A DNA stretch of 43,880 bases from an uncultured Burkholderiales bacterium (GTDB lineage Bacteria; Pseudomonadota; Gammaproteobacteria; Burkholderiales; Burkholderiaceae_C), in contig CAIPFK010000283.1 in the NCBI GenBank assembly GCA_903864315.1, positions 1 through 43,880 on the forward strand, written 5' to 3'. Below are positions 1 to 43,880 of the stretch, piece by piece. The translations under genes and the position numbers were made by a program. Under the pieces are notes generated by a model, which searched no databases, had not been told where the DNA came from, and worked only from the letters and a program-made list of their open reading frames with translations. Positions within the stretch are counted from its first letter, which is position 1. The number at the start of each line of letters is the position of its first letter.

Positions 1-453
1 GGGTGAAATGCGCTCAAAGTCTGCTGGGTCGCCGCCAGCCAATCCAAAGAGCTGACCCGCTTTGGCCGGACCCACGGTGCCACCCACCGGGAAGTCCATA
101 TAAGACGCACCCTTGGCCAAGACCTTGGGGGCGAGTTGCTCATGAACCGTGGGCCTCAAGGTGCTCATTTCTAAAAAGAGTTTGCCTGGAGCCGCAGATT
201 GCAAAAATCCATGCTCCCCTAGGAAGAGGGCATGCACCGCCGCTTCATTGGTCAAGATGGTCATGATCAGATCACAAGAGTTCACCAACTCGCTCGGTGT
301 TGAAGCGATGTGTGCACCCAAGCGCTTCAAGGGCTCGAGTTTGGCCGGTGTGCGGTTCCAAACGGTGACCGAGTGGCCCAACTGAAGAAGTCTCTCCACC
401 AACGCGCAACCCATGCGGCCGGTTCCCGCCAAGCCAATCTTTAACGTGTCCAC
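1..453 (-). CDS. NAD(P)-dependent oxidoreductase, 3-hydroxyisobutyrate dehydrogenase family (3' part missing)
   Basis: The gene runs off the left edge, so only about 151 N-terminal residues are visible. The start I prefer is GTG at 451-453, which gives VDTLKIGLAGTGRMG, a Rossmann GxGxMG dinucleotide-binding motif at residues 8-15. A purine-rich GAGGA lies about 10 nt upstream. Further on come WNRTPAKL (the NADP-type second strand) and DFPVGGTVGPAKAG, the substrate-loop signature of beta-hydroxyacid dehydrogenases such as 3-hydroxyisobutyrate or tartronate-semialdehyde reductase. The start lies 5 nt past the end of the upstream Bug-family gene on the same strand, so the two are probably co-transcribed. 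Substrate is unknown; the neighbourhood (solute-binding protein, DapA-like aldolases) suggests catabolism of a hydroxy or keto acid. The family is sure, the exact reaction is not. Confidence 0.8.
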   Translation of the reverse strand, partial: MDTLKIGLAGTGRMGCALVERLLQLGHSVTVWNRTPAKLEPLKRLGAHIASTPSELVNSCDLIMTILTNEAAVHALFLGEHGFLQSAAPGKLFLEMSTLRPTVHEQLAPKVLAKGASYMDFPVGGTVGPAKAGQLFGLAGGDPADFERISP

Positions 454-457
454 TGCA

Positions 458-1534
458 TTATTCCTCTTCGATATGGGCAATTTTCAAGACCTCAGCCATG
501 TCTTTGAGGTAGGCGCTCAAGTAAGTGGTGAATTCTGCGGAGGAGTTTCCCACGGGCTCGTAGCCACCGCCTTGTAAAAACTCACTCACGCGCTTGTCTT
601 TGAGTGTATTGGCAAAGCCTATTTGGATTCGATCAATGACGGCCTTCGGGGTAGAGGCGGGCGCAAACACGCCGTGCCATGCTGCTTCGTATAGAAAGCC
701 TGGCAGGCCCGCCTCTGCAACGGTGGGCACTTGGGGCAGTCCAGCCCAACGCTTGGATCCAGTGTAGGCCAAGGCTCTTAATTTTCCCGACTTGATGTAA
801 TTGAGGACGGTGGTGGGTGCAGCAAACGCCACTTGAATCTCATCGTTGCCAAGCAAGGCGGTCGTCATCGGGGCGAGTCCCTTGTAGGGGACGTGCTGCA
901 TTTTGGAGCCAGACTTGGCATTGAGCAGTTCACCCAAGAGGTGTTGGCTGTTGCCAATGCCGCCCGAGCCAAAGCGCACAGGTTTGTCGGTGTTTTGGCT
1001 TGCAGCAATGAGCTCACCCAAAGTTTTGGCGTTCACCGAGGTGTTCACCAGCACCATGTAGCCAGGCATCGTGGCGGCCAAGGTCACGGCCTTGAAGTCG
1101 CGTGTCACATCAAAGGGGATTTTCTTACTCAGCAACTGGTTGTTGGCAAAGGAGTTCGAGGTGTAGAGCAACGTGAGGCCGTCGCCAGGCGCGTGAGCCA
1201 ACACATCACCCGCAATGATGCCGTTGGCGCCAGCTTTGTTGTCGATGATAATTTTGGATTTGAGCTCCTTTTCAAGCACCATCGACATCGAGCGCATATT
1301 GGCATCCATGGAGCCGCCTGGTGGCTGAGGAATCAAGATGCGAATGGTGGGCTCGGCTGGAGCGTCTGCGGCCCAAACCGTTTTCTCGCACAGCAACCCT
1401 GTTGCAAGGATGAGGCCCAAAACGAGGGTGGACCACTGGCCCAGTTCTGCACTCAAAGGACCAAGAATGGATGACCCCAATCTTGTCAACGATGGTCCAG
1501 TAGGCTCACATGAAAACAACCGAATCTTTGTCAT
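458..1534 (-). CDS. Bug/TctC-family periplasmic solute-binding protein (tripartite tricarboxylate transporter receptor)
   Basis: This 358-residue protein has an export signal with its hydrophobic core at about residues 35-50 (STLVLGLILATGLLC) and likely cleavage near VWAADA. The mature part opens with IRILIPQPPGGSMDANMR, the usual Bug-family start in which the PPGG loop helps bind a carboxylated ligand. Family hallmarks VPYKGLAPMTTALLG and FAPASTPKAVIDRI follow. It would bind an organic acid in the periplasm. No TctA/TctB membrane partners are visible, which is common for the many orphan Bug genes of Burkholderiales. The ATG at 1534 is preceded by AGGGATGAA, a fair ribosome site. The region before the hydrophobic core is unusually long, so translation could begin further in. 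The ligand cannot be told from sequence. Confidence 0.9.
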   Translation of the reverse strand: MTKIRLFSCEPTGPSLTRLGSSILGPLSAELGQWSTLVLGLILATGLLCEKTVWAADAPAEPTIRILIPQPPGGSMDANMRSMSMVLEKELKSKIIIDNKAGANGIIAGDVLAHAPGDGLTLLYTSNSFANNQLLSKKIPFDVTRDFKAVTLAATMPGYMVLVNTSVNAKTLGELIAASQNTDKPVRFGSGGIGNSQHLLGELLNAKSGSKMQHVPYKGLAPMTTALLGNDEIQVAFAAPTTVLNYIKSGKLRALAYTGSKRWAGLPQVPTVAEAGLPGFLYEAAWHGVFAPASTPKAVIDRIQIGFANTLKDKRVSEFLQGGGYEPVGNSSAEFTTYLSAYLKDMAEVLKIAHIEEE

Positions 1535-1552
1535 GGTTCATCCCTGATCAAT

Positions 1553-1564
1553 ATCAACGTTGAT
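1553..1564. promoter_or_regulatory. 12-bp perfect palindrome upstream of the Bug gene (operator candidate)
   Basis: ATCAACGTTGAT lies 19 nt upstream of the Bug-gene ATG, in the gap before the DapA-like pseudogene. It is a perfect dyad in the position of an operator or core promoter. I cannot name the regulator; GntR and LacI family sites can look like this. Confidence 0.35.
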
Positions 1565-1615
1565 TGTTTGCGCCGCAAACTCATGCATTCCCTCACGGCG
1601 TGGGCCATGCTTACA

Positions 1616-2538
1616 TTACCAGCCTTTGATCTCGTGGCTCAAAAAGCCCATGGCATTCAAGCTCGTCTCCAGAGATTTCAAGGCCTCTGGGCTCAAAGCG
1701 TCTAGGGGCGGTCTTGGGACGCCGCAATGGCGACCCATGATGCCCATGGCGGCTTTGAGGCTGGCAAAGCCATGGTGCTTCAAGAGTTGATAAAGGCTGG
1801 CGATGTCTTCTTGCATCTTTCGCGCTTCAAAGTATTTCTCGGCACGGCAAACGGCAAAGAAATCCTTCATGAGTTTGGGTGCAATGGCGGCCATGGGAGT
1901 GAGCATGCTTTTGGCGCCGACTGCGCCGGCCGAGACCATGTACTCATTGCCACTGAGGAGCTGGAAATCAGGGCGGATGCGTTGCACATTGGAGATGATG
2001 TTGATCATGAACTGCCAGTCCATGCTCAAGTCAATGAGGCCGGCGAAGTTGCTGGAGCTGTTCACGAGATGCAGCATCAAATCGGTGTTGAGCTTGGTGC
2101 CGGTCATCTCCCCTGGCGTGTAGAAAACGTAAAAGGGGATTTGGCGGCCTTGGCCACTTGTGCAAAATGCTCGTGCACCATGTGTGCGGGTGGGGTCCAG
2201 TAATAGGGGGAGGTGCAAATGATCGCTTTGGCGCCATGTGCTTGTGCGTAATCTGCGCGGGAGGCCGCCACACCCGTGGCAGAGTCACTCACGTGGGCCA
2301 AGACCGGAACTCGGCCATTGACATGCTTCATGACAAAATCAAAATGGGCGCGTTGCTCCACATCGGACAAACTCACCGATTCGGCCACGTGCATGGGAGT
2401 CGCTATTGCCTCGGCGCCCGATTTGAGGTGAAACTCCAAGAGTTTTTCCAAGCAAGCGTAGTCGACTTTGAGGTCCGAGGTGAAGGGCGTGACAGGGGTG
2501 TGGACAAATCCAGGGATCAAGGTGTTCATGGTGTACAA
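1616..2538 (-). pseudogene. DapA-family (dihydrodipicolinate synthase-like) aldolase, frameshifted
   Basis: Two overlapping reading frames together make one about 305-residue DapA/NAL-type (beta/alpha)8 protein. Residues from 2538 downward give PGFVHTPVTPFTSDLKVDY, ending in an out-of-frame tail. From about 2140 downward a different frame continues with IPFYVFYTPGEMTGTK through to the C-terminus. The switch falls near 2131-2150, in the AAATCCCC run of the minus strand. The adjacent intact paralogue (2554-3468) aligns throughout. Where that paralogue has VALKEAS with the Schiff-base lysine, this one reads AGLIDLS, so the catalytic lysine is replaced even apart from the frameshift. That supports a decaying duplicate, although a sequencing indel could explain the frame change alone. 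It was probably in one operon with the paralogue (15-nt gap). Confidence 0.75.
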
Positions 2539-2553
2539 ATTGAAAATTAAAAC

Positions 2554-3468
2554 TTACCAGCCGTGCGGCTCAGTGTCGAGGATGCCCAACTCTTCGAGCT
2601 GTTTGGCAATGAAGGCTTGACGCTCTTTGGTGGCCGTGGGCAAAGGCGCACGCGTGGGCCCCACGGGTCGCCCCATGATGACCATACCGCCTTTGAGGGA
2701 CGAGGGGTATTGGTCTCGAAAGAGATCCCACAGTTGTGCGAGTTTGAATTGCAATTGGCGCGCTTTCTCACTCTCGCCATTCATGCATGCATCAAAAAGC
2801 TGTTTGCACAAATTGGGGCTGATGCCGCCCGCCGACGAGTACGAGCCCACACAGCCCAAGGGCACCGACGGGGCTAGGAATTCAACGCCCGCCACGATGG
2901 AGAAGTCGGGTCTGATTTTGAGGGCGGCACGGGAGATTTCAACGAATTTTTCGCTGTTAAAGCTCGCCTCTTTCAATGCCACCAAATTGGGCAGCTTTTC
3001 AAGTAAACGGGTGATCAACTCGCCATTGAACTCGATGCCTTCCAAATAACTGGGGGAGTTGTAGGCAATCATGGGAATGTCAACACTTTGTCCCAGTCTC
3101 ACGTAGTGCTTGAAGATCCCTTCCATGGAGGGGCTCCAAAAGTAGGGCGTGATGGCGATGATGGCATCTGCACCGATTTGTTGAGCATGTTTGGCCAGGT
3201 CCACCGAGTCCTCAACCGACAAAGCGCTCACGTGAATGGAGACGGGCACTCGTCCTGCCACCGATTTGACCGCCACTTCGGCAAAGGCTTTTCTCTCGGC
3301 AATGGTGAGGTTCAATGATTCACCCTTGTGGTGAGGCCAAGAGATGGCGGTGGCACCGGTTCTCACATGAAAGTCCAGTAACTTTTCGAATGTTTTGAGG
3401 TCCGGACTGAAGTCATCCTTTAGAGGAGTGACTGGGCTTTGCATGACGCCTTTGAACATTTGTTTCAT
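2554..3468 (-). CDS. DapA-family lyase/aldolase (dihydrodipicolinate synthase-like)
   Basis: The protein has 304 residues, close to the usual 290-310 for class I pyruvate-type aldolases of the DapA/N-acetylneuraminate-lyase superfamily. Visible signatures are SPVTPLKDDFSPD near the N-terminus, IAYNSPS with the catalytic tyrosine at about residue 136, and VALKEAS with the Schiff-base lysine at about 166. True lysine-pathway DapA has a GTTGE loop; here that region reads GATAISWPHHKGES, so the substrate is probably not aspartate semialdehyde. It lies directly upstream of a frameshifted paralogue, then the Bug protein and the dehydrogenase, all on one strand. This looks like a small catabolic operon for an unidentified oxo-acid. 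The ATG at 3468 was chosen; a second ATG three codons in is also possible. Confidence 0.85.
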   Translation of the reverse strand: MKQMFKGVMQSPVTPLKDDFSPDLKTFEKLLDFHVRTGATAISWPHHKGESLNLTIAERKAFAEVAVKSVAGRVPVSIHVSALSVEDSVDLAKHAQQIGADAIIAITPYFWSPSMEGIFKHYVRLGQSVDIPMIAYNSPSYLEGIEFNGELITRLLEKLPNLVALKEASFNSEKFVEISRAALKIRPDFSIVAGVEFLAPSVPLGCVGSYSSAGGISPNLCKQLFDACMNGESEKARQLQFKLAQLWDLFRDQYPSSLKGGMVIMGRPVGPTRAPLPTATKERQAFIAKQLEELGILDTEPHGW

Positions 3469-3682
3469 TTAGATTGGCCTGTGGATCAACATTTCAAGTG
3501 AGCACTCGGGTGCTGTGGCAGAGATCAAATTCACTGTATGAATATGAATTTGACAAGCCATGAAATTTAACAGTGTTTGGTGCACTGCAATGTAGGTAAA
3601 TTCCCGATCGGCGCTCAGGAGCAGTGGGTCGTTTGAGCGTGACCATGCACTGCTAGACAGCAAGGCCAACCGCTTGCACGCG

Positions 3683-3734
3683 AAAGAACCCGTAAAAAGA
3701 ACCCGCACAAAGCACCCGCACAAAGCACCCATGG
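3683..3734. repeat. 13-bp tandem repeat, four units
   Basis: Four consecutive 13-mers are AAAGAACCCGTAA (3683), AAAGAACCCGCAC (3696), AAAGCACCCGCAC (3709) and AAAGCACCCATGG (3722). The divergence is graded, as expected of slippage-born repeats. The array is non-coding and lies downstream of hemA. Confidence 0.85.
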
Positions 3735-3760
3735 GAGATGTGCTAGTAATGTTGGGTGAG

Positions 3761-3800
3761 TTGCTCACTTGCGCAGTTGCGCAGTTGCTCAGTTGCGCAG
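3761..3800. repeat. 8-bp tandem repeat, five units
   Basis: The octamer TTGCGCAG occurs at 3769, 3777 and 3793, with the variants TTGCTCAC at 3761 and TTGCTCAG at 3785, in perfect register. It lies 30 nt past the hemA stop and 27 bp from the 13-bp array. Each TGCGCA core is itself palindromic. Confidence 0.85.
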
Positions 3801-3829
3801 TTGTTCAAACCGCTGCGCGGGTCTTGCTG

Positions 3830-5110
3830 TCAATGCGTTTGAGAGCGCGGCCCTTTACAGCCTTGTAAAAAGAAATGTTCAATGGCGTAGTGGGCTTGAT
3901 CTCTGGACTCGGTGTCTTCTGAGTGCAGTTGCGCAATGGCGCCGTGGATGATTTTTTGTGTCAAGCCTTTGCTCAAGGCTTCAAGCACCAAGCTCACGTC
4001 TTCACCTTTGGAGAGCATTTTTTTGGCACGCGCGATCTCAAGCTCTCGCCATTGATCGGTCTTTTGGTGCAATCTTTGAATCAAGGGGACGTCGTCTCGG
4101 TTGTGCAACCAATTCAAAAAGCCATGCACCCCTTCATCGACGATGCTCTCGGCTTGACTCACGGCGGCTTGGCGGTTGTCTTTGGCGTTTTGCACGACAT
4201 GGCTCAAGTGGTCAATGCTGTAGAGGTAGACGTTTTTCAAGCCCTCAACTTGAGGCTCAATGTCTCTGGGGACGGCCAAGTCAAGCATGAACATGGGGCG
4301 GTGTTTGCGCTTTTTGAGCGCTGACTCCACAGCGCCCAAGCCGATCAGGGGCAAGGTGCTGGCGGTGCAACTGATCACTGCGTCATACTCATGCAGCATC
4401 TCAGGGATTTGTCCCAAGGCCATCGCTTGGCCATGAAAACGCTCGGCCAGCAGTTGGCCTTTGTCGAAGTTGCGGTTGGCCACTGTCATGGTTTTGGGAT
4501 TTCGCGTCGCGAAATGCGTCATGCACAGCTCAATCATTTCCCCAGAACCCACAAACAGAATGTTGATCTTGGAGAGGTCTTCAAAGAGTTGCGACGCCAG
4601 TTTCACGGCGGCGGCGGCCATGCTGATGGAGTGAGAACCGATCTCGGTGGAGCTTCTGACCCGTTTGGCCACGGAGAAGCTTCTCTCAAAGAGTTGATTC
4701 AAGGTCGAGCCCAACGCCCCTGCGTGCCTGGCCGTTTGCACGGCAGTTTTGATTTGCCCCAAAATTTGTGGCTCCCCAAGCACCATCGAGTCCAGGCCAC
4801 TGGCCACTCGAAACGCGTGTCTTGCAGCCAAGTCGTGTTCGTGGCTGTAGCCATGGGTTTGAAGGGTGCTTTTGTCCACCCGCCCCAGCGCCGCAAACCA
4901 ATCCTTGGTTTGCTCCAAATAACTGGGCTCCAATGCACAGTAAATCTCGGTTCTGTTGCAAGTCGACAAAACCGCCGCCTCGGCCTCAGCGCCAAATTGG
5001 TATTTGAAGTCTGCCAATAGCGTCTTCACCTGATCCGCCGCAAAGGCAAACTGCTCTCTCACGTTGATGGGGGCCGTGTTGTGATTCAGCCCCAAAGCCC
5101 AAACGCTCAT
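3830..5110 (-). CDS. hemA: Glutamyl-tRNA reductase
   Basis: HemA reduces glutamyl-tRNA(Glu) to glutamate-1-semialdehyde with NADPH, the first committed step of C5-pathway tetrapyrrole synthesis. The 426-residue protein begins MSVWALGLNHNTAP, the family N-terminus, and has the catalytic Cys51 within STCNRTEIYC. GSGEMIELC is the NADPH-binding glycine motif, and a C-terminal dimerisation helix follows. The frame stays open upstream to 5275, but that extension is unlike HemA and would start upstream of the likely promoter, so ATG 5110 is preferred. The gene diverges from crtE across a region with three PpsR operators, so precursor supply is probably controlled with pigment synthesis. Its position at the PGC edge supports a dedicated role, though it may be the only hemA of the cell. 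Confidence 0.96.
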   Translation of the reverse strand: MSVWALGLNHNTAPINVREQFAFAADQVKTLLADFKYQFGAEAEAAVLSTCNRTEIYCALEPSYLEQTKDWFAALGRVDKSTLQTHGYSHEHDLAARHAFRVASGLDSMVLGEPQILGQIKTAVQTARHAGALGSTLNQLFERSFSVAKRVRSSTEIGSHSISMAAAAVKLASQLFEDLSKINILFVGSGEMIELCMTHFATRNPKTMTVANRNFDKGQLLAERFHGQAMALGQIPEMLHEYDAVISCTASTLPLIGLGAVESALKKRKHRPMFMLDLAVPRDIEPQVEGLKNVYLYSIDHLSHVVQNAKDNRQAAVSQAESIVDEGVHGFLNWLHNRDDVPLIQRLHQKTDQWRELEIARAKKMLSKGEDVSLVLEALSKGLTQKIIHGAIAQLHSEDTESRDQAHYAIEHFFLQGCKGPRSQTH

Positions 5111-5230
5111 GATTGCTCCCGTCAAGCACACGTTGTGTGTCAGCGTGTTGCTTTGATTAACAAAATCAGGCCCAAAGCAGGCCCACTCCCAGTCTGCTTG
5201 GTCACCAAGGGTTTTTTCCAAGCATTTTGT

Positions 5231-5248
5231 TGTCCATGAAACTTGACA
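5231..5248. promoter_or_regulatory. PpsR/CrtJ operator 1 (TGT-N12-ACA)
   Basis: TGT-CCATGAAACTTG-ACA matches the PpsR/CrtJ consensus exactly. It is the hemA-proximal site of three, each separated from the next by 8 bp. Its right half contains TTGACA (5243-5248), a perfect -35 for rightward transcription; with a 16-bp spacer the -10 would be TACATT (5265-5270). Confidence 0.75.
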
Positions 5249-5256
5249 AATTTTTT

Positions 5257-5274
5257 TGTAATGATACATTGACA
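5257..5274. promoter_or_regulatory. PpsR/CrtJ operator 2 (TGT-N12-ACA)
   Basis: TGT-AATGATACATTG-ACA is the central site, exactly 26 bp from both neighbours. It overlaps the predicted -10 boxes of both divergent promoters, so occupancy should block hemA and crtE together. The 8-bp spacing is the classic arrangement for paired CrtJ/PpsR sites in Rhodobacter. Confidence 0.8.
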
Positions 5275-5288
5275 TTAAAAGTTGTCAA
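5261..5288 (-). promoter_or_regulatory. Predicted hemA promoter
   Basis: On the minus strand a perfect -35 TTGACA (5288-5283) is followed by a 16-bp spacer and -10 TATCAT (5266-5261, 5 of 6 consensus). Transcription would begin near 5253, leaving an untranslated leader of about 140 nt before the hemA ATG. Operators 2 and 3 overlap it completely. Confidence 0.55.
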
Positions 5289-5300
5289 ATTTTATTTACA
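5283..5300. promoter_or_regulatory. PpsR/CrtJ operator 3 (TGT-N12-ACA)
   Basis: TGT-CAAATTTTATTT-ACA is the crtE-proximal member of the triple array. Its left half, read on the minus strand, is the -35 TTGACA of the predicted hemA promoter. Confidence 0.75.
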
Positions 5301-5378
5301 TGTTGCTCCTTTGGCCTTTCAAGGGAGCGGGTTGCTTAGTTCAGTAAGACCGTCGATTTGATCACCAAGGAGCCAACA

Positions 5379-6299
5379 ATGGATATTCAAGCCCGAATCC
5401 AGACCGCCATGGAGCGTCATTTTCAACAAATTTTGGCTGTGAGTACCCCGCCAACACTGCATGCCGCCATGAAGCATGCGGTGTTTCCCGGAGGAGCGCG
5501 GATTCGCCCGCAATTGTGCACTGCCGTGGCCATGGTCTGTGGAGAAGACGATCCCTTCCTCACCGACGCGGGTGCGGTGGCATTGGAATTGATGCATTGC
5601 GCCTCCTTGGTGCACGATGACATGCCCTGCTTTGATGACGCCCAAGTCAGGCGTGGTCAAACCACGGTTCACGCTGAATTTTCTGAGCCCATCGCCCTCT
5701 TGACTGGAGACGCCTTGATTGTGATGGCCTACCAAGTGCTTTTGAGCCACCGCGCCAAGCACACCTTGAGTGCTGAGCACTCTCAGCGCTTGATGGAGAT
5801 GATGCACATCCTCAGTCAAGGCGTGGGTGCTCCCAACGGAATCGTCGCTGGCCAAGCCTGGGAGTGTGAGAGCAAGGTCGATTTGTGGCAATACCAACGC
5901 GCCAAGACCGGTGCATTGTTCTCCGCGAGCACCTCGTTGGGGGCTGTGGCTGCGGGGGCGAATCCAGCCGCTTGGTTTGTGCTTGGCGAGAGCTTGGGAG
6001 ATGCCTATCAAATTGCAGACGATATCCGGGACGTGATTGGACACATCGATCTCATCGGCAAGCCCGTGGGTCAAGATGCGGGTCACGGTCGACCCAGTGC
6101 GGCCCAGGCCTTGGGTCTGGAAGGGGCCAATTCTCAATTCAAGCATTTGATTGAGACCGCCGCCAAGAGTGTGCCTGATTGTGTGGGCCGAGACTTGCTG
6201 CGATCGATGATTTTCAAGGAGTCTGAGCGCCTTGTGCCTCAGCAAGCCTATCAAGCATATTTGAATAGCCATCAAGCCGTTCAGGTCTCGATGGTATGA
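5379..6299 (+). CDS. crtE: Geranylgeranyl diphosphate synthase
   Basis: CrtE makes C20 geranylgeranyl diphosphate from FPP and IPP, feeding both carotenoid synthesis (via CrtB) and the bacteriochlorophyll esterifying alcohol (via BchG/BchP). The 306-residue protein carries the two aspartate-rich Mg-diphosphate motifs: DDMPCFDD at residues 80-87 and DDIRD at 214-218. GGARIRPQL (about 38-46) is the IPP-binding region. ATG 5379 is chosen because AAGGAG (5367-5372) sits 6 nt upstream; an in-frame start seven codons earlier lacks this. It is the first gene of the long rightward run and overlaps crtF by 4 nt (ATGA), so the two are translationally coupled. Three PpsR operators lie in its promoter. 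Confidence 0.95.
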   Translation: MDIQARIQTAMERHFQQILAVSTPPTLHAAMKHAVFPGGARIRPQLCTAVAMVCGEDDPFLTDAGAVALELMHCASLVHDDMPCFDDAQVRRGQTTVHAEFSEPIALLTGDALIVMAYQVLLSHRAKHTLSAEHSQRLMEMMHILSQGVGAPNGIVAGQAWECESKVDLWQYQRAKTGALFSASTSLGAVAAGANPAAWFVLGESLGDAYQIADDIRDVIGHIDLIGKPVGQDAGHGRPSAAQALGLEGANSQFKHLIETAAKSVPDCVGRDLLRSMIFKESERLVPQQAYQAYLNSHQAVQVSMV

Positions 6300-7555
6300 C
6301 GCTCAATGTGGAGCTCAAGCCTTTTGCGGCTGTATCAGATTCCATGGCTTTGAGTCCGTCCCAAGCACACGCCAATGGTGCTCACAGCGGCAAGACATCT
6401 TGGCGCGAGCACTTTAGAAACCGCTTGAATCGCTGGATGGTGTCCCCAGCGCTTTACCAATGGAGTGTGAGCAATGTGCTCACCCGTTGGTTCACGCAAA
6501 AGCGCACCCGTGAAGTCTTTGATTTGATGGCTGGTTTTGTGCACTTTCAGGTGTTGTTGAATTGTTTGCGCTTGGGTGTGCTGGCCCGTGTGCAGCAAAG
6601 CCCTTGCACCTTGAACGATCTGGCCCTTTACACAGGTTTGCCAGAAGAACGCTTGGACCGTTTGGTGTGGTCAGCCGTGTCACTGAAGCTGATGGACCAA
6701 CGCTCAGCGGGACGCTATGGCATTGGCCCATTGGGGGTTTTGGTGGTGAGCTATCCCGGCATCGAAGCCATGGTGGAGCACAATGCGCTGCTCTATGCAG
6801 ACATGGGGGACACCCCCAAAATGCTCAGATCCCAAGCGGGGGTTCATCACGCACTGATGCACCAGTACTGGCCTTATACAGTGGGTGAAGACCGTGACGA
6901 TGGGGCCTTCGCGGGCCAGCCAACGCTTGAGCATCGCAACGATGGATCCAGCGAGTCGCAACAAACTGAGCGCTACTCTCAGTTGATGTCAGTGTCGCAA
7001 AATTTTGTCATCCAAGAAATCATCGGCGCCTATGACTTCAGTCAGCACCGTTGTGTCTTGGACATCGGCTGTGGACTGGGTCGTTTTGCCAGCACGGTGG
7101 CACAGCATGTCGACACACTGGATCTCCAATTGATGGACTTGCCCGAGGTGGTCAAACTCACCAAGAGTGCGCACCAGCACACCCCCTATTGTTCCAGATT
7201 GAGTTTTATCCCCGGTAGCTTCAAAACCGACCCCCTCCCCATGGGCTCGGACTTGGTCACCTTGGTTCGCGTGGCCCATGATCACAACGATGCCGATGTG
7301 CTGCACCTGTTCCAAAAGGTTCATGCGGCGTTGCCCACCAAGGGCAGTCTGCTCTTGGCCGAGCCCATGGCCGACCCGCAGGGTGAACGCCAAGATGCGT
7401 ATTTCCACTTCTATTTGATGGCCATGGGGGAGGGACGGCTCAGAACACCTCAAAAGCTCTCGAACATGATGCTCCAGGCTGGATTTTCTCGCGTTGAACT
7501 GCTCTCCAACCCCATGCCCACCCATGCAAGGATTTTGGTGGCCCATAAAACCTAG
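6296..7555 (+). CDS. crtF: Hydroxyneurosporene O-methyltransferase
   Basis: CrtF methylates the 1-hydroxyl of hydroxylated neurosporene or demethylspheroidene with SAM, giving the methoxy end group of spheroidene. At 419 residues it is near the family length (about 390-400). The N-terminal half is the helical dimerisation domain with FDLMAGFVHFQVLLNCLRLG. The C-terminal half is the Rossmann methyltransferase domain with the SAM-binding motif VLDIGCGLGRFAS and the motif LVRVAHDHND, typical of the acetylserotonin-O-methyltransferase family. The first about 30 residues are poorly conserved-looking and could be partly untranslated. The start overlaps the crtE stop as ATGA. Its position between crtE and bchC is the standard order in purple bacteria. 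Confidence 0.93.
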   Translation: MTLNVELKPFAAVSDSMALSPSQAHANGAHSGKTSWREHFRNRLNRWMVSPALYQWSVSNVLTRWFTQKRTREVFDLMAGFVHFQVLLNCLRLGVLARVQQSPCTLNDLALYTGLPEERLDRLVWSAVSLKLMDQRSAGRYGIGPLGVLVVSYPGIEAMVEHNALLYADMGDTPKMLRSQAGVHHALMHQYWPYTVGEDRDDGAFAGQPTLEHRNDGSSESQQTERYSQLMSVSQNFVIQEIIGAYDFSQHRCVLDIGCGLGRFASTVAQHVDTLDLQLMDLPEVVKLTKSAHQHTPYCSRLSFIPGSFKTDPLPMGSDLVTLVRVAHDHNDADVLHLFQKVHAALPTKGSLLLAEPMADPQGERQDAYFHFYLMAMGEGRLRTPQKLSNMMLQAGFSRVELLSNPMPTHARILVAHKT

Positions 7556-7582
7556 TGTTTCCCCTAATGTCTATATCAATAG

Positions 7583-7600
7583 TGTCAATTAATATTGACG
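7583..7600. promoter_or_regulatory. PpsR/CrtJ-like operator upstream of bchC (TGT-N12-ACG)
   Basis: TGT-CAATTAATATTG-ACG is a near-perfect dyad with one departure from consensus (ACG for ACA). It is followed after 8 bp by a consensus site, which reproduces the paired-site geometry known for bchC promoters of Rhodobacter. Confidence 0.6.
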
Positions 7601-7608
7601 CTTAGAAA

Positions 7609-7626
7609 TGTAAAAAGAGAATTACA
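7609..7626. promoter_or_regulatory. PpsR/CrtJ operator abutting the bchC start (TGT-N12-ACA)
   Basis: TGT-AAAAAGAGAATT-ACA ends 3 nt before the bchC ATG and covers its ribosome site (AAGAGA). It is exactly 26 bp from the preceding site, the same period as at hemA/crtE. It suggests an internal PpsR-controlled promoter for bchCXYZ-puf. Confidence 0.6.
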
Positions 7627-7629
7627 AAA

Positions 7630-8577
7630 ATGAACGCACATGCTGTACTTTTTGAAGGACCTAAAAACATCAAGTTAAGCCCCTTGGAAATGGCTGAAAT
7701 GGTGGATGGGGACATCAAAATTGATGTTGCCTACAGTGGTATCAGCACGGGCACAGAGCGTTTGTTGTGGGACGGCAGCATGCCCGCTTTCCCAGGCATG
7801 GGCTACCCCCTTGTCCCTGGGTATGAGACGGTGGGGCGTGTCGTGAAAAACAATTCACAGCATGACTTCAAAGACGGTGAATTTGTCTTTGTGCCTGGCG
7901 CTTATTCATTCAAGAATGTTCGCAACCTCTTTGGTGGCTCGGGCTCACAGCTCGTGGTGCCCGCTGAGCGGGTGGTGAGAGTGGCCGACCAGCACGCCAA
8001 AAATGCGACCCTTTTGGCCTTGGCGGCAACGGTCTACCACAGCGTCTCCAAGGGAGGCGCCATCAACCCGGCCCAACCCCCCGATTTGATCGTCGGTCAC
8101 GGCATCATGGGTCGCTTGTTGGCCCGCATGACGGTGGCGGCTGGCATGCAGCCCCCCACCGTGTGGGAGATCAATCCTGCCCGTGCCACAGGTGCACAGG
8201 GCTACACCGTGATAGACCCCCGAGAAGACACCAAAAAAGACTACAAAGCCATTTATGACGTGAGCGGGGACTCGTCCTTGCTCAACTTGCTCATTGGCCA
8301 CTTGGCGCCTGGTGGTGAGGTGGTCTTGGCGGGTTTTTACACCCAAGACCTCTCCTTCACCTTTGCCTCCGCCTTCATGAAAGAGCCCCAAATTCGAGTC
8401 TCAGCGCAATGGAAAAAATGCGATCTCGATGCCGTTTGTGAGCTCATGAACAACGGGAGACTGTCGTTCGATGGATTGATCACCCATGACAGCTCGCCCG
8501 CTCTTGCACAAGATGCTTATGAAACAGCCTTTTGTGATCCCCTCTGCCTAAAAATGATTCTTGACTGGAGAAATTGA
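7630..8577 (+). CDS. bchC: 3-hydroxyethyl bacteriochlorophyllide a dehydrogenase
   Basis: BchC oxidises the 3-(1-hydroxyethyl) group left by BchF to the 3-acetyl group of bacteriochlorophyllide a, using NAD. The 315-residue protein is of the medium-chain dehydrogenase fold but lacks the zinc-ligand set of alcohol dehydrogenases, as usual for BchC. ISTGTERLLWDG near residues 38-49 and VPGYETVGRV are typical of the family. PPDLIVGHGIMGRLLARM holds the GxGxxG-type dinucleotide fold. It has its own upstream PpsR site pair. Its TGA overlaps the bchX ATG (TGATG), so bchC-bchX are coupled. Confidence 0.95.
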   Translation: MNAHAVLFEGPKNIKLSPLEMAEMVDGDIKIDVAYSGISTGTERLLWDGSMPAFPGMGYPLVPGYETVGRVVKNNSQHDFKDGEFVFVPGAYSFKNVRNLFGGSGSQLVVPAERVVRVADQHAKNATLLALAATVYHSVSKGGAINPAQPPDLIVGHGIMGRLLARMTVAAGMQPPTVWEINPARATGAQGYTVIDPREDTKKDYKAIYDVSGDSSLLNLLIGHLAPGGEVVLAGFYTQDLSFTFASAFMKEPQIRVSAQWKKCDLDAVCELMNNGRLSFDGLITHDSSPALAQDAYETAFCDPLCLKMILDWRN

Positions 8578-9602
8578 TGTCACAACCCACGAATTCAAGC
8601 GCACCCAAGGTTCAAGAGCAGACCATACAGTTCACTCAACTCTTGCGAGATGAAGCGCACCATGAGCCCGATCAGGTGCATTCGGGTGAGGTGACCAAAG
8701 AGACCCAAATCATTGCCATCTACGGCAAAGGGGGGATAGGCAAGAGCTTTACCTTGGCCAATTTGAGTTACATGATGGCTCAGCAAGGCAAAAAAGTCTT
8801 GCTGATCGGTTGTGATCCCAAGAGCGACACCACCTCGCTGCTCTTTGGTGGAAAGGCCTGTCCCACCATCATCGAAACCTCTTCGAAGAAAAAGCTCGCT
8901 GGCGAAGCGGTGAGCATTGGCGACGTCTGCTTCAAGAGAGACGGTGTGTTCGCCATGGAACTTGGAGGTCCTGAGGTGGGGCGTGGTTGTGGTGGGCGCG
9001 GCATCATCCATGGCTTTGAGACCTTGGAGAAATTGGGTTTTCACGAATGGGGATTCGACTACGTATTGCTGGACTTCCTGGGCGACGTGGTGTGCGGCGG
9101 TTTTGGCTTGCCCATTGCCCGAGACATGTGTCAAAAAGTCATCGTCGTCGCCTCCAACGATTTGCAGTCTCTGTATGTCGCCAACAACGTCTGCTCAGCC
9201 GTCGAATACTTCAGAAAACTCGGTGGCAATGTCGGTGTCGCTGGCATGGTGATCAACAAGGATGACGGCACCGGAGAGGCTTCACAATTTGCTGAACGCG
9301 CTGGTATTCCTGTGCTTGCTGCCATTCCTGCCAATGAAGATATTCGCCGCAAAAGTGCCAGCTACGAAATCATTGGTCGCCCCGAAAGCCAATGGGGACC
9401 GCTCTTTGCCGATCTTGCACAAAACGTGGCCGATGCGCCACCGCAGCGTCCCAAGCCACTGAGCCAAGACGAATTGCTCTCCCTCTTTAGCGCCGACACG
9501 GTCGGGCGCAATGTGGTGCTGCAACCGGCAACTGAAGTGGACATGCGCGGTGCGAGTGTTCTCACCAAGCCCACGCTTGAAGTGATCTACGACGAGGCTT
9601 GA
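8577..9602 (+). CDS. bchX: Chlorophyllide a reductase iron protein subunit BchX
   Basis: BchX is the ATP-dependent [4Fe-4S] electron donor of chlorophyllide oxidoreductase (BchXYZ), which reduces ring B of chlorin to bacteriochlorin. It is a NifH-like homodimer. The 341-residue protein has the Walker A loop [10 protein letters not shown] at about residues 49-58 and the cluster cysteines Cys138 (GRGCGGRG) and Cys173 (DVVCGGFG). A further switch motif VLLDFLGD precedes the second cysteine. The N-terminal 40 residues are a hydrophilic extension usual in BchX and absent from BchL, and the C-terminus is likewise longer than BchL. ATG 8577 overlaps the bchC stop. It is separated from bchY by 70 nt. 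Confidence 0.96.
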   Translation: MSQPTNSSAPKVQEQTIQFTQLLRDEAHHEPDQVHSGEVTKETQIIAIYGKGGIGKSFTLANLSYMMAQQGKKVLLIGCDPKSDTTSLLFGGKACPTIIETSSKKKLAGEAVSIGDVCFKRDGVFAMELGGPEVGRGCGGRGIIHGFETLEKLGFHEWGFDYVLLDFLGDVVCGGFGLPIARDMCQKVIVVASNDLQSLYVANNVCSAVEYFRKLGGNVGVAGMVINKDDGTGEASQFAERAGIPVLAAIPANEDIRRKSASYEIIGRPESQWGPLFADLAQNVADAPPQRPKPLSQDELLSLFSADTVGRNVVLQPATEVDMRGASVLTKPTLEVIYDEA

Positions 9603-9672
9603 AGCCTGCAGGTTTAGAGCCTTAGAACACCCAATCCAACCACTCAAACTACTTCACCAACACCACCCAGCC

Positions 9673-11196
9673 ATGGACATCAAGACCATACCGATCAAAG
9701 CCGTAGAAGGCAGCTCAGCCGAGGGTGGGGCTTGTCACGCCCCTCAGGAGTCGATGATTTCTGCAGCTCAAGCGGCCGGTAAGAGCGAGATCCTTGAGCG
9801 TTATGCTTTGGATTACCCCAAAGGCCCACACGATCAGCCCCAAAGCATGTGTCCCGCATTTGGCTCCTTGCGGGTGGGTTTGCGAATGAGTCGCACGGCC
9901 ACCATTCTTTCGGGTTCAGCTTGCTGTGTCTACGGCCTCACCTTCACCTCGCATTTTTATGGCGCTCGTCGCAGTGTCGGCTACGTCCCCTTCAACTCCG
10001 AGACCTTGGTGACGGGCAAGCTGTTTGAAGACATTCGCGAGGCCGTGCACTTGCAGGCCGATCCCGAGAAATACGATGCCATCGTGATCATCAATTTATG
10101 CGTGCCCACCGCCAGCGGTGTGCCCTTGCAACTGTTGCCCAAAGAGATCAACGGGGTGCGCATCATTGGCATTGATGTGCCCGGCTTTGGTGTGCCCACC
10201 CACGCCGAGGCCAAAGACGTGCTCGCGGGCGCCATGCTCAAGTACGCCAGACAAGAGGTCATGAATGGACCCGTGCCCGCGCCCAAGCGCGGTCGTCAGG
10301 CCCTGCCCACAGTGACGCTCCTGGGTGAGATGTTCCCAGCCGACCCGATGGGCATCGCACAGTTGATTGAGCCCATGGGCTTGGCCGTGGGCTCGAGTGT
10401 GCCGACCCGCGAGTGGCGTGAGCTCTACGCCGCCCTTGATGGCAGTGTCGTGGCCGCCATCCATCCGTTCTACACCGCCTGTGTGCGTGAGTTCGAGGCC
10501 GCCCAGCGACCCATTGTGGGCTCGGCCCCTGTGGGCGTGGAGGGCACGCACGATTGGTTGCAGCAAATCGGTCAAAGTGTCGGGGTCTCTCAAGACAAAA
10601 TTGACGCGGCAAGGAACAAGTCACTGGGCGCCATCCGAGGGGTTTTGGCGGCCAAGCCGATCAAAGGTCGCATCACCTTGAGTGGTTACGAAGGCTCCGA
10701 ATTGATTGTGGCCCGCCTCTTGGTGGAGTGCGGTGCCGATTTGCGTTATGTCGGGTCGGCCTGTCCTGCCACCCCTTGGAACTCGAGCGATGCACAGTGG
10801 CTCACGAGCAAAGGCGTCAAGGTTCAGTTCCGTGCATCGCTTGAGCAAGATCTTGATGCGGTCAAAGAGTTCGCGCCCAATTTGGCCATTGGCACAACGC
10901 CTGTGGTGCAGTATGCCAAAGAGGCCTGTATTCCATCGCTTTATTTCACCAATTTAATCTCCGCTCGTCCCTTGATGGGGATCGCGGGCGCCGGCTCATT
11001 GATCCAAGTGGTCAATGCGGCCATTGGCAACCAACATCGATTCAACCAAATGAAAGATTTTTTTGGCTCAGTGGGTCACGGTGACGCGTCTGGTGTGTGG
11101 AGCGATAAGCCCAAAGAACACCCCGAGTTCAGGGCCGAGAACCGCCGCCAAATGGAGAAGAAAAACAAACAGCGCAAAGCGCAGGAGATGGGCTGA
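9673..11196 (+). CDS. bchY: Chlorophyllide a reductase subunit BchY
   Basis: BchY is one half of the NifDK-like catalytic heterotetramer of chlorophyllide oxidoreductase. The 507-residue protein contains MCPAFGSLR (Cys60), SGSACCVYG (Cys84/85) and NLCVPTASG (Cys143), which together supply likely ligands to the [4Fe-4S] NB-cluster. The lysine-rich C-terminal tail is typical. The 70-nt leader before the ATG is almost free of G (CACCCAATCCAACCACTC and so on) and offers no Shine-Dalgarno sequence, which is odd for a key operon member. Translation may rely on an unstructured leader. The stop overlaps the bchZ start as TGATG, so the two partner subunits are translated together. Confidence 0.96.
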
Positions 11197-12704
11197 TGTT
11201 TGTCATTGACCACGACCGAGCAGGCGGCTACTGGGGAGCCGTGTATGTCTTTACCGCCATCAAAGGGCTTCAAGTCGTCATCGATGGACCCGTGGGATGT
11301 GAGAATTTGCCAGTGACCTCGGTGCTGCATTACACCGATGCGCTGCCCCCGCATGAGTTGCCCATTGTGGTGACCGGACTCGCCGAGGAGCAACTCGGGC
11401 GCGAAGGCACCGAAGGTGCCATGAAACGCGCCCATGCCAGCTTGGACCCCGATTTGCCCTCGGTGGTGGTGACGGGCTCGATTGCGGAGATGATTGGTGG
11501 AGGCGTGACGCCCGAGGGCACGAACTTGATGCGCTTTCTACCCCGCACCATTGATGAAGACCAGTGGCAATGTGCCAACCGCGCCATGTCTTGGTTGTGG
11601 AGTGAGTATGGTCTTAAAAAAGTCCCCAAGCGGGTTCGCAAGGAAGGCGAGCGACCACGGGTGAACATCATTGGTCCATGCTACGGCACGTTCAATTCGG
11701 CCAGCGATGTGGCTGAAATCAGGCGTCTCGTGCAAGGCATCGGTGCTGAGATCAACATGGTGTTCCCATTGGGTTCGCACTTGTCCGATGTATCCCGACT
11801 GGTCGAATCTGACGTGAACATTTGCATGTACCGCGAATTTGGGCGTCTCTTGTGTGAGACCCTTGAGCGCCCGTATTTGCAGGCCCCCATCGGTTTGCAC
11901 AGCACCACGTTGTTCCTTCGCAAGCTCGGAGAGCTGCTGGGCTTGGACCCTGAGCCCTTCATTGAGCGGGAAAAACACACCACCTTAAAGCCACTGTGGG
12001 ACTTGTGGAGGTCGGTGACGCAGGACTTTTTTGCAACCGCGAGTTTTGCGGTGGTGGCCAACGAGACCTACACGCGAGGACTCAAGAATTTCTTGGAAGT
12101 GGAGATGGGCTTGCCTTGCCGTTTTGCGGTCTCACGCATGCCTGGACAAAAGACCGACAACGAAGAGGTTCGTCAAATGGTCTACACCCAAACACCACTC
12201 ATCATGTTTGGCAGTTACAACGAGCGCATGTACTTGAGTGAAATTGGTGCACGCGGCCCTATGCGTCCATGCTTCATCCCTGCGTCGTTTCCAGGGGCGA
12301 TCATTCGCAGACACACCGGCACACCGTTCATGGGCTACAGCGGAGCGACCTACCTCGTGCAAGAGGTTTGCAATGCGCTCTTTGATGCACTCTTTCATAT
12401 TTTGCCCTTGGGCACCGACATGGACCGCGCTGAGTCCACGCTCTCCAGAGGCGTCGTGGCTCCAAGCCAATTGCCTTGGAGCGAAGAGGCTCAGAGTTTG
12501 ATGCGCGCCTGCGTTGGCGCACAACCTGTCTTGGTGCAGATTTCAGCTGCCAAAACTTTGCGCGACACCACCGACCGCGCCGCCATTGAGGCGGGGGAGA
12601 GCGAGGTGAGTGCTTCAAGGCTCTTGGTGGTGGCCAAGTCGTTTGGATGGGAGCCTGTTCGTGATGATACCGCTCAACACGAATCCAAGGGAGTGACGGC
12701 GTGA
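11196..12704 (+). CDS. bchZ: Chlorophyllide a reductase subunit BchZ
   Basis: BchZ pairs with BchY to form the catalytic component of chlorophyllide oxidoreductase. At 502 residues it matches the family. It starts [19 protein letters not shown] and has GPVGCENLP with the cluster cysteine at residue 35. [12 protein letters not shown] and [12 protein letters not shown] are NifK-like motifs of the Rossmann domains. The C-terminal segment [28 protein letters not shown] is the light-independent-reductase tail. The gene follows bchY with a 1-nt overlap. Its last codons contain the Shine-Dalgarno sequence AAGGGAG (12687-12693) for the small ORF that begins at GTG 12701 inside the bchZ stop. Confidence 0.96.
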
Positions 12705-12892
12705 GTCGCTTTCATCAACCCATGAACAAGAACACGGATGAGTGCTTCATTGTTGCTGCCCAGACAGCGCAACTTGAGGCCGTCCTTCAGCAATGCAGCA
12801 ACGTTGGGTTGCGGCTGTCCAGGGTGCGCGGGCTGTGCGCATCAACGGTCCATGTGACCAATTTCAACAACAAGGAGCAATCATATGTCTAA
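12701..12892 (+). CDS. 63-aa ORF bridging bchZ and pufB, function unknown (pufQ position)
   Basis: I do not recognise this protein. The GTG start overlaps the bchZ TGA by 4 nt (GTGA), and AAGGGAG lies 7 nt upstream, an excellent ribosome site. The stop codon (12890-12892) lies inside pufB, overlapping its first codons by 8 nt. A gene filling this gap exactly, coupled at both ends, is unlikely to be chance. The product is hydrophilic, has three cysteines (residues 15, 32, 46) and no membrane span. That excludes PufQ, the one-span protein found here in Rhodobacter. It may be a regulatory leader peptide coupling bchXYZ to puf translation, or a real small protein. An internal ATG at 12722 is an alternative start. 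Confidence 0.55.
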
Positions 12893-13028
12893 TCGGACGT
12901 CAATTTCCGGCCTGACCGACGAGGAAGCTCAGGAGTTCCACCATTACTGGGTCCAAGGATTAGTGGGGTTTGTGGCAGTCGCTGCAGTTGCCCACATGTT
13001 GGTCTGGGCATGGCGGCCCTGGTTCTGA
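12885..13028 (+). CDS. pufB: LH1 antenna beta polypeptide
   Basis: This 47-residue polypeptide is the beta subunit of the core light-harvesting complex around the reaction centre. It has the family's acidic N-terminal stretch [18 protein letters not shown], one membrane helix (about residues 22-41) and the B875-liganding histidine in [11 protein letters not shown] at the C-terminus. AAGGAG (12872-12877) lies 7 nt upstream of the ATG. It is the first recognised gene of the puf cluster. Unusually, it is not followed directly by pufA: a 74-codon gene begins 34 nt downstream. Confidence 0.97.
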
Positions 13029-13062
13029 GTTTAAGTAAGTTTTTTTTCTGAGGAGTTTAACC

Positions 13063-13287
13063 ATGTCAGTCATGATCAACGAAAGTCATCGATCTTTGGC
13101 GCCCAAAGAGCGCTGGGGTGAGATGGTGATGTTTGTGCCTTGCTTTGTGGTGTTGTTGGCCGTTGCTTTACTGGGTCAATTGATCGGTATTCATTGGCGA
13201 ACTTGGCTCAGCGGTGCTGAGGATTCACACAACATTGTCGTTGGCATCAAGACAGCGGTTTACACCTTCATGTCCCATATCAATTAG
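13063..13287 (+). CDS. Single-span membrane protein of 74 aa inserted between pufB and pufA, unknown
   Basis: Unrecognised. AGGAG (13051-13055) sits 7 nt before the ATG, and its TAG is part of the TAGGAG that serves as the pufA ribosome site, so it is embedded in the operon. The product has a charged N-terminus (about residues 1-20, with KER), one hydrophobic helix at about 21-43 ([21 protein letters not shown]), then HWRTW and a C-terminal part with a second weakly hydrophobic stretch (57-71). This topology matches LH1-associated small subunits such as PufX, PufW or PufQ, but I see no sequence match to any. His44 beside an aromatic pair (HWRTW) resembles the pigment-binding zone of antenna polypeptides, so it could be a diverged antenna-like or RC-LH1 accessory subunit. 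Gene reality is well supported; the role is inference. Confidence 0.82.
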
Positions 13288-13297
13288 GAGAATAGCC

Positions 13298-13504
13298 ATG
13301 TGGAGAATTTGGCGATTGTTTGATCCCTTGAGAGCCATGGTGGTCCAGGGAATTTTTCTGTTTTCGCTGGCTGCGATGATTCACCTCGTTTTGCTCAGCA
13401 CGAACAAGTACAACTGGTTTGACGGTCCTCGCGTAAAGCAGCCCACAGCGGCATCGGCGCAAAATGCACCGATGCCCTCGAACACTGCTCAAGCGAAGTC
13501 TTGA
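13298..13504 (+). CDS. pufA: LH1 antenna alpha polypeptide
   Basis: The alpha subunit of LH1 begins [18 protein letters not shown], has one membrane helix, and carries the bacteriochlorophyll ligand histidine in [11 protein letters not shown] followed by NKYNWFDG. The 68-residue product ends in an Ala/Pro/Gln-rich tail that may be trimmed. The start is fixed by AGGAG (13286-13290) and by the family N-terminus; the frame is open 28 codons further upstream, but that part overlaps the preceding gene and is not antenna-like. Stop is at 13502-13504. A hairpin follows before pufL, as expected where antenna messages must outnumber reaction-centre messages. Confidence 0.96.
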
Positions 13505-13531
13505 ACGACTGAGTATTTTTGAGGGTAGGGT

Positions 13532-13577
13532 GCAGGTACCCAGACTTGGTTTTGTCCCCCAAGTGTGCAGTACCTGC
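13532..13577 (+). promoter_or_regulatory. Intercistronic hairpin between pufA and pufL (mRNA-stability element)
   Basis: GCAGGTAC (13532-13539) pairs with GTACCTGC (13570-13577). An inner stem ACTTGG (13544-13549) with CCAAGT (13559-13564) follows after a small internal loop, capped by a 9-nt loop. No T-tract follows, so this is not a simple terminator. Hairpins at this position in Rhodobacter protect the pufBA message from 3' decay and set the antenna to reaction-centre ratio; the same role is inferred here. Confidence 0.75.
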
Positions 13578-13645
13578 TTTCTTACAGTTTTTTGAAGTGA
13601 ACAATCGTTGGTTTTTTGCCTTGGTTGGCAAAGGAGGGCTTGAAG

Positions 13646-14470
13646 ATGGCCATGCTGAGTTTTGAGAAAAAATACCGAATTCGCGGAGGCACCCTGATTG
13701 GGGGTGACTTGTTTGACTTTTGGGTAGGCCCATTTTTTGTGGGTTTTTTTGGCGTCACGACATTCTTTTTCTCAGTGCTGGGCACCGCCCTCATTTTGTA
13801 CGGGGCGGCCATGGGGCCGACGTGGAATCTTTGGCAAATCAGTATTGCACCGCCCGATTTGTCCTACGGCTTGAAGCTCGCTCCCATGATGAAGGGGGGC
13901 TTGTGGCAGTGGATCACCGTGTGTGCCTTGGGTGCCTTTGGGTCGTGGGCGCTCAGAGAGGTCGAGATTTGTCGCAAACTCGGCATGGGACTGCATGTGC
14001 CCGTTGCCTACAGTTTCGCTGTTTTTGCGTATTTCACGCTAGAAGTCGTGCGCCCAGTCTTGATGGGCGCTTGGGGACATGCGTTTCCCTATGGCATTTT
14101 TAGTCACCTGGACTGGGTCTCCAATGTGGGCTACCAGTACTTGCATTTTCACTACAACCCTGCGCACATGATTGCGGTGACTTTTTTCTTCACCACCACG
14201 TTTGCGTTGGCCTTGCACGGTGCCTTGGTGTTGTCGGCCACCAATCCAATACCGGGGGGCAGCGTCAAGTCGCCTGAGCATGAGGACACGTTTTTTAGAG
14301 ACATCGTTGGCTACTCCGTTGGAACGCTGGGCATTCACCGCTTGGGACTCTTTTTGGCGCTGGCAGCGGTCTTCTTTTCCGCCGTTTGCATTGTCATCAG
14401 TGGTCCATTTTGGTCACGCGGCTGGCCCGAGTGGTGGGGTTGGTGGTTGAACATGCCCATTTGGCATTGA
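13646..14470 (+). CDS. pufL: Photosynthetic reaction centre L subunit
   Basis: The L subunit spans the membrane five times and binds half of the special pair, the active-branch pigments and the QB site. The 274-residue product starts [29 protein letters not shown], the family consensus, with AAGGAGG (13631-13637) 8 nt upstream; a 10-codon upstream extension is rejected. Key residues visible are FHYNPAHM (special-pair and iron/QB histidines), EHEDTFFRD (QB-site glutamate) and [12 protein letters not shown] (QB-site serine and the second iron histidine). It ends WWLNMPIWH. The 95-nt gap to pufM is longer than I would expect for this gene pair. Confidence 0.98.
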
Positions 14471-14565
14471 TGCTCTCTCGTCGACCACGCTGCCTCAATC
14501 AAGGCACTATTCAATACGGAAAAATGAGCATCGCACTCATGGATCAAAAATAAAGGAAGGTCAGC

Positions 14566-15543
14566 ATGCCTCAATATCAAAATTTATTCACGGCGGTCCA
14601 AGTCACTGGCCCCACCAGTGATGGGATCCCTCTTGGCCGAGGCAACGACCCTCGTGTGGGCAAACCATTCATGTTGCACTTGGCGGGTCGCTTGGGCAAT
14701 GCGCAGATCGGTCCCATTTATCTGGGCAGCTTTGGTGTTGCATCCTTGATCTTTGGCGCCTTGGCCATCAACATCATGGGCATGAACATGCTCGCGTCGG
14801 TGAATTTTGATCCCATTCAATTCATTCGCCAACTATTTTGGCTTGCTTTGGAGCCACCAGCACCGCAGTATGGATTGCACTTGCCGCCCCTCAACCAGGG
14901 AGGCTGGTGGATGATTTCCGGTTTATTCTTGACTGTTTCCATTTTGCTCTGGTGGGTCAGAACATACCGGCGTGCCAGACAGCTGGGGATGGGCACGCAT
15001 GTGCCTTGGGCCTTTGTCGGTGCGATTTGGCTTTATTTGGTGCTCGGGTTTTTCAGACCCCTCTTGATGGGCTGCTGGTGTGAGGCGGTGCCTTTTGGAA
15101 TCTTTCCGCATCTGGACTGGACTGCAGCGTTTTCTTTGCGCTACGGCAACCTTTTTTACAACCCCTTTCATGCTTTGTCGATCGTGTTCCTCTACGGCTC
15201 GGTGCTTCTCTTTGCCATGCACGGTGCGACCATTTTGGCCGTGAGTCGCTACGGTGGTGAGCGAGAGATTGAGCAAATCGTCGACCGTGGCACAGCCTCA
15301 GAGCGGGCCGCCCTCTTTTGGCGCTGGACCATGGGATTCAATGCGACGATGGAGTCCATTCATCGCTGGGCTTGGTGGTTTGCCGTGCTGTGTCCTTTGG
15401 TGGGCGGCATCGGCATCTTGCTCACCGGCACGGTGGTTGACAACTGGTATTTGTGGGCGGTCAAGCACGGTGTGGCCCCCCCATATCCAAACGTTTTCCC
15501 CGCTGTGGTGGATCCCGCAACTTTGATTGGAGGCAAACCATGA
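14566..15543 (+). CDS. pufM: Photosynthetic reaction centre M subunit
   Basis: The M subunit is the five-helix partner of L, holding the other special-pair bacteriochlorophyll and the QA site. The 325 residues include [25 protein letters not shown] (special-pair and iron histidines), [10 protein letters not shown] (the iron-ligand glutamate region) and [12 protein letters not shown] (iron histidine). The C-terminal extension after YLWAVKHG is of the type seen in species with a bound tetrahaem cytochrome. The ribosome site AAAGGAAGG lies just before the ATG. The TGA overlaps the pufC ATG as ATGA. Confidence 0.98.
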
Positions 15544-16580
15544 AGGCCGTGACGTCTCGTTTTTTATCTTGGGCAATCTTGGGTGCTGTGGTTTTGCTCA
15601 CAGGCTGTGAGCGTCCGCCCATGCTCAGTGAGCAACACGGCTACCGTGGAACCGGCATGGTGCAGGTGAAGAACCCCCGTACGGTAGAGGAACAAGCCGC
15701 CAACAATACCCCACCATTTGCCCTCCCAGCGGCCCCCACCGATGGTCCGCGCGCGAGCCAAGCTTACAAGAATGTGCAAGTGTTGGGTGGATTGTCCACG
15801 GCTCAGCTCACCCGCTTGATGGTGTCCATGACCTCTTGGGTTGCCCCCAATGAGGGCTGTGTGTATTGTCACAATCCGGTCAATTTTGCCGAGGATTCAA
15901 AATACACCAAGGTGGTGGCGCGTCGCATGATCCAAATGACGCAGCACATCAACAGCGATTGGTCCCAGCATGTCTCCACCACGGGTGTCACGTGCTACAC
16001 CTGTCACCGAGGCAACAACATTCCTCAGCAAGTTTGGTTCAAAAAGGACTCCAGCCCCATGGGTGCAGACTTCATGGGTGACCGAGCCGGTCAAAATGAG
16101 CCTGCGGCGAGCGTGGGTCTCAGCTCCTTGCCCAATGATCCTTTCACGCCTTTCCTTTTGGGCTCTCAAGACATTCGTGTGAATGGAACCACGGCGCTAC
16201 CCCATGACAACCGTCACTCCATCAAGCAAGCCGAGTGGACCTATGGACTCATGACCCACATGTCCGAGTCGCTGGGTGTGAACTGCACCTATTGCCACAA
16301 CACGCGCTCGTTTGCCAGCTGGGAAGGCAGTCCACCGCAGCGCGCAACTGCGTGGTACGGCATTCGGATGGTGCGCGACGTCAATTTGCAGTACATCGAT
16401 TCATTGTTGGGCACCTTCCCTTCACACCGCTTGGGTGAAACGGGGGACGTCGCCAAGGTCTATTGCGCCACCTGTCACCAAGGCGTGAACAAGCCCTTGA
16501 ACGGTGCCAAAATGGCGGAATCTTATCCGGAGCTCAAGACCACCACGGCCAGTCCAGACGTCAAGGTCTCCAAGCGTTGA
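15540..16580 (+). CDS. pufC: Tetrahaem reaction-centre cytochrome c subunit
   Basis: PufC is the periplasmic, lipid-anchored electron donor that re-reduces the photo-oxidised special pair. The 346-residue precursor starts at ATG 15540, overlapping the pufM stop by 4 nt. It has a lipoprotein signal peptide ending in LLTGC, so Cys23 should be acylated. Four haem-attachment motifs are present: CVYCH (107-111), CYTCH (152-156), CTYCH (249-253) and CATCH (309-313). Methionine ligands are plausible in the preceding helices. This four-haem count is the classic arrangement of many purple bacteria and is complete here. The gene is followed after 25 nt by crtA on the same strand. Confidence 0.97.
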
Positions 16581-16605
16581 GGCCGGCTTGGTATGATTTT
16601 TTCCC

Positions 16606-17415
16606 ATGTCCAACCCGTCAAATGACATCGATCGAAAACTGCGCTTGTTGAATGGCGTGGTGGTGGTGGTGTTGTTTGATTTTTTACCCGAGCATCGCTC
16701 CTGGGCTTGGCTCAAGCTCATGCAAGGCGCCAGTGGGTTTTATAAAAACTTGCCCGGTTTGCTGTTTGCAAAGATCATGGGCTCGGGCGAGGGGGGTGGT
16801 TTTAGTCTGCGCCCGAGTTCATCACACCAAGGCTTGATCTTTCTATTTGATGGCCCCCAAAGCGCGAGCGATTACTTGAAGAGTTCGGAGCTGGAGGGTT
16901 ATCGCAGCAAAGCGAGAGAATGGTGGCAAGGACTCTTGGGGGTGAATTCGTGCCGCGGCAGTTGGGGTCAACAAGCGTGGCAAAGTGTGGGGCTCTTGCC
17001 TGAAGGCGTAGAAGCGACCGCCGCCCAGCACGAGGTCCCAAGCTCCAATGGTCTGCATGTGGCCTCATTGACACGGGGCACTGTGCGAGCGACGAAGGCC
17101 TTGTCCTTTTGGCGCTATGCGCCAGCTGCACAAGCGGACTTGAACAAGGCTCAGGGCTGTGAGCTCTCCATGGGTTTGGGTGAGGCACCGGTGCTCAGGC
17201 AATGCACTTTCAGTCTATGGAAAGACACCGAGTCCATGGTGCAGTATGCCCACCAAGGTGCGCACATGAGAGCCATTGCCGCGGCGCATAAGCACGGCTT
17301 TTTCACCGAGTCCATGTTCGTTCGGATGCAAGTGTTGCACATGCGCGGTCTTTGGGGTGGAAGAACCTTTGACGCCAACGCACCCGCGGCTCGAGCATTG
17401 GGACTTGCGTCTTGA
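16606..17415 (+). CDS. crtA: Spheroidene monooxygenase
   Basis: CrtA introduces the 2-keto group that turns yellow spheroidene into red spheroidenone using O2, typical of (semi)aerobic growth. The 269-residue protein shows WAWLKLMQGASGFYKNLPGLLFAKIMGSGEGGGFSLRPSSSHQG near the N-terminus and CTFSLWKDTESMVQYAH plus FTESMFVRMQV near the C-terminus, which I recognise as CrtA family positions. Start ATG 16606 follows pufC by 25 nt. Its presence with crtC, D and F, and with an oxygen-dependent cyclase elsewhere, predicts spheroidenone as a main carotenoid. The family call is firm; product specificity is inferred from context. Confidence 0.9.
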   Translation: MSNPSNDIDRKLRLLNGVVVVVLFDFLPEHRSWAWLKLMQGASGFYKNLPGLLFAKIMGSGEGGGFSLRPSSSHQGLIFLFDGPQSASDYLKSSELEGYRSKAREWWQGLLGVNSCRGSWGQQAWQSVGLLPEGVEATAAQHEVPSSNGLHVASLTRGTVRATKALSFWRYAPAAQADLNKAQGCELSMGLGEAPVLRQCTFSLWKDTESMVQYAHQGAHMRAIAAAHKHGFFTESMFVRMQVLHMRGLWGGRTFDANAPAARALGLAS

Positions 17416-17466
17416 GTGGATTTGGCCGATTTGACTGAGCCGTCCCATCATTTTTCACCTATAGAC

Positions 17467-19074
17467 ATGCTTCACTCAGACAGCGTCACGCCCCATGCAA
17501 GGTCCTCCTCCCAAGTGGTGGTGGTGGGGGCAGGGATGGCTGGCTTGGTCAGTGCGCTGCTGCTGTCTCACGCTGGTGCCGAGGTCACTGTCCTTGAAGC
17601 CCAAGAGAGTTCGGGTGGCAAACTGAGGCAACTGCGTCCAGGCTCGGCACTCGAGTGGTCCGATCCAGCCTTGCCCGGCATTGACAGTGGCCCCACTGTC
17701 CTCACCATGAAGTGGGTGTTTGAGGAGATCTTTGCCGCTGTCGGTGTGCACTTGGAGCGTGAGCTCACTTTGCAACGCCTTGACGTCTTGGCCAAGCACG
17801 CTTGGAGTGCCGATGCTGGTGAGGCCCAGCTCTCGCTTTTTGCCAACCAAGAGCACAGTGTGCAAGCGGTGGGTGAGTTCGCTGGAGCCGCTGAGGCCAA
17901 ACGGTTCAGGCACTTTTGTAAAACTGCTCAGGGTCTGTACAGCGCCTTGGAGGGCTCGATCATACGAGAGGCCTCACCGAGTTTGAAAAAACTCACTCTC
18001 TCACTGGGCCCTCGAGGCTTGGCCTTGTTGGCGGGTATCGGGCCCATGCGCAGTTTGTGGGACAGCCTGGGGGGCTACTTCAAAGACCAACGCTTGCGAC
18101 AACTCTTTGCCCGGTATGCGACGTACTGCGGATCATCGCCTTGGGCCTCGCCAGCGACCTTGATGCTCATTGCCCAAGTGGAGATGGATGGTGTGTGGTC
18201 GCTCACGGGCGGGATGCGCGCACTCGCCCAGACATTGGAGAGACTGTGCCGCGACAGAGGCGTGCAGTTCAAGTTTCAAACCCGTTGCAGCGAGCTCGAG
18301 ATGAAGGGCCACCAAGTCTGCGCAGTGCACACCGATCGTGATGAGCGCATACCCGTTGATGCGGTGGTCTTCAATGGGGACATCCAGGCTTTGCATGCGG
18401 GACTGCTGGGTGAGACTGTGCGTGAGCGCATGCGACCTCAACTTGAAAAACGCGCGGTGCGTTCATTGTCCGCACTCACTTGGAGCATGAGGTGCGCAGT
18501 CACCCAGGAGCGGTTTGCGCTGGAGCGGCACAATGTGTTTTTTCACAATCATCACCACGATCAGTATCAAGACGAATTCACCGATATTTTCACCCGCCAG
18601 CGCCTGCCCTTGACACCCACCGTTTACGTCTGTGCACAAGAGCGCGGCCTGGCTCCCTCAGTGAGGGTGGATGAACAAGCGGTAAAAAATGAGTCGCTAT
18701 TTTGTTTAATCAATGCCCCGGCCAATGGGGACACTCACACATTGACACCCAAGGAGTTAGAGGCATGCGAGACAGCAACCTTTTCATTGCTCAAGCGCTG
18801 TGGCCTCACGCTGCAGACCTCACCCGAGCTCACACTCCAGACCACCCCGCAGCAATTTCATCAACTGTTCGCGGCAACCGGTGGAGCACTCTACGGCCAA
18901 GCGACCCACGGCTGGATGCAGGTGTTTTCCAGATCGACGGCGAGCACGCCCATTCAGGGGCTCTTTCTCGCGGGCGGGAGCGTGCACCCGGGGCCAGGTC
19001 TGCCGATGACGGCCATGTCAGGACGTCTGGCGGGCGAGGCCGCGATGGCGCACCTCGGTTTGATCAAAGCGTAA
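17467..19074 (+). CDS. crtD: Methoxyneurosporene / 1-hydroxycarotenoid 3,4-desaturase
   Basis: CrtD is a CrtI-type FAD dehydrogenase that introduces the 3,4 double bond after 1,2-hydration. From ATG 17467 the product has 535 residues. VVVVGAGMAGLVSALLLSHAGAEVTVLEA is the N-terminal dinucleotide-binding fold, and FLAGGSVHPGPGLPMTAMSGRLAGE is the C-terminal carotenoid-dehydrogenase FAD signature. An in-frame GTG at 17416, right after the crtA stop, would add 17 unconserved residues; neither start has a clear ribosome site. It differs from CrtI (21074-22588) in lacking the KMSPFYRI-type region, and it pairs with crtC in the usual crtDC order. Confidence 0.93.
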   Translation: MLHSDSVTPHARSSSQVVVVGAGMAGLVSALLLSHAGAEVTVLEAQESSGGKLRQLRPGSALEWSDPALPGIDSGPTVLTMKWVFEEIFAAVGVHLERELTLQRLDVLAKHAWSADAGEAQLSLFANQEHSVQAVGEFAGAAEAKRFRHFCKTAQGLYSALEGSIIREASPSLKKLTLSLGPRGLALLAGIGPMRSLWDSLGGYFKDQRLRQLFARYATYCGSSPWASPATLMLIAQVEMDGVWSLTGGMRALAQTLERLCRDRGVQFKFQTRCSELEMKGHQVCAVHTDRDERIPVDAVVFNGDIQALHAGLLGETVRERMRPQLEKRAVRSLSALTWSMRCAVTQERFALERHNVFFHNHHHDQYQDEFTDIFTRQRLPLTPTVYVCAQERGLAPSVRVDEQAVKNESLFCLINAPANGDTHTLTPKELEACETATFSLLKRCGLTLQTSPELTLQTTPQQFHQLFAATGGALYGQATHGWMQVFSRSTASTPIQGLFLAGGSVHPGPGLPMTAMSGRLAGEAAMAHLGLIKA

Positions 19075-19088
19075 ATTCCGGGGGCTAC

Positions 19089-19991
19089 TTGTGGTGGTAC
19101 ATCGATGCCATGAGCGAGTGTGGCCAATATGGCTTGAGTTTGATTGCCTTTGTGGGCAGTGTCTTCTCGCCCTATTACGCCAGGGCCATTCGAAGAGGAG
19201 TCCATCCCGAGCCCGAGAACCATTGTGCGCTCAATGTGGCGTTGTACACGCCCAAGGGTCAATATTGGAGCATGACCGAGCGACCCCAGTCCAGTGTGAG
19301 TCGCAGCGCCAGCGAATTCGTCATTGGACCGTCTTGCGTGCACTGGGATGGAGCCGCATTGCATGTGGACATTGATGAATGGTCTGTGCCCATTCCTCGG
19401 CGTCTGAGGGGGCGGGTGAGTGTCTATCCAGAGCAACTCTTTGATTTCTCCAAAGCCCTGGACCCCAATGCGAGACATCATTGGGGACCCATTGCACCGT
19501 TTGCGCGCGTGCAAGTGGATCTCTCACACCCGCAGCAATCTTGGCGTGGACATGCCTATGTTGACTCCAATGAGGGCGTTGAACCCATCGCCAACGCCTT
19601 CACGCAGTGGGACTGGAGTCGAGCGCACATGCCCGACGGCTCGAGCACGGTGCTCTACGATTGTCAATTTCACGACGGGCCCGATCACCTCTTGGCTTTG
19701 CGCTTTTTGAGCAACGGTCAAGTGCAACCCTTTGATGCCCCCAAGCGCGAGGTCATGCCCAAGACCGCTTGGGGCCTAGAGCGCAGGCTCAGAAGTGAGC
19801 GAGCTCTAGGGGGCATCCAATCTCTTGAGGATACGCCCTTTTATCAACGAGCCATCGTGCAAAATCAATTGTTGGGTGTGCCGGTGAGCAGTTTTCATGA
19901 AACGCTCAATGCCTCGCGTTTTGCATCTTCTTGGGTCCAGGCTTTGTTGCCTTGGAGAATGCCACGCCTGGGCGCGCGAGCAAAACGCTGA
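19089..19991 (+). CDS. crtC: Hydroxyneurosporene synthase (carotenoid 1,2-hydratase)
   Basis: CrtC adds water across the C1-C2 double bond of neurosporene or lycopene ends. The product contains WWYIDAMSECGQYGLSLIAFVGSVFSPYYARA, the family N-terminal signature, then NHCALNVALYTPKGQYWSMTER and, near the end, GLERRLRSE. The start is a problem. Family-like sequence begins at about 19056-19080 (SGGYLWWY), but the frame has no ATG, GTG or TTG there before the TTG at 19089, immediately ahead of WWY. The next upstream ATG (18765) lies deep inside crtD. I give TTG 19089 as the formal start (300 residues); a rarer start a few codons earlier is possible. It converges on crtB with only 16 nt between stops and no visible terminator. 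Confidence 0.85.
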   Translation: MWWYIDAMSECGQYGLSLIAFVGSVFSPYYARAIRRGVHPEPENHCALNVALYTPKGQYWSMTERPQSSVSRSASEFVIGPSCVHWDGAALHVDIDEWSVPIPRRLRGRVSVYPEQLFDFSKALDPNARHHWGPIAPFARVQVDLSHPQQSWRGHAYVDSNEGVEPIANAFTQWDWSRAHMPDGSSTVLYDCQFHDGPDHLLALRFLSNGQVQPFDAPKREVMPKTAWGLERRLRSERALGGIQSLEDTPFYQRAIVQNQLLGVPVSSFHETLNASRFASSWVQALLPWRMPRLGARAKR

Positions 19992-20007
19992 TGCCAATGT
20001 TTGCGTG

Positions 20008-21081
20008 TCAGGACTTTGTCGACATGTTGTTGAACTGATGATCGTCTTCGAGTCGGCGCTCAATGAGTTCAAGCACCCACTCAACGCGTTGCGGAAAACC
20101 TCGGTTGGGAAAACCTTCGTGCTTGAGTCCGTGAAGCGCGCACTGCTCCTCGCAGGCTTGGACCAAGTAAGCAATGGCCGGCAAGGCTGGCTCGGGCACC
20201 TTGGGTGTGACAATCCATGGGGCTTGGAGTTTGGCTTGGCACAGTAGCCACAGCTTGCGACTGAGCGGCACAACGCTGCGTTGATTGATCGAGTCCAATT
20301 GCTGAGCCCTCAGATGCTGTCCAATCTCTGCGTAAATCAGTCGGGCCGACAAAATCGCCGCCCTGAACTCGGGGGCCAAATCGGCCACCCCGACACTGGA
20401 GAGCTCGTACAAGCGATCGGCCTCATCCAAGAGTTTGCCCACCACCGATTGGATACCAGGCGTGAGGACTGGATTTTTGAGCCACTCGACGTGATCAATG
20501 CCTTCTTGGTGCATCCACTCCAGTGGCAAATAGAGCCTACCGTTTCTCGCGTCCTCACCCACATCGCGCGCGATGTTGGTGAGCTGCATGGCCACACCCA
20601 GCTCACAGGCGCGGGCCAACGTGTTGGCATTTCTGGCCCCCATGATCCAACTCATCATCGCGCCCACACTGCCCGCCACCCTCGCACCGTAGTCATGCAC
20701 GGATTCAATGGTGGGGTAGAAGCGAGCTTGCGTGTCCCAGGCAAAGCCCTCCATGAGTGCATCCAAAAGAGCCCTGGGCATTTTGAATTGGTGCACCACA
20801 TGCGACAGCGCATGGTCCTCGATCAAATCCACCGGGTTTTGTTCATAAATCAAATCCAATCGGTGTTTGAGCTCCTCTAAACTTTTGCTGGGTGTGTTGG
20901 CGTTGTCCACCAAATCATCGGCCACGCGGCAAAAGGCATAGAGCGCAATGGAGGCTTGTCGAACCTTTTTGGGCAACAATTTGCTGGCCGCAAAAAAAGT
21001 TTTCGAGCCACCCTTCATGAGGGTCACGCATTCATCAAAGTCGCGCAAGGTGGCGGCGTTTTTATCGTAGGGATCAAGCAT
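20008..21081 (-). CDS. crtB: Phytoene synthase
   Basis: CrtB condenses two geranylgeranyl diphosphates to phytoene, the first dedicated carotenoid step. The 357-residue protein has both aspartate-rich motifs for Mg-diphosphate: CRVADDLVDNA near residues 51-61 and NIARDVGEDARNGRLYLP near 172-189. The N-terminus SKTFFAASKLLP is characteristic. Its ATG at 21081 lies within the end of crtI (8-nt overlap), so the pair is coupled. It is the last gene of the 13-gene leftward run that starts at bchF, and converges with crtC. Confidence 0.96.
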   Translation of the reverse strand: MLDPYDKNAATLRDFDECVTLMKGGSKTFFAASKLLPKKVRQASIALYAFCRVADDLVDNANTPSKSLEELKHRLDLIYEQNPVDLIEDHALSHVVHQFKMPRALLDALMEGFAWDTQARFYPTIESVHDYGARVAGSVGAMMSWIMGARNANTLARACELGVAMQLTNIARDVGEDARNGRLYLPLEWMHQEGIDHVEWLKNPVLTPGIQSVVGKLLDEADRLYELSSVGVADLAPEFRAAILSARLIYAEIGQHLRAQQLDSINQRSVVPLSRKLWLLCQAKLQAPWIVTPKVPEPALPAIAYLVQACEEQCALHGLKHEGFPNRGFPQRVEWVLELIERRLEDDHQFNNMSTKS

Positions 21082-22588
21082 GGGGGATGACTTTCTCCAA
21101 CGCTTTGGCCGACATCAAGACCCCGGGCACACCCGCACCTGGGTGGGTGCTGGCGCCCACCATGAAGAGATTTTTGATGTCTTCGCTTCGATTGTGTGGG
21201 CGGAAAATGGCACTTTGCGTGAGCAGTGGCTCAAGCCCAAAACCAGCACCCTTGTAAGAGTACAGGCGGTTTTGAAAATCCAGTGGCGTGGAGACCTTGG
21301 AGGTGACGATGTGCTGGCCCAAGCCTTCCAGCACGGTGGATTCCAAGTGCTCTTGAATGGATTGGCGAAACGACTCGCTCATGCTGGGCCAATCCGTGTG
21401 GCTGTCCAAATTGGGCACCGGCGCCAAGACATAAAAGGTGTCGCACCCAGGCGGTGCGAGCGACGGATCGGTGGCGGTTGGGCGATGCAAATAAAGACTA
21501 AAGTCCTTGGCCAAGTGGTGTTTCTTGAAAATGTCGTGCAAGAGTGCTTTGTATCGCTCGGTGAGGATCATCATGTGGTGGGGCACGTCGGGGTAGGTCC
21601 GGTTGGTGCCGAAATACCAAACAAATAGCCCCATGGAGTAGTGGCCACGCTCGATTTTTGCATCACTCCAGTGCCGACGGTGCTCAGGGGCAATCAAGTG
21701 CTTGTAGGTCCATGCCGAGTCTGTGTTGCACACCACAATGTCGGCATCGATGCGCTCGCCAGGTGAGGCGGGTGTTTCCAGCTCCACGCCACAGGCCCGA
21801 GCGTTTTCGATGCAAATGCGCTTGACAGCGGCGTTGTACCGGATGGGCACCTTCAGGTGTCCAAGCAACCCCACGAGTCCCTTGACCAAAGCTCCGGTAC
21901 CACCCATGGGGGAGTGAACCCCCCAGGTCTTCTCAAGAGAATGGATCAATGCATAGGCTCGGGTGACGCTGAATGGATTGCCACCGATCAGCAAGGGGTG
22001 AAAGCTAAACGCCACGCGAAGCAAGGGGTGCTCAATGTTCTCGGCCACCAAGCTGTACAAGCTCTTCCAAGCGCGCATTTTGATGAACGAGGGCAAGGCC
22101 CCCAGAAGATCTTTGTAGCTATCAAACGCCACGTCCCCCATTTCTTCAAAGCCCAGTTTTTTGCACTGATCGGCCGCACGCATCAGTCGGTGATAGCCAT
22201 CGATATCCTTTGCATTGAATTTGGCAATTTCTTTGCACATCGCCTCGGTGTCATCGGTGTAGTCAAACGTTTGTCCAGTGTAGAAACGGATTCGATAAAA
22301 GGGTGACATTTTGATCAGATCAATTTCGTCACTCATGCGTTTGCCACACAGTGCCCACAGCTCTTCCAATAAAAAGGGTGCCGTGATGATGGTCGGTCCC
22401 GCATCAAAGGTGAAGCCGTCTTGCTCGTGCACATAGGCACGTCCTCCGGCTGCATCGAGTTTTTCCAACACCTCGACATCGTAGCCTTTGACACTCAATC
22501 GGATGGCGCTGGCCAGTCCCCCAAAACCCGCTCCAATGACCAAGGCTTTGGGGCGTTTGCCTTGAGTTTGTGATTCAAAGTTGGGCAT
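21074..22588 (-). CDS. crtI: Phytoene desaturase
   Basis: CrtI is the bacterial FAD-dependent phytoene desaturase; in spheroidene producers it makes neurosporene (three steps), in some betaproteobacteria also lycopene. The 504-residue product begins MPNFESQTQGKRPKALVIGAGFGGLASAIRL, with the dinucleotide fold at about 15-45. It ends with NLFMVGASTHPGAGVPGVLMSAKALEK, the carotenoid-oxidoreductase signature. ATG 22588 is chosen over an in-frame TTG four codons upstream. It is 149 nt downstream of puhE, the largest gap of the leftward operon, and that gap contains a 12-bp repeat array. No PpsR motif is visible there. Step number cannot be decided from sequence. Confidence 0.95.
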   Translation of the reverse strand: MPNFESQTQGKRPKALVIGAGFGGLASAIRLSVKGYDVEVLEKLDAAGGRAYVHEQDGFTFDAGPTIITAPFLLEELWALCGKRMSDEIDLIKMSPFYRIRFYTGQTFDYTDDTEAMCKEIAKFNAKDIDGYHRLMRAADQCKKLGFEEMGDVAFDSYKDLLGALPSFIKMRAWKSLYSLVAENIEHPLLRVAFSFHPLLIGGNPFSVTRAYALIHSLEKTWGVHSPMGGTGALVKGLVGLLGHLKVPIRYNAAVKRICIENARACGVELETPASPGERIDADIVVCNTDSAWTYKHLIAPEHRRHWSDAKIERGHYSMGLFVWYFGTNRTYPDVPHHMMILTERYKALLHDIFKKHHLAKDFSLYLHRPTATDPSLAPPGCDTFYVLAPVPNLDSHTDWPSMSESFRQSIQEHLESTVLEGLGQHIVTSKVSTPLDFQNRLYSYKGAGFGLEPLLTQSAIFRPHNRSEDIKNLFMVGASTHPGAGVPGVLMSAKALEKVIPHA

Positions 22589-22623
22589 GAGAGGGTCCAA
22601 AGAAATGGGCTTGGTGAAATGTC

Positions 22624-22683
22624 GTGGTCGTCATGGGTGCGGTCATCGGTGGGGTGAATGGTGCGGTGATGGGTGCAAGTGTC
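22624..22683. repeat. 12-bp tandem repeat, five units, between puhE and crtI
   Basis: Units in register are GTGGTCGTCATG (22624), GGTGCGGTCATC (22636), GGTGGGGTGAAT (22648), GGTGCGGTGATG (22660) and GGTGCAAGTGTC (22672). The array sits in the untranslated message between two co-directional genes. Confidence 0.75.
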
Positions 22684-22737
22684 GGCAGCCCTGACCACCC
22701 CCCAGCCCACAGCGAAGACTGCACGGTGTTTAGACCA

Positions 22738-23616
22738 TCATTTTGTATCGATGCCAGAATCACTTGCGAGCCGAGTGCTTCCAATCGGCATCATGAGGTG
22801 GTCTTCAAGAGGGGGCGCGACGACTCGGCTGTCTTTGGGCATGGCACTGTTTTTATGGGGCTTGAGTGCCCAATTCCAGACTCGCTCAAGAGAGTAGGGG
22901 ATCATCATCAAGACATGCTCCAAAATGGCCAAGCCCAGCAAGCTCGAGAGCAAAACCCATTGACAAGTGATGGCCACTTGACCTGTGCGGGCTTGCCAAA
23001 TGAGGGCAATCCAACTGACAATCGACACGCCCATCGAGCAATAGAAAAATACACCAACAGGTTTTTTGCGGAAATAACTCCCCAAGTAAGCCAGTTGCGA
23101 GGGTAGATACTGCTCGCCCACTTGAGGGACGCCAAAAAACAAATTGAATTTCGAGCTCAGCCGCATGAGCCACAACAAAGCAAAGGTGCACAATGCTGTG
23201 TGATTGGGGTTGCCGATTTGAAGCGCGATCAAGAGCAAAAAGTTGAGTGCCAGTGCCAATTCATGGTGCCAAATCACCTCCACCGATTGTTTGAATCGAC
23301 CCCACAAGGATAAATTTGGGTCAAGTGCTGTTTTTCGTGGACCACAAATCCAACCGGTGAGAAAAGACAACTCATGCCAGCCCCATATCACAATGGTGCT
23401 GATGAAGCCCAAGTAGGCATTGACATTGGTGTTGTCTTGCATCGACATCACACACAGCAAAAGTGCGGGGATGCACAAGAGCGACCAAAACCCCCGAGCA
23501 ACAGGAAACCACGCCTTGGGCAGTCTCACCAAGAGCAAGATGATTCCCGTGCCAAACCACCACGACACCAACGCAATCAGTGCGGGTTCAAGAAATAGGC
23601 TGGATAAATCTTGCAT
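22738..23616 (-). CDS. puhE: Photosynthetic complex assembly protein PuhE
   Basis: PuhE is a polytopic membrane protein encoded near puhA in nearly all purple-bacterial PGCs and needed for normal reaction-centre/LH1 levels. From ATG 23616 the product has 292 residues with several membrane helices (for example LIALVSWWFGTGIILLLV, LLLIALQIGNPN, WVLLSSLLGLAILEHVLMMIPY). The motif WGWHELSFLTGWICGPRK is one I associate with this family. The frame is open 55 codons further upstream into acsF, but that part is not PuhE-like. It follows acsF by 19 nt, giving the order puhA-B-C-acsF-puhE. Confidence 0.9.
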   Translation of the reverse strand: MQDLSSLFLEPALIALVSWWFGTGIILLLVRLPKAWFPVARGFWSLLCIPALLLCVMSMQDNTNVNAYLGFISTIVIWGWHELSFLTGWICGPRKTALDPNLSLWGRFKQSVEVIWHHELALALNFLLLIALQIGNPNHTALCTFALLWLMRLSSKFNLFFGVPQVGEQYLPSQLAYLGSYFRKKPVGVFFYCSMGVSIVSWIALIWQARTGQVAITCQWVLLSSLLGLAILEHVLMMIPYSLERVWNWALKPHKNSAMPKDSRVVAPPLEDHLMMPIGSTRLASDSGIDTK

Positions 23617-23635
23617 GGTCGGCTTGGGCGCTGCG

Positions 23636-24751
23636 TTACCAAGTGGGCTGCAGGCGCACTTGGCTGGGAAGTTTGGATTGAATGACTGGAATAAAGTATA
23701 GCTTTCCAAATTCGAGGACAGCCGACAAGGCGAAAACCCCTTTTTTGAGGATGTTGAGCAGCCCGCCTTGGGCCTTGGCAATGCTCATGGCCATGGACAA
23801 GGCGGTCAATTTGTCCAAACTCGCTTTGAATTGAGGGTGGTCGATGTCCAAGATGATGGGAAAGACCTGGCGTGAAATCTCCGAGGTGATGCGAAACACT
23901 TCAAAATCGTATTCTGTGGATTTGAACCCCATGGCGTCATGCAACGCTGGACGCGTATGATCGCGAACATACATGGTTGCATAAACGGCAACCAAGAAAA
24001 ACCGAATCCACCACACATTCACACCTTGGAGCAGTTTGGGGTTGGCGCGCATGATCAATGCAAATGATTCGCCATGGCGGAATTCATCATTGCACCAGCG
24101 CTCAAACCAGCGAAAGATGGGATGAAAGCGCTTGTCGGGATGGCGCTCGAGTTGGCGAAAAATGGTGATGTAGCGGGCATAACCAATTTTTTCTGACAAG
24201 TAGGTTGCGTAAAAAATAAATTTGGGTCGAAAGAACGTGTACGACTTGGATTTCTTCAACTCCCCCAGATCAATTCCAAAATTAAAGTCCTTCAAGGAGG
24301 AATTCAAAAACCCGGCATGGCGGGACTCGTCGCGTGCCATGTAGGTCATGAGTTTTTTGATGTCGGGGTTGGAGACGTTTTTTCTGACTTCGTTGTACAA
24401 AATACAACCCGAGAATTCCGAGGTGAGAGAGCTGATCAAAAAATCATAGAACTCTTGCTTCAAATTCTCGTCGAGTTTGGACATCAACGTCTTGACCTCC
24501 TGGGCGAACTCGGCATCCCTTTGAAAGTGATCGTGGTTGTTGTCGCCCTCGTACTCTTGCATCATGAGGTCCCACTCTTGACGAACCGAACTCACATCAA
24601 GCTTGTCCATCGCCTTGAAATCGGTGGTGTAAAAGCGCGGTGAAATCACCGTGTTGGTGAGTGCTCTTTGATTCGCATCGGCGGCCGACTCCACATTGCT
24701 CACGAGCATCTGGGTAAAGTCTGTTTCCATGAAAGCGGTTTGGGCGTTCAT
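23636..24751 (-). CDS. acsF: Mg-protoporphyrin IX monomethyl ester oxidative cyclase (aerobic)
   Basis: AcsF is the diiron, O2-dependent enzyme forming the isocyclic ring E to give divinyl protochlorophyllide. The 371-residue protein has the ferritin-like iron motifs: [14 protein letters not shown], then [11 protein letters not shown] (ExxH), and later [13 protein letters not shown] (ExxH). No anaerobic BchE is in the window, pointing to an obligately or mainly aerobic pigment pathway. ATG 24751 overlaps the puhC stop as ATGA, so the cyclase is coupled to reaction-centre assembly genes. The short accessory subunit BciE/Ycf54 is not visible here. Confidence 0.97.
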
Positions 24752-25329
24752 TGGTTCTCCTTTGAAATATCTGTTTGAGACAAACTGCGTTGTGTTGGTG
24801 CAGTGGTTTGAGCCGCAGTTTGGCTCGATCCGTGCAAAATTGCTACAAAGACCGCCAAGTTGTCTGGACCAAAGGCTTCAAGGTCGATGCCTTGGTGGGT
24901 GAGGGTGTCGGTGATGGACAAGCGGCCATCTTGGTGAAGCGCCAATTCAAAAGGCGCCTCAGGGCTCAAATGGCGCGACTTTCTCTCTCTGGCCAAGGCG
25001 CGCAAGGTCCCTCTTAAAAAACCTTGCTCACCAGAAAAACGCAGGACGGACTCACCCTGTTGGCCTGCTTGGCGGCTCGCTTGCAAGATCTCGATCAAGA
25101 TGTCGCCATTGGCGTCGTCTTTGAAGACCAGTTGCTGAGTCATGACCGAGGGCGAGGTGTCTTGCGCGATCTTGCTGCTCAATTGAGTGACATAGGTGAC
25201 ATAGATCAGTGCGGCCAGCATCACGGCCACCATCACCTGAAGATGGCGCACGCCAATGGGGCCCTCGCTCACGGCTGGCGCGACATCTCGCGACGGCTCT
25301 TCGGGGTTGGGGTAAGCGTATCCAGTCAT
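24748..25329 (-). CDS. puhC: Photosynthetic complex assembly protein PuhC
   Basis: PuhC helps assemble the RC-LH1 core. The 193-residue protein has a cytoplasmic N-terminus of about 27 residues, one membrane anchor ([20 protein letters not shown]) and a periplasmic domain with [12 protein letters not shown] and [23 protein letters not shown]. The latter sequence, containing [12 protein letters not shown], is the family hallmark. A Thr/Gln/Ser-rich tail of about 30 residues ends the protein. It follows puhB after 4 nt and overlaps acsF by 4 nt. Confidence 0.94.
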
Positions 25330-25333
25330 GGCG

Positions 25334-26020
25334 TTAAGCGATGTTGATGTGGGGATTCATCTCGGGCGAGACCAACGTGCTGGGGTAGGCGTGGGCTGGA
25401 GCCAGGCTACTGGCTTGAGGACTGGTCACGCCAGTCGTGGCGTTCAACGCGCCCCAAGCGGACTTGAGGATTTGCGCGCATTCAGCCCCATCGATGAGGC
25501 AGCGCAAAGTGGGTTGTGGGTGTTGGAGCACCCAAGGTCTTGCATGGGGCCACAGTTGCAGCCATGCAATGCGATCGGACTTTTTGAGGGTGAGACTGAT
25601 GTCCGAGCTCGTGTCTTTCCTGTGCAACTCCTGAGCACTTTCAATGTGTTGCAAAGGCAAATTGAAGGTGAAGCTAAAGACCACGCCCACGCGCATGACC
25701 ACCCGTTTGTTGGTGATGGTGTACATGCTGGCACTTGCACTCATCCAAGCCCAAGAGGCCAAGGCGCCCAAGGTGAGGGCAATGAGCGAGCCCGTGATCA
25801 GCAAGGGTTTGTAACTCCCGTCCTCTCCTTGCCCGCTTAAATAGCTCGCTTGCAAGGCGAGCATCGTTGCAAAATAGAGGCTCAAGCTCTTGAGGTGAAA
25901 GGCATGAACCCCCAAGGCTTTCCAGTTGGGCGCGCCTTGCCACAAAATCACTTCCCCGCGAGGAAGCTTTTCCGGTAAACCCGGTTGGGCTTCGAACTCG
26001 TGCTCGTGAGTGGCGTTCAT
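25334..26020 (-). CDS. puhB: Photosynthetic complex assembly protein PuhB
   Basis: PuhB is a membrane protein with a bacterial PH-like domain, needed for reaction-centre assembly. The 228-residue product has the motif LPRGEVILWQGAPNWKALGVHAFHLKSL near the N-terminus and two to three membrane helices. YTITNKRVVMRVGVVFSFTFNLPLQHIESA is the PH-domain core also found in YdbS-type proteins. The C-terminal 40 residues are low in complexity (Ala/Ser/Pro). ATG 26020 overlaps the puhA stop (ATGA). Confidence 0.94.
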   Translation of the reverse strand: MNATHEHEFEAQPGLPEKLPRGEVILWQGAPNWKALGVHAFHLKSLSLYFATMLALQASYLSGQGEDGSYKPLLITGSLIALTLGALASWAWMSASASMYTITNKRVVMRVGVVFSFTFNLPLQHIESAQELHRKDTSSDISLTLKKSDRIAWLQLWPHARPWVLQHPQPTLRCLIDGAECAQILKSAWGALNATTGVTSPQASSLAPAHAYPSTLVSPEMNPHINIA

Positions 26021-26778
26021 ACCAAGGGTTCCTGACGCTCAGGGGTTGCGTAGAGGGTTCCTGCACCGTAATAGGCACAAATTTTTTCCTCTTCAAGTCG
26101 GGTGATTTGTTCGGGGTGTTTGAGTGCGGGGACGTTTTCAAACTGCGCTGCCAAGAGCGCGTGAACATGGATGTTGAATCGGTTGATGAGTGAAAAGTTG
26201 ACCGGCAGTAACACCGTTTTACCAGACGGCAAGCTCACCTCAATGTAGCGAAACAGCATCTCCATGCGGTCAACCCACAAGTCTTTCACTTCTCCCACCG
26301 GTTTTTCATGGGCGTCATAAACGATAAATCCTCTGGGGTCGTTGTCTTGATGGGCGACACCGTGTTCGGGGGCGACACGAAGCGGCACAATTTTGGGGTG
26401 ACCGTGGGGATCTTTTTCAACAATGTCTTGCCGAGCAGCCCAAGCGCCTGGCCCCATGCCGGATGTCAAAGGATCCCCCTTGGGCTCCAGGGGGGCACCC
26501 AGCCAGTTGTGTGAGGGCGTATAAGAATACTCACCGTCAGGACGGTTCACATCCGGGATCTTGATCTCCCGGCCGTCTTCGAGTTTATAAGTCACGGGAT
26601 CGGGCAAACCAGGCCATCCGATTTGGAGAGGACCGTTTTCGCGGCCATTATCCAGCGGATAGCCCTCGCGATGATTCTCTCGCAAGAGGTAGTAAATGAT
26701 GCCAGCAAAAAATGCCCAAAAGATGTATAAAACGATTTGAGCCACATCTATGTATTGGGTGATTGCGCCTGTTTCCAT
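26017..26778 (-). CDS. puhA: Photosynthetic reaction centre H subunit
   Basis: PuhA caps the cytoplasmic face of the reaction centre and shapes proton uptake to QB. The 253-residue protein has one N-terminal membrane span (YIDVAQIVLYIFWAFFAGIIYYLL, about 9-32) followed by RENHREGYPL, the standard junction. A PRC-barrel domain follows, with GEVKDLWVDRMEMLFRYIEV and FSLINRF. An AAGGAG lies 9 nt upstream of the ATG. It is downstream of lhaA by 39 nt, reproducing the conserved bchM-lhaA-puhA block. Confidence 0.97.
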   Translation of the reverse strand: METGAITQYIDVAQIVLYIFWAFFAGIIYYLLRENHREGYPLDNGRENGPLQIGWPGLPDPVTYKLEDGREIKIPDVNRPDGEYSYTPSHNWLGAPLEPKGDPLTSGMGPGAWAARQDIVEKDPHGHPKIVPLRVAPEHGVAHQDNDPRGFIVYDAHEKPVGEVKDLWVDRMEMLFRYIEVSLPSGKTVLLPVNFSLINRFNIHVHALLAAQFENVPALKHPEQITRLEEEKICAYYGAGTLYATPERQEPLV

Positions 26779-26817
26779 CAGCTCATCTCCTTAGGGTTGG
26801 GATTGATAAAGGGGTAT

Positions 26818-28242
26818 TCAATTGGGTAACTCCGCAAGACCAAATTGCAGGGGTTGCGACAAAGGGCGGACATTTTTTCTTGACAACGGGGCCATTGCCA
26901 CCAGCGTGGCAAAGAGCAACAGCATCTCCAGTGTGAACACCAAGCCATAGCCGCTCGATGGATTCACCAGTGCTTCTCCAAGCACGCCACTGCTCGCAAA
27001 ACTGGCGAACACGTCTTTCAAGACGCCACCTACGGCCATCGACAAACCCGACGAGGTGGCTTGCACGGCACCCCAAGCGCCCAGCACAATGCCCGTCATG
27101 GTTTTTTCAGGCATTTCCATGGCAATGATGAGCATGCCAACTGAAAACATGCCCCCACCAAAACCAATGAAGGCCGTGCCCAGGCGAAACAACCCAGCCG
27201 AGTCCATGGGGGAGGCGAGCAGCACGCAGGCAAAACCGGGCAAACCCATCAACAGACCAATCGCGGACACCCGGCATGCGTCCAAGCCTTTGCCCATCAA
27301 TTTGGCGGCAAAGGCAAAGGCGATGAGCGCGCCAGCTGCCGACAAGGCCGTGAGGGAGCTTGTGAAGCTCACGTCCAAATGCAGCACTTCACCTCCAAAG
27401 GGCTCGAGAATGATGTCTTGCATGCTGAAGGCGCATGAGCCTATCCCCACCGTCCACAAAAACCTCTTCATGTTGGGCAGCATGGTGAGTTGTTGCCAAT
27501 TCTTGGAAAACCCATCGGGCTCGCGTGCACCGCGTTTACTCTGGCGTGCTTCTTGTTTCCACAAGGACACCAAATTCATGGCACCCACCACCAAGGCGCT
27601 GCCTTGCACCACTTGAACCAACTTCGTGGGGGTGAAGTCTTGCAATACCCAACCGAGTAAACCGCTGCCCAAGATCAATCCCACGAGCATGGCGCTGTGC
27701 AGCAGTGCCACCACGCGAGGCCGTTTGTCTGGACTGGCCAGATCGCTGGCCAAGGCCAAACCGGCTGTTTGTGTGGTTTGCATGCCTGCACCCACGAGCA
27801 AAAACGCCAAGCATGCACCCATTCGGCCCATCCACAGGGTTTGCGTGGTGGTGTCATTGAGCAGCAAAAGAGCAAACGGCATGATGGCCAAGCCGCCAAA
27901 TAAAAAAATGTTGCCTAGCCACAGGTACGGCAATCTTCGAAGTCCCAGTGCAGAAGGGTGGGTATCGCTTCGGTAGCCAATGAGTGCTCTCAGGGGTGCA
28001 AACAGCAAGGGAATGGCCACCGACAAAGCCACCCACCAGGCTGGGACACCGAGCTCGACGATCATCACGCGGTTGAGCGTGCCCACCAACAGCGCCATGG
28101 TCATGCCGATGGCGGTTTGAAAGAGGCAAAGCCGCAAAAGCCTGGGCAGGGGCAACTCCGCCGATGCGGCATCGGCAAAGGGCACATAGCGAAGCGCAAA
28201 ATTGCTGAGCTTTTGTCGCACCAGCATGGGCAACTTGATCAT
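26818..28242 (-). CDS. lhaA: LH1 assembly protein, PucC/BCD family transporter
   Basis: LhaA is a 12-span major-facilitator-type protein thought to deliver bacteriochlorophyll to LH1 during assembly. The 474-residue product shows LCLFQTAIGMTMALLVGTLNRVMIVELGVPAWWVAL, LRALIGYRSDTHPS (family signature) and DIILEPFGGEVLHLDV. ATG 28242 overlaps the bchM stop as ATGA and is preferred over an in-frame start six codons upstream. The window holds a second family member between bchG and bchP. Position between bchM and puhA identifies this one as LhaA rather than PucC. Confidence 0.94.
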   Translation of the reverse strand: MIKLPMLVRQKLSNFALRYVPFADAASAELPLPRLLRLCLFQTAIGMTMALLVGTLNRVMIVELGVPAWWVALSVAIPLLFAPLRALIGYRSDTHPSALGLRRLPYLWLGNIFLFGGLAIMPFALLLLNDTTTQTLWMGRMGACLAFLLVGAGMQTTQTAGLALASDLASPDKRPRVVALLHSAMLVGLILGSGLLGWVLQDFTPTKLVQVVQGSALVVGAMNLVSLWKQEARQSKRGAREPDGFSKNWQQLTMLPNMKRFLWTVGIGSCAFSMQDIILEPFGGEVLHLDVSFTSSLTALSAAGALIAFAFAAKLMGKGLDACRVSAIGLLMGLPGFACVLLASPMDSAGLFRLGTAFIGFGGGMFSVGMLIIAMEMPEKTMTGIVLGAWGAVQATSSGLSMAVGGVLKDVFASFASSGVLGEALVNPSSGYGLVFTLEMLLLFATLVAMAPLSRKNVRPLSQPLQFGLAELPN

Positions 28243-28976
28243 TGTCGCACCCACTCCCAAGCTTGAGAGGTATAAAAGCCGCGCGAGATTCGGGTGGTTT
28301 GACCCTCACGCCAGCCTTGGGTGACAATGGTTCTTTCAAGGGCCTTTCGAATCTTTTGCTGAGACACGGGTGCCAAGGTGGGGGAGCGGTCGGAGCGAGG
28401 GAAAAGACGCCCCAAACTGTGGGCCATGGCGAGCAGTGGGTTGCGGGGAGGAAAGGTGAAGAGAATGGCTTTTTTGGTGCGCTCGCTCAAGGCTTGAATG
28501 CCGCCAATCAGGTCGGGCGCATCGTAATGGATCAAGGAGTCCATGCCCACCACGTAATCAAACTCACCATGATCGGGGTCGAGCATGTCACCGCTGGCAA
28601 ACTCCACGCTCCCTCTGGGGTGATCGTGTTCTGGCCTTGGGGCCAGGGGCGCAAAGGCGGCGTAACGTTGTTGGGCGACTTGAATCAAATTGGCCGACAA
28701 ATCAATGGCCAAGACGTGGGCGCCACGCTCGAATGCGCAAAGTGCCAATGCCCCTGTGCCACAACCCGCGTCCAAGAGTCGCATGCCACTCATGTCATGG
28801 GGCAACCAAGACATCAGCGTTGCTCGCATCTCATCTCTGCCGGCACGCACAGAAGCTCGAATGCGGCCCACAGGATCGGTGGAGGTCAAACGCTCCCACG
28901 TTTTATTGGCTGTGCGATCGAAATAGTGTTCGATCTCGCCACGTCTTTGCAAATACGCTGGATTGGTTTGGTTCAT
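28239..28976 (-). CDS. bchM: Mg-protoporphyrin IX O-methyltransferase
   Basis: BchM methylates the C13 propionate of Mg-protoporphyrin using SAM, producing the cyclase substrate. The 245-residue protein has RRGEIEHYFDRTANKTWERLTS at the N-terminus, a BchM/ChlM hallmark, then the SAM site MRLLDAGCGTGALAL at about residues 65-79 and VVGMDSLIHYDAPD. C-terminal GFYTSQAWEWVR is also typical. ATG 28976 is preferred; a TTG two codons upstream is in frame. It follows bchL by about 40 nt. Confidence 0.96.
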   Translation of the reverse strand: MNQTNPAYLQRRGEIEHYFDRTANKTWERLTSTDPVGRIRASVRAGRDEMRATLMSWLPHDMSGMRLLDAGCGTGALALCAFERGAHVLAIDLSANLIQVAQQRYAAFAPLAPRPEHDHPRGSVEFASGDMLDPDHGEFDYVVGMDSLIHYDAPDLIGGIQALSERTKKAILFTFPPRNPLLAMAHSLGRLFPRSDRSPTLAPVSQQKIRKALERTIVTQGWREGQTTRISRGFYTSQAWEWVRQ

Positions 28977-29016
28977 GATCAAGTTCTTGGGTTAATCGTT
29001 GTATTGAGGATCAGTC

Positions 29017-29943
<927 letters not shown>

Positions 29944-29995
29944 TCATGGGTGGGGTTGATTGGACGGTGGTGAAATTCATGGCTGGAGTCGTTGA

Positions 29996-31675
29996 TCAAC
30001 GGCTAAAGTGCGCTTTGGCTTCGTACAAAGTCTCGACGGTGATATTGGACACACCTGTTTCTTTGGCGTACTTTTCCGTGTTGCGCTTGGCTTTGCCGCG
30101 AACGAAAAATGGAATCTTTTTGAGTTCAAGCTCTGCGTCATGGGACCAGACCTGCACCAAATCGTGCATTTTTTGCTCGCCACTCAGGTTGACGCTCGCA
30201 CTTGGGGACTCTTGCAAATCGAGCGGGGCTTGGACTTGCAATGAGGGGTGAGCTTGGCTTGGAGACACCAAGGTGTCTGGCTCGTTGGCATGGGTCTCGT
30301 TGGCTTGGTTGGCAGGAGACTTTTTAGCGCCACCCAAATGCGACGGCGCCGACTCATCATTGAACTCAAAATCCTCGCGAAACATTCCCAATAGGTGCTC
30401 TTCAAGTCCCATCATCAGCGGATGAACCCAGGTGTCAAAGAGGACATTGGCGCCTTCGAAGCCCATTTGTGGGGCATAGCGCGCCGGGAAGTCTTGCACG
30501 TGCATGGGGGCCGAGATCACGGTGCAAGGAATGCCATGACGCTTGGCGATGTGACGCTCCATTTGCGTGCCCAAAATCAGCTCAGGGTGCAACTCCTCGA
30601 TTTGATCCTCGACTTCGAGGTAGTCGTCGGTGATCAAGGCTTTCACTTGGTACAGTGCTGCAGCTTCTCGGATGTCTCGGGCAAACTCGCGACTGTAAGT
30701 GCCCAGCCCCACCACTTGAAAGCCCATCTCTTCATGGGCCACACGTGCGGCGGCGATGGCGTGCGAGGCATCGCCAAAGATGAACACCCGCTTATTGGTG
30801 AGATAGGTCGAGTCCACCGATGCCGCATACCAAGACGCATGAGAGCGTTCAGACAGTGTGTCGATCAAAGCCTCATTGACCGGTAGATGGGCCAAGGCGA
30901 GGACTTCTCGGATGAAGGCGATCGTGCCCCGATGGCCAATGGGGATGGACTTGGTGAAGGCTTGCTTGTACTCTCGTTCAAGCCAAGACGCCACCGTGTG
31001 TGCGGTTTCTGGGTAAAGCACCACGTTGAAGTCGGCCAAGGGCAATCTCTCAATATCGCTCACACTCGCGTTCAAGGGTGCGATCACATTGACATGGACT
31101 CCGAGGTCTTTGAGCAATCGACTGATTTCAATGACATCGTCGCGGTGGCGAAAACCCAGTGCCGTGGGGCCCAGTACATTGCAACTGGGGCCAGCAGGTT
31201 TTGCGCCCACGGGCTGTTGTCCGGTGGCAGACTGGCGTTTGAGGAGTTGACGCACCAAGTGGTAAAAACTCTCCGCACAGCCCCAGTTCTCTTTGCGTTG
31301 GTAGGCCGGTAAATCGAGTGGGATGACTGGTGTGTCCAGATGAAGGCCCAGTGCCAAGCCACCCGGGTCATCTTGGATCAACTCGGCGGTGCATGACGCC
31401 CCCACCAAGAGTGCATTGGGCTTGAATCGCTCGTTGGCTTGCAGCACGGCATCGATGAAGAGTTGCGCCGTGTCTCCCCCCAGGTCCCGCGCTTGGAAGG
31501 TGGTGTACGTGACGGGTGGGCGTCTTGGCAAGCGCTCAATCATGGTGAAGAGCAAGTCCGCGTAAGTGTCACCTTGCGGTGCATGCAAGACGTAATGAAC
31601 ATCCTTCATGGACGTAGCAAGTCGCATGGCGCCGATGTGCGGGGGTCCTTCGTATGTCCAGAGTGTGAGTTGCAT
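29996..31675 (-). CDS. bchB: Dark-operative protochlorophyllide reductase subunit B
   Basis: BchB with BchN forms the catalytic tetramer that reduces ring D of protochlorophyllide. The N-terminus [18 protein letters not shown] is the family start, and HAPQGD places the unusual cluster-ligand aspartate at residue 36. [15 protein letters not shown] follows. At 559 residues it is longer than the usual about 510-530. The excess is a Lys/Ala/Asn/Ser/Pro-rich linker of roughly 60 residues ([20 protein letters not shown] onward) before the C-terminal PCP-reductase domain [19 protein letters not shown]. It is 26 nt downstream of bchN. Confidence 0.97.
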
Positions 31676-31701
31676 GTTGAGTCAAACGAGTGTTGAGGGT
31701 G

Positions 31702-33579
<1,878 letters not shown>

Positions 33580-33606
33580 TTAGACGATGTGGACTTGCAT
33601 GCCATG

Positions 33607-33635
33607 ACTTTATGTCCGAATAGGCGTTGTGTCAA
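33607..33635 (-). promoter_or_regulatory. Predicted bchF promoter
   Basis: On the minus strand a perfect -35 TTGACA (33635-33630) and -10 TAAAGT (33612-33607, 4 of 6) are separated by 17 bp. The -35 is the left arm of the PpsR-like site at 33630-33647. Confidence 0.45.
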
Positions 33636-33647
33636 CTTAAATTGACG
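33630..33647. promoter_or_regulatory. PpsR/CrtJ-like operator between bchF and ppaA (TGT-N12-ACG)
   Basis: TGT-CAACTTAAATTG-ACG is one base from consensus and has the same ACG ending as the first bchC site. It lies between divergent bchF and ppaA; rightward, its TTGACG plus TATTAG (33664-33669, 16-bp spacer) could be the ppaA promoter. I see no second site 8 bp away. Confidence 0.55.
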
Positions 33648-33759
33648 TTAAATTTGCATTACATATTAGGGGTTTTCACTAACATCAATGCGTCATTTTT
33701 ATTGGACACTGTGAACACAAAGAAGACGCAGTGCACAAAGAACTCACCGGTGAGCCGGG

Positions 33760-34878
33760 ATGGTGATCCATTGCGTTCATGTGCTGATCAAAAACCCCGT
33801 TGATGACTTGGAGCAAAGGAAAGAGGAACACCACTTGAGTCAACCACATTTGTCCCCTCTTTTCACGTCTTTGGTGAGCGAGATCATTCCCAGTTTGGTT
33901 CGAGTGAGTGCTCAAGGCTCTATGGCGCAGAGTCCCCCGCCTTTGTCAACATCGCTCACACTCGTGAGCCAATGTCGGCACCCCTCGTCCCTTGAGCGAG
34001 AGCCTGGCTTGGATTTGATAATCCACGTTGAGCAGTGCACCAGGGCATGTTTGGAGCTCACCGTTGATGAGTTCTTTGAGTTTGCCCACAACCTGGTTGC
34101 CCGAGGCTTGGACATTGAGGTTTTCTATTTGGATGTGATTCCCCAGGCCATTCGCTTCTTGCACGATTTATGGGCCCGCGATGAGATCACTTTTTTAGAG
34201 GTCACTCAGGCGAGTTGGACCATGAAGCGGTTTGTGATGTTGAACAGTCCTGAGTTCGTTCGCCCAGATGTTTTAACGCTGGCCCCATCTGCCCAACGCT
34301 TCCAAGCCATGGTGTGCATCGCGCCAGGGTCTCAACACACCTTGGGGGCTTTGCTGGTGTCTCAATATTTGCAAAGAAAAGGCTGGCACTTGTTGCCGAA
34401 CTTTGATCGCACTGAGAAAGAAATTTTCCAATTGGTCAGTACGCAATGGGTGGATTTGTTGTGTGTGAGTGCGTCCACCAACGCCGATCTTCCGTGGCTC
34501 AAGTCCATGATCAAACGTGTGAAGTCGTTGTCCGTCAATCAAGACATTCAATGTTTGCTCGGTGGCCCTGTGGTGGCTTGGGAAAGCGGCTTACAAGACG
34601 AACTGGGTGTCCACGCAATTTGCCACAATTTCCGAGAGGCGCACACCGTGGGGATGAAACTCGTGCGAGTTCATCGCAAAGTGAGAAAACTCAATGCATT
34701 GACTGCTGCGCAACTGAGCCTGATTCAAGGCCACGACAGGCCCCCCACCCAGGCCTTCGCCCAGTCGAGGTTGTCGCCCCCTAGCACAAAGACTCTGAAC
34801 ACGCCCAAGTCAAAAGCGACCCCAAAGGGGCTCTCCAGAACTCGGGGAACAAGGCCAAACCCTCAAATGGCAGGATAA
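33760..34878 (+). CDS. ppaA: Cobalamin/haem-binding antirepressor, PpaA/AerR family
   Basis: PpaA/AerR proteins bind a corrinoid (or haem) and modulate PpsR/CrtJ, and are nearly always encoded beside it, as here. The 372-residue product contains LTVDEFFEFAHNLVARGLDIEVFYLDVIPQAIRFLHDLW, a helical B12-binding-type cap, then VCIAPGSQHTLGALLVSQYLQRKGWHLLPN. In that stretch His193 (QHTLG) is in the place of the corrinoid-ligand histidine. VDLLCVSASTNADLPWL and CLLGGPVV complete the Rossmann-like fold. About 80 N-terminal residues look unconserved, so the true start may be internal; ATG 33760 has only a weak ribosome site. The C-terminal 45 residues are Lys/Arg/Pro-rich and probably disordered. It may share a promoter region with bchF. 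Confidence 0.88.
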   Translation: MVIHCVHVLIKNPVDDLEQRKEEHHLSQPHLSPLFTSLVSEIIPSLVRVSAQGSMAQSPPPLSTSLTLVSQCRHPSSLEREPGLDLIIHVEQCTRACLELTVDEFFEFAHNLVARGLDIEVFYLDVIPQAIRFLHDLWARDEITFLEVTQASWTMKRFVMLNSPEFVRPDVLTLAPSAQRFQAMVCIAPGSQHTLGALLVSQYLQRKGWHLLPNFDRTEKEIFQLVSTQWVDLLCVSASTNADLPWLKSMIKRVKSLSVNQDIQCLLGGPVVAWESGLQDELGVHAICHNFREAHTVGMKLVRVHRKVRKLNALTAAQLSLIQGHDRPPTQAFAQSRLSPPSTKTLNTPKSKATPKGLSRTRGTRPNPQMAG

Positions 34879-34929
34879 AACAACAGAAAAGTACTATTAA
34901 TGATTAATTCGCAAGACAGCATGCACCGT

Positions 34930-34946
34930 AAAGTAAAGCTTACTTT
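34930..34946. promoter_or_regulatory. Inverted repeat downstream of ppaA
   Basis: AAAGTAA-AGC-TTACTTT is a 7-bp perfect dyad with a 3-bp centre, 52 nt after the ppaA stop in AT-rich DNA. A weak terminator or an operator for ppsR are both possible. Confidence 0.35.
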
Positions 34947-35057
34947 TGAATATTAATTATAATTAAAAAAAGCAACCAAAAGCTCGGTGTTCAGTGGGGT
35001 GAGGTTTAAAACACCTGAGTCATGTGGGGTTTATTTATAAATCCTGTACATGTGAAT

Positions 35058-35076
35058 TGAAATGATTCGCATTTCA
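35058..35076. promoter_or_regulatory. Fur-box-like palindrome upstream of ppsR
   Basis: TGAAATGATTCGCATTTCA is an imperfect dyad whose core AATGATTCGCATT matches the centre of the Fur consensus (AATGATAATCATT) at 10 of 13 positions. It is 73 nt before the ppsR start. The outer arms match poorly, so this is only a candidate. Confidence 0.3.
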
Positions 35077-35100
35077 TTTGTTGGGTTCATGTGAGTTGAT

Positions 35101-35118
35101 TGTCCATTTAATTTTACG
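35101..35118. promoter_or_regulatory. Possible PpsR autoregulatory site (TGT-N12-ACG)
   Basis: TGT-CCATTTAATTTT-ACG lies 30 nt before the ppsR start. It lacks the internal CAA/TTG arms of the better sites and has the ACG variant, so it is weak. Confidence 0.35.
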
Positions 35119-35148
35119 CTTCAAAGCGTCAGAACGGGTTGTGTTGAA

Positions 35149-36570
35149 TTGAAAAACGTACTCGAATTACCCGACCAGTTCAAACTGTTCGAGTCACTCA
35201 TTTTGGGATTGGCCGACTTGGTCGTGGTTCTTGAGCCGAAAACTCACGAAGTGATCTCCGTCAAAACCAAAGGGGCTGAACTCGCCCGTGTGAAGTTGGA
35301 CGGTTGGGTTGGAGGCAAGCTCTCTGAATGGACCCAAGCCGATTCCACTGACAAGTTTTTGAACTTGCTCAAAAATCCTATCAGTCTAGAGAGCATCGAA
35401 GCCAGTGGGGCGGATTTTCAGTGGCGCCATATCAACTTCTTTTCTCCTGCCAAATTGTCAGCGCCTTTTTTAGTGCAAATCTTCAAATACCCTGAGCGTG
35501 ATCAGTTGGCTTTGATTGGACGCGATCTGGGCTCTATGTCCAAGATGCAACAAAAACTCATGGACACGCACCGTTCCATGGAGCGGGACTATTTGCGGTT
35601 AAGGCACACCGAGTCTCGCTACAAGTTGTTGTTTGACAGCTCGTCGGAACCGGTTTTGATCGTGGACTTGTCAACGAAAAAAATTCTTCAAGCCAACGCC
35701 GCTGCCGCCAAAGCATTTTTACAAACCGACCCCAAAAAGTTGGTGGGCGTTGAGCTCGCGCAATACTTTGACAGTGCCAAGCGTGACGAGATTGATGCTT
35801 TGCTGAGCACTGCACAAACGGTGGGTAAAACCAAGGCTTTGCTCGCCCAATGCACTGCCTCAGGTCAAGACCTCATCATCACGCCTGACTTGATTGTTCA
35901 AGAAGGCGGCGCACAACTCATGGTAAGGCTGGGTTTGCAGCAGTTGACGCCAACCACTTTGTTGGACAAACCGATTCAAGAATGGTACACCGATGCATTG
36001 CAAAAAGCGCCGTACGGCTTTGTGGTCACCGATGGCGCTGGGATGATTTTGAGTGTCAATGAGGAGTTCATGACCTTGTCGGGGGCCTACTCGCTCACTC
36101 AAGTCGTGGGTCAATACTTCGAGTCATGGCTTGCTCGCGGAGGCGTGGATTGGGGTGTCTTGGTCAACAATTTGAAACAATTGTCCACCATCAGAAATTT
36201 CGCCACGGAACTGGTGAGCAAGACCAACATGACACTGGAAGTGGAGATTTCTGCCTCGACTCTCGCCAGTGCAGAAAAACGCTATGGTTTTTTTGTGCGC
36301 GATGTGCATCGATTGTCACAAACTGGCCCGGTCTCATCGAGCAGCATGGCGGGTTCAGTATCACAATTGTCTCAACTCGTGGGTCGCATGCCCATGAAGG
36401 ACATTGTGGGCGAGACCACCGATATGATTGAAAAAATGTGCATCCAGTCAGCTCTCGAGCTCACGCAAAACAACCGCGCTTCTGCTGCCGAGATGCTGGG
36501 GCTTTCGCGTCAAAGCCTGTACATCAAACTGCACCGCTACGGCATTGCCGAGCCCAACGACAAACCCTGA
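35149..36570 (+). CDS. ppsR: Transcriptional repressor of photosynthesis genes, PpsR/CrtJ
   Basis: PpsR/CrtJ represses bacteriochlorophyll, carotenoid and antenna genes under oxic conditions. The 473-residue protein has the family layout. It has an N-terminal domain, then a coiled-coil Q-linker at about residues 128-152. PAS1 follows at about 155-270 and PAS2 at about 280-390. A Fis-type helix-turn-helix lies at the C-terminus (ALELTQNNRASAAEMLGLSRQSLYIKLHRYG). Cys235 and Cys431 lie where the two redox cysteines of Rhodobacter PpsR/CrtJ are expected. There is no ATG near the conserved start; TTG at 35149 is the best candidate, with no clear ribosome site, suggesting low translation. It is downstream of ppaA by 270 nt and convergent with bciB. 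Confidence 0.94.
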   Translation: MKNVLELPDQFKLFESLILGLADLVVVLEPKTHEVISVKTKGAELARVKLDGWVGGKLSEWTQADSTDKFLNLLKNPISLESIEASGADFQWRHINFFSPAKLSAPFLVQIFKYPERDQLALIGRDLGSMSKMQQKLMDTHRSMERDYLRLRHTESRYKLLFDSSSEPVLIVDLSTKKILQANAAAAKAFLQTDPKKLVGVELAQYFDSAKRDEIDALLSTAQTVGKTKALLAQCTASGQDLIITPDLIVQEGGAQLMVRLGLQQLTPTTLLDKPIQEWYTDALQKAPYGFVVTDGAGMILSVNEEFMTLSGAYSLTQVVGQYFESWLARGGVDWGVLVNNLKQLSTIRNFATELVSKTNMTLEVEISASTLASAEKRYGFFVRDVHRLSQTGPVSSSSMAGSVSQLSQLVGRMPMKDIVGETTDMIEKMCIQSALELTQNNRASAAEMLGLSRQSLYIKLHRYGIAEPNDKP

Positions 36571-36585
36571 GGTCATGGGCTGACC
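36571..36585. other. Small dyad after ppsR
   Basis: GGTCA-TGGGC-TGACC directly follows the ppsR stop, in the 63-nt gap before the convergent bciB end. It has no T-tract, so terminator function is doubtful. Confidence 0.25.
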
Positions 36586-36633
36586 GCCTTGCCCTTTGTT
36601 GCCCGTGATCCTCTGGCGCCTAGGGTCAATGCT

Positions 36634-37854
36634 TCACGATGGGCCAAGCACCGTGGCCTTTTCTTCAGGCGCTGGTGTCAAGTCATAATCTTTGGCCAAG
36701 CTCCAGATGTGTTGGGGCAGCATATTTTTCATGCGCGAGGGCTGTTCACGTCTTAAGTGAATGATCGACTCGATGGCCTTCATCTCAACTCGAGTCCTTG
36801 CAAACTCAAGACCGCGAGGACCCAAGCGGGGCATGATCCATGAGACGATGGGCCGAAGCCAATTGGGCATTTTTCTCAGCGGCAGTCCACCGGCGGCGAG
36901 TTCCACATTTTTTTTGAATCCCAGCACGGCCGAATGGCGCTTGCCAGCACTCCCGGGTGCTTTGAGCACGACTTCGTCACCCAAGAGTGCAAGCAACTCT
37001 TCACCGGTGGTGTTACGCGTGATGATCCATTGCTCACCCTCGCCGCCCATGTAGCCCACGGTGATGTCTGAGAGCACATTGGTGTAGTCCACACAGGTGC
37101 GACACGTGAGGGGAAAGAAGTCCTTGGGCAAATCCGAGAGTGGCAGTTGAAGAAAAGGGATTTCTTGGTGCTTGCCGTTTTGAAACCGCAACTCCACGTG
37201 GTAATTGGCCTTGAACTCTAAATAAGTCACCTCTTGGGGAGTGGGGGTGATCAACTTGAGGAATTGATGAAAATTCTCAGTGGTTGTGTTGTCTGAGCAA
37301 GGCGTCCCAATCACATAGAGTTTCTCCAGACCGAGTGTTTCTTCGAGCGCCCTCAAGGCATAGATCTGGCAGGGAATCCCAATCACGGCCAAACGTTTGT
37401 AGCCGCGTTGTTTTGCGGGCTCGAGCAAGGACAAGAGAGGGGCATACCCCATGCGCATGCCCCGTGCCTTTTGCATGTCTTCGGGCTTGTCAATCAAGAT
37501 GGGAGAAGGGCGCCAACGGTCATGGGGATCGGCTTGCATGGTGAGCACGGCGTCGACCGACTTGTTTTGCAACAAGATTTCTGCCATGCGCGTCGTGATC
37601 CCACTCCACTGTGCGCCCGGGCTTGGGTGCTTGAGACTGGCTCGGTGCATGTGAATGAAAGGCCCAAAATGCAATTCGTCTGTGCGTTCTGGGCTTCTTG
37701 CTCTGCCATGCACACGTTTCTCTAAGCTCGCGTACTGGGGTTGAATGAACTGACACGCCGCAGCACAGCGCTTGGGCTCGGACGAGCGCGATATGCCGCA
37801 GTCGGTGCACAGCGTTCTGTGTGGGGCTGCAGACTCAGAGGGCAAATCGTTCAT
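36634..37854 (-). CDS. bciB: Ferredoxin-dependent 8-vinyl reductase, BciB/FrhB family
   Basis: The 406-residue protein belongs to the F420-hydrogenase beta-subunit (FrhB) superfamily that includes BciB, a flavin/iron-sulphur enzyme reducing the 8-vinyl group of divinyl (proto)chlorophyllide. Iron-sulphur cysteines are seen in CTDCGISRSSEPKRCAAAC (residues 16-34) and LTCRTCVDYTNVLSD, and KARGMRMGYAPLLSLL and GIPCQIYALR are typical of the family. Location inside the PGC makes BciB much likelier than a 7-hydroxymethyl-chlorophyll reductase. It diverges from bchG across a region with a consensus PpsR operator. No BchJ or BciA is visible. Confidence 0.85.
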   Translation of the reverse strand: MNDLPSESAAPHRTLCTDCGISRSSEPKRCAAACQFIQPQYASLEKRVHGRARSPERTDELHFGPFIHMHRASLKHPSPGAQWSGITTRMAEILLQNKSVDAVLTMQADPHDRWRPSPILIDKPEDMQKARGMRMGYAPLLSLLEPAKQRGYKRLAVIGIPCQIYALRALEETLGLEKLYVIGTPCSDNTTTENFHQFLKLITPTPQEVTYLEFKANYHVELRFQNGKHQEIPFLQLPLSDLPKDFFPLTCRTCVDYTNVLSDITVGYMGGEGEQWIITRNTTGEELLALLGDEVVLKAPGSAGKRHSAVLGFKKNVELAAGGLPLRKMPNWLRPIVSWIMPRLGPRGLEFARTRVEMKAIESIIHLRREQPSRMKNMLPQHIWSLAKDYDLTPAPEEKATVLGPS

Positions 37855-38044
37855 GGCATTGTCTTGGTTGGTGGTGGCTTGAGTGGTCTGAGAGGCTGGA
37901 TTGGCATGGATCGATGCTCAGACAGCAAGAATTTTCAATCCTTCTTTCGCGCTGCCCCCCCACATGAGGTTTGGATTTGAATATAAAAATACTCTTTTTG
38001 TTTCTTTTTTTATTCTAATCATGTTTTGTACAGCTCAAAATAAG

Positions 38045-38062
38045 TGTCAACTACTATTGACA
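38045..38062. promoter_or_regulatory. PpsR/CrtJ operator between bciB and bchG (TGT-N12-ACA)
   Basis: TGT-CAACTACTATTG-ACA is an exact consensus match with TGTCAA/TTGACA arms, centred in the divergent 237-nt gap. Eight bp downstream TGTAAGGTCA begins, a half-site whose partner half does not match. The rest of the gap is AT-rich with a T-tract and shows no gene. Confidence 0.75.
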
Positions 38063-38091
38063 TTGGTGAGTGTAAGGTCAAAAATGTTCAC

Positions 38092-38967
38092 ATGACTGTC
38101 CCCAAACTGAGTGCCATTGCCGAGCTGCTCAAACCCATCACCTGGTTTCCGCCCATGTGGGCTTATGCCTGCGGTGTTGTGTCGACGGGGCTGTCGATTG
38201 AGGACCACTGGGGCCACTTGCTGTGGGGCATCATTTTGGCCGGGCCCATGGTCTGTGCATGCAGTCAAGCCAGCAACGATTGGTTTGATCGCCACGTTGA
38301 TGCCATCAATGAGCCCAATAGACCGATTCCCTCTGGGCGCATACCTGGCTACTGGGGGTTGTGGCTCGCCTTGCTGTGGACTGTGCTTTCTCTCGTGTGG
38401 GCCTGGGGCTTGGGGCCTTGGGCCTTTAGGGCCGCGGCCTTGGGGTTGGCCCTGGCTTGGGCCTATTCTGCGCCGCCTTTGCGCTTCAAACAAAACGGTT
38501 GGATCGGCAACGCGGCGTGTGCGCTCAGCTATGAGGGCTTGGCATGGATCACTGGTGCCGCCGTGATGCTGGGGAACCAATTTCCATCCACGTCCATCCT
38601 CGCCTTTGCCTTGCTCTACAGTGTGGGGGCTCACGGGATCATGACCCTCAATGATTTCAAGGCGATCGAGGGAGACCGCTTGATGAATGTGCGCTCCTTG
38701 CCCGTGCTGATGGGCGAAAAGCCCGCCGCTTGGATGGCCAGCTTGATCATGACCTTGGCGCAATGGTCGGTGGCCATCTTGCTGCTGCAAGGGCACATGG
38801 AAAAAAGTGCCCTCGTGGTGTTGTTGTTGTCTGTGGCTCAATGGCCTTTGATGATCAAGTTCATCAAAGACCCGGTGGGCAAAGCGCTTTGGGTCAGTGC
38901 CTTTGGCGTGCCGATGTATGTCTCGGGCATGATGGTCAGTGCCTTTGCCTTGAGGAGCATGGATTGA
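38092..38967 (+). CDS. bchG: Bacteriochlorophyll synthase
   Basis: BchG esterifies bacteriochlorophyllide a with geranylgeranyl diphosphate in the membrane. The 291-residue UbiA-family prenyltransferase has the polyprenyl-diphosphate motif NDWFDRHVDAINEPNRPIPSG at about residues 59-79, and GIMTLNDFKAIEGDRLMNVRSLP as the second aspartate region. Several membrane helices are evident. ATG 38092 gives the usual N-terminus (MTVPKLSAIAELLKPITWFPPMWAYACG); an in-frame GTG at 38044 overlaps the PpsR operator and is rejected. The TGA overlaps the next start as TGATGA. Confidence 0.95.
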   Translation: MTVPKLSAIAELLKPITWFPPMWAYACGVVSTGLSIEDHWGHLLWGIILAGPMVCACSQASNDWFDRHVDAINEPNRPIPSGRIPGYWGLWLALLWTVLSLVWAWGLGPWAFRAAALGLALAWAYSAPPLRFKQNGWIGNAACALSYEGLAWITGAAVMLGNQFPSTSILAFALLYSVGAHGIMTLNDFKAIEGDRLMNVRSLPVLMGEKPAAWMASLIMTLAQWSVAILLLQGHMEKSALVVLLLSVAQWPLMIKFIKDPVGKALWVSAFGVPMYVSGMMVSAFALRSMD

Positions 38968-40520
38968 TGAGCCACTCTTCAATGACAACCCCATTGGTGT
39001 CGGCCAAGTGGCGCAATGTGGCCTGCCTGGGTCTGGTGCAAGCGTGCATGGGGGCCGTGGTGGTGACGACCACCACAACGCTCAACCGAGTGATGGTGAT
39101 TGAACTCAATTTGCCTGCTGTCTTGCCAGGTTTTTTGATTGGCATGCACTACCTGGTTCAAATCGTCAGGCCGAGAATGGGCTTTGGAGCTGACCAAACC
39201 AAGCGCTTCACCCCGTGGATTTGGGGCGGCATGCTCACCTTGAGTTTGGGGGGCATTTTGGCCGCCTTGGCCACCACTTGGATGGGTGCGCATTTTCTGA
39301 TGGGCGCACTGTGTGCCGTGTTGGCCTTTGTCATGATTGGCCTGGGCGTGAGTGCGTGCGGCACCACCTTGCTGGTCTTGCTCTCCAAAGGCGTTGGAGA
39401 CCACCAACGGGCCACCTCGGCCACCTTGGTGTGGACCATGATGATTTTTGGGTTTGCGCTCACCTCCATTGTGAGTGGCAAGTTCCTCGACCCCTTTTCC
39501 TTTGATCGGCTCTTGAGCGTGAGTGTGGCGGTGAGTGTGCTCACCATCGGCCTGAGCACCCTTGCCCTTTGGGGACTGGAGAGTCGCATGCTCGCACACG
39601 AACAACCGGCTGGCCAAGCGCCAACGCTCGCTCTAGACCCACCATCCCCCATGCCCAACGCTCAAGCGTTGCGCACTCTAGAAGAGGCCCCCCAGACCGC
39701 CAAGGAGCAGCCCTTCAAGCAAGCCTTGGCGCTGCTGTGGTCCGATCAAGAGGCTCGGCTCTTTACATTCTTTGTCTTCACCTCGATGCTCGCCTACAGT
39801 GCCCAAGATTTGATCTTGGAGCCCTTTGCGGCATTGATCTATCAATACACCCCAGGACAAACCACGCAACTCTCGGGCACATTGCATGCGGCGGTGTTGG
39901 TGGGGATGCTCTTGTTGGCGTTGATTGGCAGTCACTGGGTGAGAGGGAGGTGGGGGCGTGTTTCAACATGGATGGTCCTGGGCTGCTTGTTGTCAGCACT
40001 GGGCATGCTTGGCTTGTGCGCCGCGGGTTTCCTGGGCCGTGTCACACCGGTCTTGCCCCTACAACCGGTTCTTTGGGTTTTGGGCCTGGGCAACGGGTTG
40101 TTCTCCATTGCGGCCATCAGCACCATGATGCGTTTGGCGACACAGTCAACCCCAAGCCACTGCAATGAGAACACGGCCAACACCATCAGCGTGAAACCTG
40201 GCCTGAGGATGGGGTTGTGGGGTGGGGCTCAAGCGGTGGCTTTTGGTTTAGGAGGCCTCTTGGGAACGGGTGCGAGTGACCTCTCGCGCCATTGGGTGGG
40301 CAACCCGTCGCTTGCCTACGCCAGTGTTTTTGCCATGGAGGCCATGATGTTTTTGTGTTCGGCCTTCATTGCATGGAGAGTCAAAACAGGGAGTCCTGAA
40401 CCCACTGGCGTGGGCGCTCAAGACGCCTCAAGCCTGGAGGATTCAGCGACGTGGATGCGTCGTGATGCCCTCAGTACACGTTTCAGTGCCAGTTCTAATC
40501 GAAATTTAAACGTAATTTAA
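38967..40520 (+). CDS. PucC/BCD-family MFS transporter between bchG and bchP
   Basis: The 517-residue, 12-span protein is homologous to LhaA (26818-28242) and corresponds in position to the Rhodobacter ORF428 ('bch2') gene between bchG and bchP. Visible features are TTTTTLNRVMVIELNLPAVLPGFLIGMHYLVQIVRPRMG near the N-terminus and AYSAQDLILEPFAALIYQYTPGQTT at mid-protein, both family signatures. A central hydrophilic loop (EQPAGQAPTLALDPPSPMPN) separates the two halves. A role in pigment delivery or bacteriochlorophyll-binding during assembly is inferred from the family. ATG 38967 overlaps the bchG stop, so an open frame reaching further upstream is not used. Confidence 0.88.
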   Translation: MSHSSMTTPLVSAKWRNVACLGLVQACMGAVVVTTTTTLNRVMVIELNLPAVLPGFLIGMHYLVQIVRPRMGFGADQTKRFTPWIWGGMLTLSLGGILAALATTWMGAHFLMGALCAVLAFVMIGLGVSACGTTLLVLLSKGVGDHQRATSATLVWTMMIFGFALTSIVSGKFLDPFSFDRLLSVSVAVSVLTIGLSTLALWGLESRMLAHEQPAGQAPTLALDPPSPMPNAQALRTLEEAPQTAKEQPFKQALALLWSDQEARLFTFFVFTSMLAYSAQDLILEPFAALIYQYTPGQTTQLSGTLHAAVLVGMLLLALIGSHWVRGRWGRVSTWMVLGCLLSALGMLGLCAAGFLGRVTPVLPLQPVLWVLGLGNGLFSIAAISTMMRLATQSTPSHCNENTANTISVKPGLRMGLWGGAQAVAFGLGGLLGTGASDLSRHWVGNPSLAYASVFAMEAMMFLCSAFIAWRVKTGSPEPTGVGAQDASSLEDSATWMRRDALSTRFSASSNRNLNVI

Positions 40521-40550
40521 ATGCCAATCAACAGAAGTGGGGATATTCAA

Positions 40551-41741
40551 ATGGATACAAACTATGACGTGGTGGTGGTCGGGGCAGGACCTGCGGGAGC
40601 CACCGCAGCCAATGATTTGTCGCAAAAAGGGCATCGGGTCCTGATGCTTGACCGCCTGGGGCGAATCAAGCCCTGTGGTGGCGCGATTCCTCCTCGCTTG
40701 ATCAAAGACTTTGAGATCCCAGACCACTTGTTGGTGGCGAAGTCTCGCAAAGCCCGAATGATCTCTCCCAAGGACAACCGCGTCGATATCCCCATCGACG
40801 GTGGGTTTGTCGGAATGGTCAACCGCAACGAGTTTGACGAGTGGCTGCGCCAGCGTGCTCAAAGCCATGGTGCACACCGTCAACAAGGCACCTTTGAGCG
40901 CATGACCCAAGACATGGATGGTGTGCGCCGTGTCCATTTTGAGGTTCGCGACGGCAAGGGGGAGACGCAGATGCACAGTGTGCGTGCGCGCTTTGTGATT
41001 GGTGCCGATGGTGCCAAGTCTGAGGTGGCCAAACAGGCCATTGAAGGTGCAGAAAAGACCAAATACGTCTTTGCCTACCATGAGATCGTGAAAGCCCCCG
41101 CGGCCGATCCCAACCACGATCCCGATCGCTGTGATGTGTATTACCGCGGCACCTTGTCCCCGGATTTTTATGGATGGGTCTTTCCCCACGGAGACACCAT
41201 GAGCATTGGCACCGGCAGTGCAGACAAGGGCTACTCATTGAAGTCGGCGGTCACGCGTTTGCGCCAGGCGGCAGGGCTGGATCAAGCCGAGACCTTGAGA
41301 CGCGAGGGCGCTCCCATTCCGCTCAAGCCCTTGCCCAAATGGGACAACGAGCACGACGTGGTCTTGGCAGGCGACGCTGCGGGTGTGGTTGCGCCAGCTT
41401 CCGGCGAGGGCATTTACTACGCCATGTTGGGGGGGCGTTTTGCCGCCGAAGCAGTGCAAGAAAGTATTTTGAGTGGCAACACCAAAATGCTCAAGCTTGC
41501 CAGAAAACGTTTCATGAAACTTCACGGTCAAGTGTTTTGGGTGCTCGGCATCATGCAGTATTTCTGGTACGTCAACGACAAACGCCGCGAGCGGTTTGTC
41601 AAAATCTGCGAAGACAAGGATGTTCAAAAGCTCACCTTTGACGCTTACATGAACAAAGAATTGGTGAGGAAAGATCCGATGGCCCATGTCAGAATCTTTT
41701 TCAAAGACTTGGCCCACTTGTTTGGTTTGATTCGCACCTGA
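40551..41741 (+). CDS. bchP: Geranylgeranyl bacteriochlorophyll reductase
   Basis: BchP reduces three double bonds of the geranylgeranyl tail to phytyl, using NADPH. The 396-residue flavoprotein has the FAD-binding VVVVGAGPAGATAANDLSQKGHRVLMLDR near residues 6-34, CGGAIPPRLIKDF (family signature) and VVLAGDAAGVVAPASGEGIYYAM (second FAD motif). ATG 40551 has AGTGGGGAT upstream; a start ten codons earlier (40521), directly after the upstream stop, is possible. It forms an operon with bchG and the PucC-family gene and converges with bchD. Confidence 0.95.
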   Translation: MDTNYDVVVVGAGPAGATAANDLSQKGHRVLMLDRLGRIKPCGGAIPPRLIKDFEIPDHLLVAKSRKARMISPKDNRVDIPIDGGFVGMVNRNEFDEWLRQRAQSHGAHRQQGTFERMTQDMDGVRRVHFEVRDGKGETQMHSVRARFVIGADGAKSEVAKQAIEGAEKTKYVFAYHEIVKAPAADPNHDPDRCDVYYRGTLSPDFYGWVFPHGDTMSIGTGSADKGYSLKSAVTRLRQAAGLDQAETLRREGAPIPLKPLPKWDNEHDVVLAGDAAGVVAPASGEGIYYAMLGGRFAAEAVQESILSGNTKMLKLARKRFMKLHGQVFWVLGIMQYFWYVNDKRRERFVKICEDKDVQKLTFDAYMNKELVRKDPMAHVRIFFKDLAHLFGLIRT

Positions 41742-41749
41742 GCGAGAGC

Positions 41750-41776
41750 CTACCGCGCCTACCGCGCCTACCGCGC
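41750..41776. repeat. 9-bp tandem repeat, three perfect units, after bchP
   Basis: CTACCGCGC occurs at 41750, 41759 and 41768 with no mismatch, 8 nt after the bchP stop. It lies in the 126-nt gap between convergent bchP and bchD. Confidence 0.85.
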
Positions 41777-41867
41777 CAATTGGCCCATTCAATTTTTCGC
41801 AACGTGCTCTCACGGGTTCGGTGGCTGGCTCACTTGGAGTCGTTGAACCCGAAAGCGTTGCCGACCT

Positions 41868-43823
41868 CTAGGACTGAAGGTCTTGGATGGCTTTGACGGT
41901 GCTGGCCATGCGTTGGCTGCCCGCCAAGGGCAGGGGGACGTAATTGGCGCCCATGGCTTGGGCAATGTCTTGTCCTTGGGGGTCTGGGCGAGCCGACGTA
42001 TCGAGCCAAATGGCATTGATGAAACTGGCCCGCCACTGCTGAGCCCACGACAACGATTGTGCTTTGGCAATGGGCCTGGAGCCCTCGCCTTGCAGCGTCA
42101 CGTTCGCTCGTCCATCACTCAACATCACCAAAGTGGGCGTCATGCCCCGTTGGCGTGCTTTGAGCGACGTCTCCAGTGCGAGTTTGAGCGCACTGGCAAG
42201 CGGCGTTCCACCGCCTCCTGGCATGGCTTGCAGTTCTCGTTTGGCACGCACCAACGAGCGGGTGGCGGGGAGTTGAAGTTGTGCACTTTTATCCCTGAAG
42301 CTGATCACGCAGATGTGATCTCGCCTGGCATAGGAGTCTTTGAGCAGCAACTCCACGGCGCCCTTGGCTTCTGCGAGTCGCTCGAGCGCTGCAGAGCCAG
42401 AGGCATCGATGCAAAAGATGATGCAACTCTCGCTTCGTTTGGCAAAACGCTGAACGTGAAAATCCTCACTTCGAATTTGCACACGCTTGACCCCCTGTGG
42501 CCTTGGGGTTGTGGCGGCTGAGTCCGATGCAGGGGTGGCTTGCCGTATCTTTTGCCGAGGTGCAGCATGTCGCAAGGTGGCCAAGACGTGAAGACGGTGG
42601 CCGTTTTGAGGCAAGCCTTTGGTGGGGGGCAGGGGGCGGCCTTTTTGCGCACTCTTTTGGACCTGACCGACTCTTCCGCCATTGCCCTTTGTCGCCATGG
42701 ACTGGCCTTGCGCGAGTTGATTCAAAAGGCCTTGAGGCAAGGTGGCCAGAGCCGACTCGAGGATGGTGGTCTGGAGGGCTTGAACTTCGGTGAGGGTCGG
42801 CTCGCTCGGTTCGCTCGGTTTGTTTTGCTCGTTTTGCTCGTTTTGCTCGTTGAGCCCACTCGGTGGTGTTGGGTCTTGCAAGGCGTCACGTTCGACGTGA
42901 TTGTCACGGTCCTCAGGCCTGTCATCGCTTTCTTGTGCTGGGTCTGATGGGGCCTGGGTCTTGTCATGCTCATCTGGCACTGGGGGCTCGGGCGGTGGTG
43001 AGGAGTCCTCACCCGTGACATCGGTCTGACTTGACGCGGGGAGTGCCTTGGCTCGGGGGGTGAGAACGAGTCGAGCAGCCCGCCCGAGGTCATCGGCACT
43101 GATCGTGTTGGCACCTCTCAAGGCGGCAAACACGCTGGCCAAACGCGTTGTGTACCACGGCGCTCTGAGGCTTGCGATGGCAAATCCCATGGCCAACTCG
43201 CAAATGTCTCTCAACTGTGAGTCCTCCAGTGCGATACGCTCAATGCTGTCTTGGTAGGCTTGGGGGTGGTTGTGCAGTTTTTTTTCAATGCGCTCGAGCA
43301 TCTCCAACGTCTCGTCTGAGGCCTCATCCTTGGGGTTGACGTGTGTGAGGTCCAACCACATCGCCAATTGCTCGGCCAAGCCGTTGGCCAATGCTGACTC
43401 TTGTGGCAGGGATTCATCAATGGCCACCACGCCAATGCGAGCCCATTCGCTCGTGTGGCCCACCAAGGAGTTGACCCGTCCGGTGTCCAAGACCTGCGTC
43501 ACAATGGACGCGGTGGCGCTGGGCAGTCGCTGCGCCATGGAGCAGATCAAGAGTCGCCCGCTCGCTTGAGCCAAGAGGCCTTGGAGCATGATGGGGCGTC
43601 CCCATTGCAAGGTCGTTGCCAAGTCAAGGCCACCCAAGAGCCGTTCGGTGTCGATATTGGCGGGGATTTTGACGGAGTCGGGCTTTAAGGCATGGAGCCA
43701 ATGAAGCCATGTCTGCATGACTGGCCCCAAGGGCGCTCTGAGCCAAATGCCTTTGAGCCCTTTGGGGTCCACCGCCAATGCCGCCAGGGCCCACAGTGCA
43801 TCATCCCAAGCCAAGTTGCTCAT
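41868..43823 (-). CDS. bchD: Magnesium chelatase subunit D
   Basis: BchD with BchI forms the AAA+ motor that, with BchH, inserts Mg into protoporphyrin IX. The 651-residue protein has a degenerate AAA-like N-terminal domain (LLICSMAQRLPSATASIVTQVLDTG, then SLRAPWYTTRLASVFAALRGANTISADDLGRAARLVL). An acidic Pro/Glu/Asp-rich linker with NEQNEQNEQ and SEPSEP repeats follows. The C-terminal von Willebrand A domain has the MIDAS motif CIDASGSAALERL plus GGGTPLASAL and VMLSDGRANVT. ATG 43823 overlaps the stop of the upstream gene as ATGA. It converges with bchP. Confidence 0.95.
   Translation of the reverse strand: MSNLAWDDALWALAALAVDPKGLKGIWLRAPLGPVMQTWLHWLHALKPDSVKIPANIDTERLLGGLDLATTLQWGRPIMLQGLLAQASGRLLICSMAQRLPSATASIVTQVLDTGRVNSLVGHTSEWARIGVVAIDESLPQESALANGLAEQLAMWLDLTHVNPKDEASDETLEMLERIEKKLHNHPQAYQDSIERIALEDSQLRDICELAMGFAIASLRAPWYTTRLASVFAALRGANTISADDLGRAARLVLTPRAKALPASSQTDVTGEDSSPPPEPPVPDEHDKTQAPSDPAQESDDRPEDRDNHVERDALQDPTPPSGLNEQNEQNEQNKPSEPSEPTLTEVQALQTTILESALATLPQGLLNQLAQGQSMATKGNGGRVGQVQKSAQKGRPLPPTKGLPQNGHRLHVLATLRHAAPRQKIRQATPASDSAATTPRPQGVKRVQIRSEDFHVQRFAKRSESCIIFCIDASGSAALERLAEAKGAVELLLKDSYARRDHICVISFRDKSAQLQLPATRSLVRAKRELQAMPGGGGTPLASALKLALETSLKARQRGMTPTLVMLSDGRANVTLQGEGSRPIAKAQSLSWAQQWRASFINAIWLDTSARPDPQGQDIAQAMGANYVPLPLAGSQRMASTVKAIQDLQS
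42798..42848. repeat. 9-bp repeats inside bchD coding the NEQ/SEP linker
   Basis: GTTTTGCTC occurs three times in a row (42822, 42831, 42840), preceded by related nonamers CGGCTCGCT (42798) and CGGTTCGCT (42807). Nine-base units keep the frame, adding or removing three residues of the acidic linker. Confidence 0.75.
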
Positions 43824-43880
43824 GCTTGCTCGATGGCATGGAGTGAAAGAGGGGGATTGGCTCTCACCGCGAAGGCCTCA
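43820..43880 (-). CDS. C-terminal end of the gene upstream of bchD (probably bchI)
   Basis: An open frame enters from the right edge and ends EAFAVRANPPLSLHAIEQA, with its TGA overlapping the bchD ATG (ATGA). Only 19 codons are visible. bchI precedes bchD in many purple bacteria, so a magnesium chelatase ATPase subunit is the natural guess, but these residues alone do not prove it. Confidence 0.4.
   Translation of the reverse strand, partial: EAFAVRANPPLSLHAIEQA

Follow-up and report, generated by a model that had tools for sequence, protein, structure and literature searches.

The puf operon of an uncultured Burkholderiales bacterium raises the question of which protein is encoded between pufB and pufA, the genes for the beta and alpha polypeptides of the LH1 antenna. 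In the window, i.e. the whole stretch of 43,880 nucleotides that was analysed, the gene order was pufB-ORF2-pufA-pufL-pufM-pufC, preceded by an ORF which we take to be bchZ. The antenna genes were named with the models Pfam LHC and NCBIfam, the reaction center genes with PF00124 and the cytochrome gene with PF02276. The gene pufB (12885–13028, plus strand; PF00556, E 4.1e-11; NCBIfam pufB, E 1.1e-22) encodes a short LH1 beta chain of 47 amino acids that possesses the histidine ligand and no C-terminal tail. ORF2 (13063–13287, plus strand) follows with 74 amino acids from ATG to TAG, and pufA (13298–13504, plus strand; PF00556, E 3.2e-11; NCBIfam pufA, E 7.1e-18) encodes LH1 alpha. The first-pass annotation had described a 74-codon gene with its own AGGAG site and a stop codon lying within the ribosome-binding site of pufA. 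Both features were read directly from the DNA: the Shine-Dalgarno sequence AGGAG of ORF2 (13051–13055, plus strand) ends 7 nt before the ATG, and the stop codon TAG (13285–13287) overlaps the AGGAG of pufA (13286–13290, plus strand). The mean Shine-Dalgarno duplex energies among the fetched loci were -7.7 for ORF2, -7.8 for pufB and -7.2 for pufA. The intercistronic region between pufA and pufL (13505–13640, plus strand) folded into a hairpin region more stable than its shuffles (z -2.75), only 1 of 200 shuffles being equally stable.

Two side observations concern other antenna genes. The genome of the window carries a second antenna gene pair, of LH2 type by appearance, on another contig (C232, 6751–7001). 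The C-terminal tail of the window PufA (13298–13504) contains A-P-M-P and fits the motif [A/S]-[P/A]-[L/M/I]-P, which has been tied to the contact with the cytochrome subunit (PMC9640540, available in part). This motif was missing at locus L149, whose genome G364 has no detected pufC, and also at L038, L040, L153 and the Rubrivivax gelatinosus locus L100. Since at least three of the latter four come from genomes with pufC, the link between motif and pufC is not clean.

The ORF2 family was found in 44 of 101 genomes comprising the window's own and its relatives, a count that includes a fragment at a contig end (G022) and leaves out a long-tailed beta chain (G089); the search gave 45 places at E < 1e-6. 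Carried by this many genomes, ORF2 is not a chance reading frame. Wherever all three genes were recognised, in 121 fetched loci, their order was pufB-ORF2-pufA on one strand; these loci correspond to 98 distinct DNA segments, and 16 more loci stood outside this count because one gene lay beyond the contig end or was missed by the filter. The locus sets partly repeat the same contigs, and distinct counts are therefore given. The pooled pN/pS was 0.20 for ORF2 (34 pairs), 0.07 for pufB (31 of those pairs) and 0.11 for pufA, the pairs being close, non-independent and chosen by eye. Thus the gene recurs between pufB and pufA, and its pooled ratio lies below 1, the two properties by which the first-pass annotation had proposed to check it.

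The same annotation regarded the gene as unrecognised. This holds for its function in the available parts of two publications, but not for the gene itself, which is already in print as ORF2 and ORF74 (PMC12817894; PMC10037100). In the R. gelatinosus puf operon an ORF1 upstream of pufB and an ORF2 upstream of pufA were described without assigned functions (PMC12817894, citing Nagashima 1994). The position upstream of pufA is that of the window gene, and a homologue was indeed present between pufB and pufA at the R. gelatinosus and R. benzoatilyticus loci (L100, L110 and L109). In the accessible text of that publication, ORF2 was compared with alpha chains only; it was aligned with them at 10–15% identity to PufA2 and rejected as the origin of pufA2 (PMC12817894). 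In Roseateles depolymerans, pufA, pufB and ORF74 were co-transcribed in the major puf transcript of 1 kb, changed the most under carbon starvation and dropped to 0.71, 1.09 and 2.34%, respectively, in a sigma-factor mutant (PMC10037100, available in part). The locus tag of ORF74 (RD2015_RS05155) falls between those of pufB (RS05150) and pufA (RS05160), and the species was reported to lack puc genes as far as detected (PMC10037100), so that ORF74 is independent of LH2. Judged by its place between pufB and pufA, the transcript shared with both and the length of 74 given in its name, ORF74 is almost certainly the counterpart of ORF2. The first-pass annotation had expected expression at antenna-like level, and the major 1-kb transcript supports this at the RNA level for the presumed counterpart (PMC10037100, available part). 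Our literature search, which covered mostly titles and abstracts and is not proof of absence, found no publication naming ORF2 a beta paralogue.

The descent of the protein was addressed by sequence comparison, in which alignment A1 consisted of 20 chosen rows and alignment A2 of the window protein and 55 chosen of 75 sequences. As a single sequence, the window protein had no match to Pfam LHC (PF00556) at E 10, and no ORF2 exceeded 33.1 bits with the pufB model; an identity by Pfam or NCBIfam was rejected for the single protein, as its matches lay far below the curated cut-offs. A single-sequence search of the PDB did retrieve an LH1 beta chain (8z81_B, E 1.7e-4). With a 20-member profile searched against all PDB chains, 40 of the 41 matches up to E 10 were antenna chains (best 8z81_B, E 1.8e-13); 30 of these were named beta, 10 antenna, light-harvesting or alpha-beta subunit, and none alpha alone. 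The sole other match was a cytochrome oxidase chain at E 4.1. HMM-HMM comparison aligned ORF2 with the long-tailed beta chains over the whole length including the tail (probability 99.3, E 7.1e-21) and with a beta set with no or nearly no tail (probability 97.5, E 6.2e-12). The alpha chains gave a probability of only 9.9 (E 0.0032), and alpha ancestry was rejected on this basis, in agreement with the available part of PMC12817894. The consensus residues F20, I23, F24, F28, F31, A35, L41, W45, R46, W48, L49, P50 and G51 were common to ORF2 and long beta, as were S57, G61, V62, A65 and S71 in the tail. The conserved face of the helix pointed to 231 degrees in ORF2 (shuffle p 0.025) and to 233 and 243 degrees in beta, while the column entropies of the helix showed no correlation between ORF2 and beta (rho 0.16, p 0.39). 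Taken together, these comparisons leave little doubt that ORF2 descends from LH1 beta.

The closest likeness is to long-tailed LH1 beta chains, represented in the PDB by 8z81_B, 9m8m_B and 7xxf_B. Such chains also occur in Burkholderiales (L044, L138, L139, L143 and L145), where they are homologous to ORF2 over the whole length, tail included. Unlike ORF2, they keep the bacteriochlorophyll-ligating histidine and the WxWRPW motif. The single long beta stands in the place of pufB plus ORF2. The first-pass annotation had predicted one helix at about residues 21–43. A helix in this region was retained in the AlphaFold model, its extent was not (14–48), and a second helix was predicted at 57–73; the model is of low confidence (mean pLDDT 64), and a fold search with it gave no match.

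The most conspicuous difference from beta concerns the pigment site. Among 107 distinct ORF2 sequences, the ligand column held glutamine in 78, threonine, lysine and serine in 6 each, alanine in 3, asparagine, arginine and histidine in 2 each, and glycine and leucine in 1 each; this count omits duplicate copies (L046, L047, L154, L155), weak PufQ-like matches scoring below 50 bits and one fragment at a contig end that lacks the column. Hence 105 of the 107 have lost the ligating histidine, the window protein carrying glutamine. In the long and short beta sets histidine occurs at this column by construction, as the sets were defined by it. A count free of this selection was obtained from 94 distinct ORFs above 60 bits with the pufB model, of which 93 had the histidine by motif; the remaining one (L095), with an odd C-terminal end, also reads AH. 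L097 and L098 (3001–3222), the two ORF2 sequences with histidine, are near-identical proteins of Curvibacter MAGs that were moved from the histidine class into ORF2 by score and tail; their histidine may be a reversal, a remnant or chance.

The loss of the ligand coincides with further changes. Codons 38–42 of the window gene (13174–13188, plus strand) read G-Q-L-I-G, with the lost ligand position Q39 inside a small-xxx-small pair. Both positions 38 and 42 were small in 93 of 107 ORF2 but in only 7 of 87 beta sequences, and 80 of the 87 betas have alanine and valine there. Small-xxx-small pairs are helix-packing motifs, and a protein helix, a lipid, a carotenoid or a quinone may thus fill the former place of the bacteriochlorophyll ring. 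Other beta residues were retained unequally: the N-terminal histidine H21 in 1 of 107, W43 in 19, P47 in 0 and W48 in 92, so that the first tryptophan of the WxWRPW motif is usually lost. Taken together, ORF2 has very probably lost ordinary bacteriochlorophyll ligation. Lacking the ligand that defines an LH1 beta antenna polypeptide, it was not filed as one. The family need not be pigment-free, since glutamine, the commonest replacement, is able to ligate chlorophyll in other antennas. Among the possibilities named in the first-pass annotation, the diverged antenna polypeptide was borne out by the PDB profile, the HMM-HMM comparison and the ligand column, which together point to a beta paralogue without the bacteriochlorophyll histidine.

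The tail, by column entropy, is among the best-conserved parts of the protein. Residues 45–53 had 0.53 bits and residues 61–73 had 0.65 bits; the helix stood at 1.81, the linker at 2.45 and the N-terminus at 3.2 bits. In the window, codons 45–53 (13195–13221, plus strand) read WRTWLSGAE, with the family consensus WRxWLPGAE, and comprise the end of the helix and the start of the tail. Codons 57–73 (13231–13281, plus strand) form the conserved C-terminal tail, which is predicted to be helical and aligns with the long LH1 beta tail. A divergent LH1 type with the alpha motif IHLIxISxDRY and a changed beta was seen at L033, L041, L043 and L140–L142, the last three belonging to other families. The ORF2 tail differs along with it, reading Y[TS]V[IM]S instead of YTFMS, as if the pufB-ORF2-pufA block travelled as a whole.

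In its distribution, ORF2 follows the reaction center. An even sample of 399 Burkholderiales genomes contained 48 with reaction center genes, two of which (G207 and G361) were cut by contig ends. Among the 46 assessable genomes, 38 had ORF2, 18 of them inspected as loci and 20 assigned by score alone (E 3.1e-24 or better). Five (G089, G226, G240, G314 and G344) had a single long-tailed beta and no ORF2. The remaining three (G129, G249 and G280), all of one genus (g69), carried reaction center and LH1 genes in which beta was of the short form; they lacked ORF2 and long beta alike. One genome (G335) had ORF2 without a detected reaction center, its contig stopping 239 bases past the ORF2 match. 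In the genus of the window, 41 of 61 genomes carried ORF2; 19 of the other 20, several of them incomplete, had no reaction center match at E 1e-10, and the twentieth was cut inside pufL. When one genome was scanned for each species, 207 stretches were confirmed, and the 80 of them listed include Rubrivivax gelatinosus, R. benzoatilyticus, Piscinibacter aquaticus, P. defluvii and Limnohabitans sp. Rim11. In a sample of 398 genomes across the phylum, the four ORF2 matches all belonged to the window's own family, its own genome included; in 13 other genomes the matches were beta chains, of which nine counted as long-tailed, and a PufQ-like ORF was also matched in G474. A plasmid search with the window protein gave no match. 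To our knowledge, the model species outside Burkholderiales are without ORF2. Three metagenome bins (L070, L071 and L076), which carry the names Candidatus Fonsibacter lacus, Bordetella parapertussis and Rickettsia typhi as titles, contained a puf operon of Burkholderiales type, and their titles or binning look wrong.

A tree of 92 rows included 40 ORF2 rows, a choice from 106, and these made up one side of a branch with support 100/100 that was present in 100% of 200 bootstrap trees; the alignment had few columns, the program reported the bootstrap as unsettled, and the root position was not fixed, so that this side forms a clade only with a root outside it. A single origin of ORF2 is likely from these sequences, not proven. 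For placing the duplication, the tree is firm in the ORF2 group only; a constraint joining ORF2 with the Burkholderiales long beta was not rejected (p-AU 0.445), which is no proof of that grouping. In the simplest story, a long-tailed beta would have been duplicated once, PufB keeping the pigment and losing the tail and ORF2 doing the reverse. ORF2 would then suggest a duplication after which two genes divided between them what one beta chain had combined, the pigment site and the tail.

Judging from its relatives, place and transcription, ORF2 most likely has a structural role in RC-LH1. The protein is probably a stable subunit of this complex, and we lean towards a beta-derived, non-pigmented structural subunit, a 'blank beta'; the new LH1 ring subunit suggested by the first-pass annotation is a plausible reading. 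Such a protein would insert like beta, with the N-terminus in the cytoplasm and the tail in the periplasm. Present in the LH1 ring once or a few times, it could occupy a beta-type slot next to alpha and pack helix-to-helix at the former bacteriochlorophyll site. In doing so it might interrupt or loosen the pigment ring and offer a plausible quinone route, while the tail would grip neighbouring LH1 or reaction center surfaces on the periplasmic side. We infer the ring position and the copy number purely by reasoning, and the strong Shine-Dalgarno sequence and the middle site would fit many copies equally well. Interruption of the ring as the role of ORF2 is a tentative suggestion, with the chances against it. 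A tail serving only as an anchor for PufC was considered and rejected, as G364 and G393 (85% complete) keep ORF2 without a detected pufC; given these genomes and the pufC without ORF2 in genus g69, the tail is unlikely to have PufC as its only partner.

The best surviving rival is an assembly or membrane-insertion factor, absent from the mature complex, which would do the work that PufQ-like proteins do in other bacteria. The gene for PufQ lies upstream of pufB. ORF2 differs in its site, as it was never found upstream of pufB. The window protein had no match to Pfam PufQ (PF05398) at E 10, but this model also matched nothing in the 48 reaction center genomes or in the controls and thus carries no information either way. 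At L150, L152 and L171 (1843–2070, minus strand), genus g69 has a single-span ORF upstream of pufB, which we call PufQ-like from its appearance and its position. That the three genomes of this genus, devoid of ORF2 and long beta, have such an ORF speaks for the assembly factor, as do the weak scores of PufQ-like ORFs with the ORF2 model (17–28 bits) and the location of ORF2 among antenna genes. The beta kinship, the antenna-strength Shine-Dalgarno sequence and the major transcript (PMC10037100, available part) suggest structural amounts instead, and we consider the assembly factor unlikely. Less probable still is a non-pigmented outer layer of many copies, similar to the gamma and gamma-like chains of Blastochloris and Rhodopila, that stiffens the ring or closes its pores. 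The position as middle gene, a Shine-Dalgarno sequence that equals those of pufB and pufA in strength, and the presence of ORF74 in the antenna transcript (PMC10037100, available part) would agree with it, and the gamma-like chains of Rhodopila are placed between beta chains (PMC9640540, available part). These chains are, however, oriented opposite to beta (PMC9640540), whereas ORF2, which retains the face and the tail of beta, presumably has the beta orientation by its homology, and no chain named gamma matched the profile. A working antenna polypeptide with bacteriochlorophyll ligated by glutamine or another residue would fit the glutamine (78) and histidine (2) of 107 sequences and the tryptophan at +9 (92 of 107), but is improbable given the T, K, S, A, N, R, G or L at the ligand column of the other 27, the two small residues at 38 and 42 (93 of 107), the rare W43 (19) and H21 (1) and a pN/pS about three times that of pufB.

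Upstream of the antenna genes, a structured 5' leader RNA with three hairpins and a pseudoknot was recognised (12793–12884, plus strand), which is conserved in Burkholderiales; it ends just before the Shine-Dalgarno sequence of pufB. The pseudoknot joins UGCCC to the loop of the second hairpin. From 124 leaders 44 were chosen, and after removal of four that aligned poorly (L037, L077, L120 and L139) alignment A3 comprised 40 loci. In these, 94.2% of 879 cells could pair, compared to 30–41% in slid controls; 16 of 22 pairs were changed on both sides, and the covariation was 0.351 versus 0.220 in shuffles (0 of 500). With a simpler structure, 567 of 611 cells were paired over the full set of 44 leaders. 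Rfam, searched up to E 1, gave no match overlapping 12793–12884. The leader also precedes the long-beta operons L044, L138 and L145, and could set the translation or stability of the antenna mRNA. An ORF at 12701–12892, immediately upstream of pufB and perhaps the counterpart of R. gelatinosus ORF1, showed shifted frames and stops across the compared loci and is not conserved as a reading frame; the conservation in this region belongs to the leader RNA.

What is new here is the kinship to beta that sequence comparison indicates for ORF2, including the tail, together with the lost bacteriochlorophyll histidine; an ORF on record since 1994 thereby acquires an identity. Most phototrophic Burkholderiales harbor a conserved antenna paralogue that has seemingly given up ordinary pigment binding, among them the laboratory species Rubrivivax gelatinosus and probably Roseateles depolymerans. 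How quinone exits a ring-enclosed reaction center is one of the central questions in the photosynthesis of purple bacteria, and the discoveries of PufX, protein-W, gamma and protein-U/Y have repeatedly reshaped the picture of RC-LH1. The first-pass annotation had likened the topology of the window protein to PufX or PufW. Kinship to these found no support: no chain named PufX was among the 41 PDB matches of the ORF2 profile, from the Rps. palustris structures with protein-W (PufW; 6z5r and 6z5s) only beta-named chains matched, and none of the matches was named gamma, gamma-like, protein-U/Y or RC-S. Homology to PufX, protein-W and gamma was consequently rejected and kept as analogy. The gene places of PufX, protein-W, gamma, protein-U/Y and RC-S differ from that of ORF2; the gene for PufX, for instance, lies downstream of pufM, whereas ORF2 lay between pufB and pufA in all 121 loci. 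What ORF2 may share with these small accessory chains of RC-LH1 is a possible functional analogy. The full proposal, that in most phototrophic Burkholderiales a blank beta split once from a long beta and marks a quinone break in the pigment ring, is rather doubtful at present. If true, a gap in the LH1 ring would have arisen from a beta chain, independently of PufX and protein-W.
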